NCBI GenBank assembly: GCA_013822735.1
Contig: PNKZ01000020.1
Location: forward strand, 1-64,000
Origin: Pirellula sp.
Lineage (GTDB): Bacteria > Planctomycetota > Planctomycetia > Pirellulales > PNKZ01
Reading direction: 5' to 3'
DNA length: 64,000 nt
A program made the position numbers and the translations under genes. Position 1 is the first letter of the stretch; the number at the start of each line of letters is the position of its first letter. Shown in pieces: positions 1 to 64,000 of the stretch. Under the pieces are notes generated by a model that saw only the letters and a program-made list of their open reading frames with translations, had not been told where the DNA came from and did not search any database.

Positions 1-3000
1 GCGATCCTTCTGCCGCGTCAGCGCCGTGTAGAGCAACTCGCGCGATAGCAGCCGACATGGATTCGGCAGGAGCAAAAACACCGTCCCGAATTCGCTGCCC
101 TGCGACTTGTGAACCGTTAGGGCGTAGGCCAGCTCTAGGGCTGGATCACCTTCTTCGGCAAAGTCGCGACTGGCGGTGAAGTCATACTTGAATCGAGGCT
201 GAGAAGAAAACTCGACTTCGAGTTTCCAACGTAAGTCAGGTTTCCCCCGCCTCCAGAAATAACCGATGGCCATGCCGATTTCGCCGTTGGCGATGTATGG
301 GTCATCCTTTGCCGGGAACACCTTCCGATGCCTGTTCCAAGGCAATGTCGGGTCGGTGTTCGCTAGATTGATGACCTTGTCACCGTAGACAATTTCTTCT
401 GGGCCCATTGGCAAAGGGTACTTGCGTCTCCAATCTTCCTCGGCTCGCTTCCGCGACGCATCGACCATTTCCTGCCGGAAGCGCTTGTGAATCAATCGAT
501 TGACGTCGGGAACGCCAGGTGGGCCGGCGCGCACAGGTGAAAGGATCTGCCAACTTTCTGCCTTTTCGGCGGATCCAAAGTTGAAGAACCGGATGTCGTT
601 CCAAGGAGTGCCTCCGAGCGTTTCATCGAAGCCAATGATATCGTCGGGACCGGCAAGTTTGAGTTCATCGACTAGCACGTCAATGAGCCGGGAGCGCAAG
701 TCGTCGGCGGAGTTCCATTCGACAAACCGCACGTGCTTACCTTGGCCCGTACGGACGACCTTATCGAACACGTCATCTTCACCTGGGGCGATCGGAGCGC
801 CGCTAAACCATTCAGCCAGTTGTAGATCTTCGCGGTCTTCGCCCACCTGCCGCATGCGGATCATCAGTTCGGCATAGCCAGCGCCGACGCGTGGGAATCG
901 CTCCGTCACACCCTCGGGCGCCAGGTGGTTGACAATATCGACGAAGGGTCGGCCCGCGCCGATTGGGGGCAACTGACGCGGGTCGCCGATTAGAATTAAG
1001 CGGTGAACGCCCTTCAGAGCCTGAATGAGAGCGGCCAGCATTTCTTCCGTGAGCATCGAGGCTTCGTCAATGATGACGGTGCGAGCGGCCGGTTCGTCTT
1101 CCTTGCCGGGCGCAGTTGCTTTTGCCGGCTTGTCGGAGAGCTTATAGCGGCCGGTCGAGATGTCGTAACGATCGGGGCTAAGGAACTGGGCGATCGTGTA
1201 GCCCTTGAGGCCAAGGTCACCGGTTGCCTGCTCCATTCGCACGCGGGCTTTGCCGGTCGGGGCGAGTAGTAAGACGCCGCCGTTAGCAACTTGCGGGTGG
1301 GAGCAAAGCACGGAAAGGAGCGTCGTTTTTCCGGTTCCTGCGGGGCCTATGAGAACCGACAGACGCGATTCAGCCAACTCCTTGAGCGCTGCAGTTTTCT
1401 CCTCGCGGGCCTTCTCTTCAAGTTCGCCGCCGTAAGGAGCACCCGCAGCGGCGAGATAGTCCTCGAGCAGTTTCCGCCAATCGGCTTCGATTGGATGTCG
1501 ATCGCCCTGCATGCGTTTGTTGATGGCTACGCGGATCGTCTTGCCCATTTCCGCCAGGCGTCCGAGTTGTAGAGCCGGGGCCTTGTTGGCCAGCGGCACT
1601 TCGACGATTTGGCCGGCAAAATCGTCCTTGGCCACGTCCATTAGGTCTGCGTCGACTTCGCACTGTGGCTCGATCGGCAGGTCGCGAATGCCGAGAACAA
1701 CCTGGTCCTGTGGCAGGAGTGAATTACCGCTAGCTGCGGCCTTTTCCAGAACATGGACTGACAATGCGCGGACACGGCGGGCGTCGGTCCCGGCATCAAG
1801 AGCCGTCGGTTCGGGCAATGGGTGTTTCTTCCGAATGATCTCGTCGGGAAACACTCCGCGGTCGATAGTCCAAACGCTGACGGGGTCGGATCGCAAACGA
1901 GTGATCTCGTATAACAAATAAGGGTTGGCGAGAATCTCCTTGTTCTCGACCTCAATGCCTTCTTTAGCACGCTTTTCCTCAACGTACAGGCATGTGGCTT
2001 GGTCGCGGCTAATTTCGAAGCGGCTGATGAGCTTGAGAAGCCTGCGGCGCTCGTCGGGGAGTCGCTTCCATTTCGCGCAGAGCGTCTTGCCGAACTTTTC
2101 GGCCAGGTGCGCCGGCAAGTGCTTCTGGGGCTCAGTGAAGACTTGATCGACCAGCGGCCAGGGGTCTGCATTGTCGCCGACCTTTTCGGAGACAGCGCAT
2201 GCGATAAACGTTCCTAATTCAAGGCCAAACGCTGATAGTGCCGCACCGAGTCCAGGGCACGGCCCACGCAATTTCAATACTTCACCGGTGCGGTGGCTGA
2301 GCCATTCGAGGCAGCGATCCCAAGGCCCTGGCACCGCGCTCTTAGCTTGCAGTAACGAGTTGGTGCAAGCCAACAGACAATCCAAGGCTCCGTCGTGGGT
2401 CACAAGTTGAGAGACGTGCGAAAACTCCAGAAGCCGCTCGTCAGGCGTAAATGCCGTTATCGAAGCCGGATCAAAATCTTGATCGCTGGCGGCCCTCTGC
2501 AACGCCGCGTGATACGGCAGCAGAAAGCCGTCTTGGAAATCCGGACGAATCGAATGCTGCACTACGCGTTCCCAGAGTACGGAACGCAGCTTTCCCTTCA
2601 GATTATTCGTGTTGTACTTGTACTCGACGCAGTCCGCGATGTGTTTCACGCGGCCGACGCCGATCAGAACTCGGCGACCCGCGTAGTCTTCAACGAAGGG
2701 TACCTGCTTGGCATAGAAGAAACATAGCGAGCTTTCGGGACGCAGGTGCCCGGTGAAGCAGTCGAGCAGGGACCGTTGATTCTCATGGTCCTGCACCCAG
2801 TTGTTGTCAAAGCCTAGATCAGGCTCGCGCTCCGCTTGCACATCCAGGTTGTGCTCTTCGCCCAGCCGCGACATTTCATTAACCAGCATCCATGAAAACG
2901 GGATCGCCGACGCCGAGTAGGCGGGGTGACGAAGCGGGGTATGATCAAAGTGCCCATGGGCACAATCCGGTCCGCGGTTGTATGGGTGGTTCTTGGATTT

Positions 3001-3243
3001 GGTGATCTCAAAAGGTGCCATGAAAGCAACCCGCTCGTCGATACAGCAGGGCCACTGCCCTTCTGGTAATTCGCGGAACGAACGACCAGCAATCAACGCC
3101 TCGGCAGCGTCGTCGCGATTTTGACCGATTCGCTTCAGCTTTAAGCAGGAACCGTTGAGATGTGGCTGCAAACAGACTCGACCATCCCAGCCTGTGTCGT
3201 GCCAAGGCACCCGAATCGAAAGATGGCGCAGCGGGTATTTCAT
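1..3243 (-). CDS. RecD-like superfamily 1 DNA helicase, C-terminus beyond window
   Basis: The reading frame is open from ATG at 3243 to the left edge (1081 codons seen), so the C-terminus is missing. The helicase core is at the C-terminal side: Walker A GPAGTGKTT around residues 634-642, Walker B IIDEASML about 70-80 residues later, and near the edge ALTVHKSQGSEF followed by LLYTALTR, the RecD/UvrD motifs V-VI. This is the RecD/exonuclease V alpha arrangement of SF1B helicases, which unwind DNA 5'-3' with ATP. The first 600 or so residues match nothing I recognise and make the protein much longer than an ordinary RecD2 (about 740 aa). It follows an Hsp70-like and a SNF2-helicase gene on the same strand, separated by a 450-bp gap, so it may be transcribed separately. 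No good ribosome binding site is seen before the start. Helicase call is firm; the defence role is inference. Confidence 0.8.
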   Translation of the reverse strand, partial: MKYPLRHLSIRVPWHDTGWDGRVCLQPHLNGSCLKLKRIGQNRDDAAEALIAGRSFRELPEGQWPCCIDERVAFMAPFEITKSKNHPYNRGPDCAHGHFDHTPLRHPAYSASAIPFSWMLVNEMSRLGEEHNLDVQAEREPDLGFDNNWVQDHENQRSLLDCFTGHLRPESSLCFFYAKQVPFVEDYAGRRVLIGVGRVKHIADCVEYKYNTNNLKGKLRSVLWERVVQHSIRPDFQDGFLLPYHAALQRAASDQDFDPASITAFTPDERLLEFSHVSQLVTHDGALDCLLACTNSLLQAKSAVPGPWDRCLEWLSHRTGEVLKLRGPCPGLGAALSAFGLELGTFIACAVSEKVGDNADPWPLVDQVFTEPQKHLPAHLAEKFGKTLCAKWKRLPDERRRLLKLISRFEISRDQATCLYVEEKRAKEGIEVENKEILANPYLLYEITRLRSDPVSVWTIDRGVFPDEIIRKKHPLPEPTALDAGTDARRVRALSVHVLEKAAASGNSLLPQDQVVLGIRDLPIEPQCEVDADLMDVAKDDFAGQIVEVPLANKAPALQLGRLAEMGKTIRVAINKRMQGDRHPIEADWRKLLEDYLAAAGAPYGGELEEKAREEKTAALKELAESRLSVLIGPAGTGKTTLLSVLCSHPQVANGGVLLLAPTGKARVRMEQATGDLGLKGYTIAQFLSPDRYDISTGRYKLSDKPAKATAPGKEDEPAARTVIIDEASMLTEEMLAALIQALKGVHRLILIGDPRQLPPIGAGRPFVDIVNHLAPEGVTERFPRVGAGYAELMIRMRQVGEDREDLQLAEWFSGAPIAPGEDDVFDKVVRTGQGKHVRFVEWNSADDLRSRLIDVLVDELKLAGPDDIIGFDETLGGTPWNDIRFFNFGSAEKAESWQILSPVRAGPPGVPDVNRLIHKRFRQEMVDASRKRAEEDWRRKYPLPMGPEEIVYGDKVINLANTDPTLPWNRHRKVFPAKDDPYIANGEIGMAIGYFWRRGKPDLRWKLEVEFSSQPRFKYDFTASRDFAEEGDPALELAYALTVHKSQGSEFGTVFLLLPNPCRLLSRELLYTALTRQKDR

Positions 3244-3694
3244 GAAGTGATCTCAGCCAAGCTAATTTGACGGAGTGGCCTGCCGGCGTTGCTTTGGGAT
3301 AGCCGACTCGGAAACAAAAAGTGCGGCTTGTACTTTTAGTGAATCAAGTCGGTTAGATCCCGGTTAAATTCGGCTTTCGTCCGACTGACCGGCTCAGCTT
3401 CTGTACCAAGTGCTATTGAAGGTACGCGTTGGATAGAGCCGTGGTACTGCTGGACCGGAGGCCGGGGCTTAGCCGAACCGAGTATGGCGCTCAGAGCACT
3501 AGGGAAGGTACGCGATCAAGGCCGTGCCTACGAACTGCCGCTCCGCAGCCGTTCCCAAGTATCAATGGCATCAAGAATGAACGCGATATGCTGATCGCGA
3601 CGCAGCATCCTGCGATAGATGCGTCTCCATTAGAAACAGACTTCAGCGTTGGCTATGACTCGCTCTACAAGCGAGACGGTAAGCTAGTCAGACC
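3244..3694. other. Intergenic gap without a recognisable gene
   Basis: This 450-bp stretch separates the RecD-like gene from the Hsp70-like gene upstream of it. No reading frame in it resembles a protein. The short motif GAAGGTACGCG occurs twice (about 3417 and 3505). It may hold a promoter for the RecD-like gene, but I cannot identify one. Confidence 0.4.
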
Positions 3695-5086
3695 TCATAC
3701 CATGTCTTTGCTGATAAAAACGTTCGACCACTTGTAGTCTTCCGCCGGCTCGATGTCTTCGATTTCGCTCGGTCGGGTCACTTCGCCGATATCGGGTTTG
3801 GGGTAACTCAGGCCCCAGGCGACCGCCAAACGATGGTAAGCTTGTCCGGACACGTTTGCCACTAGACTCTCCGGTTTCGGAATTGCGAGATTCTTGATAC
3901 CTTTGCAGTCCTGGTAAAAGCCGCTGAGTTTCTCCGAAAGCCGCGAGATCACGGTTTGATAGAACGGCATTGCGCTACCGCCTCCGGACACGAATACCGG
4001 TAGCTGACTGCGCCACACAGGCGACTTCGGATCACGGGACTTTTTAAGTGCGATGATCGTTTCCCACATCATCTTGTGACAGTCACGTTCGTACTTCTCG
4101 GCTTGTTCTTCGACTTGCTTGGCAATCACGTCGTGACTAGGAACATACTGCTCCATTTCATCGGGCATCGGACTAACGGGGTCATAGCAATCCCATAGCT
4201 GATTAACGTGAGCGTCAACGGCTTGACGAACACCCGACACTCGTTCCCGATAGAGCTTCAACGCACCGAGTCGCTTAACGTCCGCCGTTAGCAGATCATA
4301 GCGGTCGTCGCCGTTAGCGGCGTGAAGAACAAATCCGCAAACGTCGAGCGTGCTCGCGCCGATGTCTACTAAGATGTGTAAGCCCTCGTTTCGCGCGTCC
4401 GAACGTGCATAACCGACCACTTCCGCAGCTACCTCTGGAACCAAGTCGATTTCCGCATCGTCGTCTTCATTCGCGAATTCCCATGACTCGGGTGCGGAGA
4501 GCACGTGTTCGGCAACGCTCAGCGTAATCCCATTAGGCAGAACCGACAGGCACCAAGCGGCTTTGGCGATTCTCTCGTAAGTGTCGAACAGCGGTTGTTC
4601 TGAATAGTCCGCCGAAGGCAGCCCGACATTGAGCGTCCAAGCCAATTTATACTTGCCGTAGAGTTGACGTTGCTCGCGAAGAAACCATTCTCGGACCGTC
4701 CGCAGTGCAAGAGCGAGGAAGGCCACTGCTGCGGGTTCGGCGTCGAAGCTGCCGCCGGTCCCACCGTTTGTCGCCGGCACTCGTTCCTGCCGCAACAGAT
4801 GGTATTTGATATCACGGACTAACGTCGCGCCTTCGCGACGTTTTAGCGAGACTTGGTCGCCGCCACCCAGCCACAACACCGACGGAAGGAGATGCTTAGA
4901 AGTCGAATGTCCAATGTCTCCGAACGAAACCGCGTAGGCACGGCCCCCGTAATGATACGGGGTTCGGATGACGACCTTGCTGCATGACGTGCCGAAGTCG
5001 AAACCGATCACGACTTCGCAAACCTCGCCGCCCGCGACACCCGGGAACTGAGTTGTGGATGGCATGCTGCCGCCTCGGTTGTTCAT
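3695..5086 (-). CDS. Hsp70/actin-fold ATPase, nucleotide-binding domain only
   Basis: The 463-residue protein has the three nucleotide-binding signatures of the Hsp70/actin superfamily in order: phosphate 1 (VIGFDFGTSCSKVVI, residues 27-41), phosphate 2 (LVDIGASTLDVCGF, around 240) and the adenosine motif (VFVSGGGSAMPFY, around 365). It ends soon afterwards, so the peptide-binding domain of DnaK is absent. Proteins of this kind act as ATP-dependent switches or filaments rather than classical chaperones. A start at the internal ATG at 5065 is possible and has a better GAGGCGG site upstream. The gene begins 34 bp after the SNF2 helicase gene on the same strand, which suggests co-transcription and a shared role. 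The fold is clear; the substrate is unknown. Confidence 0.8.
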   Translation of the reverse strand: MNNRGGSMPSTTQFPGVAGGEVCEVVIGFDFGTSCSKVVIRTPYHYGGRAYAVSFGDIGHSTSKHLLPSVLWLGGGDQVSLKRREGATLVRDIKYHLLRQERVPATNGGTGGSFDAEPAAVAFLALALRTVREWFLREQRQLYGKYKLAWTLNVGLPSADYSEQPLFDTYERIAKAAWCLSVLPNGITLSVAEHVLSAPESWEFANEDDDAEIDLVPEVAAEVVGYARSDARNEGLHILVDIGASTLDVCGFVLHAANGDDRYDLLTADVKRLGALKLYRERVSGVRQAVDAHVNQLWDCYDPVSPMPDEMEQYVPSHDVIAKQVEEQAEKYERDCHKMMWETIIALKKSRDPKSPVWRSQLPVFVSGGGSAMPFYQTVISRLSEKLSGFYQDCKGIKNLAIPKPESLVANVSGQAYHRLAVAWGLSYPKPDIGEVTRPSEIEDIEPAEDYKWSNVFISKDMV

Positions 5087-5120
5087 CTAGGAAGGAATGG
5101 ATACAGCCAAATACTCGCAA

Positions 5121-8100
5121 CTAAGAGACCCGCACCACCGCCACGAGAACTTCATCGCTGTGGAACCGAATCTTTCGTCGACCTTCGATTTCGAGCGACT
5201 TGCGTTCGGTCCTGTTTCGCAATGCCTGAATTCTTCCCTCCGTGGCCTTCACAAGCGACTCGCGTCGACTCAAACGATGTCGATCCAAAACGATGTCCAA
5301 CTTTCGCCGTTGATCGTCGAGATGACGCATTAGATTCCGCAACTGTAAGTCGGCTCGGTCATCGTTCTGACGCTCGACATCCGCGACAAAGTTATTGAAT
5401 TCGTCCTCAAGCGCGCCGAATAATTCTTCGTCCGCAAGACCGGCGCTGCGGGGTAGGTCGACTTGTTCGCCGGCTTCGAACCAGTCCTCACCATGCAGCG
5501 CACAAGCCATCGCCAGTCGCTCCGAATCGATTCGGCTTAACGGAGCGGAATTATCATCCAGTCGAGAGGCGGCGAAAGCAAGCTTTTCTAGTGACTGTAA
5601 ACCTTCCACGGACCATCGAGCGACGGCCAGCAAGTAAATCCCCCCAGGTATTTCGCATCTATCTTGCCTAACCGTTAAGCTTACTGCTGGATGTAATTGC
5701 TCCGCATGGTCGTTAATCCACTGACTAATGAAGCGAACGACGGGATGAAACTGCGAAATCGTCTCGTAGGCTCGATCCTCGGCGGCAACCGCTCGATTTT
5801 CGAACCGGCAACAAACCGGCCGAGCCGAGTTTTGAGTCAGGCGAGTACTAGGCAATCGTGTTTTGCGAACGAACTCTTCCACTTCTTGCTTGGCGGCGAT
5901 CGACAACTCGATCTCATAGCTGTCGTCATCAAGGCGGCGGAACAAGCAACCGGGAAAGTGCAGGCGAAAAAAGTCCAAGAAGTAAGCGCGCAAGTCATCG
6001 CCGGTGATCCAACGATTCAGTTCCCGGGCGGCTTGGACTTGATTCATAATATAGTCGCCGTAGGCGACCAGATGCGCTGCCTCGCCCTCTAGGTGCTCTT
6101 GCTCCTGGCGAAGATTCGCTAGCGCCTGAGCGGTCTGATCGATCCTCTCTTCTTGCTGGTGTGGCGTGAGATGATCCGAGATTAGGGCGGTGGTAAGATC
6201 ACGCACTTGGTCCCCCAAAATCGCTTCGAAATCGCCTAGAGCTTGGCGACAGAGGTCAAGCTTTTCGTACAACCGCTCGTAGATTCGGGCATCGATAGTT
6301 TCATCGTAGAACAGATTCCAGATCACGATCCTTTGCGCTTCCTGCCCTAAGCGGTCGAGCCGCCCAATCCGTTGTTCTACGCGCATCGGATTCCACGGAA
6401 GGTCGTAGTTCACAAGCACGCGGCAAAATTGAAGATCGATCCCTTCACTACCGACTTCCGATGAAAGCAATATTCGCACGCTTGGGTCGATTCTGAAGCG
6501 TAGGAGTATTTCCTCCTTGGATGCCTTCACGCCGCCGTGCATAACCGCGTTGACGATGCCGTCCTCGGAGAGTCGCTCGCCCAAATAATTCAACGTTTCT
6601 CGGAACGTTGAAAAAAGGACGATCTTTTCGTCCGGATGATCCTGAAAAAATGCTTTAAGCATCGTCTTAAGGCGACGGTACTTCGAATCGTTCTTCCGCA
6701 GCTCCGCGAAATCACCGAAATCGTCGGCCACGTCGATGATGGCCTGCGTGAGAGGACCAATTTCGAGCCGCTCACGTTCTTCCGCTTTCATGTCGTCGAT
6801 ATTATCGCGCTTAGTCCGCCATGCGCGGAGCGTCGCCGGCATCGAACTGGACATCTGTCGTTGAGGCGTTGCGAGAATGAACCGCTCATTGACCGCTCGC
6901 GACAGCGCATAGTCGATGACGAAATCGGTAACCTTGTCGTAGAGCTTGCGCTCGCATGGTGACAGCGATACTTTTTCGGCCGTAGGATCACGAATGACGC
7001 GCCATTCCTTAATATCCCGCTTGCGGGTTCGCGTGATTACATAAGCCAATGGATTGATCGTTTCCAGCCGACGCGCCAAAACGGCCCTGTGGTCGCGGTC
7101 CGCCAGTCGTATCGGATCGGCGGCTTCTTCCCGAGTGATTCGTAGTTGCCGGCTCCCCTTCAACAAGGGATGAGCCAGGGCCTCGTCGAGTAATCGAATC
7201 GTGGTCGTCGGCGATGGATTCGGTTTGAGAAGATGATCCCGAGCATTAACTAGAGGACGACTGGCCTCTAAGATTGATTCTAAGTCGCTGGGCCGCTGAA
7301 ACGTGTCAGCATCGAGTAGCTGCAAGAGTGAAAATAGGTCCTGGTTGTAATTGTGAATCGGCGTGGCGCTGAGCATCAGCAAATTGTCGGTCACAGACCG
7401 AAATAGCCGCCCCAACTCGTTCGTTTGCGAATCGGGATTACGTAGATAATGCGCCTCGTCGATGATCAACATATCGATCAGCGGATCGTCGCTTTCGGCG
7501 GCTCGGAGAAAACGAGCGAGCTCGGCGGTCGAAATCGGTGTCTCGGTCGATTCCCAATCGCGATTCGGACGCGCGCCTTGCAGGCTGCAAATGAGCGCAA
7601 AGCCTCTAAGGCTACTGCTACGATCCTGTAGATGCTGCAACATCCCCGCTGCATCGACAACCTCGGCGCGAACTCCCATTTTATCGGCGAGTTCGCGCCG
7701 CCATTTGTCGCGTAACACCGCGGGACAGAGTACGACTAGCCGACGCAAATCGAAGCGGCTGCGAAGCTCGGTCCATACCAATCCAGCCTCAATCGTCTTG
7801 CCGAGCCCGACTTCGTCGGCGATGAGCAGTGCGTTGCTAGGCGACATCAGAAAACGCAACACAGGTTTGAACTGATACGGATAAAAATCCGTATTCGTAG
7901 TTTCCATGCTATAGATGACGTCCGCGAGTCGCCCAGTGAGACGGACGTGCGTCAGGGTACGTCGCAAGTCGATGACGCGTCCGAGCTTTCCGGCTTGCAA
8001 GAGGTCGACCGGACTTTCCCGATCCACGGGAACGATCTCGAGCTGGTCGCTCGGCACCCAGGATGTGGCGTCCGGAAAACTGACCTGATAGCGTAATCCA

Positions 8101-8192
8101 TCTCCGCGCCGGCCCGGTCTCGTCTGTCCGGTAAGAATTCCGCGGCGCGCGGGGTCGCCCTTCAACCGAACGCGCGAATTAGGTGCAAACAT
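5121..8192 (-). CDS. SNF2/RapA-type DEAD/DEAH helicase
   Basis: The 1023-residue protein has a complete SF2 SNF2-type motor: IADEVGLGKT (124-133), IIDEAH (243-248), LSATP (274-278), and a C-terminal helicase domain with SSEVGSEGIDLQ and EQRIGRLDRLGQ. The first 55 residues resemble the small beta-barrel at the N-terminus of RapA-like proteins. The C-terminal 100 residues are charged and probably coiled coil. An upstream ATG at 8303 exists in frame, but the 37 residues it adds look non-coding and the family-like sequence starts at MFAPNSRV, so I use 8192. Size and layout recall the helicases DrmD (DISARM) and DpdE, but no other DISARM or dpd genes are present. It is probably the first gene of a minus-strand cluster with the Hsp70-like ATPase and the RecD-like helicase. 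It likely translocates on double-stranded DNA; target unknown. Confidence 0.85.
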   Translation of the reverse strand: MFAPNSRVRLKGDPARRGILTGQTRPGRRGDGLRYQVSFPDATSWVPSDQLEIVPVDRESPVDLLQAGKLGRVIDLRRTLTHVRLTGRLADVIYSMETTNTDFYPYQFKPVLRFLMSPSNALLIADEVGLGKTIEAGLVWTELRSRFDLRRLVVLCPAVLRDKWRRELADKMGVRAEVVDAAGMLQHLQDRSSSLRGFALICSLQGARPNRDWESTETPISTAELARFLRAAESDDPLIDMLIIDEAHYLRNPDSQTNELGRLFRSVTDNLLMLSATPIHNYNQDLFSLLQLLDADTFQRPSDLESILEASRPLVNARDHLLKPNPSPTTTIRLLDEALAHPLLKGSRQLRITREEAADPIRLADRDHRAVLARRLETINPLAYVITRTRKRDIKEWRVIRDPTAEKVSLSPCERKLYDKVTDFVIDYALSRAVNERFILATPQRQMSSSMPATLRAWRTKRDNIDDMKAEERERLEIGPLTQAIIDVADDFGDFAELRKNDSKYRRLKTMLKAFFQDHPDEKIVLFSTFRETLNYLGERLSEDGIVNAVMHGGVKASKEEILLRFRIDPSVRILLSSEVGSEGIDLQFCRVLVNYDLPWNPMRVEQRIGRLDRLGQEAQRIVIWNLFYDETIDARIYERLYEKLDLCRQALGDFEAILGDQVRDLTTALISDHLTPHQQEERIDQTAQALANLRQEQEHLEGEAAHLVAYGDYIMNQVQAARELNRWITGDDLRAYFLDFFRLHFPGCLFRRLDDDSYEIELSIAAKQEVEEFVRKTRLPSTRLTQNSARPVCCRFENRAVAAEDRAYETISQFHPVVRFISQWINDHAEQLHPAVSLTVRQDRCEIPGGIYLLAVARWSVEGLQSLEKLAFAASRLDDNSAPLSRIDSERLAMACALHGEDWFEAGEQVDLPRSAGLADEELFGALEDEFNNFVADVERQNDDRADLQLRNLMRHLDDQRRKLDIVLDRHRLSRRESLVKATEGRIQALRNRTERKSLEIEGRRKIRFHSDEVLVAVVRVS

Positions 8193-8481
8193 CTCGCCGA
8201 TCTTACTACACCTCGAAACGGAGTAACCGCTACGACACGGTGATGCGCAATGTCGGTTGGGTCGACAAGCAAGTATCGTAAGCCCGGCTCTTCCGACGGG
8301 CAAGCTCGTGCCCTCGCATGCCGACCGCTTTGTTTCGATGCAAATAGTCGTCCCTGGATAGCATCGCTAAATGCTCTCAGAAGATCGGCTCGCGGCTCGG
8401 ATCTGCATACTCCGCTGATTACGCTCGGTTTAAGGCGCGCTTTTCATCAAGCCTGTGCGTCAGTAATCAGCGGAGGTTAGT
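8193..8481. promoter_or_regulatory. Divergent promoter region between helicase cluster and recombinase module
   Basis: This 289-bp region separates the minus-strand SNF2 gene from the plus-strand winged-helix gene, so both promoters probably lie here. No clear -35/-10 pair stands out. The notable element is the perfect 13-bp inverted repeat listed separately. Confidence 0.45.
8410..8475 (+). promoter_or_regulatory. Perfect 13-bp inverted repeat overlapping a ribosome binding site
   Basis: CTCCGCTGATTAC at 8410-8422 is repeated as its exact reverse complement at 8463-8475, with 40 bp between. The right arm covers GGAG of the ribosome binding site CGGAGG, seven bases before the ATG at 8482. 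In RNA the stem would hide that site; in DNA the arms could bind the regulator encoded just downstream or the serine recombinase. The repeat is seen directly; its role is inference. Confidence 0.7.
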
Positions 8482-8943
8482 ATGAGAACGGATACTGGAG
8501 TTCAGTTGCACCACCTGTTGAAGCAATTGACCGAAGCTCTGATGAAGGCCGTAATCGTCACAGAAGAGCTTCGCCGGGCGACGGCGGCAGAAATCGGGCT
8601 GAACGCACGCTTCGGAAACACGACGTCTTTGCCCAACACCGGCACCGTCAATGGGTGTCCGATCGTCGATGAATCGACGTTCGCCGTACACTGGAAAGGC
8701 AAGACCGTCGTTTTGAAGAACACGCGGCAGTTTCGCCTCATGTATCGGCTAGCACGAAACCCTAACCAATATGTGACGCATCTCGACCTTTTGCACGATG
8801 TTTGGGAGAACGAAGACTTAGCCATCGCAACTGTCCGTAGCGTGGCTAGACATCTTCGCGACCGACTTCGACGTGGAGGCCTTCAAGAGCTTGCCGCCGC
8901 GATCGTGGGCCATAATGGCCACTACACGCTTTCTATTAACTAG
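8482..8943 (+). CDS. Winged-helix (OmpR/PhoB-type) DNA-binding protein
   Basis: The 153-residue protein has an N-terminal helical stretch and a C-terminal domain (about 63-152) that reads like a Trans_reg_C winged helix: a strand-rich start (FAVHWKGKTVVL), a helix pair with VTHLDLLHDVWENED, a recognition-helix region VRSVARHLRDRLRR and a final wing ending YTLSI. It has no receiver domain, so it is not a normal response regulator. A strong CGGAGG site precedes the ATG. It is the first gene before a serine recombinase and ParB-like genes, which suits a repressor or excision-control protein. The inverted repeat over its own ribosome binding site suggests autoregulation. The fold is fairly sure; the target is inferred. 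Confidence 0.7.
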   Translation: MRTDTGVQLHHLLKQLTEALMKAVIVTEELRRATAAEIGLNARFGNTTSLPNTGTVNGCPIVDESTFAVHWKGKTVVLKNTRQFRLMYRLARNPNQYVTHLDLLHDVWENEDLAIATVRSVARHLRDRLRRGGLQELAAAIVGHNGHYTLSIN

Positions 8944-9140
8944 CGGTAGGAATCGGCTGCGAGCCGCGCTCCTGTTTACGGCCACGACTTACTTATGGCC
9001 CTTCACTAGTCGGTGGATTGCCGAGACATTCGTGCAAATTCTTTGCACGTCACTTGCACACGTCTATCTCAATGCCTTGCACGGCGCCGGCACATGATCG
9101 GCAGCGACGAGATTTAGACGACGCTTGTGAGACTACGCCG

Positions 9141-10652
9141 ATGATTGATCTTGAGCGAGCATGGTGGGAATCGGCGAAGCCGGATCAGCCGAAGCCGACT
9201 TCAGAACTCTGCGCCGTCGCCTACTACCGTCATTCGGCGCAAGACCGTCAGGAGAACTCCGTCGCCATTCAGCAAGAACAGGTTCGTCAGTGGGCTGAAG
9301 AAAATGGTGTCGTGATCATTCAAGAGTTCGCCGACAGGGGAAAATCTGGGCTTACCGCGGAAGGACGCGATGCCTTTAACGAGATGATGGAGGAGTGGGT
9401 CAGAAAGCGAATGGACTTTCAGTTCATCCTCTGCCTAGACGTAAGTCGCTGGGGACGCTTTCAAGACATCGACCTTTCTGCCACCTATTCAGCCGAGTGC
9501 AAACGGTTCGGCAAACTTGTCATCTACACGACGCTCGGTAAGCCGAAAGAGAACGACCAGCTCTATCAAGTGCAGGTGCACTTCGAGCGATATCGCGCGG
9601 CGCAGTACAGCAAGGAGCTGAGCGACAAGGTGCTTCGGGGCTGCATTAAGATCGCACAGCAAGGTTTTTGGGCGGGTGGCAAGCCGCCCTACGCATTCCA
9701 GCGTTTGCTGTTAGATGAGACTCGACAGCCGCTTCATCCGCTCTTGGCCGGCCAACGCAAGAGTATTCAGAATCAACGCGTCACACTCTGCCCCGGCGAC
9801 GAGCATCAAGTCACAGTCGTGAAGCGCATCTTTTATGAGTTCGTTAAAGAGCGGCGGCTACCGCAGCAGATTGCTGCCTCGCTCAACACCGACGGAGTGT
9901 TGTCGCCGGGCGGAAAAGCCTGGGATACCGGCAAAGTGAATCGTGTGCTCGCAAATCAACTTTACTCGGGAACGCTCGTCTATAACAAAACGACGCAGAA
10001 ACTCAAAACTCCGACTTGCCGCAACCCGGAGTCAAAATGGGTTACTAAAACGGACGCCTTCGATTCGATTGTCGACTCCGATGTTTTCGAGCAGGCGAAG
10101 CAACTGCTTGCGGAATCCTGCCGGCTGCCGACGACGCCTGAGATGCTGGATTGCCTGCGGCGACTCTTGGAGCAATTCGGGGAAGTACGACAAGGCTTGC
10201 TCGGGAAGGTCACTCGATCACCTTCGAGCGGCGCTTACAAGAAGCAATTTGGTTCGCTGGACGCCGCTTACCAAGCTGTGTTCGATGAAGATCTTGCACG
10301 CGTACGCGATGACGTTGAATCCCAATTGCGGTTGCAGATCCCCGACGTGCAGAAGTACGACAATTTCCTCGTCGTGAATCGAAAGTTCTCCGTTTTGGTG
10401 CAACCGTCGGTCCCAGTTGCTCACGGATACAACCAGTACTGGTACTTTCGACCAGACCTTCGCACCAGCGTCGACATCACGCTCGGGGTCGCCGTAACTG
10501 GGCACGAGGGACCGCAAATTATCGGCTACTTCCCGCTTCCAAGACTTCTGGTTCGAAATCGCAGTATCCGACTCTACGGTTCGTCGGACGCGCGACTCGA
10601 AATGTACGGCTATACCGGTCTCGATGTCATCTTTCAACTGGCGAGGATGTGA
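9141..10652 (+). CDS. Large serine recombinase
   Basis: The 503-residue protein starts with a resolvase catalytic domain: AYYRHSAQDRQ holds the nucleophile serine, followed by a family-like QQEQVRQWA and GKSGL..GR. A recombinase domain follows (GGKPPYAFQRLL, a helix region with INTDGV-like SLNTDGVLSPGG, then NQLYSGTLVYNKT). Such enzymes cut and rejoin DNA at att sites through a serine-DNA link. Residues about 331-385 contain a unit ending FGSLDAAY that resembles the homing-endonuclease-associated repeat found four times in the protein three genes downstream. The frame is open upstream to 9018, but those residues look non-coding; the start at 9141 has no clear ribosome binding site. The stop overlaps the next start (TGATG), so the genes are probably co-translated. 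Confidence 0.85.
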   Translation: MIDLERAWWESAKPDQPKPTSELCAVAYYRHSAQDRQENSVAIQQEQVRQWAEENGVVIIQEFADRGKSGLTAEGRDAFNEMMEEWVRKRMDFQFILCLDVSRWGRFQDIDLSATYSAECKRFGKLVIYTTLGKPKENDQLYQVQVHFERYRAAQYSKELSDKVLRGCIKIAQQGFWAGGKPPYAFQRLLLDETRQPLHPLLAGQRKSIQNQRVTLCPGDEHQVTVVKRIFYEFVKERRLPQQIAASLNTDGVLSPGGKAWDTGKVNRVLANQLYSGTLVYNKTTQKLKTPTCRNPESKWVTKTDAFDSIVDSDVFEQAKQLLAESCRLPTTPEMLDCLRRLLEQFGEVRQGLLGKVTRSPSSGAYKKQFGSLDAAYQAVFDEDLARVRDDVESQLRLQIPDVQKYDNFLVVNRKFSVLVQPSVPVAHGYNQYWYFRPDLRTSVDITLGVAVTGHEGPQIIGYFPLPRLLVRNRSIRLYGSSDARLEMYGYTGLDVIFQLARM

Positions 10653-11536
10653 TGCAGGCTGCCCCCATAGTTCTTATGAAGCAACGGCGACGCGAGATGA
10701 TCCCCATCGAAAAAATTCGCGTCATCAATTCGCGTACTCGCGACGAAACGCAGTTCTCGCTCAACGTGCAAAGTATTGAGGCCGTTGGTCAGATCAAAGA
10801 CATCCGGGTCAATGACAAGTTTCTCGCCCGGGAAGGAGTCTACGAATTGATCTGCGGCGAAGGACGTCTTATCGCACAAAAACGGCTGGGTCGGACCCAC
10901 ATTCGAGCAGAGATCGTGACCTGCACGCGCAAACAAGCCTATCTCGAATCGCTGGTGGAGAACCTCGCACGAAGCAAAGCCGGCACGATGGAGTTTGCTC
11001 GTGAACTCAAGAGACTTCACGATGAAGGCTGGACCTTGGAACAGATTGGACGTATCGCGTGCCGCAACGCCGATTACATGCGTCAGTTTATTCGGCTTGT
11101 TGAAAAGGGCGAAGACCGGCTGATTCAGGGAGTTGAGCTGGGCGTATTCCCAATCTCATTCGCGATACTCGTCGCTCAATCCGACGATGCCGGCATTCAA
11201 AATGTGCTCATGGACGCGTTCGACCAAGGTGTCGTGAACTGCGACAACTTTGCGAAAGCGCGGCAGATCATCAATGCTCGTCGTAAGCGGAAGGGAGGCC
11301 CGGGCGCCAAGTCACAGTACACGATCTCGCATCTCACGTCCGACATCGCCGATGCCACGCAAGCGAAGGATTCCTACGTGCGCGAAGCACAGGGGAAGGA
11401 GAGGGGGCTCTTCACTCTGCTCGATGGCTTCGCAACGCTGTTCGGCGATTTGGAATTGATGCGGCTGCTGAAGTCTGAAGGTCTCGACCGTTTGCCGGAG
11501 CTAACCGGTACATACACTACAAAAGCTGTGAGTTAA
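10652..11536 (+). CDS. ParB/RepB-like DNA-binding protein, first of two
   Basis: The 294-residue protein has the ParB/Srx-type N-terminal domain: an IPIEKIR start, CGEGRLIAQKRLG (68-80; the GxxR nucleotide-site motif) and LVENLARSK (101-109), followed by a helix-turn-helix region with LEQIGRIACRNADYMRQFI (129-147). The C-terminal half resembles the RepB plasmid-partition family. ParB proteins bind CTP and slide on DNA from a centromere-like site. No ParA ATPase is encoded nearby, so classical partitioning is unlikely. A GTG three bases upstream is an alternative start, but the ATG overlaps the recombinase stop as TGATG and is preferred. A second ParB-like gene follows after 21 bp. Known for similar pairs: they travel with serine recombinases in proteobacterial islands. 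Confidence 0.8.
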   Translation: MQAAPIVLMKQRRREMIPIEKIRVINSRTRDETQFSLNVQSIEAVGQIKDIRVNDKFLAREGVYELICGEGRLIAQKRLGRTHIRAEIVTCTRKQAYLESLVENLARSKAGTMEFARELKRLHDEGWTLEQIGRIACRNADYMRQFIRLVEKGEDRLIQGVELGVFPISFAILVAQSDDAGIQNVLMDAFDQGVVNCDNFAKARQIINARRKRKGGPGAKSQYTISHLTSDIADATQAKDSYVREAQGKERGLFTLLDGFATLFGDLELMRLLKSEGLDRLPELTGTYTTKAVS

Positions 11537-11557
11537 TTTGCTCTGGGGGATTTCGAA

Positions 11558-12403
11558 ATGAAGAGTGCCGAAAATTCTGCGAGAGATATCCCGATTGCCC
11601 GCCTGCGTCCGCTTCGCGAGCGCGACGTGACGAGTCGCGAGTACTCCAGAATCCTGGCGAGCATTAAGGCGATTGGTTTGATCGAGCCGCTCGTGGTTTA
11701 TGAAGAAGATGACGGCTTTGTGATTCTCGATGGCGTACAGCGACATAAAGCGCTCATCGAACTAGGGGTTGCAATCGTCCCCTGTATTTTTGGACAAGAT
11801 CGCGAAGCATTTACCGGCAATCGCATGGTGAATCGCGTATCGCCGGTCCAAGAGCATCGCATGATTGAGAAGTCGTTGGAAGAACTCGACGAAAAATCCA
11901 TAGCCTCGGCGCTAGGAATTCAAGGAATAACCTATCGGCGGAAGAAGAACCTGCTCAAGAACCTGCACGCGGACGTAGCTGTGGCATTCGATGCCGGCAG
12001 AATAACGCGAGCGTGTGCTCGTGAGTTGACTCATGTGAAACCTGATCGGCAGAAGGTCATTCTCTCGGCGATGGAGGGATACAACGACTTCGGCCTTGCC
12101 TTCGCCAGAACTCAAATTCTCAAGACGCCGGCCGCGCTTCGGGAAGGAGGGCCGCGTCGCAAAGGACCGTGGGATAAGAGCGCACGAAAGCGTGGCGAGC
12201 TCCTGAAGAAGCTCGCTGAGGCCGAGCAGAAGCATGACTTTTATGCTCGGTTGTATAAGCAGTACACGATCGACATCCTACGTCTGGCGATATTTGGCAG
12301 ATCGCTGATCACCAGCCCGCGTATTCGGCCATATCTCGATGCCAAACATCCTCGAATTGTCGAACAGTTCGAAGCCATTATTTCCGATGCGCGAGGTAGC
12401 TGA
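11558..12403 (+). CDS. ParB-like DNA-binding protein, second of two
   Basis: The 281-residue protein has a ParB-type N-terminal domain: IPIARLRPL, IGLIEPLVVYEED, then LDGVQRHKALIELG (57-70), where the usual GERR-type motif is DGVQR. NRVSPVQEHRMI (92-103) matches the second conserved box. A helix-turn-helix with SIASALGIQGITYRRKK (114-130) follows and the C-terminal part is basic and helical. It is shorter and divergent compared with the first ParB-like protein, so the two probably form a heteromeric pair or bind different sites. The gene lies 21 bp after the first and overlaps the next gene by one base (TGATG). DNA binding is well supported; the process served (element maintenance, recombination control) is inferred. 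Confidence 0.75.
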   Translation: MKSAENSARDIPIARLRPLRERDVTSREYSRILASIKAIGLIEPLVVYEEDDGFVILDGVQRHKALIELGVAIVPCIFGQDREAFTGNRMVNRVSPVQEHRMIEKSLEELDEKSIASALGIQGITYRRKKNLLKNLHADVAVAFDAGRITRACARELTHVKPDRQKVILSAMEGYNDFGLAFARTQILKTPAALREGGPRRKGPWDKSARKRGELLKKLAEAEQKHDFYARLYKQYTIDILRLAIFGRSLITSPRIRPYLDAKHPRIVEQFEAIISDARGS

Positions 12404-13272
12404 TGGCCCGCTGGACTCGCGAGCGAATTATTCGTGAAATCTTGCGTTGTGAAAGCGAACAACGCAAGCTGAGTTCGTCGGCAAGCGGGAATGGCGTCGA
12501 TACGAAGCTTTATCAAGCGGCGCTACGTATGTTCGGGTCATGGCGAAACGCTGTCGTCGCCGCCGGCCTACCCGCATCTGAGTCGAGAAGCCACCGAGAG
12601 TGGACTGCTTCGCGACTTCTTCGATCGATTCGGGCGCTGTCACGTCAGCCGAAACGACTGACGGCCGAGGAAGTTCGCGAACGGTACGGGCAGCTCGTTC
12701 CGGCGGCGCGCCGTTACTTTGGCTCTTGGTCCAAGGCTTTGGTTGCGGCCGGCGTGACGCCGAGTCGCTCGCCTAACGCTAATAAATGGAGCGAAGCCGG
12801 GGTCATGGAAGCGATTCTCACACGAGCTATTCGCAACGAATCGATGGAGCAGGGGGCGGTGCGGCCCAGGTCGCTCGTTCAAGCGAGCATATCGCTTTTC
12901 GGCTCATGGCACGATGCAATTCAACTCGCGGGAATCGACGCGGCCGACAACGCATCGACCGAGGTTTTTGAATCAGAAGTTACTCGACCAATTGCGCTGG
13001 TGCCAACGGTTCATCTAAGCTCATCAGAGCCATTGAACGAGCATCGACGAGGTACTCGCTGGTCGGAACAGGAGATTCTCGAGGCATTGTTGCGGAGATA
13101 TCGCAGTCACTCGTCTCTAGGCGTCAGCGTGGTTCAGAGGGAGCATCGCGCTCTGTATCGAGCGGCTCGTGCCTTCTACGGCAATTGGAACAACGCGCTG
13201 CTGGCGGCCGGGCTAGTGGGTGACGGAGTGCCCAAAGGTCCAATCGCTCCTGCCAATCGTCCCCAAGTGTAG
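12403..13272 (+). CDS. Protein with four homing-endonuclease-associated repeats
   Basis: The 289-residue protein consists almost entirely of four units of 50-60 residues. Each has an aromatic start (RWT, EWT, KWS, RWS), two helices, and a closing box: FGSWRNAVVAAG (44-55), FGSWSKALVAAG (106-117), FGSWHDAIQLAG (166-177), YGNWNNALLAAG (259-270). This is the pattern of the homing endonuclease associated repeat (HNH_repeat family), a Myb-like DNA-binding unit. No HNH or other nuclease motif is present, so it is probably a sequence reader rather than an enzyme. Its start overlaps the stop of the second ParB-like gene. The recombinase upstream carries one similar unit, which suggests both read related DNA. 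A linker at 180-216 separates units 3 and 4. Confidence 0.7.
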   Translation: MARWTRERIIREILRCESEQRKLSSSASGNGVDTKLYQAALRMFGSWRNAVVAAGLPASESRSHREWTASRLLRSIRALSRQPKRLTAEEVRERYGQLVPAARRYFGSWSKALVAAGVTPSRSPNANKWSEAGVMEAILTRAIRNESMEQGAVRPRSLVQASISLFGSWHDAIQLAGIDAADNASTEVFESEVTRPIALVPTVHLSSSEPLNEHRRGTRWSEQEILEALLRRYRSHSSLGVSVVQREHRALYRAARAFYGNWNNALLAAGLVGDGVPKGPIAPANRPQV

Positions 13273-13576
13273 TTCACTCTGCAGTTGTTCCGACGCCAAA
13301 TGCAATACCTCCGGCACCAAAGGCACCGCCGTGATCCTCACGCTTTGCGCCGGCGACGGCTACGGTTCGATTGAGGTCGAAGCCGATGCGGAAACTCCAC
13401 CCCAAAAGCATCCGCGCTAGGTTAATTCCACTATGGTGACGACGAACACCCAGCACGTAGCGGCCGGGTGGTTTCATTTCTGCGTGTGCCGGTTTGCAGC
13501 CCCTCTTCCGCAGGGGTAAACTCTCGGGGTAATTGCCCACGCCATTGAGTTGCACCGTCAGAGCGATCTCGCCCGC
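13273..13576. other. Gap between recombinase module and ABC-3C operon
   Basis: This 304-bp stretch separates two plus-strand operons. A minus-strand frame crosses it and the start of the next gene, but its protein has no recognisable features and I do not call it. The promoter of the ABC-3C operon should lie here; none is obvious. Confidence 0.4.
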
Positions 13577-14788
13577 ATGTCGACGTCGTCCCGCCCGCAG
13601 TCCGCCGATCCGAGCGCGATTGGTTACTACTTCCAAGGCCAGTATGCGCTTGTCGTGATCTCCACCGCGAGCGACGACGCCGTCGTCAGCATCGAGACGG
13701 CCGACGACGTCGAAGTGCAAGACGGCATCACGAGCCTACACCAGATCAAGCACAGCCTCGGCGCTCCGGCGACTCTATCGCTCGTCGATGTCGGACTGTG
13801 GAAAGCGATCCTCAACTGGTCGGGACGTCCGCATGACGGAACCGAAGAGTTCGTCTTCGTGACCTGCGCATCGCTTGCATCCGAGCTGGCCCTGCTCACC
13901 GAACGCGGGAATGACCGAACCGCCCTCGTCACGGCAATGCTCGGCGAGGCGATGCGGGTCAGGCTTGAAAGGGCCCAAGCAAAAGCGGATAAGAAAAAAA
14001 AACTTCCGCACGAAAAGAGATTCAGGGGATGCGAGGCGTTCCTCAATCTTTCCATTCCCCAGCAATCCCGGCTGGTTAACCTCATTCGTGTCGTGCCGGA
14101 TAGCTTCGATGCGACGCAGGTATCCGCACGCCTGCAGACGGCTCTCGGATCATGCTTGCCGCCGAAGCTACGCGAACAGATATTCGAACGACTCATCGAG
14201 TGGTGGGACCGCCAAGTCGCGCTGTCGCTCTTGGGAACGCGCAAACGGCAAATCGCCAAGCTCGAAGTGCAGACTCACCTATGCAAATTGGTGAACGAGC
14301 ACTATCCAGAGTCCCTGCCCAACCATTTCGGCCTGAAGACACCCGAAGGTGACGACACTGGCTTGGGCCGCATCATGGAAAAGCAAATCGAATGGGTCGA
14401 TGGGGGCAAGAATCGCTTGGCTCGCGCGGCCCTCGCCCGCTGGCGTGCTCGCAACCAACGCGAACGCTGGATCAAAGACGATATCTCCATGGCAGCGACC
14501 CTGATCGACTATGACATGCAGCTCAAAGAGAAATGGAGCGACCGCTTCGGGCCGATGTGCGACGACTGCGACGGCAAGGCCGAAAAAGAACGCACCGGTG
14601 CCGGCCTGCTAATACTCGAATGGTCGCATATCAGCGCCACGACAGATATCGCGCCGATCCGTGAATCGTGGCCGCATTCGTTTTTGATTCAGGGGAGCCT
14701 CCAGCAGCTCGCAGAAGAAGGTGAAGTCGGCTGGCATCCGGACTATGTCGATAAGCTCAAAGCCCTCAAGAAAGAGGGCGACAAATGA
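13577..14788 (+). CDS. ABC-3C system protein with Cap4-like nuclease-type N-terminus
   Basis: The 403-residue protein begins IGYYFQGQYALVV, then VSIETADDVEVQ and LHQIKHS. The residues E40, D43/D44, Q56 and K58 give the D/E-QxK pattern of restriction-endonuclease-fold effectors such as Cap4/DUF4297. The rest is helical, with a region rich in Trp and Cys (CDDCDGK) and an ending GSLQQLAEEGEVGWHPDY typical of ABC-3C C-terminal domains. In ABC-3C systems this protein is the effector that is held or triggered by an SMC-like ATPase. I choose the ATG at 13577; a TTG at 13550 is also in frame. The stop overlaps the next start (ATGA). The role is defence by family analogy, not shown here. Confidence 0.75.
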   Translation: MSTSSRPQSADPSAIGYYFQGQYALVVISTASDDAVVSIETADDVEVQDGITSLHQIKHSLGAPATLSLVDVGLWKAILNWSGRPHDGTEEFVFVTCASLASELALLTERGNDRTALVTAMLGEAMRVRLERAQAKADKKKKLPHEKRFRGCEAFLNLSIPQQSRLVNLIRVVPDSFDATQVSARLQTALGSCLPPKLREQIFERLIEWWDRQVALSLLGTRKRQIAKLEVQTHLCKLVNEHYPESLPNHFGLKTPEGDDTGLGRIMEKQIEWVDGGKNRLARAALARWRARNQRERWIKDDISMAATLIDYDMQLKEKWSDRFGPMCDDCDGKAEKERTGAGLLILEWSHISATTDIAPIRESWPHSFLIQGSLQQLAEEGEVGWHPDYVDKLKALKKEGDK

Positions 14789-15267
14789 CGTCTATCGACA
14801 CCTACGCCTCGACGAACCCGGCGCTACTCGCCATCGTGCTGCGTTCGTTCGTACTGGGGTACTTCGAAAAGAAAAAGACCGCGATGCCGTTCCCGCTCAT
14901 CCTCCTGCCGGTCCCGATCGTTCTCACGGCCGAGGTCGCGGAGACCTTCGGCTCGACCAACGTCACAACAGGGCTGATCCCTTGGGTGACGCGATATCCG
15001 AAGGTGACGGTCGGCATGCGGCAACGACTCGAAGCCACCACGCCTTTCAGCAAGGAGGCCTTCCTGTTCGGGCTTAAGTACGGGCTCTTCGAGGTCGACG
15101 CATCCGGCGGCGTGACCGTGAACCCGAAAGGCTTGAAGAAGAACCCACCGCCGAACGGCTTGGCATACATCACCGACGCATTGAAACTGGCGAAACGCTT
15201 CGGCGCTTGGGTCGCCGGTGCCGGACGTCCCGAAAACGTGTTCGTCAGTCTCGGAGCGCATCGATGA
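14785..15267 (+). CDS. ABC-3C middle component
   Basis: The 160-residue protein lies between the nuclease-like protein and the DUF3732 ATPase, overlapping both neighbours by four bases (ATGA at each junction). It begins IDTYASTNPALLAIVLRSF and continues with a mixed alpha/beta region containing MPFPLILLPVPIVL, a start typical of ABC-3C middle components. These are winged-helix-like linkers thought to join the effector to the ATPase. There are no catalytic motifs. Identification rests mostly on position, size and the N-terminal pattern. Confidence 0.75.
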   Translation: MTSIDTYASTNPALLAIVLRSFVLGYFEKKKTAMPFPLILLPVPIVLTAEVAETFGSTNVTTGLIPWVTRYPKVTVGMRQRLEATTPFSKEAFLFGLKYGLFEVDASGGVTVNPKGLKKNPPPNGLAYITDALKLAKRFGAWVAGAGRPENVFVSLGAHR

Positions 15268-17204
15268 GTCGTTGGCAGATTAAATCGGTGCTCTTCTACA
15301 GCCACGACTCGCGGCTTCTCCAGCTCGATTTCGCGTTGTCGAAACTGACGATCATCGTCGGCGAGTCTTATTCCGGTAAGTCGGCCATCATCGAATCCAT
15401 CGACTACGTGATGGGCTCGACGAAGTCCCATATCCCCGGCGTCGTTGCCGAAACCTGCTCATGGGTGGGCGTCGTCTGGGCGAAGGATAAGAGCGAAATC
15501 ATCATGTGCCGGAAGCTGCCGCCGCTTCTCGGTAAATCGACCGACGACGTCTACATCGACAAGGGCTTCCCGGTTGCCATTCCCCCGACGGCCAACGATC
15601 TATCCAAGAAGACCACGGCCGACGGCGCGTTGCGGATCTTCGAGCAATCGCTTCTGCTCGGCGAGGTGATCGGCCTGACCTTCACCGCGCGCCAGGGAAC
15701 GCGCATCTCGGCACGGTACGCGATGCCGTATGTCCTGATCAGCGACGATGTGATTATCGACAAGATCAACTTGCTGCGCGGCATGAGCGAATGGCGGCAG
15801 GGCCTCATCGACTCCGCTCCGTACTTCCTCGGTGCGGTCGACGAGACGACGGTTAAGACGGAACAACGACTCAAGAAGCTCCGGGCGCAACTCACCAAGG
15901 AAGAAGCTAGGCGGGGGGCGGCAACACTTGCCAATGAAGAAACCGTCCGTAAAGCCAAGGAGCTGCTCGCAGAAGCGGCCGAGGTCGGGCTGATTGCCAA
16001 TGCGGACGTCGAAGCGGTGACCATCGACAATATCAAAGAGGCGCTCGAAGCCGTGGCGGAGTGGACGCCGGCACTGGGCGCCGCCCCGGTGGGAGCCGAT
16101 CGTCTGACCACGCTCTATGCCCAAGAACGAGAAATACTGTCGAGCCTCTCATCGCTCAACGAAAGCCGCCGCGTCGCGAACGACGCCATTAAGGCCGCGA
16201 CGACATTCACGGATACCGCAGGGGACCAGAGAGCCAGGCTCGACATCGCCAAGCTGTTCAAGAGCGAAGCGGAAGTCGACGCCTGCCCGGTCTGCAACGC
16301 CGCGCTAAACGGCCGGACACCCGCCCTCGAAGGAATCCAAGCCGCACTGAATCGTCTCGATGGTGAGCTCAAGGAAGCGGAGCAAGACCGCCCTCAGATT
16401 GACGGCTACATTCTGGAGCTCAGCAACCAGATCGACGTAGCCACCACAGTCTTGAAGAACGTTCGTGCCCAGATCGTCGCGATCATCCGAGAAGCACAGA
16501 ACAAATCGAAGCGGCTCGACATCGATCCACGACGTATGCGAATCGCAGGCCGCGTTAGCTTCTATCTCGAATCGCTTACCAATAACCTCGACACGATCAG
16601 CGACGAGAAGTTCGCCGAGTTGAAGGCCGAGATCGAATACTTGGCAGCGCAGGTAGATCCTGACGCCAAGGACGAGCGAATTGACGCTCTGCAATCCCAA
16701 GTCTCGACAACGGCCACAGCGATTCTGCGGGAATTACCCTTCGATCAGCACTACCGAACCGCCTCTATCATGTTCGAGGCGAGGAAGCTGGCGAGCCGGT
16801 TCGTTATCGGCCCCCGGGTCATGGAAATGCGAGACGTCGGCGGCGACGAAAGCTATCTCAGCGGACGCATTAGCACGCTTCTTGCCCTTCACCGAACATT
16901 TGACAGCGGCAACCGGCCCGTTCCCGGCGTTCTCATCTTTGACCAGATCAGCCGCCCGTTCTACCTCCAGCAAACTCAGGACGGAAAGCCGATCCTCAAG
17001 TCGAAAGACTTGATTGACCTCAAGCGTTATTTCGACCGGCTCTTTGACGAGGTCGACGAGCAAAGCACGCTACAAGTCATCGTTCTGGAGCATGCCTACA
17101 TGGGCCACGATGAGCGATACATCAATGCCGTTAAGCCCGCTTGGAATCCCGACGGTAAGCTCATACCCGAAGACTGGCCGCGCACCGGAATCGACGGTCT
17201 CTAA
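15264..17204 (+). CDS. DUF3732-family ABC ATPase of the ABC-3C system
   Basis: The 646-residue protein is an SMC/Rad50-like ATPase. The Walker A is GESYSGKSAIIESIDYVMG (residues 33-51), followed by the DUF3732-type IPG. A long charged middle is probably two coiled-coil arms around DACPVCNAAL (about 341), a CxxC zinc-hook-like turn. The C-terminal lobe has VPGVLIFDQISRPFYLQ in the Walker B place, with DQ where DE is usual, and ends in a conserved region with LEHAYM. The ATPase probably senses DNA or nucleoprotein structures and controls the nuclease partner. A longer frame opens at 15207, but ATG at 15264 overlaps the preceding stop and starts the family-like SRWQIKSVLFYSHD. Confidence 0.85.
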   Translation: MSRWQIKSVLFYSHDSRLLQLDFALSKLTIIVGESYSGKSAIIESIDYVMGSTKSHIPGVVAETCSWVGVVWAKDKSEIIMCRKLPPLLGKSTDDVYIDKGFPVAIPPTANDLSKKTTADGALRIFEQSLLLGEVIGLTFTARQGTRISARYAMPYVLISDDVIIDKINLLRGMSEWRQGLIDSAPYFLGAVDETTVKTEQRLKKLRAQLTKEEARRGAATLANEETVRKAKELLAEAAEVGLIANADVEAVTIDNIKEALEAVAEWTPALGAAPVGADRLTTLYAQEREILSSLSSLNESRRVANDAIKAATTFTDTAGDQRARLDIAKLFKSEAEVDACPVCNAALNGRTPALEGIQAALNRLDGELKEAEQDRPQIDGYILELSNQIDVATTVLKNVRAQIVAIIREAQNKSKRLDIDPRRMRIAGRVSFYLESLTNNLDTISDEKFAELKAEIEYLAAQVDPDAKDERIDALQSQVSTTATAILRELPFDQHYRTASIMFEARKLASRFVIGPRVMEMRDVGGDESYLSGRISTLLALHRTFDSGNRPVPGVLIFDQISRPFYLQQTQDGKPILKSKDLIDLKRYFDRLFDEVDEQSTLQVIVLEHAYMGHDERYINAVKPAWNPDGKLIPEDWPRTGIDGL

Positions 17205-17378
17205 AACATCGGCCCGTATGTAAAGTCAAAGGGGTTGTGCATCCGAAGTTCTGTCCGGATTTTCTTTCAGTCGATTGGAATGCGCTCGACGATTTGTCCG
17301 TGGGCCGGCAACAGATATGATGTGCGCCGGAAGTGTGACAGCCGACGACGACACGTCTGACGATTTGCTCGCGAACAA

Positions 17379-17574
17379 CCGACTACCACGACTACCAAAA
17401 TTCGCTTGCATTACCAAGAAAAGCCCGGAGAATAATGTCCGCTTCGCGAACGTACGCGAAGCTCTCACAAACGCGTGAGACCCCTTGTTTTCCGATGTTT
17501 GAGAGCTGCGACGGGCAAAGCAAAAGACGATCTCTTAATCAGCGGGTTCCCGGTTCGAGTCCGGGAGGGGGCAC
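17379..17574 (+). repeat. 195-bp direct repeat, copy 1, ending in a tRNA-Lys 3' fragment
   Basis: This stretch matches 38699-38893 at close to 90 percent by eye. The last 65 bases are nearly identical. It includes a perfect 7-bp hairpin CTTCGCG/CGCGAAG at 17442-17461 and a second hairpin TCTCAC/GTGAGA around 17463-17480. I read it as the P arm plus core of an island right end, directly after the ABC-3C operon. Confidence 0.75.
17532..17573 (+). pseudogene. 3' fragment of tRNA-Lys(CTT), attachment-site core
   Basis: The 42 bases hold an anticodon loop CTCTTAA (anticodon CTT), the 3' anticodon strand TCAGC, a variable loop, a T arm CCCGG-TTCGAGT-CCGGG and acceptor strand AGGGGGC plus A73. The 5' half is missing: the five bases before the loop do not pair with TCAGC. 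No CCA is encoded. It is therefore a tRNA 3' end left by site-specific integration, not a working tRNA. Confidence 0.8.
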
Positions 17575-17599
17575 TTTCATTTCTTCCGACGTTTCCCGC

Positions 17600-18177
17600 A
17601 CTTTCCTCGGCGTTGCGGGGCTTTTCGTCAGACACAGGCCCTTCGGCCGTGTCGCACCCTGATGCATCACGACGCATCCAATTGCGCCCCAACTGCTGTG
17701 CCACGCGCTGCGCGCCGAACGGAATCGAACGGGCCCGGCTGTCGTCGCGGCCTCCAGGCGTTGCCACTCGTCCCGGTCGAGGACGCGGCGCCGGTGTCGC
17801 CGATCGGACTTCGGATTCGGTTTGCATCGGTTCGCCAAATCGGCCGTTATGTCGGCAGTGCGAACGAGTTGAGCCCGGGCGATTAGCGTCCGCAACATAA
17901 CGCAAGTCTGCTCGCCGGGCCCGGCCGAACGATGTCCGGCCTGCAGCTTCGACTGGTAGTCGGAAATTCGACGAGTACGGCCGACGGGTCGAGCTTGCGC
18001 CGGTCGGCGATGACGTTGAGGGCCCCAACTTGGCTCGCGGTGGCGGCTCGCGCGCCGGCACGACGGCGGCCGTTGGTCTGCCCGAGCGCACGGCCGTTGC
18101 CGCTTGATGCCGCCGACGAATTTCCGTTGTCGTTTGCGGCCGGTTGACCGGCTCCGGCGGCAATCGAGGCAGACCAT
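17600..18177 (-). pseudogene. Degenerate tyrosine integrase next to the tRNA fragment
   Basis: The minus strand reads a decayed phage-type integrase. Recognisable pieces are ISDYQSKLQA and QTCVMLRTLIARAQLVRTADI (core-binding SAM-like domain, around 17960-17840) and KSDRRHRRRVLDRDEWQRL (start of the catalytic domain, 17811-17755). After this the catalytic boxes with the RHRY residues and the nucleophile tyrosine are absent, and frames shift. The open frame runs on into the tRNA fragment, giving the PGLEPGTR end seen when integrase genes abut a tRNA. An integrase facing the tRNA core is the expected layout at the left end of an integrated island. Similarity is judged from memory of planctomycete integrases. 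Confidence 0.55.
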
Positions 18178-18382
18178 TTACAAGAAAACCGGCCGACTGA
18201 CCGTGCCCAGATGCATGATGGCGGCGGCCGTCAACCGCGTGGATTCGAGATGCCGCCGCTTTGCGACTCGCGAGTGCTAGTTCTGTCGAAACGCCTTAAA
18301 TCACTGGGCTTTAATTGGCACTCGCGAAAGTGTCATTTGCCGTCAGCCGGACTGATACTCGTCGGCTACCAGCAGGGCCGCC
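18178..18382. other. Short gap before the giant repeat-protein gene end
   Basis: Nothing recognisable is seen between the integrase remnant and the 3' end of the giant gene. The end of the giant gene (basic KKKRT tail) lies at 18383. Confidence 0.4.
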
Positions 18383-21300
18383 TTACAAGATCGCCCGACC
18401 ATTAGGCTGGCAGCTGTCGGTTCGCTTTTTTTTACGCTGGCGAAGAACCGCCCACGCCGAAGCGGCCATTGCGATCAACGAAAGGCCCCCTGGTTCCGGT
18501 ACTGCGGAGTAGTTGAGGTAGAGATTGCCGGAATTGGAACTAACCCAGAAAGTACCGGCCGTTGCGAATCCACCCGCTGATCCGCCGCCGGTATACGAGC
18601 CCGTTGAAAAGACCTGCGAGGCATCGACGAGCGAGAATCTGTCGGAAAGGTCGCCGGATTGATCGATGGTAGCGAAGGAGCCCCATAGCCATTGATAGGA
18701 ATACTCGTGGCCGGCGACATTGCCGACAGCTTGCTTGGCGGGATCGAACGTCGCCGCACCGTAGTTTGCTAAGTCGGGAGTCCACGAACGAACGGTGAGT
18801 TTAAGACCCGTGCCGAGCGACAGATTCGCGCTGACGGCCTGAAAGTAGTCCCAATCGTCGAACGTGGAGTTATCGCCGACGGCGTCGGCAAAATCGAAGA
18901 CGAGCGTCGCCCCATCTTGCCAGGCGACCGTTGAGGACGCGACGGTGAGTCGTCCCACACCGTCGCCGTTTACGCCTGCCGTCGAGCTTGCTCCTGCGCT
19001 GATCGTGCCTGTCGATGCGACGACGAGCGGACCTTGCACCGCGCCGTTGCCGTTGAGCGTCGCTTGATTCGTGCCGCCGACGGTGATCGACGAGGAGGCG
19101 AGGATCGATCCGTTGACCGTCAGCGTCCCTTGGTTGATGGTCGTGGTGCCTGAATAGCTGTTGGCCGCCGTGAGCACCCAGGTGTTGGCGTCGGATTTCG
19201 CTAGGGAAATAACGCCGGCCGCATCTTCGATGAGACCGATCGAGTTGCGAACGGCGGCGCCCGACGTACCACCAAGAGTTAGAGTTTTCTCACCGGACAA
19301 CAGCGCCTTGGCGCCGCCATAAGTTATGGCTCCGGTACCCAAAGCATTGATCACCGCGCCGGCCGTGTCGCCTTGCAACCCTAAGATGCGGTTCGTGGCA
19401 TGGCCCGTACCGACATAGTTGAGCGTAGCCGCGACGGCGCCGAGCCCGAGACGAACTACCCCTTCGTGGGCGTCCGAAGGGTTACCGAGAGACGAAGCCC
19501 CGGCGTTGACGTTTGCAACAGAATTGAACGTGAGCGTGCCGGCCTGAACTTCGACGGCCTCGCGGAATGTGTTCAATCCGGTGAGCGTGAGATTGCCCAA
19601 CTCCGATTTCGTCAGCCGTGCGTTTCCGGCGAGAACGGCGGCGATCGATGTATTGCCGGTATGACGAAAGTTGTAGTCGCCGCTAACGGTCACGGTGCCC
19701 GTGCCGGCTACGGTGGGCGACGAACCGGTCGTGACGAAGTTGGTCTGCAAGACGGATCGGCCTGCGAGATCGAGTGTTGTGCCGCCTTGAATCGTTAGAT
19801 CGCCCGTGCCCAGAGCGTTATTGGCGCCTATCACAATCGATCCGGCGGCGAGGACCGTAGGACCGGAATACGTGGCAGCGGCACCGAGCGTGAGCGATCC
19901 AGCGCCGATCTTAGTGAGTCCTCCGGTGCCCGAGCCTGCGCTTGCGGCGAACGCAAGATTGCGGCCGTTGGTATTGAGCGTGCCGCCGCCAGGCTGATAG
20001 ACAATCGTCCGGAGCGAGAGGTCGTCGACGAAGCTTGCGGCGACGAGGAGAGTTCCGCCCGCGAAAACGAGTGGCCCGGTTGCGCCGCCGATATTGGCTA
20101 GCGAATCGATCTGTAGGACGCCTTCGTTAAGCACGGTCTTGTTTGATCCGCCGCCAGCAGTGCCGGTAGCGCCGCCTGTGAGTACCAGCGTCCCGGGCCC
20201 GCTCTTGGTAAGATCGGCGAGGCTGGTCAACGGCGAGGTCAGTATGGCGGTGAGCGTTGAGCTGCCCGGAGCCGACGACGGATTGACGACATGAATGACG
20301 TATTCGCCGGTAGGCCCGGCTTGAATGCCGGAGTCAAAGCCGGAGAGATTCACACGGAAGTCGCCGGCGGCGGCCGAGGGGTTGAGCGTGATGAGCAATG
20401 CTCCGGATGTGAGCGTGAGCGACGAGCCGGCGCCCGAGCCTGCGAGTCCAACGTCGCCCGGAGTGAGACGGTCGGCGTGCAGCACCAGGGCGTTGACGAC
20501 AGTGACGGCGGGGGCGGCAAGATTGCCCGTGATCACCTCGCGGATGTTGTCCGTAGCGGAGAGCTGCGCGGCAAATGCAGCATATTCCGTCGCGAGGTTT
20601 AGGGGACGGAAGCCCGCATTGGGAACATAGGTCACCAGCGAGTTGCCTGTTGCGGTGGGACCGAGGACGGTGAACGATTCGCCGATCGCCCAGTGCACGA
20701 TGCTGATGTTACGCGTGCCGGCGGCACCGCCTCCTCCGACCAATGTGGCGGCGAACGCCGACTGGTTTCCGGAATTTCCAATGCGAAATTGAGCTCGTCG
20801 GCCGGAGGCTTGGCCTAGATCTGTGCCGCGGACGTCGGCCGTGGCGTTGTTCGTGCGGACGAAATTGTTCACGACCAGCGCGGACGATCCTGCGGCGTCG
20901 GTCGTCTCGGCGGCGAGGTAATTCGCGCCGGAGGCAAATGTGAACACGCCGACCGTCTCGTCTTCCGCTACGGCATTATCGGTGCGCATGGCGAAACCGC
21001 GGATTGCGGTTTCGCCGGCGAGCGCGCCATCGGCGGAGTGCAGATTGATCGTAATGTTGTCGGGCAAACGATCGTTGGGTGAGGCGTCGTCATTGTTGTC
21101 GATGAGGAACGCCCCGCCGTGGTTGACGCGAATTGACGGGCCAAAGACGCTCGTCAAGCGTCCATAAGGTCCGGCCAAGATGACTGCCCCGGCATCGACT
21201 CGCATGGTGCCGCGAAAGTCGTCGGTATTGCCCGTGAGCGTGAGGTTCGTACCGGCAACTTTCTTCACGAACGATGCGGCGCTGCTAAAGACATTAAGTT

Positions 21301-24300
21301 TACCGGCGAATGTTGCGGACTCGTATTGATTGACGGTAAAGACGCCGCCTCCGACGGAGAGTACGCCGTACGCCGTCGTGGCATCCGCACGACCGCCGGA
21401 AAGCGTGCCGATTGTTTCGTTGGAATCGGAGCGGAGCGACGTTGCCGAATTGTCGGCGAAGGTCACAGACGAATCGTCCCCGATTTGGTTTCCACTAACC
21501 CACAGCCCACCTGCCCGTAGATTGATCGGACCGGTCTGGGTGTTTCGTCCTTGCAAGATCAACTGCCCGTCGCCCCACTTCGTGATGCTGGTCGTGCCGA
21601 TGATGGCGGAGCCGAATCGAAGGCCCAATCCTCCTGCAACGGAAACGATTAGCTCCCCCGTCCCCGACGACACGAAGCCGCCCGTCATATACGGGCTACC
21701 AGTTGAATCGGTGGCGAGAATTCCACCGCCGGCGATTTGTAGCACTTCGGAGTTCGTGATCGTAACTGTGGAAAAGCTCGGCGAATTGAAACGCAGGCTG
21801 CCGATGACGAGATCATTCGGCAAAGTGCCCGTGAAGCCGGCGAACTCATTCACAAAAACATCAGAGATGTGTTCGCCGGGGAGCCAGGAAGCGACGTTGT
21901 TCTTTTCTACGACCGCGACAGGCACGATTCGGCCCGTGCCGTCGTTGCGGGCGAACATCAGGCCTGTCGGAGTGCTAATGGTCGCCCAGCCGCCGAGCGC
22001 TCCTAGGAAATTGGGCGTGGAGGTCGTGAAAACGTCACTCACGGCGTTATTCGGGACGAAGTGAATTACGCCCGAATTCGTAGGACGAACGATGGAGCCG
22101 AGGTTCAACGTCGCGGCTTGAGTGCTCGCGGCGACGAGATTGATTTGATTTGCACCGCCGGCGGAAAGATCGAGCGAGGCGACGCTTTGAACGGAATTGG
22201 CCGAGTCATTGCCTTTAAACAGCAACCTGCCGCCGCGCATCTGAAGCGGCGCGATCGAGTTGAGCTTTGCGGCGTTATTCACAGAGAAATCGAGCGTGAG
22301 TTGGCCGCCGTCAATACGCGTACCCGCGGCCCCGGTCAGTCCGCTATTGTCGCCGGAGAGAACGGCTTCGTAGAGACTGAATTGCTTATGCACGAGTCCC
22401 GATCCGGCCAAACGAGCGGCGACGGAGCCTTGATACAGATTGATTTGGTCGGTGACGCTCAGTACGCCCGCGGTGCCGAGAATCGAACCGGTCCGGCCCG
22501 TTGCGTCGCCGCCGAGATCGACGCGGGGAACCGTCATTTGATAGGCGGCGAGATCGAACTGAGCGCTTCCTTGGTCGGCCACGATAACACCCGCCAGCGG
22601 GCCGCCGAGGCCGTTGGGATCGTTGCCGCGGAGGCGAATGGTGCCGCCGTTGCGGACGTAGTAATAATTGCCGGCGCTCAGCGGGAGGACTCCGGTATCA
22701 AGAAGATTCAGCACTGTGCCGTTGCCGCTGACAATGAGATCGTCGACAACCTGGAGCGGTTGGTAGTAGAACGACCACGTGCCGCCGGTGACTAGCAAAT
22801 CGGCCCCGGCGCCTGTTTGCGAAATGCCGCCCAGAATTCCACCGGTGCCTGTGCCGGTGAGCGTGAGATCGCCTGCCACGAACGTTCCGCCGGCGAGTAC
22901 AAGGGTTGCTCCGGACGTTCCGCCTGCGGACACGGTCGCCGGCCCGGTAGAGGAGACGGGGCCGCTGATCACCAGATGCTTCGTGCCGTTAAACTGCAAA
23001 GGGGCATGCAAGACGACGGAATTCGAGAACACGGTACTGCCGGAAATGTCGATCGTCGCGGCGAGCGTGCCTCCTTCGATTGTGAGCGGCCCGCTTCCTA
23101 CGGCAGTAGCGTTGCCTATCAGCAAGCGTCCCGAAACGAGCGTGACGCCGCCGGCGTATTGGCCGGGTCCGGCGAGCGTGAGGTCGCTCGTGCCGTTATA
23201 GAGAATGCTGCCCGGAATAGTTGTTGCAAGGTCTTCGATCGTCGCATTGATGACGACCGGCCCGGTGCCGGAGATGGTGAGTGGTCCGCCGGAGCTATCC
23301 GGCCGGGCTATGTTCACATAATCGCTGATGGTGAGTGAGCCGCCCGCGGATATGGAACTGATCAATGTACTGGTGACCCCTCGGCTAAGGAGCTCATCGA
23401 TGACCGTTCGGCCCGTGCCGGCGACGGTGAGGATCGCGTCGAGCCCGACGGCGCCAAATCGCAGTACTCCGGCCGTCATGGAGTTGGTCAACGTCCCATC
23501 TTCGCTGCCCAAACTTATGCCTCCGCTGAAGGTCAGTGACTGATTGCCGGCGACCGTCAACGGCCCCCGCAGAACGATACTGATATTGAGCGGTCCGGCG
23601 CCGGACTCGGAAAGATCGACGCCGGCTTGGAGCGTCGCTTCTCCGGCGATGGTAAGCCCGCCGGTTCCCAGAGCGTCCTTGTGGCCGAGCTGGAGAGTAC
23701 CGGAGAAGAGCGATGTCGAGCCGGTGTAAGTGCTTGCGGCATTGATGGCGATGGTGCGATTAGTTGCGTCCCAACCGCCGCGATCGTCGTTCAGCCGGAG
23801 CGATCGCGAACCGCCGGTCTGGCTGATGCCGACAGTATCGATGGTTACGATCTGCGTAGAGCCGCCCATGGTGCTGATGCTCGCGTCGTTGCCGAGCTCG
23901 ATACCGCCGCGGAGATTGATCGTGTTGAAATCGTTGGCCAGCGTGAGCCGCAGCGCGTTGTCGACATGGGCCTCTCCGCCGAGCGTGATCTTGCCGAGGA
24001 TGTTGACCGTGGAGTTGAACGACGTACTCCCGGCCAAGATTTCGAACACGCCGGAAGGAGCATTGAGCGTGATGGAATTGACGACGTTGTAAGCGAAGGC
24101 CGCATTGGGGGTAAAACGGAGCATGCCGGCCTCGGCCACGATCGGACCGGTGCCGAGCGCTAGCGGCGAAGATGCCGTGACGACGCCGCGCGTGATGGTT
24201 AGCCCGCCGCTCCAAAGGGAATTGTCGCCGGAAAGATTGAGGCTACCCGTGATTTGATTGCCTGCGGTGACTGTGTTGATGCTGTCCAGCGTGATACGGC

Positions 24301-27300
24301 CGGCACCCGAAAGCGAATTGGTAAGCGTGATGTCGCGGGACGTGGTGTTCAACGCGGCCGAATTTGAGTCGCGAAGATTAATGACGGATGCGGCGGTGAT
24401 ATTGATCGCGCCGGAGTATGTTTTCGACGACGTGGCCGCGGAAAGCGTGCCGCCGCCGAGCGTGAGCGGATAGAGTAGATCGGTCGTCGATCCGCTCGCG
24501 TAAAGCGCTCCGCCGTTGACACGGATGTCGGCCGGGTTCGAATTGGCCGTGCTGCCGAGCGTGCCGGAGGTCGCCAATTCGAGCGTGGCGGATTGGACCG
24601 TGAAGTCGACCGTGCGGCTGAGATTAAATGTCGAGTCGGCGGCTGCCGCCAGTGCGATCCTTCCACCGCTCGAAAGCGTGACGTCGTCGTCGCCTAGCAA
24701 TGAAGAGAGCATGATGAGCGACGATCCGGTTGCGACCGACCAGGTCTGGTCGGCGCCGATTCTGATCGGCAGCGACAGCGTTACCGACGGCGCAGCTCCG
24801 GCCTCGATCGTGATGCCCGCGCTCGGCGACTGCGGCGCAATTTCCAGCTTGTTGGCGAACGATAGCCCGCTGGTGATATTGATCGCGGTCGGCGTGTTGC
24901 CGGCGAGGGTCGAGGGAATGAAACGGAGCGAGTTGACCTGAGCGTCGGAGATCTGCGAAACGACGATGCTGCCGCCGGCCACGAGATCCGATTGAAAAAT
25001 GACGTCGGTCGAAGCGCCTGGCAGAGCGGCGGCGGGTGCGGTCCCGGCCTGGTTCGTCGACCAGTTGGCAAGCGTGACCCACTGAGAGTTATTCGCCCCC
25101 GTCCAATAGAGAGCGCTCGTGACGCGAGTTCCGGTTGTGATGAAGACCGACGTGTCGGTGGCGGTGAGAGTAAGGGAACTGAAGCCGCCGGGCGCGAAGC
25201 GCAGATGATAGCTGCTCGGGGAAAGTGGTCCGCTCGTGAGCCCGCCGCCGGCGGCTTGTACCAATGTGTAGGTTTGCAGCGGATTTAGCCCGTTATCGGT
25301 GATATCGAAATCGATCTGTCCATTGGCGAAGAGTTGCAGCAAGCCGCCGGAGGCGACGGCGATTAGATCGCCCGCAAGTTGGTCGCCGGCGGCGTTGAGG
25401 TCGCCGACGTCGAACATCAAGAGCGTCGATGTCGTAAAAGTCGGGCCGCCTAAGGTCAGCGACGAAAGCGACGTGATACGCGTAGCGGCGTTGTCGACGA
25501 GGCTCAGTATCGCACCGTCGCCGACGCTGACTGTGTTTACGCCGGCGGGATTGGTGAGCCCGCCCTTCAGTGACAGGACGGAGCCGATGTTGGAGACCGT
25601 CAGCGATGACGTTGCGATAAGCGGCGACTCGACGATCAGCATGCCGCCGTCGACGGCTGTCGCTCCGCGATAGCTCAGCGACACTCCTGAGGGAATCGTG
25701 GTCGTCGCGGTACCTGTTTTGGTCAGCGAGAGGGTGCCTAGGCCGCTGCCGGAATCAGTGATAGCGTACGTGCCGGCTCCGGTACCGAAACTCACGGCGG
25801 CGTTATTAGCCCCGATCGTCAATCGGGAGGGGGTCGCCGCAGTGTTCGTAATGACGGAATTGCCCGCGGTGTTGGCCGTGAGGCCGTTGATGGTTTCGTT
25901 GTGCCCATTGAGGTCGAGCGTCGCGGTTACGCCGGCGGCCGGATTGAGCACGACGCCCCCTTTGCCCGAGCCGTGCAAGATGTATTCGTCGGCGCCGAGA
26001 ATGACGCGGCCTGAGGAAACTGTAAAAGCGCCGTTGTTGCGATTGCCTCCTGCGCCGTTAAGCGTGAGCGTGCCGTTTCCGGCATAGGTGAGACCGACGT
26101 TGAGCGAACTTGAGACGGAGATCGTGCCGTTGATGACGGTGTCGCCGGAACCGCTCAGCGTGAGGACCGTACTGCCGGATATCGTGGTGAACGTCAGGTT
26201 GCCGTTAAGGGTGAGTACATTGCCGGCGGCGATGGAGTTGGTCAGCGTGTGCCCGGCGGTGGTGTTCGAGAAGGTCCAATTGCCGTTGGACGTCAGATCG
26301 AACTCCCCGATGAATCCCGTGACTCCGGCAGAGGACGTCGTAGTTATCGAAACGGAGTTATCCAACGTGCGCGGCCCGTTGTATGCAAAGAGCGTGCCGA
26401 GTTGCGTTTGCAGCGTGCCCGTGCCTAGCGCCTTGTCGTGACCAAGACCAAGACTTGCACCCGTCAATACGGTCTGCCCGGTGTACGTATTGTCGCCGGC
26501 CAAGATCCACGTCCCGACGCCGTCCACGAAAACTCGCAGTTGGCCGCCGAAGTCAGTTAGAACGCTGGAAATCATGTTGCCTTGCGTGTTGCCGCCGCGC
26601 AAGCGAAGCAGCTTACTGTCGGAGAACAGATCGTTTCGCAGATTCGTGAGCACGAGCGGACCAGTGCCGTCGGCATAAATAAAGGTGTCCGCCCCATTGG
26701 CGTTATTCAGGCGGATAAGCCGATCACTGACTTCGCCTGGACCGATGTACTGAAACTCGGTCAAACCGCTGGCTGCGTTGCCGAGGATCAGCGCTTGGTC
26801 GGGCAGGTTGGCGCCGACACTCGTGCCCAAGCTCGTACCCTGGGCAACCGTGGCACTGTTGCCCAGGCTGTTGACGATCAGCATTCCGTTACTGTGGTGA
26901 GTTATGCCGGAGTAGGTATTCGTGCCGAGCAATGACAGATCACCAGTTCCGATCTTGCGAATACCCATGCCCGGGCTCCCCGTGATTTGCCCCGAGACCG
27001 TGGCAAAATCGGTGTAAGCATTGACGTTGTCGTCGACGCGAATCGTGCGCCAGCTTCCTGAACCAGTGAGGCTCGCCGAAGTGCCCGTGGCGGAAGGGAG
27101 GTTATTGATGACGAAAGTCGTGGCATCAGTGACTTGGAAGACATAGCTTCCCGCCGGAATGCCGGTACCGACGATTGATTGCCCCACGAAAAGCTGCGAC
27201 GTGTTGCCTGAAGCCAAGGTGATCGTGGTGCTCCCCGACGAAAAGTTGGCGGAAATCGGCACGTTGTCGACAGCAGCATCGCCGAGTGAGAAGTTGCCGG

Positions 27301-30300
27301 CGAGTTCCAGTTCATCCAGCGCGACGTTGGAACTGAGCACCAAACCGTCGCGAGCATTGAGAAAGTGCGGCGTGGCGCCCCAAACCGGCAAGCCGCTCCA
27401 AGCAACCGTGAGTTTGGCGGCACCGGCTGAGAACCCGCCGCGGAACGCAGCCGTGTCGGCGTCGGGCGCGCGAAACCGAAATTGATTCGAGCCGGCGCCG
27501 ACGGAGCGGGAGAAGACGCCTGTGGATTCGAATACGCCGCCGTTGAGCACAAGATTGCTGGCCGTGGGAAGCGTCGAGCCGGATTGCCCCCGCAGAACAC
27601 TGGAATAGATCGTGGTGTCGCCGGAATAACTGTTGGCCGGGTTGCGCAATTCCCAGACGCTTTGCTCAAGCTTATTGACCGACGTGACGGCGGAGCCGTT
27701 GTCGGCGATTAGCGGGAAGAATTTGTTGTCGCCCAACGAGATGCCTCCGAGGGACAACCCTTGCGGATTTCCTGCGGCGTTGGCGCCGAACGCAATCGGC
27801 CCAGTGTTGCTAAAGATGACGGGAATATGAAATGGGCCGTTGGCTTCGATACGTGCGCCACCGTTCGGACCGCCGTTGAGCGTGAAGAGCCGATTTGTAA
27901 GCACAACCTCCGCGGTGTTAAACACTAGACCACCGTAGGTCGTCGCATCCCCCGAGCCGTTGAAGACGAGCGAGCCGGCGTTATCGAGCAAGTTGCCGGC
28001 GCCGATGCCGCCAGGCTGACCCAAGTCGCCGAACTGGGCGACGGTGACGGTTCCTCTACCGCCGATCGTCGTAACACCTGTGTATGTACTTGCGCCCCCC
28101 CAGCTTTGGTCGCCGTTGCCCACCTTCGTAACGTTGAGCGCATTGAACAGATCCTGCATGACGCCGTTGAACGTACCGGTACCGTCGCCGTTGCCGACGA
28201 CGAGCGTACCGGTCGCGGAGCCTGAGCCCCAGTTCTGTATCGTACCGGAGCCGTTGAACGAACTGATTGCCGTGCCGGTGTCCGCGCCGTTTAGCTGCAG
28301 CGTGGTTCCTTGACGGAGAACGAGCGGTTGGGCGGCGGCGCTGAGTACGGCACCCGGCTGAACTTCCAAAGTCCCGGAGTTGACGGTGGTCGCGCCTGTC
28401 TGCTGATTCACGCCGCCGATCACCAGCGTGCCCGGTCCATTTTTCGCAAGGCCGCCCGTGGTCGTGGAAAGAATCGGCGTGGTGATCTCCAGCCTATCAT
28501 TGACGTCGACGCGAATAACGAGGTCGCCTGAGCCTCCCGTAGTGATGCCGAGGCCGCCGGAGATTTGCCCAAAAAACGAAGTCGCGATGATACCGCCGGG
28601 CGCGTTTGCGCCGTTATTGATCGTCAGCGTCTGCCCGGCGTTGAGATCAATACGGCCGAAGTTTTGGAAAACGATGCCGCCGAGAATCACGGCCGTATTC
28701 TGGCTCAGCGTGCCGGTGATTAAGTAGGGATTGGCGTTGCCCCCGGTCATACTGCCGGTCGAAATCGTCGTCGTCACAGCAGGGCCGACGATTCCGCCGG
28801 TGACCGCGGCGAAGTTCGTTCCCTGATAGTAAATGCGCGGATTGAGGATGCCGTTGGTGTTCGACGAGGTACTCAGCGTCACCGTGCCGCCGGCCCCACC
28901 CCCGGCCGTATCAAAATTTAGGCCCGCGCGTGCCGACGAACTATACCCGGTGAACACCAGTTTGGCGTCGAAGCCGCCGCTGCTTGTCAGCTTGACGGTG
29001 CCTTCGCCGGCCGAGGCTTGAAGTTGGCCGAGCGATTCGGTTGTCGTGCCCGAGGCCGATCCGATGAACTCGAAGACGCCGCCCGCGGTGACGCCGAGGT
29101 TGGTAAACTGCAAGACCGTGGCGTTGCCGAGAATCGTCGAAGCCGGCGCATTGGCTTTGATCTTGAGTGTGCCTTCGACGATTCGCGTATTGCCGGTGTA
29201 GGTGTTGGATCCGGCCAACTGCCACACCCCCGACCCTTGCTTATAGAGGTCAATAATGCCGCCCGCCGTGGTGTTGGCGATCACACCATTGATGGTGTTG
29301 GTCGCCGAGTTGTTGCCGCCGAGGTAGAGTTCCTTGCGGGTCGCGGACCCGGTGCCTGCGAAGTTCGCATTCAGGACGACCGGGTTCGAACCGGTTTGAT
29401 TGGCAAGAATCACGGCGTCGCCGGAACTGCCTGCAATGTCGATCACTTTTGACGTGGTCAGGCCGGCGGCGGACGGCGAAGCTTCAGTGCCGATGACAAG
29501 CGTGCCCGCCTGTGAACCGCTGCCAAGCTTAATGTCGGCAGTGTTGTTGTTAATCGAGCGGAAGTCGGTGATCTCGAGAGTTCCACCCGTCACGGATACG
29601 GTGCCGTCGAGCGTGGAGTCGACGCCGACCAGCGTCAGAGTTCCCGATTCGGATTTGGTAAGGTTGTGACCAAAGCTTGTGGAAGCGGAAGAGCCCAACA
29701 ATCGGCCGTAAACGACGGTATGCCCGGTGCCGCTGATCGTCAACGTGCGCGACGCGGTATTATTCGATTGGTCCCAAAAATCGGAATAGATGCGGAGCAA
29801 GCCGTTGAGCGAGTTGTAGATGAGGTTCGTAGACGATGGAGTGTCGGTCGTTGTGACGAATCGATTTACATCGACGCTGTAGCCGTTGCGCCCGCGGATT
29901 TCGAAAGTAGAGAATGTCGGCTGGAACGTGACCTGATCAATTTGGATCGTCTGATTGATGCCGTCGCCTCCCACGGCCCGATCGACCAGAATTACCGAAC
30001 TGCTCGAACTTTGCTTGGCGATGTTGTTGAACTGGAAACTGGAGTCGGAGCGAAGCTCCAGAATACCGGAGTTCAGTTCGAAGGTGCCTGAGCCCACCGC
30101 ACCTGCGGAGTCGATGCGTATGGAGCCCCCGGCCAATCGGACGTTTCCGGTGAAAGCTTCGGTCGTCGTCGGCTTGAGCACCAGCGTGCCGGGGCCGATC
30201 TTCTGTAGCGTGCCGGTCCCGGATATGGCGCCGGTGATTGCGTAGCTGCCGACCCCGCCTCCGTTGGTCGTGCCCAAGGTGAAGAGCGTACTTCCGCTCG

Positions 30301-31192
30301 TGCCGCCGATATCGATGTCTCGCAGCGTGAGCCGGCCGCCGACGGAACTCAGACCGACGCTCGCGCTAGAACCGTTGTTGTCGACGCGGCCGGTAATGGA
30401 GTTGTTGCCAACGCTGACCAGCGCGGCTCCCCCTGTGCCGATCGGCCCGGTGCCTTCCAGAACGACGCGCCGCGTCAATACGACGCCGCCGTCCAATCGC
30501 AATGCGCCGCCACCGACGCCGCGCGTCGTACTACGAAGAAAAATCGGCGAATTGGCGTTTGACGTTTCCAGCCCCAACGCGCCGCTCTGCGAGATCGCCA
30601 ACGTTCCGTTGTTGACGATCGTCTGGCCGGAATAGGTGTTGGCGGCGTTGACCAAACGGACGGTTCCGCCTCCGCTGACATTGAAGCCGGCCGACCCCTG
30701 CAGCAAGCTTTCGAGCGTGACCGTTTCTCCAATGCTGACGTCCACTCCCGGCGCAAGGCCGCCGAGCGTAAGATCGCCGCCGGTGAGCGTATAGCCGCTG
30801 CGCAAAAACGCGAGCGATTGTGCTTTGACTCCGGAAGACAATGTCACGATTGACGAAACCGGCAAACCATCCAGAGTCGTCGGGCGAGTGAACAAGGCCG
30901 TATCCGTTAACGCATTCGGCCAAAGTTGCAGCGTGGTGCCGTCCCACCAGTGAGCGTCCGTAAGATTCCAGATCCCCGATCCGCCCAGTCCCGTGCCGTT
31001 AGGGGCATTGCCGCTTGCGACGCCGTCGGCGTCCCAATAGTACGTGGCGGCGTCGACAGGCAAGCCCGCAAGCAAGTGGGCCACAACGCAGAGCCAGACA
31101 AAAACCGTTTGCAAGAATTTGAGGCAGCGCCGGCGAAACCGCTTGGCTGTTCGCAAGTCTATTCCATCCGGCAGAAGTACAATCAGCGTCAA
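18383..31192 (-). CDS. Giant autotransporter-repeat PEP-CTERM surface protein
   Basis: The 4269-residue protein starts with a basic stretch and a hydrophobic signal (FLQTVFVWLCVVAHLLAG), then ATYYWDADG, the usual start of such proteins. The body is at least 19 irregular beta-helix repeats of the autotransporter-associated type (PATR), for example GTLVLTGG, NTYSGQTIVNNGTL, NTYTGNTRIVEGTL. Around residue 1430 an insert GSTTITLASGNTSQLFVGQ breaks the pattern. The end is a PEP-CTERM sorting signal: VPEPGGLSLIAMAASAWAV, then RQRKKKR. There is no barrel domain, so it is not a true autotransporter; it is probably exported by Sec and processed by an exosortase encoded elsewhere. The start is TTG at 31192; I find no in-frame ATG before the signal peptide, and no ribosome binding site, so the start is unsure. 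Function may be adhesion or extracellular matrix. Confidence 0.85.
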   Translation of the reverse strand: MTLIVLLPDGIDLRTAKRFRRRCLKFLQTVFVWLCVVAHLLAGLPVDAATYYWDADGVASGNAPNGTGLGGSGIWNLTDAHWWDGTTLQLWPNALTDTALFTRPTTLDGLPVSSIVTLSSGVKAQSLAFLRSGYTLTGGDLTLGGLAPGVDVSIGETVTLESLLQGSAGFNVSGGGTVRLVNAANTYSGQTIVNNGTLAISQSGALGLETSNANSPIFLRSTTRGVGGGALRLDGGVVLTRRVVLEGTGPIGTGGAALVSVGNNSITGRVDNNGSSASVGLSSVGGRLTLRDIDIGGTSGSTLFTLGTTNGGGVGSYAITGAISGTGTLQKIGPGTLVLKPTTTEAFTGNVRLAGGSIRIDSAGAVGSGTFELNSGILELRSDSSFQFNNIAKQSSSSSVILVDRAVGGDGINQTIQIDQVTFQPTFSTFEIRGRNGYSVDVNRFVTTTDTPSSTNLIYNSLNGLLRIYSDFWDQSNNTASRTLTISGTGHTVVYGRLLGSSASTSFGHNLTKSESGTLTLVGVDSTLDGTVSVTGGTLEITDFRSINNNTADIKLGSGSQAGTLVIGTEASPSAAGLTTSKVIDIAGSSGDAVILANQTGSNPVVLNANFAGTGSATRKELYLGGNNSATNTINGVIANTTAGGIIDLYKQGSGVWQLAGSNTYTGNTRIVEGTLKIKANAPASTILGNATVLQFTNLGVTAGGVFEFIGSASGTTTESLGQLQASAGEGTVKLTSSGGFDAKLVFTGYSSSARAGLNFDTAGGGAGGTVTLSTSSNTNGILNPRIYYQGTNFAAVTGGIVGPAVTTTISTGSMTGGNANPYLITGTLSQNTAVILGGIVFQNFGRIDLNAGQTLTINNGANAPGGIIATSFFGQISGGLGITTGGSGDLVIRVDVNDRLEITTPILSTTTGGLAKNGPGTLVIGGVNQQTGATTVNSGTLEVQPGAVLSAAAQPLVLRQGTTLQLNGADTGTAISSFNGSGTIQNWGSGSATGTLVVGNGDGTGTFNGVMQDLFNALNVTKVGNGDQSWGGASTYTGVTTIGGRGTVTVAQFGDLGQPGGIGAGNLLDNAGSLVFNGSGDATTYGGLVFNTAEVVLTNRLFTLNGGPNGGARIEANGPFHIPVIFSNTGPIAFGANAAGNPQGLSLGGISLGDNKFFPLIADNGSAVTSVNKLEQSVWELRNPANSYSGDTTIYSSVLRGQSGSTLPTASNLVLNGGVFESTGVFSRSVGAGSNQFRFRAPDADTAAFRGGFSAGAAKLTVAWSGLPVWGATPHFLNARDGLVLSSNVALDELELAGNFSLGDAAVDNVPISANFSSGSTTITLASGNTSQLFVGQSIVGTGIPAGSYVFQVTDATTFVINNLPSATGTSASLTGSGSWRTIRVDDNVNAYTDFATVSGQITGSPGMGIRKIGTGDLSLLGTNTYSGITHHSNGMLIVNSLGNSATVAQGTSLGTSVGANLPDQALILGNAASGLTEFQYIGPGEVSDRLIRLNNANGADTFIYADGTGPLVLTNLRNDLFSDSKLLRLRGGNTQGNMISSVLTDFGGQLRVFVDGVGTWILAGDNTYTGQTVLTGASLGLGHDKALGTGTLQTQLGTLFAYNGPRTLDNSVSITTTSSAGVTGFIGEFDLTSNGNWTFSNTTAGHTLTNSIAAGNVLTLNGNLTFTTISGSTVLTLSGSGDTVINGTISVSSSLNVGLTYAGNGTLTLNGAGGNRNNGAFTVSSGRVILGADEYILHGSGKGGVVLNPAAGVTATLDLNGHNETINGLTANTAGNSVITNTAATPSRLTIGANNAAVSFGTGAGTYAITDSGSGLGTLSLTKTGTATTTIPSGVSLSYRGATAVDGGMLIVESPLIATSSLTVSNIGSVLSLKGGLTNPAGVNTVSVGDGAILSLVDNAATRITSLSSLTLGGPTFTTSTLLMFDVGDLNAAGDQLAGDLIAVASGGLLQLFANGQIDFDITDNGLNPLQTYTLVQAAGGGLTSGPLSPSSYHLRFAPGGFSSLTLTATDTSVFITTGTRVTSALYWTGANNSQWVTLANWSTNQAGTAPAAALPGASTDVIFQSDLVAGGSIVVSQISDAQVNSLRFIPSTLAGNTPTAINITSGLSFANKLEIAPQSPSAGITIEAGAAPSVTLSLPIRIGADQTWSVATGSSLIMLSSLLGDDDVTLSSGGRIALAAAADSTFNLSRTVDFTVQSATLELATSGTLGSTANSNPADIRVNGGALYASGSTTDLLYPLTLGGGTLSAATSSKTYSGAINITAASVINLRDSNSAALNTTSRDITLTNSLSGAGRITLDSINTVTAGNQITGSLNLSGDNSLWSGGLTITRGVVTASSPLALGTGPIVAEAGMLRFTPNAAFAYNVVNSITLNAPSGVFEILAGSTSFNSTVNILGKITLGGEAHVDNALRLTLANDFNTINLRGGIELGNDASISTMGGSTQIVTIDTVGISQTGGSRSLRLNDDRGGWDATNRTIAINAASTYTGSTSLFSGTLQLGHKDALGTGGLTIAGEATLQAGVDLSESGAGPLNISIVLRGPLTVAGNQSLTFSGGISLGSEDGTLTNSMTAGVLRFGAVGLDAILTVAGTGRTVIDELLSRGVTSTLISSISAGGSLTISDYVNIARPDSSGGPLTISGTGPVVINATIEDLATTIPGSILYNGTSDLTLAGPGQYAGGVTLVSGRLLIGNATAVGSGPLTIEGGTLAATIDISGSTVFSNSVVLHAPLQFNGTKHLVISGPVSSTGPATVSAGGTSGATLVLAGGTFVAGDLTLTGTGTGGILGGISQTGAGADLLVTGGTWSFYYQPLQVVDDLIVSGNGTVLNLLDTGVLPLSAGNYYYVRNGGTIRLRGNDPNGLGGPLAGVIVADQGSAQFDLAAYQMTVPRVDLGGDATGRTGSILGTAGVLSVTDQINLYQGSVAARLAGSGLVHKQFSLYEAVLSGDNSGLTGAAGTRIDGGQLTLDFSVNNAAKLNSIAPLQMRGGRLLFKGNDSANSVQSVASLDLSAGGANQINLVAASTQAATLNLGSIVRPTNSGVIHFVPNNAVSDVFTTSTPNFLGALGGWATISTPTGLMFARNDGTGRIVPVAVVEKNNVASWLPGEHISDVFVNEFAGFTGTLPNDLVIGSLRFNSPSFSTVTITNSEVLQIAGGGILATDSTGSPYMTGGFVSSGTGELIVSVAGGLGLRFGSAIIGTTSITKWGDGQLILQGRNTQTGPINLRAGGLWVSGNQIGDDSSVTFADNSATSLRSDSNETIGTLSGGRADATTAYGVLSVGGGVFTVNQYESATFAGKLNVFSSAASFVKKVAGTNLTLTGNTDDFRGTMRVDAGAVILAGPYGRLTSVFGPSIRVNHGGAFLIDNNDDASPNDRLPDNITINLHSADGALAGETAIRGFAMRTDNAVAEDETVGVFTFASGANYLAAETTDAAGSSALVVNNFVRTNNATADVRGTDLGQASGRRAQFRIGNSGNQSAFAATLVGGGGAAGTRNISIVHWAIGESFTVLGPTATGNSLVTYVPNAGFRPLNLATEYAAFAAQLSATDNIREVITGNLAAPAVTVVNALVLHADRLTPGDVGLAGSGAGSSLTLTSGALLITLNPSAAAGDFRVNLSGFDSGIQAGPTGEYVIHVVNPSSAPGSSTLTAILTSPLTSLADLTKSGPGTLVLTGGATGTAGGGSNKTVLNEGVLQIDSLANIGGATGPLVFAGGTLLVAASFVDDLSLRTIVYQPGGGTLNTNGRNLAFAASAGSGTGGLTKIGAGSLTLGAAATYSGPTVLAAGSIVIGANNALGTGDLTIQGGTTLDLAGRSVLQTNFVTTGSSPTVAGTGTVTVSGDYNFRHTGNTSIAAVLAGNARLTKSELGNLTLTGLNTFREAVEVQAGTLTFNSVANVNAGASSLGNPSDAHEGVVRLGLGAVAATLNYVGTGHATNRILGLQGDTAGAVINALGTGAITYGGAKALLSGEKTLTLGGTSGAAVRNSIGLIEDAAGVISLAKSDANTWVLTAANSYSGTTTINQGTLTVNGSILASSSITVGGTNQATLNGNGAVQGPLVVASTGTISAGASSTAGVNGDGVGRLTVASSTVAWQDGATLVFDFADAVGDNSTFDDWDYFQAVSANLSLGTGLKLTVRSWTPDLANYGAATFDPAKQAVGNVAGHEYSYQWLWGSFATIDQSGDLSDRFSLVDASQVFSTGSYTGGGSAGGFATAGTFWVSSNSGNLYLNYSAVPEPGGLSLIAMAASAWAVLRQRKKKRTDSCQPNGRAIL

Positions 31193-31243
31193 GCGAACAC
31201 CTACGGAGGGAATGCCGCGTAATGTAAAGATCGCGGCACTTGC

Positions 31244-31264
31244 GATCCACCATCATGGGGGATC
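31244..31264. promoter_or_regulatory. 21-bp near-perfect palindrome upstream of the giant gene
   Basis: GATCCACCATCATGGGGGATC is a palindrome with one mismatched pair around a central C; CGATCC/GGATCG forms the outer arms (31243-31265). It lies 52-72 bp before the start of the minus-strand giant gene, a position that suits an operator. No regulator is known for it. Confidence 0.45.
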
Positions 31265-31473
31265 GTTCACTGTAAAAAGAGTCAATTGGGTGTCAAGAAA
31301 AAACGTGCAACGCCCCCTCATTTTGTAGGTAACCATATCGATTTCATTGGAACACTCAGACAATCGCGCTGACAGATGCGAACGGAGTTACCGACGCGTT
31401 TGGTGTGCGTTTTCACTCGGGTGTTCCGTTTGTCAGGTGCGCGCTTAAAGGCCGATGCCGAGAATCAATCTGA

Positions 31474-31896
31474 CTAGTCACCTTCGCAAAGAAGGAGCGT
31501 GTGGTCCGGCTGCCGACCTTGCAGAGTGAGATGCTCAATTGCGTCGGTCCTGTCGACCGGAGCTTCCCGATCGTTCGAGTTGCGGATACCGACGGCGATC
31601 GAAACGCCTTCGACGACCGATGTCGTCAGATCGAGCGTTCCGAAGAACCTAGCGCCGCCGTGCGACACGGACAAGCGGCTTCGGCAGATCATAAAACCGG
31701 CACCTTCCAGCGCCGAGCACACGGAATCGAGCACGGCGCGGTGTGCGAGCGGATACCACGTCCGCGGCGGTGCGGGCGGCTCGATTTGGGCAAGCTCCGC
31801 GGCGTTGACTTGCCATGCTCCGCAATGATTCACGAGCGTAGAAGTGTCAGCCGAATAGGATGAACAAGCGATCGTGATGGCGTTCCAACCGCTCAA
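31474..31896 (-). pseudogene. Truncated DUF932-family (phage/plasmid-like) protein
   Basis: The 140-residue frame contains TWYPLAHRAVLDSVCSALEG, then ICRSRLSVSHGGARFFGTLD and GVSIAVGIRNSNDR. These match the N-terminal half of DUF932 proteins, which normally continue with a GFCAGHRVFVCDN-like stretch. Here that stretch is replaced by unrelated residues and a stop, so more than half of the usual length is missing. DUF932 proteins are typical island or plasmid genes of unknown function. It sits alone between the giant gene and the RND operon, as a decayed piece of mobile cargo. It could still be a short expressed protein. Confidence 0.6.
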
Positions 31897-32255
31897 CTAT
31901 GCTGACTCAGATTCGGACGCGATTTAGCCCGCCAGAAGTGTTTAGGACGAGAGACGTCCGGGTAAACTGTTCCTATTACCTAAGCCGCTTGGCGGAGCTG
32001 GAGCTGACCATCATCGGTGGCCCCGCTAATATGGAACCAGTGACGGTCTGCTTCAAAAGAAGAAAGTTGAATCACCTGCCCGCACTCCGGATATAAGTGG
32101 CAAGGCATCAATGACGCCAATCGTGTAGAGTCGATTCGCGAAGTTGTCTTCCGCCGTTTTAGTTCGTACTAAGAGCGTGCTTCAACTAAAGTGGCAGCCG
32201 ACGGTTCGCGGCTCCCGCTTGGTGAACCGGCACAGAAAACACTCGGACTGCTCGC
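31897..32255. other. Upstream region of the RND operon
   Basis: About 360 bp separate the DUF932 remnant (minus) from the RND pump (plus). The promoters should be here. No regulator gene or clear operator is visible. Confidence 0.4.
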
Positions 32256-35200
32256 ATGTTTCTCATTCGTTATGCTCTTCGTCATCCGTTGACGATTCTC
32301 GTCGCCGTGGCGGCGGTCTGTCTGTGCGGAACGTTCGCGTATCAGCGTCAGAAGATCGACATCTTTCCTAGTTTGAATTTGCCCGTGATCTACGTCTGCC
32401 AACCCTACGGCGGCATGGACCCGGCCCAAATGGAAGGGTTGCTGACGAACTACTACGAGTACCACTTTCTCTACATCGGCGGCATCCACCACGTCGAAAG
32501 TAAGAACGTGCAAGGCACGGCCTTGATGAAGCTCGTCTTTCATCCCGGCACGAACATGCCGCAGGCCATGGCCGAGACGATCGCCTATGTGAATCGGTCG
32601 CGGGCCTTCATGCCCCCCGGCACCGTGAATCCCTTCGTCATGCGGTTTGATACCGGCAGCGTGCCGGTCGGTTATCTGGTGCTCTCCAGTGAGAAGCGGA
32701 CGCTGACCGATATCCAACAGCTGGCGCTTAACGATATTCGGCCGATGTTCGCCAGCGTGCCGGGCGTCTCGGCTCCGCCTCCCTTCGGCGGCAGCCAGCG
32801 TACGGTTTGCGTTCGCGTCGATCCCAATAAGCTCCGTGCTCGCGGCATATCACCGGAAGAGGTCGCCGCTGCGCTCGCCAAAAATCATACGATCTCTCCG
32901 TCGGGCAACATTCGCGACGGCGACAAGTACCCGATCGTGCGTTTGAACTCGATCATCGCGGTGCCGGCCGATATGGGACGCGTGCCGGTTCGCAGCAGCG
33001 AAGAAGGTACGGTCTACGTTCGCGACTTGGCCGTGATTGAAGATGCCGCCGATATGCAGACCGGCTACGCGCTGTTCAATGGTAAGAAGTCCGTGTATAT
33101 CGTCGTCACAAAGCGCGCCGAGGCTTCCACGGTCGACGTCGTCAACAACGTTCGCAAGGCGTTGCCGACAATGCAGGCCAAGCTCACGCCCAACGACATC
33201 AACGTCTCGCTCGAGCTGGATCAATCGGTCTACGTGAACCGTTCGATCGACTCGTTGACGAACGAAGCGATACTCGGCGCGCTGCTGACGGGCCTGATGG
33301 TGCTCGTGTTCCTGCGCGACTGGCGTAGCGCTTTAGTCGTCGTGCTCAATATTCCGCTGGCGTTGTTGGCCTCGTACATCGCGCTCTGGCTGACGGGGCA
33401 AACCGTCAACCTGATGACGCTCGGCGGGTTGGCGCTCGCGGTCGGCATTTTGGTCGACGAGGCGACGGTCGAGATCGAGAACATTCATACGCAGATGCGG
33501 CGCACCGGCTCCATCGCTCGCGCGGTTCGCGAAGGAAACGCGGTTACGGCGTTGCCGCGTCTGATGGCCATGCTTTCGATTCTCGCCGTCTTCGTGCCGA
33601 CGTTCTTCATGCAAGGCGCGGCTCAGGCGCTATTCGCACCTTTGGCGCTGGCGGTCGGCTTCGCGATGATCGCTTCCTACATCCTGTCGAGCACGTTCGT
33701 GCCGGTCGCCGCCGTGTGGTTGCTTCGGCATAAGAACGAGGGTGGGCACGGGGCGAGTGAAAGCCGTTCGCCGTCGTCGGAAGCGGTTGCTCATCCCTGG
33801 TATCGTCGATTGGTGTCCGGCTTCGTCGCAGTACGCTGGCTCATCGTGCCGGCCTATTTGGCGGCGAGCGTGGCCGGCATTTGGTTCGTAGGAAACCTGC
33901 TGGGCATCGAAATCTTTCCACAAACGAATTCCGGTCAATTCCGTTTGCGACTGCGCGCGCCCGACGGCACGCATTTCGAAGTCACGACCGAATTGGCCCT
34001 CAAGGTCTTGAAGGACATCGAACAGGAAGTCGGGCCGGGCAAGATCGAAACGACCTTGGGCTACGTCGGCACGATTCCTTCGACCTACCCGATCAACGCG
34101 CTCTATCAATGGTCGCGAGGCCCGGAAGAGGCGTTGCTCTTAGTGTCGTTTAAGCAAGGGAGCGGCGTCGATATCGCGCAGCTTCAAGAAGTCTTGCGCC
34201 GCAAGCTGCCCGAAAAGTATCAGGGCTTGCGGCTGTCGTTCGAGCCGTCGGACATCGTTAACGAAGTCATGAGTTTCGGATCGCCGACGCCGATCGACCT
34301 CTCCATCAGCGGCACGGACTTCGCCGCCAATCGAGCTTTCGCCGAAAAACTGGCGGCGGAACTCAAGAAGCTGCCGGCCTTGCGCGATGTTCAGTTCGCT
34401 CAGTCGCTCGACTATCCGACGATTGATGTCACGGTCGACCGCGAGCGCGCCGGAATGCGCGACGTCGTTATGGAAGGAGCGGCGAAGAGCATCGTCGCCG
34501 CGACCGGTTCGACGCGATTTACCGTGCCGATGTATTGGCCCGACCCTAAGACGGGCGTCGGCTTTCAAGTACAAGTCGAGATTCCGCAACCGCAAACCAC
34601 GTCGATGTCGGATCTCGGAGCGGTGCCGCTGCAAGCGCTCGACGGACGTTCGTTATTGCTGCGCGATGTGGCGACGCTTTCCGCAGGTACGATGCCGGGA
34701 CAATATGATCGCTATAACATGAAGCGGCAAATCGGCGTTACCGCCAACATTTACGGCGCTGACCTGTATCACGTCGGGCGCGACGTGCAGCGCATCCTCG
34801 ACGATCTCAAACCGCAACTTCCGGCAGGCTCCGTTCTCGAACTTCGCGGCCAAATGCCGCCCCTCAACGACATGCTCTCCGGTCTCGGCGTGGGCCTGAT
34901 TGTCGCCGTCGCCACGATCTTCCTTCTGCTCACAGCGAATTTCCAATCGCTCCGTCTCGCGCTGGTCGCCCTTTCGACGGTGCCGGCCGTGCTGTTAGGC
35001 GTCGTTCTGGCGTTATGGCTCACCGGCACGACGCTCAACATCCAATCGTTCACGGGTGCGATCATGGCGGTCGGCGTGGCGATGGCCAACGCGATCTTAC
35101 TTGTCACGTTTAGCGAGCAGCATCGTCGGACCGGCGCTTCGGCGCGCGAGTCCGCCGTAGTAGGCGCGGCGGGCCGATTGCGAGCCGTGATGATGACCAG

Positions 35201-35438
35201 CCTCGCGATGATCGCAGGCATGATTCCCATGGCACTCGGCTGGGGCGAAAGCGGCGCGCAAACGGCGCCGCTCGGCTTGGCGGTCGTCGGCGGCTTGATT
35301 GCCGCGACAGTGAGCACTTTGTTGGTACTTCCGTGTTTCTATTCTTTGTTGCAAGCGTACGGACGCGCACGCGGTCCTTCGCTCGACCCGGACGATCCTG
35401 AGAGTCGATACTATGACCATGCCCCCGCGGCGTCTTAA
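32256..35438 (+). CDS. RND efflux pump permease (AcrB/HAE-like)
   Basis: The 1060-residue protein has the full RND plan: a first membrane helix (PLTILVAVAAVCLCG), large periplasmic loop 1, a block of six helices at about 335-500, a second helix and loop, and a final block. RND-typical pieces include IDIFPSLNLPVI and GALLTGLMVLVFLRDWRSALVV. In helix 4 the proton-relay pair is D401-E402 (GILVDEATVEIENI) where AcrB has Asp-Asp. In helix 10 the sequence GVAMANAILLVTF has Ala where AcrB has Lys940. The next two genes encode the adaptor and outer-membrane channel, making a complete tripartite pump driven by protons. The pump class (drug, lipid or other export) cannot be told from sequence; the HAE type is more likely than metal export. 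Confidence 0.9.
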   Translation: MFLIRYALRHPLTILVAVAAVCLCGTFAYQRQKIDIFPSLNLPVIYVCQPYGGMDPAQMEGLLTNYYEYHFLYIGGIHHVESKNVQGTALMKLVFHPGTNMPQAMAETIAYVNRSRAFMPPGTVNPFVMRFDTGSVPVGYLVLSSEKRTLTDIQQLALNDIRPMFASVPGVSAPPPFGGSQRTVCVRVDPNKLRARGISPEEVAAALAKNHTISPSGNIRDGDKYPIVRLNSIIAVPADMGRVPVRSSEEGTVYVRDLAVIEDAADMQTGYALFNGKKSVYIVVTKRAEASTVDVVNNVRKALPTMQAKLTPNDINVSLELDQSVYVNRSIDSLTNEAILGALLTGLMVLVFLRDWRSALVVVLNIPLALLASYIALWLTGQTVNLMTLGGLALAVGILVDEATVEIENIHTQMRRTGSIARAVREGNAVTALPRLMAMLSILAVFVPTFFMQGAAQALFAPLALAVGFAMIASYILSSTFVPVAAVWLLRHKNEGGHGASESRSPSSEAVAHPWYRRLVSGFVAVRWLIVPAYLAASVAGIWFVGNLLGIEIFPQTNSGQFRLRLRAPDGTHFEVTTELALKVLKDIEQEVGPGKIETTLGYVGTIPSTYPINALYQWSRGPEEALLLVSFKQGSGVDIAQLQEVLRRKLPEKYQGLRLSFEPSDIVNEVMSFGSPTPIDLSISGTDFAANRAFAEKLAAELKKLPALRDVQFAQSLDYPTIDVTVDRERAGMRDVVMEGAAKSIVAATGSTRFTVPMYWPDPKTGVGFQVQVEIPQPQTTSMSDLGAVPLQALDGRSLLLRDVATLSAGTMPGQYDRYNMKRQIGVTANIYGADLYHVGRDVQRILDDLKPQLPAGSVLELRGQMPPLNDMLSGLGVGLIVAVATIFLLLTANFQSLRLALVALSTVPAVLLGVVLALWLTGTTLNIQSFTGAIMAVGVAMANAILLVTFSEQHRRTGASARESAVVGAAGRLRAVMMTSLAMIAGMIPMALGWGESGAQTAPLGLAVVGGLIAATVSTLLVLPCFYSLLQAYGRARGPSLDPDDPESRYYDHAPAAS

Positions 35439-35439
35439 G

Positions 35440-36819
35440 ATGTTTCCATCAAAATTTTCCGCGGCTGCTTGCGGCCTCATGTGCCTGGCGCTTTTGGCCG
35501 GTTGCAACTCGGGCAAACAAGCCGGAGTAGGCGGCGGTTCGGCCGCGGGTTCCGGCGCCGGAGGAGCATCTTCCGGCGTGATGAAGGCCGCCGCCGTGCG
35601 CGCGGAAAAGAAGACGCTAGTCCGGACGATGGAGCAGCCCGGCCAAATCGTTCCGTTGGAAACGACGCCGCTGATGGCCAAAGTCGCCGGCTATGTGAAA
35701 GAAGTGAAGAAGGATATCGGCGACGTGGTCAAGCCGGGCGAAACGCTGGCCGTGATCGCAGCGCCGGAGTTGCTCGAAGAGGTCAAGCAAAAGGAAGCGA
35801 ATCTCAAACAGGCCGAGTCGGGCATTATGCAAGCCCGGGCGGGCGTGAAAGTGGCCGAATCGACCGTCGTGAAAGCCCGTGCGTTGGAAGCGGAGTTACA
35901 GTCGGGCGTCGATCGCGCGGTGGCCGATCAAAAGCGCTGGACCTCGGAACATGAGCGAATAAAGGAACTCTCCGGCCAAGGCTCGGTGACGACCAAGCTC
36001 TTGGACGAAACGGAAAATAAACTTGCAGCTTCGGCCGCTGCAACGGCCGAAGCCCGCGCCAAGTTCCGCTCCGCCTCGGCGAGTATCGTGGAAGCCGAAG
36101 CCCGGGTAGTGCAAGCTCGCGCCGATCTCGAAGCCGCCGAGTCGCAGAAGCTCGTGGCCGTGGCGGCGCGCGATGCCGCCTTGCAAATGACTGACTATCT
36201 GACGATTGTTGCGCCGTACGCCGGCATGGTGACGGCCCGGAATATCGACACCGGGCACTTCGTCGCACCTGCCGCGTCCGGTGCAGCTAAGCCGTTGTTC
36301 GTCGTGGTGCGCGCCGACAAGGTGCGCGTCGTCGTGGGCGTGCCGGAAGGAGATGCTCAATTCGCCAACGCCGGCGACAAAGCCGTGATTCGCGTGTTTG
36401 CCTTGGGAGATCGCACGATCTCAGAAGCCGTGCAAGTGACTCGTACGGCTCTCACCCTCGACCATGACTCCGGGACTCTACGCACGGAAATCGACCTCGA
36501 TAACGCGGCAGGCGAGCTACGCCCGGGACTGTACGTGAATGCGACAATTGAACTGGAACGCCGCGCCGGCGTGGTCGCCGTTCCCACGACGGCAGTATTT
36601 ATGAAAGAAGGGAAGCCGGCATGCGTTGTTGTCGTCGATGGCAAAGCCGAGATTCGGCGGGTAACCAAGGGGCTAACGGCCGGAACTGAAGTCGAGATTA
36701 TGCCTAGCGCGATCGCCGGAGAGGGCGTTCGCGAGGGCGAACTGGTTGTCGCCAAGAACGCGGCTACAATTCCGGCCGGCCAGCCGCTCGAAGGCGTACT
36801 GCCGCCGCCCGTTAAGTAA
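35440..36819 (+). CDS. RND periplasmic adaptor, lipoprotein (membrane fusion protein)
   Basis: The 459-residue protein starts with a lipoprotein signal whose lipobox is LLAGC (Cys22). A biotinyl-lipoyl-like half (VAGYVKEVKKDIGDVVKPGE) comes next, then a long helical hairpin rich in Ala and Glu, then the second lipoyl half (IVAPYAGMVTARNIDTGHFV) and beta-barrel and membrane-proximal domains (LRPGLYVNATIEL). This is the HlyD/AcrA order. The adaptor links pump and channel across the periplasm. The start at 35440 follows the pump stop by one base; an in-frame ATG at 35413 would overlap the pump by 26 bases but puts extra residues before the signal. Confidence 0.88.
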   Translation: MFPSKFSAAACGLMCLALLAGCNSGKQAGVGGGSAAGSGAGGASSGVMKAAAVRAEKKTLVRTMEQPGQIVPLETTPLMAKVAGYVKEVKKDIGDVVKPGETLAVIAAPELLEEVKQKEANLKQAESGIMQARAGVKVAESTVVKARALEAELQSGVDRAVADQKRWTSEHERIKELSGQGSVTTKLLDETENKLAASAAATAEARAKFRSASASIVEAEARVVQARADLEAAESQKLVAVAARDAALQMTDYLTIVAPYAGMVTARNIDTGHFVAPAASGAAKPLFVVVRADKVRVVVGVPEGDAQFANAGDKAVIRVFALGDRTISEAVQVTRTALTLDHDSGTLRTEIDLDNAAGELRPGLYVNATIELERRAGVVAVPTTAVFMKEGKPACVVVVDGKAEIRRVTKGLTAGTEVEIMPSAIAGEGVREGELVVAKNAATIPAGQPLEGVLPPPVK

Positions 36820-36992
36820 GAGTTCGAGGCACGGAGCGGCGGCGAGAGCAGCATTGCCGGCATCGGCTTGCATGCGGCGACCTTGCCGCTAGTGCCGCCG
36901 AATCTCAACTTGCCGACAGTAGCGGACGATGAGCGTGGAAGGATTCCGTCGACGGCGCACGCCGAGACACGCACTTCCGCTTGCCCATCGCC

Positions 36993-38591
36993 ATGCGAAG
37001 CAGCTTCATCGCCGTTGCAGCATTGTTCGCCGTTTGCTGCTGCGCCCGTGCTGCAATCGCTCAGCAGTTCTTTGAAGCCGGGCCGTCGCAAACATCTGCG
37101 CCGAACGTGTTCGTCCCCTTGCCGCCGGTAACCGAGACGACCGAACTTGTGTCGCCGCCCGCCCCCGAGCTTCAAGCCGTGCTCCCCGTCGAGCCGCCGC
37201 GAGTCTTTGGGATCCAGCCCGTTTCGGCCGTCGAAGCGGTGCCGCAAACGGAAATGCCGTCGGCTCCGCAGATCGATCCCGACGCCTACCCGATCAATCT
37301 TGCGACGGCCGTGCATTTGGCGGGAAGCGAAAGCTTGGGCGTGGCACTCGCGCGGGAACAATGGCGCGAGGCGCAGGCCCGCGTAACTGCCGCAGATGCG
37401 TTGTGGCTCCCCTCGATCCGCGTGGGTCTCAACTACAACAAGCATGAAGGGGTGATTCAAGACGTTAAAGGCACCGCCTTCAACACCAGCCGTGGCGCTT
37501 TTTACAACGGCCTCGGAGCCGGTGCCGTGGGGGCCGGCTCGCCGAGTTATCCGGGCATCGTCGCCAACTTTCATCTCGCCGACGCCCTCGTGCAACCCCT
37601 CGCCGCCCGACAGACCGCCGCCTCGCGCTCTCGGGCGACATCGGCGGCGATGAACGACGCGCTATTAGACGCCGCCTTAGCCTACGTCGAACTCCTGGCC
37701 AGAGCCCAGGAGACGGCCGTCGCCGTGGAAACGCTGACCCACGCGCGGCAGCTCAGTGAGTTGACCGGCTCGTTTGCCCAGAGCGGCGAAGGAACCCTGG
37801 CCGATGCCGATCGGGCGCGTACGGAGCTGGGCCTTCGCGAAATCGAGATGGCCCGCGTTATCGAAGCCTACGACGTAGCACGGGCGCGGTTAGCCCAAGT
37901 GCTGCGTCTCGATCCGACGCTAAAACTCACGCCGACTGATGAACGCCTCGAACCGCTAGAGTTGCTCGATCCATCATTGCCGGTTTCGGAACTGGTGGCG
38001 CGCGGACTCTCGGCGCGTCCCGAACTTTCGGAGCAGCGTCATTTGGTAGCGGCGGCGGTCGAACGTTTGCGGCGCGAGCGGATCGCTCCTTTAGTTCCAA
38101 GCGTGTTGATCGGCACCAGTTACGGCGGTTTTGGCGCCGGCGTCGGTGGTAATATCGACGGCTATAGCGATCGGTTTGACTTCGACGCCATTGCCTATTG
38201 GGAGGTTCGGAACCTTGCGGTCGGCGAACGTGCCGCACGCGGCGTCGCTCAATCGCAGGTCAATCAAGCTCGGGTCCGACAACTGGCGCTGCTTGACCTC
38301 GTGGCTCGCGAAGTCGTGGAAGCGCACGCCCGTATCGAATCGCGACGTAAGCAAATGGAAGCGGCCCGGCGAGCAATCGGCTCCGCCGAAGAATCGTTTC
38401 GCCGCAACGTTGATCGCATCCACGGCGGAGTCGGACTGCCGCTGGAGTCCTTGCAGTCGCTTCAAGCCCTGGCGACTGTGCGCCGCGAGTACGTACGCAC
38501 CGTGGCCGACTTCAACTCCGCGCAGTTTCAGTTGCAACGCGCAATGGGGTATCCCGTCGACGCGTCGTCAGCGTCGACTTCACAGGACTAG
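36993..38591 (+). CDS. TolC-family outer-membrane efflux channel
   Basis: The 532-residue protein has a signal peptide (SSFIAVAALFAVCCCARAAIA), a proline-rich spacer of about 90 residues, then two OEP-type repeats rich in Ala, Glu and Arg coiled helices with ADALWLPSIRVGLNYN and PLVPSVLIGTSYGG as the beta-strand entries. It forms the outer-membrane exit duct of the tripartite pump with the two genes before it. A TTG at 36981 is in frame but ATG at 36993 fits the signal better. The gene is 173 bp after the adaptor, so a weak internal promoter is possible. The proline-rich spacer is longer than in TolC. Confidence 0.85.
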   Translation: MRSSFIAVAALFAVCCCARAAIAQQFFEAGPSQTSAPNVFVPLPPVTETTELVSPPAPELQAVLPVEPPRVFGIQPVSAVEAVPQTEMPSAPQIDPDAYPINLATAVHLAGSESLGVALAREQWREAQARVTAADALWLPSIRVGLNYNKHEGVIQDVKGTAFNTSRGAFYNGLGAGAVGAGSPSYPGIVANFHLADALVQPLAARQTAASRSRATSAAMNDALLDAALAYVELLARAQETAVAVETLTHARQLSELTGSFAQSGEGTLADADRARTELGLREIEMARVIEAYDVARARLAQVLRLDPTLKLTPTDERLEPLELLDPSLPVSELVARGLSARPELSEQRHLVAAAVERLRRERIAPLVPSVLIGTSYGGFGAGVGGNIDGYSDRFDFDAIAYWEVRNLAVGERAARGVAQSQVNQARVRQLALLDLVAREVVEAHARIESRRKQMEAARRAIGSAEESFRRNVDRIHGGVGLPLESLQSLQALATVRREYVRTVADFNSAQFQLQRAMGYPVDASSASTSQD

Positions 38592-38698
38592 GTGTGAAGC
38601 TCTTACCGAAGAAGTCAATCAGTCGATGACCCGTACGGATTTCGGGCATGTATTGGCCAGGATTAACATGGCGAATGTAAGACGAGCACTTTTTAGTT

Positions 38699-38893
38699 CC
38701 GACTACGACAACTGCCAAAATTCGCTTGCATTATCACGAAAAGGCTAGAGAATTACGCCCGCTTCACGAACGTACGCGAAGTTCTTACGAACGCGTGAGA
38801 CTCATTGTTTTGCGGTGTTTGAGAGCTGCGACGGGCAAAGCAAAGGACGATCACTTAATCAGCGGGTTCCCGGTTCGAGTCCGGGAGGGGCAC
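38699..38893 (+). repeat. 195-bp direct repeat, copy 2, ending in a tRNA-Lys 3' fragment
   Basis: This is the partner of the copy at 17379-17574, same orientation, 21.3 kb away. The last part from GAGAGCTGCGACGGGCAAAG on is nearly identical. The hairpins are partly decayed here. It marks the right edge of the segment with the integrase remnant, giant protein and RND operon. Confidence 0.75.
38852..38892 (+). pseudogene. Second 3' fragment of tRNA-Lys, attachment-site core
   Basis: The same 3' half as at 17532, with two differences: CACTTAA instead of CTCTTAA in the anticodon loop, where T33 is lost, and one G fewer in the acceptor strand (AGGGGC). It has no 5' half and cannot be a tRNA. The changes show it is older or freer to drift than copy 1. 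Confidence 0.78.
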
Positions 38894-39058
38894 TTTTGAA
38901 AGCCATTGTTGAATAAGCGCTTGCGAGTTATTCGCGAGTGCTTTTTTATGCGCCGAATCGGTACTTGTGATCGAGCGTCGCCCCATTTCTCCACCATCCG
39001 ACATCGGCCGGCATTCTCCTGCGCTTGCTGCGCCAGGCACTTTGGAACACGTTTGCTT

Positions 39059-39511
39059 ATGACTCCTTACGCCCTAATTGAAGAGCTATCTGAGAAAGAA
39101 GAGTACACGGCCGTCGACTTGCAGCGGGTGGAAGCGATGTTGAAGCGATATCCGAAATCCGCCGAGCTTTGGGACTATTACGGCGATTTGATGCAAATGA
39201 GCTCGGAAGAGTTTCCGATCGAGCGCTCGCAAGAGTGCTACGAGAAGGCGATCAAGTGCTACCCTACGTTCGCCTCGGCGCACGAATCGCTCGGGCACCT
39301 TTACGACGCCTATCTCGACGACTTCCCCAAGGCCGAGGTTTGCTTCTTACGCGCAATCGAGTTCGGTGCCGGCGATTCCGCCCGAGTCGGCCTTGCACGC
39401 GTGTTCGCGCAGACAGATCGCGACGGCGCGGCGCGCAAACAACTCGATCTTTGCGAAGATCAGGCAAACCCGGACGTGCTGGAACTGCGCGCCGAAATCG
39501 ATGAAGAATAG
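39059..39511 (+). CDS. Small TPR-repeat protein
   Basis: The 150-residue protein has three to four tetratricopeptide helix pairs: LWDYYGDLMQMS, ECYEKAIKCYPTFASAHESLGHLYDAY and AEVCFLRAIEFGAGDSARVGLARVF. The W..YG..Y..A pattern and the 34-residue spacing are seen, with an insert after unit 1. TPR proteins bind partner peptides. Longer frames open at 38906 but start in non-coding sequence; the ATG at 39059 is the best start. It lies just right of the second tRNA fragment, and so is probably the first gene of resident chromosome. It converges with the next gene. Confidence 0.72.
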   Translation: MTPYALIEELSEKEEYTAVDLQRVEAMLKRYPKSAELWDYYGDLMQMSSEEFPIERSQECYEKAIKCYPTFASAHESLGHLYDAYLDDFPKAEVCFLRAIEFGAGDSARVGLARVFAQTDRDGAARKQLDLCEDQANPDVLELRAEIDEE

Positions 39512-39640
39512 CGATGGTTGGACATACCCGTTGAGCCCTAGACCCATGAGCCCGGCAACTCGCATCTAACGGTCGGGATCTGCGCGTCAAAGCCAACGCT
39601 CAAACATCGTAGCTTAGGCGATCGTAGCCGCGCCGGTCTC

Positions 39641-40531
39641 TTATGCCGCTGCGAGGTTCTCAATTCGCTCGATCTCTTCAGGGTCTAGTCGAAAGTCGAT
39701 GACCTCGAGGTCGGCCAGCATATGAGCTGAACTGGAGGTGCCGGTGAGCGGCAGCATGCCGACATCGAGAGCGAAGCGAAAGACGATTTGCGCCGTCGAA
39801 CGTCCGTAACGCTTTGCAATGCGTGTCATTTCCGCATGGTCGAGCACACTGCGGTTGGCGGTCAGAAGCGAGAATCCCTGATAGACAATGTCGTTATTTG
39901 TACAGAACTTGCGAACGGCTCGGTCCCATTGCTTTGCGGCGTAGCACCGGTTTTGGACGAAGCGAGGTCGAACTCGAGCTTGCTCGAATAGTCGCTGGAG
40001 CTGTTCGAGACTAACGTTGCTAACGCCAAGCATCCGCGCCCGGCCTGCGTCATGAATACCCTCCATGGCTCGCCAAGCATCCCTGTCGGCGGCAGCGAGG
40101 CCGGACCGATTCGTCGGACCATGCAAGACGTAGGAGTCGATCTTGTCGATCCCCAAATGCTCGAGGGAGCGGGAGAACGACTGTTCGACTTGGAGCGCGA
40201 TCGGCGCTTGAGGATCATAGGGCAGGCGATGGTCTTGGCCGGCGCGGAACGTGAATTTTGTTTGCAGAAACAAGTCGTCGCGGGTTACCAAACCAATCTT
40301 GATCGCCATGGCGACGGCCTGCCCGACGGCGGCTTCATGGTAATGGCGCCGCTGATTGGCGGTGTCGATACCGCGAAAGCCTTGTTCGAGCGCCAGGAGC
40401 GTCAACCGCCGTGTCTCGTCTTCCTTCCAAGCGGTTCCATAAAGAAATTGCGGTAATCGCTCGGCTGTCATCGAGATCGCGCGTTCCGTCATCCGTTTTA
40501 GCCCGCGTAGTAACTTGCCTTCGCAATGCAA
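39641..40531 (-). CDS. Aldo/keto reductase
   Basis: The 296-residue protein carries the AKR (beta/alpha)8 barrel with the catalytic set: Asp in GIDTANQ, Tyr in HYHEAAVG, Lys in LQTKFTF and His in SYVLHGPT. The NADPH side has MLGVSNVSLEQL and GTSSSAHMLADLEVIDF. AKRs reduce aldehydes and ketones with NADPH; the substrate cannot be told. Alternative starts are ATGs at 40492 and 40471, which would drop up to 20 residues before the family-like LPQFLYGTAWK. The gene is only 20 bp after the end of the giant repeat gene on the same strand, so it may be read from the same transcript. Confidence 0.85.
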   Translation of the reverse strand: MHCEGKLLRGLKRMTERAISMTAERLPQFLYGTAWKEDETRRLTLLALEQGFRGIDTANQRRHYHEAAVGQAVAMAIKIGLVTRDDLFLQTKFTFRAGQDHRLPYDPQAPIALQVEQSFSRSLEHLGIDKIDSYVLHGPTNRSGLAAADRDAWRAMEGIHDAGRARMLGVSNVSLEQLQRLFEQARVRPRFVQNRCYAAKQWDRAVRKFCTNNDIVYQGFSLLTANRSVLDHAEMTRIAKRYGRSTAQIVFRFALDVGMLPLTGTSSSAHMLADLEVIDFRLDPEEIERIENLAAA

Positions 40532-40551
40532 AATAGGTCGCGGCGGTGAGT

Positions 40552-43500
40552 CTAGCTTATTGTCGACTCAAGGATCTGTGCCGCACGCGGTTTGCGCAAT
40601 GCTCGCTTGCGGCCACGCCACGCACAAAATCCGGCGACGCCGACCAGCAGCAAGCTGCTCGGCTCGGGGACCGCGGCGTAGTTAATGTAAAGATCGTTGC
40701 CGCTCTGCGAGACCCAGAAGCCGCGGCCCGGTTGAAGTGTAAAGGCATTCTGCGTTCCAAAAACGCCGGCACCCGCCGTCGACGTGTCGAAGGCAAACGT
40801 GGTGGTATCGAAACCGGAGACGCCCGCCGTTCTTGCGAAGAGCCAAGAATAGGTGGCGGTGTTGTCGAAAGCATTGTCGGCGGCCAATGTGGCATGCGCC
40901 GAGTTGTCGAGTTTCCAAGCGTCGATTCGCAGGGTGATGGTTCCCGAGAGCGCGAGAGTCGAGCTACTCATGTCGAGCAAATCCCAATTGGTGCCGGCTT
41001 GCAAGTTGGTTCCGGTCGGGTCTCGAAACTCAAAATAGATCTTGGTGCCGTTTGACCAAGTGTTGCTCGTTCCCACGGACGTGAGCTTTCCCGCTCCTAA
41101 GTCGCCGGGGGCGAGGATGCCGCCGTTGACGGTGACGTTGGCAACTTGCCCCGACCCGGTCAAGGTGCCGGCCGCCGCGACCGTGATCGTCGACGTCACG
41201 GAACCGGTCGCCGTGATGACGAGTTTACCCGCGGTGACCGTGGTTGCAGAGGCGTAGGTGTTGGCGCCGGATAGCGACAAAGTGCCGGTGCCGAGTTTCT
41301 CGAATCCTCCGGCCCCGGATGCGACGCCCGTGATGGAGATCGTTCCGGTCGGTGTGTTGGTGTTGACGACCGTTCCCGGCGTTGCGAACAACACTGGATT
41401 GGCGATTGTGCTAATAAAGGCGTTGGTGCCGCTTTGTTGTGTTTGCCGCAGCGCTCCAAAGTTCGCAGTAGCGCCGGTGCCGCTGAAGGAATAGATCGAG
41501 CCCGGCCTGAGCGACCAAGTTCCGACGGCGTCGTCGTTGATCGTGAACGTTCCTCCGGGCAAGACGGACATGCCTGTTGCATTGGAGAATTGTGCGGAAG
41601 CCATCCGCAACTCACCGCCGGAGATAATGAGTTTCCCGGTAAATGGGTTCGAACTAGTGCCGACGGACCAAACTCCCACCCCGGTCTTCGTTACCGTTCC
41701 CGTTCCGGAGAGGCCGCCGGCAAACGATTGATCTGCCTGGAAATCGAAGATCGCGCCGCCGGAACCGACGGTGATCTGGCGCGCCGAGAGCGTGTTGCTG
41801 ACGGTGCCGAGGGTGGCTCCGGTAAGCAATTGCAGTTTGGCGCCGTTGTCGATGAAAACGTCGTTCGCCCCGGTGCCCAAGCTGGCGCTGTTGGAGACCG
41901 CGAATGTGCCGCCGAAGATCGAGATGAGACCGGCATACGTGTTGCCGGCGTTGGACGGCTTGAGCGTACCCGAGCCGTACTTTGTGATTCCGCCGGTCGA
42001 AGCGCCGCTGATGATCCCCGTGACGTTGACGTCCCCGGAGCCGTCGAACGTAAGCGTACTGCCCGCGCTGATCGACACCGCCGGGAGAGTGAGTACGGTT
42101 GATGCGGGCGATCCGTTGCTGTTGACCACAAAAGTCGACGATCCCGTAGCGGTGACTGCGCCGAAAGTCAGTGCGGAAATGCCCGAAGTTGCGGTGGCGG
42201 ATACTGTCAGCGTTTGTGCGCCAATGGCGAGCGTGCCGAGCGTATGCGCGACGCCGGTGCCGGGCGACGTGCTATCGATAACGATGGCGGCGTTTCCGAC
42301 GACCGTCGTATTGCGGCCGAATACCGTATCGCTTGCGTTGGATAATTGCAGCGTGCCGCCGGCTAGGCGGAGCGTTGCCGATCCGGTGCCCGCTCCCAGG
42401 CCGCCTGCAACGGTAACTTTCAGTACGCCTGCGCCGAGCGTGGTAGTGCCCGTATAGAGATTCGTGCCGTTGAGTACCAGTGTTCCGAGCCCGAGCTTAT
42501 TCAAGCTTACGACGTCGATATTGCTCGTACCGTTGTTGGCGATCACGGAATTGACGGTCAATATGTTGGCGACGTCGAACAAGTTGAAGTCGAGCGAGAC
42601 CGGAGTGGTATTGGCGGTTGCCCCGGTGGTCAACGTTCCTTGGTTGAGCGCGTTGCCGATGGTGAGCGCCCCGGCTCCTACGCTAAGCAGAATGCCGCCC
42701 CCCGTTTCGGAACCGATGTTGAGAGTCCCGGTTCCGAGATCGATCGTGCTTGATCCGTCGGTCGCGGTCATGCTGAGCGTCGTGATTTGCGTGGTCGCGG
42801 CTCCCAGCGTAATCGGACCGGAGCTTCCGCCGTTGACGATGCGAACGTGCGATACTCCCGCCGAGGTGAGGATACTTGGGTTCGACCCGCTGCCGAGGCG
42901 GTCGACGTCGGCATAGCTTCCGTTATAGGGAATCACGGAGCCGCCGGGACTGCCGGACGCATTCATCGCCCAAGTCGTCTTTCCTTGGGCATCGAGAATC
43001 GTAGCCCAGCTTCCGAGAATTCCGTTCGTATTCGAGTTGTTGATCTGAGCAATTCCGGCGGCGGTGAAATGCACCGAGCCGTTGCCGGGCGTAACCGTAT
43101 TCATCAGCAGGATCGAACTGCCGTCGGAACGCGTGATCGTTGCTCTGCCTGTGAGCGTCGTCGACCCCACGACTTCCAAATGTGCGCCCCCCGAAAGCTG
43201 CAGCACTGCGTTGCCTAGCGAAAGCACTCCGGTGTCGAGCAGCTTTGACAGGTCACCACTCGCGACGTAGTCGAGCACGAGCGTGCCTTGTTCGATAGTT
43301 GTTGTGCCGACATAGGTGTTGGTGCCGGCGAAAACGGCCGTTCCGGCGCCTCGCTGCGTGTAGGTTCCGGAACCGCTGATGGAAGGGAGCGTCGTGCTGC
43401 CGGAGCCGCGATTAACGATCAACGAGGCGTTGTTGACGATGTCTGAACTCGAAGCGATGCTCCCCGCAGCCCCGCCGTTGCCGATTTGCAAAACTCCCGA

Positions 43501-46500
43501 TGAGATGGTCGTTGTGCCGGAGTAGGTGCTGTTGCCGTAAAGCACGAGCCTGCCGAGGCCGGCTTTCGTTAAGGCCGTAGCGGTCGTGCCGTTGGCAATC
43601 GCGCCGCCGAGCTGCAGCAGCGGCGGAGCAACCGTGATAGTTCGGCTTAGTCCCGCGGCCGTGCCGAGCGACACTGCTCCCGTGCCCAAGTTGAGCGAGG
43701 ACGTACCGGTAAAGTTCAAGTCGGCGTTGAGCGTGAGCGGGTTGTTCGTGGTGAGGGAAAAGTCGAGCGACAGAGCCGTTGCGCCGACGGAGAGTGTGGG
43801 TGCAGGCGTTCCGGGACTAATCACCAATGTGCCCGTGCCCAAGGACGAGTTTGTTGCGCCGGTTCCGGCGGACGTAAGCGTCAGGTTTCCTTCTACGAGC
43901 TCGACCCCGGAAGCGAACGTGTAGTTGCCCGACAACACGAGCGTTCCTACTCCGCGCTTTTCGATTCCGCCGGCGCCGGAGATCGTCCCGAGGAATGCCA
44001 CGGTTCCAATGTCGACGGACGTATTGAAGCGGGTGCCGGACGTCGTCAAGACCACGTCATTGACGAAAGTGCTGGTATAAGGCGTGACAGTGGCGGCTTG
44101 CAAAGTTTGGTAGACGGCGCCGATATTCCCTTCGCCCTTGCCTGCGAGCGTGAAAACGCCTTGATTGGCCAGCACCCAAGCTCCGTTGGCGTCGTCGTCG
44201 AAATTGAGCGTCGCGCCGTCGGTGACCGTCAGCGACGTTGCATTCGCCAGGGTGTTGCCCGTCATCCGCAACGTACCGTCGTTGATCAAAAGTGCACCCG
44301 AAAACGAGCTGAGGTTGGAGGTCACGCTCCAAACCCCATTGCCAAGCTTCGTGATCGGTCCGGTTCCATGGAGTCCGGCTCCATCCATGGGTTGATCGAC
44401 TTGAAAGTCGAATTGTGCTCCGCCGGAGCCGACGGTGAGTTCGCGAGTGACAGACGTATTGTCCACGGTGCCGATCGTGCTCGCCGTTAGTTGCAGGGTG
44501 GCATTGTTATCGATGAAGATGTCGTTGCTCACGTTGCCGAGATTCGCGGGCAGCGAAACGGAGAGGATGCCGCCGCGAATGGTCGTCGTGCCGATGTACG
44601 TGTTCACGGCATTCAAAATCAAGACGCCGTCACCGGCCTTGGCGAGATTTCCGTTACCGGAGATGACGCCCGTGTGCGTAAGGTTGCCCACGAGATCGAC
44701 GGTGAAAGTCGCGTTGTTTCCGAGAGTGATGGTGGTCGAGGCGGTTCCGACGACGCTCCCGTAGTTGACATTGAGTGCCCCGGACGTGACGTCGAAGTTG
44801 GTGAAACCGACGTACGGCATGGGAGCGTTCAGTGTGAGGGCGCCCGCCCCTGATTTCGTGACGCGCGTCGCATTGAGCAGCATCGAGGAGATGGTCAGCG
44901 CGTCGGTGCCGAGGTCGGTGCGAACGATGAGTTCGGTACCGCCGGAGATTCCGGCCCCGCCGCTGATCAGCGATGCTCCACCGCCCGATTTTAGAATGCC
45001 GCCGAGGTTCACCGTAGCGCCGGGCGCCAAGGTGAAGTCGGACGCAGCGGCGATATTGAGCGAGCCGAAGGTCCCGTCGGCCTGGGCGGTGACGGCGCCG
45101 GTAGTTTGAATATGCACGGCACCGCCGCCCGGCGTGATGCTTGCGATGCTCCCCGTCGTGAAAGCGCCGACATCGTTCGTGTAGTCGATGCCGCGCACAA
45201 AGGTGCCCGCGCCGTCCATCCAAGCGAAGCGACTTCCTTGGAAATAGAGGCCGGCTCCGATGAACCCCGCCCCCTGTCCGGTGATCGTGATCGTGTTGCT
45301 CAACCCGTTGACGCCGCCGTTAATGATGAAATTGCCCGCGGCGCCGGGACTGCGAGTGAGCGATGTAAAACTTAGGGCGGTACTGGCGGCAGTTCCTAGC
45401 GTCGATTGCACCACGCCTTCGCCGAAGGCGAACTGAAGCGCGGAGATGGTATTGCTCTTAGCGCCGGAAGAGCCGGTGCCGTCGTAAATGAACGTGCCGC
45501 CGTTCAAGCCGAAGCTCAGCGGGACCGATGCGCCGAACAGACCGGAATTGGCCGATAGTACGATGGTGCCGCCGCGCGGACTTACGGCCGAGGCCGATAA
45601 GATGCTGCCGGTGATCGTGAGAGTACCCTGAGTTCCGGTGAGCAATCCGGTGAACGTATCGGCACCGGACAAGGTCCAGTTGCCGGAGCCGACCTTGTTC
45701 ACGGAAATCACGGAACCGGCGCCATCGCCAATCTTGCCGGCAAACGTGTTGGCTCCCGTATTCGTCCCTTGAAGCGTGAGCGTCTTATTGCCGATGCCTG
45801 TGACGGACAAATCGGTATTCACGGTGATGGTCGCCGCGCCGACAGAGGAGTTGTCGAGAGCACCGCCGCCCGTCGCACCCCACAAGTCGATTTGGCGAAA
45901 GCTCAAAACAAGGTTGGCTCCGTTTGCCGGAGCCCATTGAAACACGCCCTGCCCCGAGGTCGTAGCGCCGAGTCGAATGGCGCCGTTGGCTGTGGCGGAA
46001 TCGGCGATGCTCGCGACGACGGCCGTGATGACATTAGAAGTATAGCCGACGGCCAAAGGGCCTTGAAAATCGTTCCCGCCGTTCGAGAGCGTGAAGGTAC
46101 GGTTGCCGCTGGTCGATTCGAGGATGAGCCCGCCGGTTCCCGTGATTTTTCCGGCCAATTCGGCGTCGAAGGCGGCCATGGTAAGCTTCGCAATGGCGCC
46201 GTTATTGAGCGAAATGGTTCGCGCACTGCCGACGGTGATTGCAGCCGTAAATTGCAGCGCCGCGCTGCCGTCGAAGGTGATGCCGCCCGTGGTGGCGCCT
46301 AAGTTTCTATTGTCGGCAATCGCCAAGACGGCATTTGTCGAGGCGCCCAACGTCGGACTGGGGCCGCCGTTGATGATCGTGCCGCCGCTGTAGGTGCTCG
46401 TCGTCGATGAAAGAGTGAGCAAGCTCGAACCTGAGACCACTAACGATACGACGCCTGCGCCGTTGTTGTTGACGGGCGCACTGATGGTGATGGCGCCTCG

Positions 46501-47913
46501 TCCGGCCGTGACGAAGAGGGGACCTCCGGCCGTGGTCGGAGTGGTCACGGCGCCGGTGCCCGAAATCGTCCAGGCGCCGGTGGCGCCGTTTAGTACGCCG
46601 AAGGTCTGCAAATTAAAGTTGTTGCTCAGGGCAAGTGTTCCACCGGTACGGCGCAGCGCGACCATGGTTCGGGCGGCGGTAAGCGTTTGGTCGGCGCTCA
46701 TCGTGTTCGCGGAAGTCGACGTCGTCCAAGTGCCTTCCGCGCTCGCTGCGATGGCCGCAGCCTGAACGCCCAAACTATTGGCGGTGCCGTTCGTGCGATT
46801 GTAGGAGGCGTAATCGGTTTGCGGGGCGGCGATCGTTCCAAATGTAGCCCAAGGACCGATAATCTGATTTGCGGCGGACGTCGGTTCGGTAGCCACAAGG
46901 ATGAGATTTGCAGCCGATCCCGCACCGGAGAACACGACGGACGAAGTGTTTGCGGCGACGTGCGTTAAGCTGCCCGCGCCCAAATTGAGCGTTTGCGTCG
47001 AGGTCGTCAACGCCGTCGTGAGCGTGACATTGAGTCGTCCGGTCGTCAGCGCGACGGTACCCAACGACTGGTTATAAGCCGCGGCTCCCGTGTTGGTATT
47101 GGTATAGGTGATCGTGCCGCTATTCGACTGGATGCCGACGGCGGCAACTCGAGTCAGTGCTCCTTCCGCAGCGGTGGTGTTAGTCAGCAGAATGTTGCCG
47201 CCGTTTAGGGCAATGCCCGAAGTCGACGCCAGCGAGCGGTTGTTTCCGGCCAGTGAAACGGTCATGCCGTTGTTGATCGTCGTTGCTCCGCTCCAACCGC
47301 CGATCGATGCACCGTTGAGGGCATCCGTACCATTGAGAAGAAGCGTACTGGCAACCTGCCCGCCGTAGACGCCGCCGCTAATGGTGACGGAACCGGTGCC
47401 GGCAAGCCGCCCGGAAATGGTTGCCAGCGCGACGCTGTTGAGCGTGATCGTGTTCGCACTTCCGGCAAACGTCAAAGTGTTCAGGGCGTTACTGAGCGTG
47501 TAGCCCGTCGTGCGGAAGGCGAGACCTCCGATGGAAATCGCATCGATCAACGAAACCGTACCTGAGCTTCCCCAGAACACGGCCAAGTCGGGCGTGCCGT
47601 CGACGATCCCGTTATTATCCCAAGCTTGGTCGCCGCCGATGCCGGGCCACCAGTTTGACAAGGGAGACGCCGACAGCGAATGGTTCCAATTTCCGCTTCC
47701 TCCAAGGCCGGCTCCGCTCAAGAGATTGTTGTTGTTGTTCGCGGCGTCGGAGTCCCAATAAAACGTCGTCGGTTCAATCGAAAACGCCTGCGCAGGAAGC
47801 AATCCGAACAGAGCCCCCAACCAGACCAAGCCGAGGCATGCACCCCGTTGCGCGCGGCGCCAAATAGCCCCTCGCCTCAATTGCCGCATCACGCTACGTA
47901 TTTTCATCTGCAT
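40552..47913 (-). CDS. Second giant autotransporter-repeat PEP-CTERM protein
   Basis: The 2453-residue protein has a basic N-terminus and signal peptide (LGLVWLGALFGLLPAQA), then TTFYWDSD, as in the first giant protein. The body is PATR-type beta-helix repeats such as GTGTLSLSGANTYASATTV, LVLDGTNLYTGTTTLGAGVL-like units and NTYVGTTTIEQGTLVL. A PEP-CTERM ends the protein: AVPEPSSLLLVGVAGFCAW then RGRKRALRK. It lacks a barrel. Start is ATG at 47913. It is probably a surface or matrix protein sorted by an exosortase encoded elsewhere in the genome. It shares the end arrangement (YINYAAVPEP against YLNYSAVPEP) with the first giant protein, so the two are paralogues. Confidence 0.85.
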   Translation of the reverse strand: MQMKIRSVMRQLRRGAIWRRAQRGACLGLVWLGALFGLLPAQAFSIEPTTFYWDSDAANNNNNLLSGAGLGGSGNWNHSLSASPLSNWWPGIGGDQAWDNNGIVDGTPDLAVFWGSSGTVSLIDAISIGGLAFRTTGYTLSNALNTLTFAGSANTITLNSVALATISGRLAGTGSVTISGGVYGGQVASTLLLNGTDALNGASIGGWSGATTINNGMTVSLAGNNRSLASTSGIALNGGNILLTNTTAAEGALTRVAAVGIQSNSGTITYTNTNTGAAAYNQSLGTVALTTGRLNVTLTTALTTSTQTLNLGAGSLTHVAANTSSVVFSGAGSAANLILVATEPTSAANQIIGPWATFGTIAAPQTDYASYNRTNGTANSLGVQAAAIAASAEGTWTTSTSANTMSADQTLTAARTMVALRRTGGTLALSNNFNLQTFGVLNGATGAWTISGTGAVTTPTTAGGPLFVTAGRGAITISAPVNNNGAGVVSLVVSGSSLLTLSSTTSTYSGGTIINGGPSPTLGASTNAVLAIADNRNLGATTGGITFDGSAALQFTAAITVGSARTISLNNGAIAKLTMAAFDAELAGKITGTGGLILESTSGNRTFTLSNGGNDFQGPLAVGYTSNVITAVVASIADSATANGAIRLGATTSGQGVFQWAPANGANLVLSFRQIDLWGATGGGALDNSSVGAATITVNTDLSVTGIGNKTLTLQGTNTGANTFAGKIGDGAGSVISVNKVGSGNWTLSGADTFTGLLTGTQGTLTITGSILSASAVSPRGGTIVLSANSGLFGASVPLSFGLNGGTFIYDGTGSSGAKSNTISALQFAFGEGVVQSTLGTAASTALSFTSLTRSPGAAGNFIINGGVNGLSNTITITGQGAGFIGAGLYFQGSRFAWMDGAGTFVRGIDYTNDVGAFTTGSIASITPGGGAVHIQTTGAVTAQADGTFGSLNIAAASDFTLAPGATVNLGGILKSGGGASLISGGAGISGGTELIVRTDLGTDALTISSMLLNATRVTKSGAGALTLNAPMPYVGFTNFDVTSGALNVNYGSVVGTASTTITLGNNATFTVDLVGNLTHTGVISGNGNLAKAGDGVLILNAVNTYIGTTTIRGGILSVSLPANLGNVSNDIFIDNNATLQLTASTIGTVDNTSVTRELTVGSGGAQFDFQVDQPMDGAGLHGTGPITKLGNGVWSVTSNLSSFSGALLINDGTLRMTGNTLANATSLTVTDGATLNFDDDANGAWVLANQGVFTLAGKGEGNIGAVYQTLQAATVTPYTSTFVNDVVLTTSGTRFNTSVDIGTVAFLGTISGAGGIEKRGVGTLVLSGNYTFASGVELVEGNLTLTSAGTGATNSSLGTGTLVISPGTPAPTLSVGATALSLDFSLTTNNPLTLNADLNFTGTSSLNLGTGAVSLGTAAGLSRTITVAPPLLQLGGAIANGTTATALTKAGLGRLVLYGNSTYSGTTTISSGVLQIGNGGAAGSIASSSDIVNNASLIVNRGSGSTTLPSISGSGTYTQRGAGTAVFAGTNTYVGTTTIEQGTLVLDYVASGDLSKLLDTGVLSLGNAVLQLSGGAHLEVVGSTTLTGRATITRSDGSSILLMNTVTPGNGSVHFTAAGIAQINNSNTNGILGSWATILDAQGKTTWAMNASGSPGGSVIPYNGSYADVDRLGSGSNPSILTSAGVSHVRIVNGGSSGPITLGAATTQITTLSMTATDGSSTIDLGTGTLNIGSETGGGILLSVGAGALTIGNALNQGTLTTGATANTTPVSLDFNLFDVANILTVNSVIANNGTSNIDVVSLNKLGLGTLVLNGTNLYTGTTTLGAGVLKVTVAGGLGAGTGSATLRLAGGTLQLSNASDTVFGRNTTVVGNAAIVIDSTSPGTGVAHTLGTLAIGAQTLTVSATATSGISALTFGAVTATGSSTFVVNSNGSPASTVLTLPAVSISAGSTLTFDGSGDVNVTGIISGASTGGITKYGSGTLKPSNAGNTYAGLISIFGGTFAVSNSASLGTGANDVFIDNGAKLQLLTGATLGTVSNTLSARQITVGSGGAIFDFQADQSFAGGLSGTGTVTKTGVGVWSVGTSSNPFTGKLIISGGELRMASAQFSNATGMSVLPGGTFTINDDAVGTWSLRPGSIYSFSGTGATANFGALRQTQQSGTNAFISTIANPVLFATPGTVVNTNTPTGTISITGVASGAGGFEKLGTGTLSLSGANTYASATTVTAGKLVITATGSVTSTITVAAAGTLTGSGQVANVTVNGGILAPGDLGAGKLTSVGTSNTWSNGTKIYFEFRDPTGTNLQAGTNWDLLDMSSSTLALSGTITLRIDAWKLDNSAHATLAADNAFDNTATYSWLFARTAGVSGFDTTTFAFDTSTAGAGVFGTQNAFTLQPGRGFWVSQSGNDLYINYAAVPEPSSLLLVGVAGFCAWRGRKRALRKPRAAQILESTIS

Positions 47914-48479
47914 CGGACCTCATTCACTTATCTTCGCCGGCAAATTTTCCGCGGTACTAAGACGCACCAAGCGTCAGACGCGTGGCTACCAACTTCCAAG
48001 AGTCGATTGCGGGGCTGTGCGAGAACGCTCAACGAATAGTGAGAGCGTGCTAGAGGAACGCGCAAGCAATGTGTCGATTGCGTTAGTGGCCTGATTAAGG
48101 CGCTAATTGCGCAAAAAAGTACGCGAGTTCTCCGCCCCTTCGAGGGGAGTCAGGAGAAACGCAAATTCATTGTCGCTCACTTGCGTGATCTTGCGGACGA
48201 GCAGCGCATCAACTGAAGCCGCTGAGAAGGTTCGTCGTACCGCAAGCATGAGAGCGCTCGTGAGACGGCCGCACCTAGTCGCCAGGCGCCAAGAGCTACG
48301 GCGCCTACGAGTATCAAGCTGCTTCGCCACTGCATCGCAGCGTATTGGAAATAGAGGTCGATCGCGCATTCGACCCTGAGAGGTTGCTTCCTACGAACGG
48401 CGAGTCGTAGGTCGCACCGAAACGCTTTTTACGGATTCGTAAACGCCCGGCGTTCCGCCGTCGTCGAATGCCGTCGCCT
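47914..48479. other. Intergenic region without recognisable genes
   Basis: This 566-bp stretch lies upstream of the second giant gene and downstream of the DUF1592-type gene. It should contain the giant gene's promoter. A short hairpin CCCCT-TCG-AGGGG is at about 48134-48146. No frame looks like a real protein. Confidence 0.4.
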
Positions 48480-50912
48480 CTAATTTACGTGGGCCGGGTC
48501 CGGCTCACTGCGCGTGCGGTAGAGAAACGCATCGGAGGTAAGCAGCGAAGCGAGCAGCGCATTCATGCTGCCGCCGCCGTCTTTGTAGGCGCGGTAGGCT
48601 TCTTGAAGCACGGGCGCATCGTTGAGGGTTTCGTTGCGGCCCATCCAAAAGCGGAAGGCATGGCGGACGAAAACCTGTTCGACGCGCCGACTTTCCGCGA
48701 GCTTGCGAATCATTTCAAGAGCGTCGGCCACTTTGCCGTCGAGTGCAGGTTCGCCCGATTCGATGATCTCGCCCGTCGTGTCGACCGGCTTGTCGAGTTC
48801 CGTTGTTCGGAACAACCCGGCGTGGTTGTACATTTCAAACGGCAAGCCGAGCGGGTCCATCTTCTGATGGCAAGTCCAACAATAGGCTTCCCTCGTCACA
48901 CGCATCCGGTCGCGTAGCGTGTGGTCCGGTTCATCGGGGAGCATCGCATCGACGGTGATCGGCACATCGGGAATGCCGCCCCCCAATAGTCGCTCTCGAA
49001 CCCATTTGCCGCGCCGAATGGCGTGGTTGTCCATGGCATCGGAATGCGAAACCAGCCAACTCGGATGCGTCAGAATACCGAGGCGTTGACCTTCGGGGGC
49101 GGTAGCTAGGATGCGGTCCGGTTGCATCGACCCGGCGCCGTAGCTCCGGCGACTCACGCGGGCGGAAGTTTTTGGGCCGGACAAGTTCGCCGGGGTAACG
49201 TTGAAATTTTCGTTCGGCCGCTTCCCGCTTTTGGCCGTCGCTTCCTTCTTTTGGGCCGCCGCGGCTTTTGCTTCTTCTCGAGTGCGCCGCTCACCGAAGT
49301 AAATGTTGTCCGCTTTCGTCGCGACGACTCGATCAGTGGTCAGCAGTTGTTTCAGAACATCCTTGTCTTCTTGGAGAATAAGCTCAATCAAACGATCGGT
49401 GCTCGCAGTCGCATCGAACATAGCGCGGTAATGCGACGATCCCTGGTTGCTCACGCCCGTCTCGTTCAGCGCTCTTCCGTCCTTGCAGATGTAGCCGCCG
49501 AGGTCGTAGTCGAAGTAATCGCGAAAGAACTGCAAGATGCGGGGCTTGCGAACGGAGTCGTCGGCCAGCATCCGTTCTACTTCGCGTCGGACATCCTCTC
49601 GGGTGCGCATGCGTCCTTCGACGATTGCCTGCCGCAACTCTTCGTCCGGCTTGATGTATCGTAGCGCGTGATTGACCGCGAGCCCCAGTTCCCAGTCGTT
49701 GAGCATGACACGACCGTATTGATCCGGCGTGCCGCGCTCGGCAAGTTCGGGACGGAAAATCGCATCGCGATCGAGAAAGATGGACGACAGGCCGAGAACG
49801 GCGCCCTCTTCCTTACCGAGCTTCTTGATCGACTGTTTCACGATCGCCAGATACTCGTTCGACTCCGACGAGGACGGCGGTCGAAAGGTTAGGGCTTCGA
49901 ATAGGTAGTTCGCCGCCGCGCGCAATCGCTCGTCCGACGCTTCCTCTTCGTTCATCAGGTCGTAGACCGGCGTCCGCGGACGCAAGAATTTCGTGCTGTA
50001 AACAATACTGGTGGGAAGGCCGCGAATATCGCCTTGCATTTTGTCGGCGATGGATTTCGGATCGTCCGTGATTTGATACGTCTCTGCAATGCTCAGCGGC
50101 CCGTAAGCCATATAGCGGATGACGTCGTCGGCGACATCCATGATCTGCGTCGCTTCGGCGCTATTGACCGAGTAGAAGTCGGGGTAATTCTTCAAACCAT
50201 GATTGCGCGCCGAAGCCAGGACGGCCGGAACGCTCTTGACCGCCGTCGCATAGGCCACGGTCCCGCCTTGCCATTGGAGGATGTTGTCCGTGCCGAAGTA
50301 GAGCTTGAGTTCGCCGCCGTGGTTGGTGGGAACGGAGTCGCCGTGCGCGCGCAGACCGGGATTCTCCGGATCGTATTTCGGCTCGGTGTTGATTAATTCG
50401 TTGAGCCGCGTGATGTGTTCTTGCGGCGTCACGCGCCAGATGCGCGCCGGAGACGACGTCGGCGCGAGTCGGATGCCGTCGGGCAGCGGACCGAACAAAA
50501 GATCATGATCGACGAAATTCCCTTTATCGGGATCAAGATGAGTGCGGAACCCGCCCTTGTCGCGCATCACGCGCGTCAGTTCGCCGACGATCCAGTCGGA
50601 AAACTGCAACCTCTCGACGACGCCGGGCTGCTCGGCATCCCGAGGCGGCATCTCTTTCAATGCGACCTGGGCCCAGACGCTCTTCCAAATGGCGGCATTC
50701 ACTTCGTCGACCGAGCCGAGATTGTGGAGCGAGAGCTTGCCTTCGGGTTCGGTCTCGCCATGACAATCGACGCAGTGGCGAACGAGAAACGGTCGGGCAA
50801 ATTCCGCGAAATCACCGTCGACTTTCCGTCCGGGCGTATATGTTTCGCCGCTCCCGACGGACGACATGCATAGCGAAAGTCCCAGCGCCCACACCAGACG
50901 GGTTACGCTCAT
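48480..50912 (-). CDS. Planctomycete cytochrome-type protein (DUF1592/DUF1588/DUF1585)
   Basis: The 810-residue protein starts with a signal peptide and CVDCHGE (47-53), a haem c CxxCH motif. The DUF1592 segment has [20 protein letters not shown]1588 has [17 protein letters not shown] and a second CWTCH near 677, and DUF1585 ends it with [24 protein letters not shown]1587-like N-terminal box is weak. These proteins probably bind haem c and sit in the periplasm. Such proteins are found in many copies in planctomycetes, usually beside DUF1552 proteins; their job is unproven. It overlaps the DUF1552 stop by four bases, so the two are co-expressed. Confidence 0.82.
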
Positions 50913-52228
50913 GCCAACACTTCCTTGAGCGGTCCGTTTCCGGAGTCGAATCTTCTGGCCAGTTGATCGTTCATGTTGAAGCGATCCGCTTGCCGGCCTG
51001 CGGCGCGCAGCAGCGTCGCATACAGTGCGTTGATCGGTCGTGTGCCGTCAAGTTGCGTAAAGCAACCGGTCTTGAATAGGCCGTCGCAACTGCCCAGAAG
51101 CATGACCGGCCAGTTCGTGCCGCTAGTGTGCTGCTTGTCGGCGTTGTTGCTGGTGTAGACGATCAAAGTGTGATCCATCATCGTGCCGTTCCCTTCCGGC
51201 ACGCGTTCCAATCCTTCCATGATTCGCACGAGCATGCGGCTGTTGTACTGACGGATTTTGATCCAAATCGGGTTGTCGGGCTGCGCCATGTGCCCCAAGT
51301 TGTGGCCCTGCTGTTCGATCCCCAGTCCTTTCCATGCGCCGAAAATCTCACCTCGACCCGACCCGATGGTCAGAGTGTTGGTGACGCCCGACGCAAGCGC
51401 TGAAATGCCGAGATCAAGCAAGGCATCGTGCCAGTCCGTCTCGAACTTCGGCTTGGTGAAACGCTCATCGACTTTCGGCGCGAACTTGCGCAAATGATCG
51501 GCGACCGTATTAAGGCGATCGCGGAGACTGTTTACGTCTCGGAATCCTTGGACGTACTGCCCGTAGCGTTGTACTTCCGCGCTCGGCAGCGTTCGACCTT
51601 CCGCCGCGGCGAGCGTTTCGATCTGATTCAATACGTCCGATCGCGCTTCGTGCTGACGTCGGATATCGCCGGTGGAGATGCCGCCGTACAGCAACTGATA
51701 AAGATGGTTCGGATTCGAATACATGAAGATGGGCTGCCCGGCGCCGCCGGCCGACAGCGTCGCAATCGTGGGCTTAGTCGTCATGTTCTCAATCGAGTCC
51801 ATGCCGATGCACAGATGGGGCAGTAGCGTCTGCGGGAGAGCCTTGCTCAGCTCATAGTCAATCGTCGACGCACTGGGCGGAACACCGTCGCCGCCGCGAT
51901 AGCCGCCGAGCGCACCGAAGAAGGCGCTGTGCGACGGACTAGTATGCGTGCCGTGGAGGCCGTTGATAATGTGTAATCGTTCTTTGTAAGGTTCGAGCGC
52001 CTCGATGGGTTCGGGAAGCTTGGCCTTGGCCAACGAACCGCTGCTGGTCATCCCTGCGGGAATGCACGTCGCCGGATCGAAGCCCTGGTTCTGAAGAAAG
52101 AAGACGATTCGCTTCGGGGCCCCGCTGCCGGCCGGCGAAGCCAGGAGACGTTCGTTAAGAAGCGAGAGGCCGAACGCGGCACCGGAGCCGACCGCAATTC
52201 CGTGCAGCAGTTCTCTACGGTTGAGCAT
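50909..52228 (-). CDS. DUF1552 secreted protein with Tat-like signal
   Basis: The 439-residue protein begins [20 protein letters not shown], an RR-containing Tat-like signal. The body has DUF1552 landmarks: [27 protein letters not shown] and [13 protein letters not shown] with a [17 protein letters not shown] ending. The true start is ATG at 52228, behind an AAGGAA site; the longer frame to 52285 adds residues without a signal. DUF1552 belongs to the alkaline-phosphatase-like/sulfatase-related set (DUF1501-like) by fold guess, but the reaction is unknown. It is the first gene of a pair with the DUF1592-type gene. Confidence 0.82.
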
Positions 52229-52555
52229 GATTGATTCCTTAGCGAAAAGGCCCGGCGGCCGCGTGCAAAGACTATGGGCTGACAACTTCGTCTCGGGGCT
52301 CCATAAAGCCGTCGAATCGATTGCCCCTAAGGTTCTGATTTGGTGAGAAACCGTCGAACTGCCCTACGATAAGATGCTTGAGAGCCCCCATTAATTTTTA
52401 TAGCCGTCGCGAGCTTGCCGCAACTCGTTACTGGGTGATATCTTGCGACGAAATGCCGTTACGTCGACGATCCGACAAATGTACCCCCGCAGGTAGTGAT
52501 GAGCAAAACTGTCGCGGCCCTCGCATTCTCAACCATGATGGAGAGATCCAACACG
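52229..52555. promoter_or_regulatory. Divergent upstream region of DUF1552 and ceramidase-like genes
   Basis: About 330 bp hold the start regions of two genes facing apart. An AT-rich tract (ATTAATTTTTATA, 52390-52402) may be part of a promoter. The clear ribosome binding sites AAGGAA (minus) and GGAGAG (plus) sit at its ends. Confidence 0.45.
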
Positions 52556-54025
52556 ATGCGCACGCTGTATCGATGCATCCTTGCGAGCCTCTGCTTCGTG
52601 CTCGCTTCGCCCGATCTTGCCGCCGCCGCTGCACCGGACAAACCGGTGTTTCGCGCGGGGGCAGCGACGAGCAACATCACGCCGTCGATCGGCTCGGCTT
52701 CGAATGCTCGCTCCAGTCGGCCGGAAGCGACGCATGTGCACGATGAACTGCATGCCCGATGTTTGGTGCTCGACGACGGACAGGCAAAACTGGCGCTGGT
52801 GGTCTGCGATCTGCGGCACATGTCTGCCGAAGTCGCCGCCAATGCAAAGCAGATCATTCGGGAGACGACCGGCATCCCGCCGGAGTGTGTGCTGATCTCG
52901 GCGACCCACACACACACTTCATCGGGCGCGCGGCTAGAAGAGCGCGAGGGCCGGCCCTATTACGACTACGGCGCATTCCTGACGCGGCGGATCGCCGACG
53001 GCGTACTGCGCGCGGTAAACCAACTCGAACCGGCGCGCATCGGCTGGGGCGTCGCCGAGGAGCCGACGCAGGTTTTCAATCGTCGCTGGTTCCTCAAGGC
53101 CGCGCGCGGTCCGATCTACGGCGCCCACGACAATATCGAGCAGGTAGACACGAACCCCGGTTACAGCGGCTTGCTAAATCCCGCCGGCCCCGTCGACCCT
53201 CAGATCACGTTTCTCTCCGTGCAGTCGACCTCGGGCAAGCCGATCGCGCTCTTGGCCTCCTACGGACTGCACTATGTCGGCGGGGTGGTGCCTGGGGCCA
53301 TTTCGGCCGACTACTTCGCGATGTTCGCCGACCGGGTGGGCGAACTGCTCGGCGCCGACCGAAAGGACCCGCCGTTCGTCGGCATCATGGCGAACGGAAC
53401 GAGCGGCGACGTGAACAACATCGCGCGCTATTCCGACGAGGAGCTCACCAAACGCGGCCCCCAGTCGACGAAGCGATATCTGCCCTATGAGAAAGCTCGG
53501 GAAGTGGCGGACCTATGCGCAGCGAAAGTGATGGTGGTTCACAAGACGCTCAAGTGGCACGATCACGTAAAGCTTGCCTCTGTGCAGCGTACGCTCACGT
53601 TCGAGCGCCGCCGGCCTACCAAGACAGAGGTCGAGTGGGCAGAGGCGGTGAAGGCGAAGAAGATCAAACCCATGAGTACCAGTCGCTACAGCACCTACAG
53701 CACGGTGCTCGCCTACGCATCGCCGGAGATGCCTCCGACGATCGACGTGATCCTGCAGACACACCGCATCGGTGACTTGGCCGTCGCCGCCATGCCGTTC
53801 GAAGTGTTTGCAGAGATCGGGCTAGAGCTCAAGCAGCGAAGTCCGATCCGGCCGTTGATGAATATCTCCATTGCCAACGGCTCGCACGGCTACCTGCCGA
53901 CTCCCGAGCAGCACCGGCTCGGAGGCTACGAAACATGGATCGGCGTCAATCAGGTGCAGCTCGACGCCTCGGTGAAAATGGTCAATGCGTTGGTCGAGAT
54001 GCTCGGCGAATTAAAGTCGGAGTAG
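52556..54025 (+). CDS. Neutral/alkaline ceramidase-like secreted protein
   Basis: The 489-residue protein has a signal peptide (YRCILASLCFVLASPDLAAA), then FRAGAATSNITPSIG, the typical start of the neutral/alkaline non-lysosomal ceramidase family. HTHTSSG (metal-binding His) and FVGIMANGTSGDVNN (active-site-like Ser region) follow, and the end has NGSHGYLPTPEQHRLGGYE. The family hydrolyses amides of sphingolipids but planctomycete members may act on other amides. It is shorter than bacterial ceramidase, lacking the C-terminal Ig-like domain. ATG at 52556 follows GGAGAG; a longer frame from 52496 is less likely. It is convergent with an esterase gene. Confidence 0.82.
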   Translation: MRTLYRCILASLCFVLASPDLAAAAAPDKPVFRAGAATSNITPSIGSASNARSSRPEATHVHDELHARCLVLDDGQAKLALVVCDLRHMSAEVAANAKQIIRETTGIPPECVLISATHTHTSSGARLEEREGRPYYDYGAFLTRRIADGVLRAVNQLEPARIGWGVAEEPTQVFNRRWFLKAARGPIYGAHDNIEQVDTNPGYSGLLNPAGPVDPQITFLSVQSTSGKPIALLASYGLHYVGGVVPGAISADYFAMFADRVGELLGADRKDPPFVGIMANGTSGDVNNIARYSDEELTKRGPQSTKRYLPYEKAREVADLCAAKVMVVHKTLKWHDHVKLASVQRTLTFERRRPTKTEVEWAEAVKAKKIKPMSTSRYSTYSTVLAYASPEMPPTIDVILQTHRIGDLAVAAMPFEVFAEIGLELKQRSPIRPLMNISIANGSHGYLPTPEQHRLGGYETWIGVNQVQLDASVKMVNALVEMLGELKSE

Positions 54026-54045
54026 CAGTGAGCCGCCCACCTCGG

Positions 54046-55155
54046 TTAATCCTTCGAAGTATAGCCGTGCCACACCCATTCGATGGCGTGAGGCAGGAAC
54101 TGGGCCTTGGCATTACGGATGCCGTGACCCGAGTTGCGGCAAAATAGATACTGGTAGTGATAACCTTGGGCTTGCAACACTTTCGCCATGCGGTGGTTCG
54201 CCTCGACCCAGTCGTGCATTCCGTCGCGCATGACGTTGGGATTCAGCAAGTCGCGGTCGCCGACCGAGAGGAAAATCCGCAGGGGTTTTCTGGGGCTGCC
54301 GGGGATCAGCGTTTCATGGAATCCCCAAGCGCCATTGGGTGTCTCAGGATCGAACGGCCACTGCTGGTTGACGAAAGTCCCCGAAGTGGTGAGCACGCGG
54401 TGATAGAGGTCGGTGCGATACCAGGCCATAATTAGGGCCGCCGAACCGCCTGAGCTGGAGCCCATCACCGCGCGGGCGTCGGGATTCTTGGAAAGCTTTA
54501 CATCGCATTGCATCTCCACGCGCGGAAGTACCTCGGTCTCGATGTAGTCGGCGAACACGCCGGACATCGTGTCGTATTCCTTGCCGCGTTGGTGCCCCTG
54601 AGCGTCGCCGCCGCCGTTCGCAATCATTATCGCGATCATGGCCGGCACGCGTTTCTGGGCGATCAGATTGTCTAGGATGCGAGGCAGGGTCGTGTCGGGC
54701 TTACCCTTGGGGCCGTCGTGGCAGACCATGAACGGCGCCTCATCACCTCGCTTGTACTGCGAAGGGATATATACGGTAATCGGCCGCATGTAGTCGATTG
54801 TGTGGGTTTCGACGATGAGCGTCTTGGGGTTGTCGGGATCGACCGTTCCGAAGATCTCGCGAGCAATGCCCGGATTGAGGAGTTTCGTTTCTTTCGAATT
54901 AATGACGAACTGCATCACCTTTCCTTTCGGGACGCCGTCGACCTCCTTGGTCTCCGGCGCAGTGACGTAGTCGGGGCCGATCACGAAATTGCCGTCCTCG
55001 TCAGGTGCCGGGTTCCGGCCGGGCTCCAGCACTTTGAACGCAGGAGCGCCCGGTGAATCGAACATGCGAACGGGAGGTTGGGCCAAGGTTCCTCCTGGTC
55101 CCCACGCCACTCCCAGAAGCAACACAATCAACGTAATGAAACTGTGGTTGAGCAT
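54046..55155 (-). CDS. Secreted alpha/beta-hydrolase, Fes/esterase-D type
   Basis: The 369-residue protein has a signal peptide (FITLIVLLLGVAWGPGGTLA), then a beta-sandwich-like leader and an alpha/beta-hydrolase core. The nucleophile elbow is VMGSSSGGSAAL, the acid is in LSVGDRDLLNP and the His in CRNSGHGIRN. RPITVYIPSQYKRGD and HDGPKGKPD are typical of enterochelin-esterase-like proteins. It probably cleaves ester bonds of plant or polymer substrates. A good GGAGGA site precedes the ATG at 55155. It converges with the ceramidase-like gene, 20 bp apart. Confidence 0.85.
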   Translation of the reverse strand: MLNHSFITLIVLLLGVAWGPGGTLAQPPVRMFDSPGAPAFKVLEPGRNPAPDEDGNFVIGPDYVTAPETKEVDGVPKGKVMQFVINSKETKLLNPGIAREIFGTVDPDNPKTLIVETHTIDYMRPITVYIPSQYKRGDEAPFMVCHDGPKGKPDTTLPRILDNLIAQKRVPAMIAIMIANGGGDAQGHQRGKEYDTMSGVFADYIETEVLPRVEMQCDVKLSKNPDARAVMGSSSGGSAALIMAWYRTDLYHRVLTTSGTFVNQQWPFDPETPNGAWGFHETLIPGSPRKPLRIFLSVGDRDLLNPNVMRDGMHDWVEANHRMAKVLQAQGYHYQYLFCRNSGHGIRNAKAQFLPHAIEWVWHGYTSKD

Positions 55156-55523
55156 CTCATTTCCTCCCGGTGCGGCAGTGACGTGCGAATCTTTATTGGC
55201 CGATGATCAAAGTAATCACGTGTTGCGTTGCTGACAAATGACCAATCTGTTGATTGAAATGAAATGGGCTTGTACGCGGGATTGCCGGGTACTTGCCCAT
55301 TTCATAACATCATGGCTCCTGGCGATCCAAAGCGCGGTCATAGGCAGCTCAAAGGAGTTGTCACGACTTATGATCAGCGGGATCTCCGCTCGACGTCGGG
55401 GGAAGTGCTTCCTTCCCAGTAAGATTTTTGCCGGGCCCACATCAGTTTGCGGAACGTGGGCGTTTTCGTTTGTCGTCGATCGGGAGTCGAGGATGCGTTC
55501 ATATTCAAGAGTGCCGCGACGCC
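55156..55523. other. Divergent region with hairpins between esterase and UPF0178
   Basis: The 368-bp region holds two inverted repeats: the long one at 55259-55305 and GCCCAC/GTGGGC around 55434-55460 followed by T-rich sequence. No reading frame is convincing as a gene. Confidence 0.45.
55259..55305. repeat. 17-bp inverted repeat (15 of 17 pairs)
   Basis: Arms 55259-55275 and 55289-55305 are complementary at 15 of 17 positions, including GAAATGGGC/GCCCATTTC, with a 13-base loop rich in G. It lies between two divergent genes, 104 bp upstream of the esterase. It could be an operator, a hairpin in an RNA leader, or a repetitive element; there is no way to choose from one copy. Confidence 0.55.
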
Positions 55524-55970
55524 ATGCAAATCTGGGTTGATGCCGACGCCTGCCCCGGTGCAATTAAGGAGTTGCTCTTTCGAGCGGCCGAGCGACGCAA
55601 GATCAAGGTGACGCTCGTCGCCAATCAATCGATGCGCATTCCGCGATCGGAATTCATCGACACGATTCTCGTCCCCTCGGGCATGAACATCGCCGACCGC
55701 CGGATCGTCGAACTCGTGACGCCGGGCGATTTGGTGATTACGGCCGATATTCCTTTAGCCGCCGACGTGGTTGCCCAAGGGGGCCAAGCGCTCGACCCGC
55801 GCGGCGAACTTTACACGGATAACAACGTCGGCGAACGATTGGCGGTGCGCAACATGTTCGACGGTCTCCGCGGCGAAGGACAGATCATGGGCGGCCCGGC
55901 GAACTTCAGTCCTAAAGATAAACAGGCCTTTGCCAATCAGCTCGATCGCTGGCTGGCGAAAGTGAAGTAG
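55524..55970 (+). CDS. yaiI: UPF0178 (YaiI/YqxD, DUF188) family protein
   Basis: The 148-residue protein starts IWVDADACPGAIKE, the diagnostic DADACP motif of UPF0178. It then has VTLVANQ, RIVELVTPGDLVITADIPLAADVV and GGPANFSPKDKQAFANQLD near the end, all family hallmarks. It has a PIN/NYN-like Rossmann fold by family assignment, with acidic residues for metal, but the substrate is not established. ATG at 55524 replaces a longer frame that starts at 55428. Its last 34 bases overlap the 3' end of the rhombosortase gene on the other strand. Confidence 0.9.
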   Translation: MQIWVDADACPGAIKELLFRAAERRKIKVTLVANQSMRIPRSEFIDTILVPSGMNIADRRIVELVTPGDLVITADIPLAADVVAQGGQALDPRGELYTDNNVGERLAVRNMFDGLRGEGQIMGGPANFSPKDKQAFANQLDRWLAKVK

Positions 55971-56623
55971 CGTCGCGCACGTTTCCATAGATCTGGCATC
56001 GCGGCGACGACCACGGCTGCCGCGGCGCCGAGCAGATGCGACAACGGCAGCGGTTCGAAACATCCGGCCGCCGAATCCACGAACAGCGTCCTGCCGCTTA
56101 GTGATTCGTAAGCGACCTTCCCGAGGAAGGCGGCCGCTGCGCCGAGCGCAGCATAGAAGCCCGTCCGATCGTCGGCGCGTAGGGCGTTGCTACCGTAGCA
56201 CCAAGCGGCAAGCACGAAGAGCGCTGAATCGAGGCCGCTCAGACCGCGGTAGAGTTGCACGTCGGGCCGCAACAGAATCAGGCCGGTGCTAACGGCCGCA
56301 GTTCCGACGGCCAGGCAGCGTGCGTACATCCGGCGTTCGCGGAACTCGCAGTACGCGCCGAGTATCAGGAATGCGACGGTGTCCCAGAGCCAATGGTCGA
56401 AGTTCCAATGGGCAAGATGGCCCGTCGCCAATCGCCAAAGTTCTCCGACGCGCATCGCGGTTCGGTCGTATTGAAGGAGCGCGTCTGCATCGGGAATTGC
56501 TGCAATTGCCAGTGCGGCCGTTGTTAACCCGAGTGTGAGCGGGATCCGACGAAGCGCGCTCAGGCTCTGAGTAACGAGCGTGTCATTCACTGAGCGGTTG
56601 ACGGGTCGTGAAGAAGCAAGCAT
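55937..56623 (-). CDS. rrtA: Rhombosortase (GlyGly-CTERM processing rhomboid protease)
   Basis: The 228-residue membrane protein has about six helices. ATGHLAHWNFDHWLWDTVAF (66-85) is the rhomboid loop-1/helix start. The nucleophile Ser129 is in YRGLSGLDSALF and the general-base His196 is in LPLSHLLGAAAA. This matches the short rhombosortase branch, which cleaves proteins at GlyGly-CTERM tails. Known members act in proteobacteria with type II secretion targets. The gene follows, by 104 bp on the same strand, a VIT/VWA gene whose C-terminus is a poly-Gly plus membrane helix plus basic tail, its likely substrate. ATG 56623 has GAGG about 10 bases upstream. It overlaps UPF0178 tail to tail by 34 bp. 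Confidence 0.8.
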   Translation of the reverse strand: MLASSRPVNRSVNDTLVTQSLSALRRIPLTLGLTTAALAIAAIPDADALLQYDRTAMRVGELWRLATGHLAHWNFDHWLWDTVAFLILGAYCEFRERRMYARCLAVGTAAVSTGLILLRPDVQLYRGLSGLDSALFVLAAWCYGSNALRADDRTGFYAALGAAAAFLGKVAYESLSGRTLFVDSAAGCFEPLPLSHLLGAAAAVVVAAMPDLWKRARRYFTFASQRSS

Positions 56624-56727
56624 CGGTCAGGCCTCGCAAACGGAAAGGATTTCTTCGATCGTGCTCAAAGCAAAGCCGCGTTGGGAACGGAAATCCCTCC
56701 ATTCCCAACGCGCGGCACCCGGCGCGA

Positions 56728-58881
56728 CTACGTTGCCGAGCTTGTGCGACGTTTACGCCGCCGCACTGCCCATCCACCCAAACTGCACACGGCCGCGACC
56801 GTCAGCGGATCGATGGCTCCGCCGCCGCCGCCCCCTCCGCCGCCGCCGCCGTTAAATCTCGGCCGACTCGGGATGTTCAGGTCCCGGCTCGCCAACTGCC
56901 GATTCCCGTCGGGAGCCGGCGTCGCGGTTGTCGGCTGCGAGGGCCGGTTTGGCGACGTATTCACCGGCGCCGCCGCGGCTTTCGTCGGATCGGAGTTCGG
57001 GCCGAGCGTCGCTTCCGTTTGCGAGCGGAGCTGCTCCAGCTTGTCGCGCACCGCTTGTTGAGCACGTCGATCGCGCTCGCTTCGCAGTACGTTGCGGCGT
57101 TCGATCTTCCAGCGGTCGTATTCGGCATTGTTCTCCAACACGATGAACGAGGCATACTCGCTGACGATCGAATACCCTTCGCACAATCGCACGACTTCAT
57201 CGCGCAAACCCAGCGAACCGTCGCGACGCATTTCCTCGTTCAAGCGTTCGACTCGCTTGAACGCCCACATTCGCTCGATCTGCGGATTGGCGTCGTCCAC
57301 CTGCGGCAGATCGACCGGCACCGACTGATCGAGCGCGCTGCCTTGAATGTCCGCTTGGATGCGCACCTGCGTCGGGCCGGCATTGCGATAGCGTCCGTAG
57401 ACACGGATCGGCTGACCGTGAAACAGGTTGGGTAGTCGTTGCGGTTCGACGTCGTACACGTCGCCGCCGTCGAAGGCGAGCTTCACGTTCGTCGCGGCGG
57501 GCTTGCTGAGCTTTCGACGAAATGCTTCGGCTTGCCGCTCGAAGTCGTCGCCGGCTGAGAGAAACGCCGCCAAGCCACCGGCGTCGTTCGCCATTTGTGT
57601 CAGCAACGGGCGATTCACATCGTTTCCCACGCCCACGCAAAACACCGTAGTTCCGGCAGGGCGGCGCATTATGAGTTGGATCAGCTCGTGCTGCTCTTTT
57701 TGCTCCGTCATGCCGTCGGAGATCACGATCACGTTCAGCGGCCGGTCCTTGTCGAGGTAGCGATACGCGGCTTCCACGGCCGGACGCATCACGGTTCCGC
57801 CGCGCGCACGTTGACTCGCCAGAAACGCCACGGCTTCGCGTTTAGCCGCGTCGTCGGCAGGCTTCAACGATCCGAAGAGCGTGTCGGCGCCGACGTTGAA
57901 CGTAATCAACTCGACGCGATCCTGCGGCGCCAGCTTCTCGACGAACGCTTCGATCGACTTGCGCGAGATGCCGAGCTTGCCGTCGCGTTCCATACTGCCG
58001 GAGACGTCGAGCAGAAACACATAGTCGGCGCCCTGAGCTACCGTTTCCAGTTCTTTACCGGCGGTGAGCGTCATGAGGAAGTAGCCGTCTTCCCCTTGCG
58101 GGCGCGAAGTGACGACGTCCAAGCCCGTGCGCGGGCGCTCGACTTCGAACGAGAGCACCACGTCACGGCTCAGGTCGCCGCCGGTCGCTTCCATGCTCGC
58201 TTGCCAGTAATGATCGTCGGCGTGCTTGGCCACGGCGAATTCGTCGGCATGCGAAGGGCTACGTAGCGTCTTCAGCGGAATCTCGCTCTTTACGTCGAGC
58301 GACAGCGCGAAGCGGCCGGTCGTTTTCTCGTTCGCGCCGCGCCGCATCGCATTCGTCGCGAGCGGATACACGTACGTGGCCGCGTCGTAATCGAAGTCGA
58401 GCTCTTGGCAGTAGGTGATCTGCACGCGCTGTTCGGCCCCTGCGGCGATCGGAAAGATGCGCAACTCGAAGGTTCGATAGTCGACCTGTTCAAGCAGGCC
58501 CGGGTCGCGACGTTGTTGCTTGTAGCTTTGGTAGATCTGTCGGGCTCGTTCCTTCTCGACGACTTCGCCGGTCATCTCCTTGCCGTTGATCATCATCGTG
58601 AAGTTGGAAATTGAAGCCCCCTTGGGCACCGGGAACACGTAGAGCGCCTCGACGATGCGTTGCTCCGTGTTGACGAACGTTTGGTCAACCTCGGTGACGG
58701 CGATGCCGTTGTTGATGGTGACCCGAGCCGCATGCTCTTTCATTTCCAAGACGCCGCCGAAGCCGCCGTCGGCGACGAGTAGCCCCGCCGCTTCGGCGCT
58801 CGGCGCGGCCTGGAACAGGCCGACGGCGACGAGCGCCGCCAGCGCAACCTGCCCGACGAAAGTGGTGAACCGGAGTTTCAT
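56728..58881 (-). CDS. VIT/VWA-domain protein with GlyGly-CTERM-like tail
   Basis: The 717-residue protein has a signal peptide (VALAALVAVGLFQAAPSAEA), a VIT domain (about 35-165, with ALYVFPVPKGASISNF and KERARQIYQSYKQ) and a VWA domain (about 285-460) with an intact metal site FLLDVSGSM (D292, S294, S296). A disordered Pro/Ala/Thr region follows. The tail is 11 glycines, AIDPLTVAAVCSLGGWAV, then RRRKRR: the tripartite GlyGly-CTERM layout. VIT/VWA proteins bind partners or ligands on the cell surface. The rhombosortase gene lies next downstream and probably trims and releases it. The poly-Gly codes for a GCC-repeat tract that may slip. The start ATG at 58881 sits 216 bp from the divergent sigma-54 activator. 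Confidence 0.85.
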   Translation of the reverse strand: MKLRFTTFVGQVALAALVAVGLFQAAPSAEAAGLLVADGGFGGVLEMKEHAARVTINNGIAVTEVDQTFVNTEQRIVEALYVFPVPKGASISNFTMMINGKEMTGEVVEKERARQIYQSYKQQRRDPGLLEQVDYRTFELRIFPIAAGAEQRVQITYCQELDFDYDAATYVYPLATNAMRRGANEKTTGRFALSLDVKSEIPLKTLRSPSHADEFAVAKHADDHYWQASMEATGGDLSRDVVLSFEVERPRTGLDVVTSRPQGEDGYFLMTLTAGKELETVAQGADYVFLLDVSGSMERDGKLGISRKSIEAFVEKLAPQDRVELITFNVGADTLFGSLKPADDAAKREAVAFLASQRARGGTVMRPAVEAAYRYLDKDRPLNVIVISDGMTEQKEQHELIQLIMRRPAGTTVFCVGVGNDVNRPLLTQMANDAGGLAAFLSAGDDFERQAEAFRRKLSKPAATNVKLAFDGGDVYDVEPQRLPNLFHGQPIRVYGRYRNAGPTQVRIQADIQGSALDQSVPVDLPQVDDANPQIERMWAFKRVERLNEEMRRDGSLGLRDEVVRLCEGYSIVSEYASFIVLENNAEYDRWKIERRNVLRSERDRRAQQAVRDKLEQLRSQTEATLGPNSDPTKAAAAPVNTSPNRPSQPTTATPAPDGNRQLASRDLNIPSRPRFNGGGGGGGGGGGAIDPLTVAAVCSLGGWAVRRRKRRTSSAT

Positions 58882-58907
58882 GACGTTTGCCTCGCTAGTA
58901 CGGACTG

Positions 58908-58931
58908 GGAGAAGGTTCGAACGGCTCTCCC
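58908..58931. promoter_or_regulatory. Inverted repeat in the VIT/VWA leader
   Basis: GGGAGA at 58908-58913 pairs with TCTCCC at 58926-58931, around a palindrome GTTCGAAC. It lies just before the VIT/VWA start on the minus strand, and would form a leader hairpin or operator. The evidence is only the symmetry. Confidence 0.35.
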
Positions 58932-59046
58932 TATTTCACCTTTCGTACCGTTGCTAGGAGTAAGGCGGTAAGTGTCTATGTGCGAATAGGTTACGGCAAT
59001 TATCGTGGACGCCCCTGAGGCTAGTGTCCGCGACTTGTGTGCACTA

Positions 59047-59080
59047 AATGCGCATACGATGTACATTGCATGTACGCATT
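59047..59080. promoter_or_regulatory. Nested inverted repeat upstream of the sigma-54 activator
   Basis: GTACAT-TGC-ATGTAC (59061-59075) is a perfect 6-3-6 palindrome. It sits in a wider imperfect repeat AATGCGCATAC / GTACGCATT (59047-59080). It overlaps the region just before the activator's start at 59100 and lies 166 bp from the divergent VIT/VWA gene, so it suits an operator for self-control. Role is inferred. Confidence 0.5.
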
Positions 59081-59099
59081 TGAGCCGGAGTTTTTCGCC

Positions 59100-60626
59100 A
59101 TGCCGCTCTTCGCCGCAGCCGATCGTTCGTTCGTCGAAGCCCTCGCGGAGCTGGCGTACACCAATCCGTTTCTGCCGCGGCGCACGGAACTCGAGCGCCT
59201 CGCGCTGGGGCCGGAGTTCGACGCACGATTCGCCCAATGGAACGTCGAACGCGACGCGGCCGTCGAGCAGCCGAACCTCACGCGGCTCGTCGATCGCACC
59301 GAAGCAATTCTGCTCGGCGCGCGCGAGCGATTCGAACGCGCACGCGAGCTCTCCGTCGCCGAACGGCAGCTGCACGAAGACCTCGTCTGGTTCACCGCGT
59401 ATCATCGGCTGCGCGGGCCGCTAGCGCGCATCGCCGCCGAAGGGGTGACGGGCATCGACGTACGCCGCCGGCTTTACGATCCGCTGCGCACCAAGGTTGC
59501 AAGCTACGCGGGCGACGGCGAGCAAGGGGCAACGCTACGCCGGCAAGTACCGCACATGGCGGCGATTTTCTATCAGCTGAGTCGCGCGTTTCATCACATC
59601 TTCGATTTTCTGCTCGGTGCGTCGCGTCCCGCCGTCTCGTTGCGGGCTGCCGCTTGGCAATCGATCTTTACGCACGACATGCGCCGCTATCGCCGCGTGC
59701 TGTTCGATCGCTTGGGAGACTACGCCACGCTGATTTCCGGCCCTTCCGGCACGGGCAAAGAGCTCGTGGCGCGCGCCGTGGGATTGTCGCAGTATGTGCC
59801 GTTCCACGAAGGCTCGGCCAAGTTCGCCGACGACGGCGTCGAGCGATTTCTACCGCTCAATCTTTCGGCCTTGAGCCCGACGTTGATCGAGTCGGAACTG
59901 TTCGGCCATCGGCGCGGGGCGTTTACCGGCGCCGCCGAGCAGCGCGAAGGTTGGCTCGAACGTTGTTCGCCGCACGGCACCGTGTTTCTCGACGAAATCG
60001 GCGAACTCTCCCCGACGATTCAAGTGAAGCTGTTGCGCGTGCTGCAGGATCGGACGTTTCAGCGGCTCGGCGAAACCGAGCCTCGCACGTTCCGCGGGAA
60101 GCTCATCAGCGCCACCAATCGCGACCTCACCAAGCAGATGCAGGCCGGCGAATTTCGCGAAGATCTGTACTATCGGCTTTGCTCCGACATCATCACGACG
60201 ACGGCCTTGCGGACGCGCTTGGACGACGACCCCGGCGAGCTGCGCCGGCTGGTCGGGCCGATGGTGGCGCGGATGGTCGGCGACGAGGCGGAAGCGGTCG
60301 TCGCCGAGGTGTTGGCGACGATCGAAACGCGGCTTGGCCCGAAATATGCATGGCCGGGGAATGTCCGCGAATTGGAGCAATGCGTCCGCAACGTCGTGAT
60401 TCGCCGCGATTACCAACCGGCGCGGCGCGAAGCCGGCGGCGTTTCGCAGCAGGAGCAACTCGTGCGCGATCTGACCGAGGGCCGGCTGACGGCCGACGAA
60501 CTTTTGGGCCGGTATTGTCGACTGGTGTATGCTCAAACCGGCAGCTACGAGGCGACTGCCGAGAAGCTCAAACTCGACCGCCGCACGGTGAAGGCGAAGA
60601 TCGTCGCCCTGACTGAATCAACTTGA
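59100..60626 (+). CDS. Sigma-54-dependent transcriptional activator
   Basis: The 508-residue protein has an N-terminal region of about 200 residues that I do not recognise, then a sigma-54 AAA+ domain: Walker A GPSGTGKE (214-221), ELFGHRRGAFTGA (266-278, intact GAFTGA loop for sigma-54 contact), Walker B TVFLDEIGEL (294-303), and WPGNVRELEQC in the lid. A Fis-type helix-turn-helix ends it (SYEATAEKLKLDRRTVKAKI). It should open sigma-54 promoters when its N-terminal domain senses a signal. ATG at 59100 has GGAG about nine bases upstream; longer frames to 59037 start in the operator-like repeat. It is divergent from the VIT/VWA-rhombosortase genes, which it may control, though no clear -24/-12 promoter is seen there. 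Confidence 0.82.
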   Translation: MPLFAAADRSFVEALAELAYTNPFLPRRTELERLALGPEFDARFAQWNVERDAAVEQPNLTRLVDRTEAILLGARERFERARELSVAERQLHEDLVWFTAYHRLRGPLARIAAEGVTGIDVRRRLYDPLRTKVASYAGDGEQGATLRRQVPHMAAIFYQLSRAFHHIFDFLLGASRPAVSLRAAAWQSIFTHDMRRYRRVLFDRLGDYATLISGPSGTGKELVARAVGLSQYVPFHEGSAKFADDGVERFLPLNLSALSPTLIESELFGHRRGAFTGAAEQREGWLERCSPHGTVFLDEIGELSPTIQVKLLRVLQDRTFQRLGETEPRTFRGKLISATNRDLTKQMQAGEFREDLYYRLCSDIITTTALRTRLDDDPGELRRLVGPMVARMVGDEAEAVVAEVLATIETRLGPKYAWPGNVRELEQCVRNVVIRRDYQPARREAGGVSQQEQLVRDLTEGRLTADELLGRYCRLVYAQTGSYEATAEKLKLDRRTVKAKIVALTEST

Positions 60627-60635
60627 CCATCACAC

Positions 60636-60779
60636 ACTAGCCCCGAAGCGCAAGCGAGGGGACGACGAGAAATGCTGAATGCAGAGTGCTGAATGCTGAA
60701 CAGCGGAGGCGCCGCGTCAGCCACAACTCCCAATTCATCCTTTATCGAGATTCCACTCGCTTGCGAGAGCGGGGCTAGT
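60636..60779. repeat. 144-bp element with terminal inverted repeats (MITE/REP-like)
   Basis: The ends ACTAGCCCCG (60636-60645) and CGGGGCTAGT (60770-60779) are exact reverse complements, and both arms continue with CGCAAGCGAG and CTCGCTTGCG. The middle holds TGCTGAA heptamers (60671-60701). It has no coding capacity. Sequences of this kind (GAAGCGCAAGCGAGGG) are, from memory, frequent in planctomycete intergenic regions, so it is probably a genome-wide repeat. Confidence 0.65.
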
Positions 60780-60848
60780 ATGGGATCGTTGGTCCAATTT
60801 CGAGGTATACTTCCACTACTCGGGCGCGAACCTTGGCGAGGCGGGACA

Positions 60849-61973
60849 ATGAGTAAATTGCGAGCAGAGTTGGAATCCGATCGCGAACGGCGTCGGTTCG
60901 GAACCGGCTGGTTGAGCGGGACCGCGGCAGTGATCTTGGCCGTCATCGGGTTCGGCACCGTCCTCTGCCTGCGCTATCCCGATTTGCTCACGGTGCCCGA
61001 CGCCCGCGCGTTCTACAACGTCGGCGTCGTGCGCGCGGCATTGCACTTAGTGTTGATCTCGGCGTTTGCGCTCGGTGCGGTGAGCATCGTGCTGCGGGAA
61101 TCGAAGGTGCTCGGATTCTCCGCGATGGCGCTCGTGCTGGCCGCGGCGATTCTCGGCGGCTCGCGGGCCCAGGAGTCCGCGAACATCGAGACCGACGTTT
61201 ACTTCGGCCTCGATTGGTTTCTGCTGAACCTGATTCTCACCGGCATCATCTTTGTGCCGCTGGAGCGCTTGTTTCGCCTGCGCGACCAGCCGATCTTCCG
61301 CGTGGAATGGCGCGAAGACTTGTTCTATTTCTTCGTCAGCAGTTTGCTCGTGCAAGGGCTCACGTATTTATCGATGGCCCCGTCGATGGCGATCTTGAAG
61401 CATGCCGACGCATGGTCGACGTTGCGCGCTTGGGTGGCGTCGCAGCCGGTGATCGTGCAATTCTTCGAGATCATGTTCTTTACCGATCTCGTGCAATATT
61501 GGATGCATCGCGCGTTCCATCGCGTTTCGTTTCTCTGGCACTTCCATGCGGTGCACCATTCGGCGCAGTCGATGGATTGGATCGCCGGCTCCCGGATGCA
61601 CTTCTTTGAAATCATCGTACTGCGCGGGCTTACGATCATCCCGACTTACGCGCTCGGCTTCTCCGAGCCGGCGATGTACGCGTACATTTTCTTCGTGTAT
61701 CTCTTTTCGACGTTCGTCCATTCCAACCTGCGCTGGACGTTCGGTCCGTTCAGCACGTGGTTTGTGACGCCCCGTTTTCATCACTGGCACCACGGCATCG
61801 AGCGCGAAGCGATCGACGTGAATTTCGCCGTGCATTTCCCGATCCTCGATCGGATCTTCGGCACGTACTACTTGCCGCCCGACGGCAAATGGCCGAGCGG
61901 CTACGGTATCAAGGGCCCGATGCCGAAGGGATTCCTGCGGCAGTTCTTGTATCCGTTTACGCGACGCAGCTGA
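60849..61973 (+). CDS. Fatty-acid hydroxylase/sterol desaturase superfamily membrane protein
   Basis: The 374-residue protein has several membrane helices (GWLSGTAAVILAVIGFGTVL, LHLVLISAFALGAVSIVL, FLLNLILTGIIFVPL, and later ones) and the histidine boxes of the superfamily: HRAFH (220-224), HFHAVHH (231-237), H291 and HHWHH (311-315), which hold a di-iron centre. Such proteins hydroxylate or desaturate lipids or sterols in the membrane. The N-terminal 110 residues are extra relative to typical members. ATG at 60849 sits behind GAGGCGGGA; a longer frame from 60693 runs through the repeat element and is unlikely. Confidence 0.85.
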   Translation: MSKLRAELESDRERRRFGTGWLSGTAAVILAVIGFGTVLCLRYPDLLTVPDARAFYNVGVVRAALHLVLISAFALGAVSIVLRESKVLGFSAMALVLAAAILGGSRAQESANIETDVYFGLDWFLLNLILTGIIFVPLERLFRLRDQPIFRVEWREDLFYFFVSSLLVQGLTYLSMAPSMAILKHADAWSTLRAWVASQPVIVQFFEIMFFTDLVQYWMHRAFHRVSFLWHFHAVHHSAQSMDWIAGSRMHFFEIIVLRGLTIIPTYALGFSEPAMYAYIFFVYLFSTFVHSNLRWTFGPFSTWFVTPRFHHWHHGIEREAIDVNFAVHFPILDRIFGTYYLPPDGKWPSGYGIKGPMPKGFLRQFLYPFTRRS

Positions 61974-61977
61974 GGCA

Positions 61978-62061
61978 GTTATGAGTTATGAATGTTGAGT
62001 TATGAATTTCTCGAACGACGTCGCTTTGAAAAGTCATAACTCATAATTCTCAACTCATAAC
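61978..62061. terminator. Long inverted repeat from heptamer units, likely two-way terminator
   Basis: Arms 61978-62005 and 62034-62061 pair at 24 of 28 positions around a 28-base spacer. Each arm is made of AGTTATG-like seven-base units, and the sequence is AT-rich. It lies exactly between two convergent genes, four bases after one stop and two bases before the other, so it can end both transcripts. It lacks the GC-rich stem of a typical terminator, so it may instead be a repeat that happens to sit there. Confidence 0.55.
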
Positions 62062-62063
62062 TA

Positions 62064-63359
62064 TTAAGCCGTCGGTTCTAGCCCGGTCATGGTGCCGGTG
62101 GCGGTGGCGAAGCGGTCTTGTTTAAAGCCGGTTTGCTGCAGCATCGATACGTAAAGGTTCGGCAGCGGGTAGTTGTTCTTACGGTCGAAGGCCAAGTGTC
62201 GGCCGTGCCGGAAGCCGCCGCCGGCAAAGAGCACCGGCATGTTGCGATTGTCGTGGCTGGACGCGTTGCCGAGGTTGCTCGTGAGCAGCACCGACGTGTG
62301 ATCGAGCAGCGTGCCGCCGTTGTCCGACGTGCTTTGCAGGCCGCGGAGGAAATCGCCCCAGGCATGCACGATCTCGGTTTCCACGAGCGCGAGCTGCTCG
62401 AGCTTCTCTTCGTCGAGCCCGTGATGGCTGAGCGAATGGTACCCTTCGTCGACTCCCTCGATCGGCACGACGCCGCCGGAGCCGCCGAGGTGGAGCGTGA
62501 CGAAGCGCGACGAATCGGTCGAGAGGGCCAGGCGGATCATGTCGCTCATCAAGCGCTGGCGACCGACAAAATCGTTCGGGTTGCCGATGTCGACCGGCTT
62601 GGAAATGTCGACCTTCGGCTTCGGCCGGTTGCTCCAAGCTTCCGTTTCGACGAGCCGGCGTTCCAACTCGCGAACGCTGGTGAAATAGGCGTCGAGTCGA
62701 TCGCGATCTCCCGCGCCGAGCGTACGCTGCAGCGAGCGTGCGTCGTCGGCCACGAGATCCATGATGCTCTGCCCTTCTTGGGCGCGATGCTTCTGCCGGG
62801 CCTGTTCGGTCGGCGAGTCGTCGATGAAGAGCCGGGTGAAGAGTCGGGCCGGCGAATCTTCGGCGGGGATCATCGCGCCGTTTTCGGTGTACGACGGGCT
62901 GTTGGTGCCCGAGAGTCCGAGCACAAGCGAGGGAAATCGCGTTTGGTCGCCGAGGTGCTTCGCCAGGAGCTGATCGAGCGAGACGGTGTTGCGTGACGCG
63001 GCGGCGGAGCTCATCGGCGCGGCACTGAGGAGGCTGGCTTCCGCGCGGTGTCCGCCGTTGACGCCGGGATGCGAAACGCCGGAGACGACCGTGAACTGGT
63101 CGCGGATGTCTTGTAGTCGGTTGAGGTAGCGCGACGGGCGATAGTCGCTGCCGGGCAATTCCGGAAAGAGGTTCTCCGCGTGCAGGCCGAGACCGAGCGT
63201 CATGCAGACGATGCGCCGCGGCGGTTGCGACTTCGCCGTACTTGCGAAGGCATTGGTCATCGCGTTGAGCCAGGGCATGGCCATGGCGACGCCCGCTCCG
63301 CGGAGCATCGTGCGGCGACTGAGCTTGCGCTGGAAATTGAAATGAACCGGCTTAGCCAT
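62064..63359 (-). CDS. DUF1552 protein, second copy
   Basis: The 431-residue protein begins [20 protein letters not shown], a Tat-like twin-Arg signal ([19 protein letters not shown]). The body has DUF1552 landmarks: [49 protein letters not shown] and [14 protein letters not shown] 63359 is the family-like start; frames further up to 63500 run through the stop of the neighbouring gene. It follows a DUF1588/DUF1585 gene on the same strand. Here the order is cytochrome-type gene first, the reverse of the 48.5-52.2 kb pair. The function is unknown. Confidence 0.82.
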
Positions 63360-63387
63360 GATGATCGACGATCGGTTAAAGGTCGGA

Positions 63388-64000
63388 CTATTTACTAAGA
63401 AAGACGGGGCTCGTAACGACCGCGTGCAGAATGGAACGGAAACCGTAGCTCTCGCGGCCGGCTTCGTCGGCGATGGTTTCCACCGCTTTCCGATCGGCAA
63501 ACGAGATCGGTGCGCCGGTGCCGTAGGCCAGCATCTTCTCGGCGACGTTGGCTGCGAGCTTGCGCGGTTCGGCAGCGACCAGCTTGCGAAACTCGTCTAG
63601 GTTTGCAAACCGCCGACCGTCGGACATCTGATAGCCGGCGTCGATCTTCGGGCCGGTGAAGCGTTTCTTGCCGTCGGTCATGATGTAGCGGTCGCGCCAT
63701 TGGCCCGCCGGGTCGAAGTTCTCCAGCGCGAAGCCGGGGGGATCGATCTTCACATGGCAGACGGCGCAGGCGGCTTGCGAGCGATGCTTTTCGAGCTGCT
63801 CGCGAATGGTTTTGGCGCCGCGAATGTCGGGCTCGATCGCGGGCACGCTTGTCGGCGGCGGAGCAATCGGCACGCCGAGCAGGCGTTCGGAGACCCAAAC
63901 GCCGCGGACGACGGGAGAAGTGTTGGAGCCGTTGGCCGTCACTTTCATGATGGCTCCTTGCGTCATGACGCCGCCGCGATGCGAATCGCGCTCGAGCGAG
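63388..64000 (-). CDS. DUF1588/DUF1585 cytochrome-type protein, N-terminus beyond window
   Basis: The last 204 codons are seen. [20 protein letters not shown] and [15 protein letters not shown] mark DUF1588, [19 protein letters not shown] gives the CxxCH haem motif, and the DUF1585 part ends [17 protein letters not shown]. The N-terminal haem and DUF1592 regions must lie right of 64000. The stop is 28 bp before the DUF1552 gene, so the two are an operon. Role unproven, as for the other pair. Confidence 0.85.

What the first reader, a model, noticed from the sequence alone, without database searches (positions are those of the whole stretch)
8410..13272. Recombinase/ParB/ParB/repeat-protein cassette: candidate undescribed mobile or defence-related system
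Five plus-strand genes: winged-helix regulator, large serine recombinase, two ParB-like proteins, and a four-repeat DNA reader. Two junctions are TGATG overlaps and a third is 21 bp. No ParA, replication or relaxase gene is present, so plasmid partition is unlikely. The ParB pair may act as CTP-dependent loaders that bring sites together for the recombinase.
Basis: inference. Interest (0 to 1): 0.7.

Follow-up and report, generated by a model that had tools for sequence, protein, structure and literature searches.

The report
Serine recombinase cassette with paired ParBs
A small gene cassette, a DNA-cutting recombinase followed by two ParB-type clamp proteins, turns out to be an unnamed unit conserved across many bacterial phyla and often parked beside anti-phage genes; in the group containing this window it also carries a repeat DNA-binding protein, and in alphaproteobacteria an unreported structured RNA-like element.

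Summary
The five genes are present as described. The core is not five genes but three: large serine recombinase, ParB1, ParB2 in fixed order. I found it complete in 112 distinct loci from Proteobacteria, Acidobacteria, Verrucomicrobia, Planctomycetes and others, with congruent protein trees (r 0.90-0.94; permuted maximum 0.26). The recombinase keeps its catalytic serine and arginine in all 112; ParB1 keeps the ParB CTPase signature (ENxxR) in all 112; ParB2 lacks it. The repeat protein is an add-on of the planctomycete clade, present in 9 of its 10-11 members. The cassette sits on plasmids, at prophage ends and in defence islands. In Sphingobium plasmids a 5.6-kb segment holding it is present or absent. 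Alphaproteobacterial copies carry a covarying ~135-nt structured element just after ParB2, absent from Rfam and 21-85 nt from ParB2 in all 19 cases measured. I found no paper naming this set. Best reading: a compact site-specific recombination cassette whose ParB clamp controls or aims the recombinase. Mobility is partly supported; the ParB mechanism is inference. A defence function is neither shown nor excluded. The structured element was not found at the window.

The parts
8482..8943 (+). winged-helix regulator (Trans_reg_C type), probable operon regulator
   Evidence: Pfam PF00486; relatives of the same gene sit just upstream of the recombinase in L026, L021 and others
9141..10652 (+). large serine recombinase, 503 aa from ATG 9141 (open frame starts 9018)
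   Evidence: PF00239 and PF07508; catalytic Ser and the VSRWGR arginines invariant in 112 loci
10649..11536 (+). ParB1: ParB/Noc-like protein with CTPase signature GxGR..A and ENxAR
   Evidence: predicted fold matches CTP-bound ParB
11558..12403 (+). ParB2: paralogous ParB/RepB-like protein without the ENxxR motif, with its own near-invariant signature (DGxxR ... TxN ... QEHxMI)
12403..13272 (+). four-repeat HNH_repeat protein, predicted as four three-helix units; planctomycete-clade addition
   Evidence: PF18780 x4; model with mean pLDDT 72.8; downstream of ParB2 in relatives

Best explanation
The window holds one planctomycete-type copy of a widespread, unnamed site-specific recombination cassette. 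Shown: recombinase, ParB1 and ParB2 are inherited as one unit; the recombinase keeps its catalytic residues; ParB1 has the CTPase signature and ParB2 lacks it. Inferred: ParB1 loads on a specific site near the cassette as a CTP-dependent clamp; ParB2 is a non-hydrolysing partner that gives site specificity or holds ParB1; together they license or synapse the sites on which the serine recombinase acts, so that the cassette and sometimes its neighbours are inserted, excised or rearranged. In the planctomycete branch the repeat protein would add DNA-sequence reading and the winged-helix gene would regulate the operon.
For: Fixed order in 112 loci; congruent trees; intact active-site residues; ParB fold with CTP-bound nearest structures. 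Homology between several related pairs of copies stops abruptly about 300-1350 bp before the recombinase and 0-190 bp (alphaproteobacteria mostly 130-190) after ParB2, with unrelated flanks. Sphingobium plasmids: 5.6-kb unit present in L003, L108, L109 and absent from L106, L110, L107. Two copies in Rubripirellula obstinata beside different genes. Found on plasmids, prophage-like contigs and chromosomal islands.
Against: Usually one copy per genome and uncommon (18 of 392 Planctomycetota genomes have a recombinase match). No conserved terminal repeats or common attachment core across loci. In Sphingobium the left boundary differs between plasmids and a 75-bp imperfect repeat could have allowed homologous recombination instead. 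Neighbouring tyrosine integrases could move some copies. No excision or protein interaction was tested.
Confidence: 0.45

Rival explanations
1. It is an anti-phage or anti-plasmid defence cassette: the ParB pair detects or spreads on incoming DNA and the recombinase rearranges or disables it.
For: It sits between a DrmD-type helicase and an ABC-3C/Lamassu-like operon in the window; flanking genes elsewhere match DrmD, DrmMI, BrxC, type IIG enzymes, Pbe; its mostly single-copy, patchy, position-variable distribution is like that of defence systems.
Against: No effector of a kind known to kill phage or cell; PADLOC has no matching system; mobile genes are common in defence islands anyway; no matched control for the neighbour counts.
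Confidence: 0.25
2. It is a maintenance module of the replicon that carries it: the recombinase resolves dimers or excises the element, and the ParBs act in segregation or copy control.
For: ParB/RepB ancestry; many plasmid copies; copies at the edge of prophages.
Against: No ParA partner in the window or among the most frequent neighbour families; the Sphingobium plasmids have relatives without it; chromosomal copies are common.
Confidence: 0.15
3. Chance neighbours: unrelated genes that happen to be adjacent.
For: The window alone could not exclude it; the winged-helix and repeat genes are not universal.
Against: 112 loci with the three genes in order and congruent trees.
Confidence: 0.01

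Closest known systems
Large serine integrases of phages and elements (phiC31 type, CcrAB of SCC elements)
   Same: Resolvase plus Recombinase domains, catalytic serine, NCBIfam CcrB cross-match E 7.5e-7
   Different: Operon-fixed with two ParB-family proteins; own conserved C-terminal region; the phiC31 directionality factor gp3 is unrelated to ParB2
ParB/Noc/KorB CTPase clamps and RepB of repABC plasmids
   Same: ParB1 profile and model match Noc, Spo0J and ParB bound to CTP analogues; RepB C-terminal domain similarity
   Different: No ParA; two unequal paralogues; linked to a recombinase
TIGR-TasA loci with tasParB (PMC12045711)
   Same: ParB-like protein in an operon of an RNA-bearing system with variable flanks
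   Different: No Tas protein or TIGR array was searched for or noticed here; a recombinase stands in its place
IS110 with bridge RNA (PMC11208158)
   Same: Recombinase gene next to a structured non-coding element, in the alphaproteobacterial copies only
   Different: IS110 is a different recombinase; no target-matching loops were shown; the element was not found at the window

Membership tests
Large serine recombinase | Resolvase catalytic domain with active-site serine and arginines plus Recombinase domain | tested here: met
Large serine recombinase | recombines defined att sites | not testable with these tools
   only presence/absence junctions in Sphingobium
ParB CTPase (ParB1) | ParB N-domain fold with GxxR and ENxxR CTP motifs | tested here: met
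ParB CTPase (ParB2) | ENxxR CTP-hydrolysis motif | tested here: not met
   ParB similarity still clear
ParABS or RepABC partition system | ParA/RepA ATPase next to ParB | tested here: not met
   none in the window interval; not among frequent neighbours
Known anti-phage defence system | match to a complete system in PADLOC | tested here: not met
HNH_repeat proteins | PF18780 repeats | tested here: met
   no HNH nuclease domain found in the protein
Known RNA family (alphaproteobacterial element) | Rfam match | tested here: not met
   (window itself)

The most novel reading that the evidence does not exclude
The cassette family is a recombination system that uses a dedicated structured RNA: the serine recombinase and the ParB clamps work with the conserved element next to ParB2 for site choice or control, with clade-specific versions of the element, and with the repeat protein taking over that role in planctomycetes.
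Probability: 0.12. Interest if true: 0.92.

Novelty: new variant of a known kind. Interest (0 to 1): 0.62.

Why it matters
A serine recombinase tied over long evolutionary distances to a CTPase-type ParB and a ParB without that motif suggests a way of controlling recombination that I could not find described. Serine recombinases are widely used genome tools whose control proteins are hard to find. The family is broad, its parts are small, and the alphaproteobacterial copies add an unclassified structured element, so the question can be tested directly.

Tried and rejected
Idea that the ParBs are relatives of the phiC31 directionality factor gp3: no similarity, and the phiJoe paper does not mention ParB. 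Dyella, two identical copies: part of a perfect duplication of at least 139 kb, so it gives no boundaries. Stenotrophomonas relatives gave no clean empty site. E. coli has no related DNA at that sensitivity. No shared repeats of 13 bases or more consistently at both cassette ends across loci. A conserved motif upstream of the recombinase in the Rubripirellula/Stieleria group has no convincing copy near the window cassette; the one near-match at 4574 is at chance level by my own estimate. The repeat-protein model has no PDB fold match. RNA-model search found nothing at the window, and window intergenic stretches fold about like shuffled sequence, z -1.6 at best.

Full report
Observation. The recombinase probably starts at ATG 9141, since relatives align from there. 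The window is from a 6.9-Mb genome with a single copy of this recombinase; its relatives and gene content point to Planctomycetota. The cassette lies between a DrmD-type SNF2 helicase (5121-8303, minus) and an ABC three-component operon with Lamassu-like matches (13550-17204, plus). GC is 0.54-0.59 through the first 13 kb and mostly near 0.60 after it.

How widely conserved it is. Protein searches of plasmids showed the same three genes in alpha- and betaproteobacteria, overlapping or nearly so, without the repeat protein. A genome scan returned at least 577 recombinase relatives, of which 80 were kept. Among these, IMG/VR loci and others, 112 distinct loci carry all three genes. Trees of the three proteins agree: distance correlations 0.90, 0.93 and 0.94 against a maximum of 0.26 in permutations. 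Common descent of the host lineages would also give congruence; the point is that the three stay together across very different genomes.

Protein features. Over the 112 loci the recombinase serine and the arginines of VSRWGR are invariant. ParB1 keeps G-x-G-R and E-N-x-x-R in every case. ParB2 lacks the glutamate of E-N-x-x-R and has its own signature. Profiles of both match Noc and Spo0J structures; the ParB1 model (mean pLDDT 86.5) best matches ParB with CTP-gamma-S. The repeat protein is predicted as four three-helix units (mean pLDDT 72.8, no PDB match).

The repeat protein. It follows ParB2 in the window, L026, L029, L032, L033, L037, L039, L139, L140, L141 and L144, and lies about 800 bp further on in L040; in L038 it remains although ParB2 is lost. 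Nine of ten to eleven members of one clade have it, with clade support 0.25, 0.77 and 1.0 in the three trees. L028, L035, L036 and L252 lack it. The winged-helix gene is shared with L026, L021 and a few others; in alphaproteobacteria a different, divergent HTH gene takes its place.

Context. Among 105 flanking proteins, PADLOC models for DrmD, DrmMI, BrxC, Pbe and type IIG enzymes match (several models cross-match the same helicase, so counts are not independent, and I ran no matched control). Pfam shows tyrosine integrases and TniQ/TniB. In IMG/VR contigs neighbours include tail fibre J, tail proteins and endolysins, and planctomycete-type copies L139-L144 run into tail- and portal-like genes (read by eye from the sequences).

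Mobility. In Sphingobium plasmids L003, L108 and L109 a segment of about 5.6 kb with one or two small genes, an HTH gene and the three core genes is present; L106, L110 and L107 have the right flank without it. The left junction reads CGGC(C/T)GTG followed by AGG with two different left flanks, and the right end also carries CGGCCGTG. This fits site-specific exchange, but a 75-bp imperfect repeat at L003 leaves homologous recombination possible. Several pairs of related copies elsewhere lose all similarity a few hundred bp before the recombinase and within about 190 bp after ParB2; a Burkholderiales group shares one more gene downstream. Rubripirellula obstinata has two copies beside different genes.

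A structured element in alphaproteobacterial copies. Immediately after ParB2 there is a ~135-nt conserved stretch. On 41 sequences 98.0% of cells in 25 predicted pairs are standard pairs; 47 cells show changes on both sides against 11 in shuffles and at most 7 when partners are slid. One-base length differences and a variable spacer argue against coding. Rfam has no match. In 198 genomes of one family 21 have the element and 27 have ParB2; 19 have both (Fisher p 3e-18), and in the 19 element-ParB2 pairs measured the distance is 21-85 nt. ParB2 copies of a more distant subfamily lack it. Two betaproteobacterial copies have a different strong hairpin at the same place (z -3.4 and -5.1). Whether this is an RNA or a folded DNA site is not known. 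It was not found in the window or in other planctomycete loci.

Function. Shown: a conserved unit with an intact-looking recombinase, one CTPase-type ParB and one without the motif. Inferred: the ParBs license or aim recombination. A defence role is possible from context only. I found no paper describing the set in eight text searches of open-access papers; most subscription papers and bioRxiv preprints were not covered.

Noticed in passing
L060:13364-13500 and 40 similar places (alignment A6, model R1): Unclassified covarying structured element just after ParB2 in alphaproteobacterial cassettes, not in Rfam; one locus (L086) has a second copy 5 kb downstream at 18371.
   Followed up: yes
L055:13420-13545 and L091:13420-13545: Different strong hairpin element at the same position after ParB2 in two betaproteobacterial cassettes, with stems that changed together.
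   Followed up: partly
window 5121-8303 minus and 13550-17204 plus: DrmD-type helicase and a complete-looking ABC three-component (CTD7, MC3, DUF3732; Lamassu-like) operon flank the cassette: a defence island.
   Followed up: partly
L029:9839-10312, L033:9875 onward, L038:9805-10312: A second copy of the stretch upstream of the recombinase together with a fragment of its N-terminal coding region lies about 600 bp further upstream, as if elements had inserted in tandem.
   Followed up: partly
L026:5463-6341, L139:1802-2653, L141:6100-7020: A conserved small AAA ATPase gene follows the repeat protein in several planctomycete-type copies but not in the window; a short GTCTCAAAGTCTC-like motif lies between them.
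   Followed up: partly
L042, L043, L044, L049: Bacteroidota and Patescibacteria relatives have a shorter recombinase with a weakly ParB-like gene directly upstream instead of downstream.
   Followed up: no
L112 (NZ_CP110863, labelled Lactiplantibacillus plantarum plasmid): Record looks like alphaproteobacterial DNA, perhaps contamination; in it ParB1 and ParB2 are read as one 594-aa frame, a real fusion or a sequencing frameshift.
   Followed up: no
L115, L116 and L127-L138, Dyella jiangningensis SBZ 3-12 record: Perfect duplication of at least 139 kb in the chromosome, possibly an assembly artefact.
   Followed up: partly
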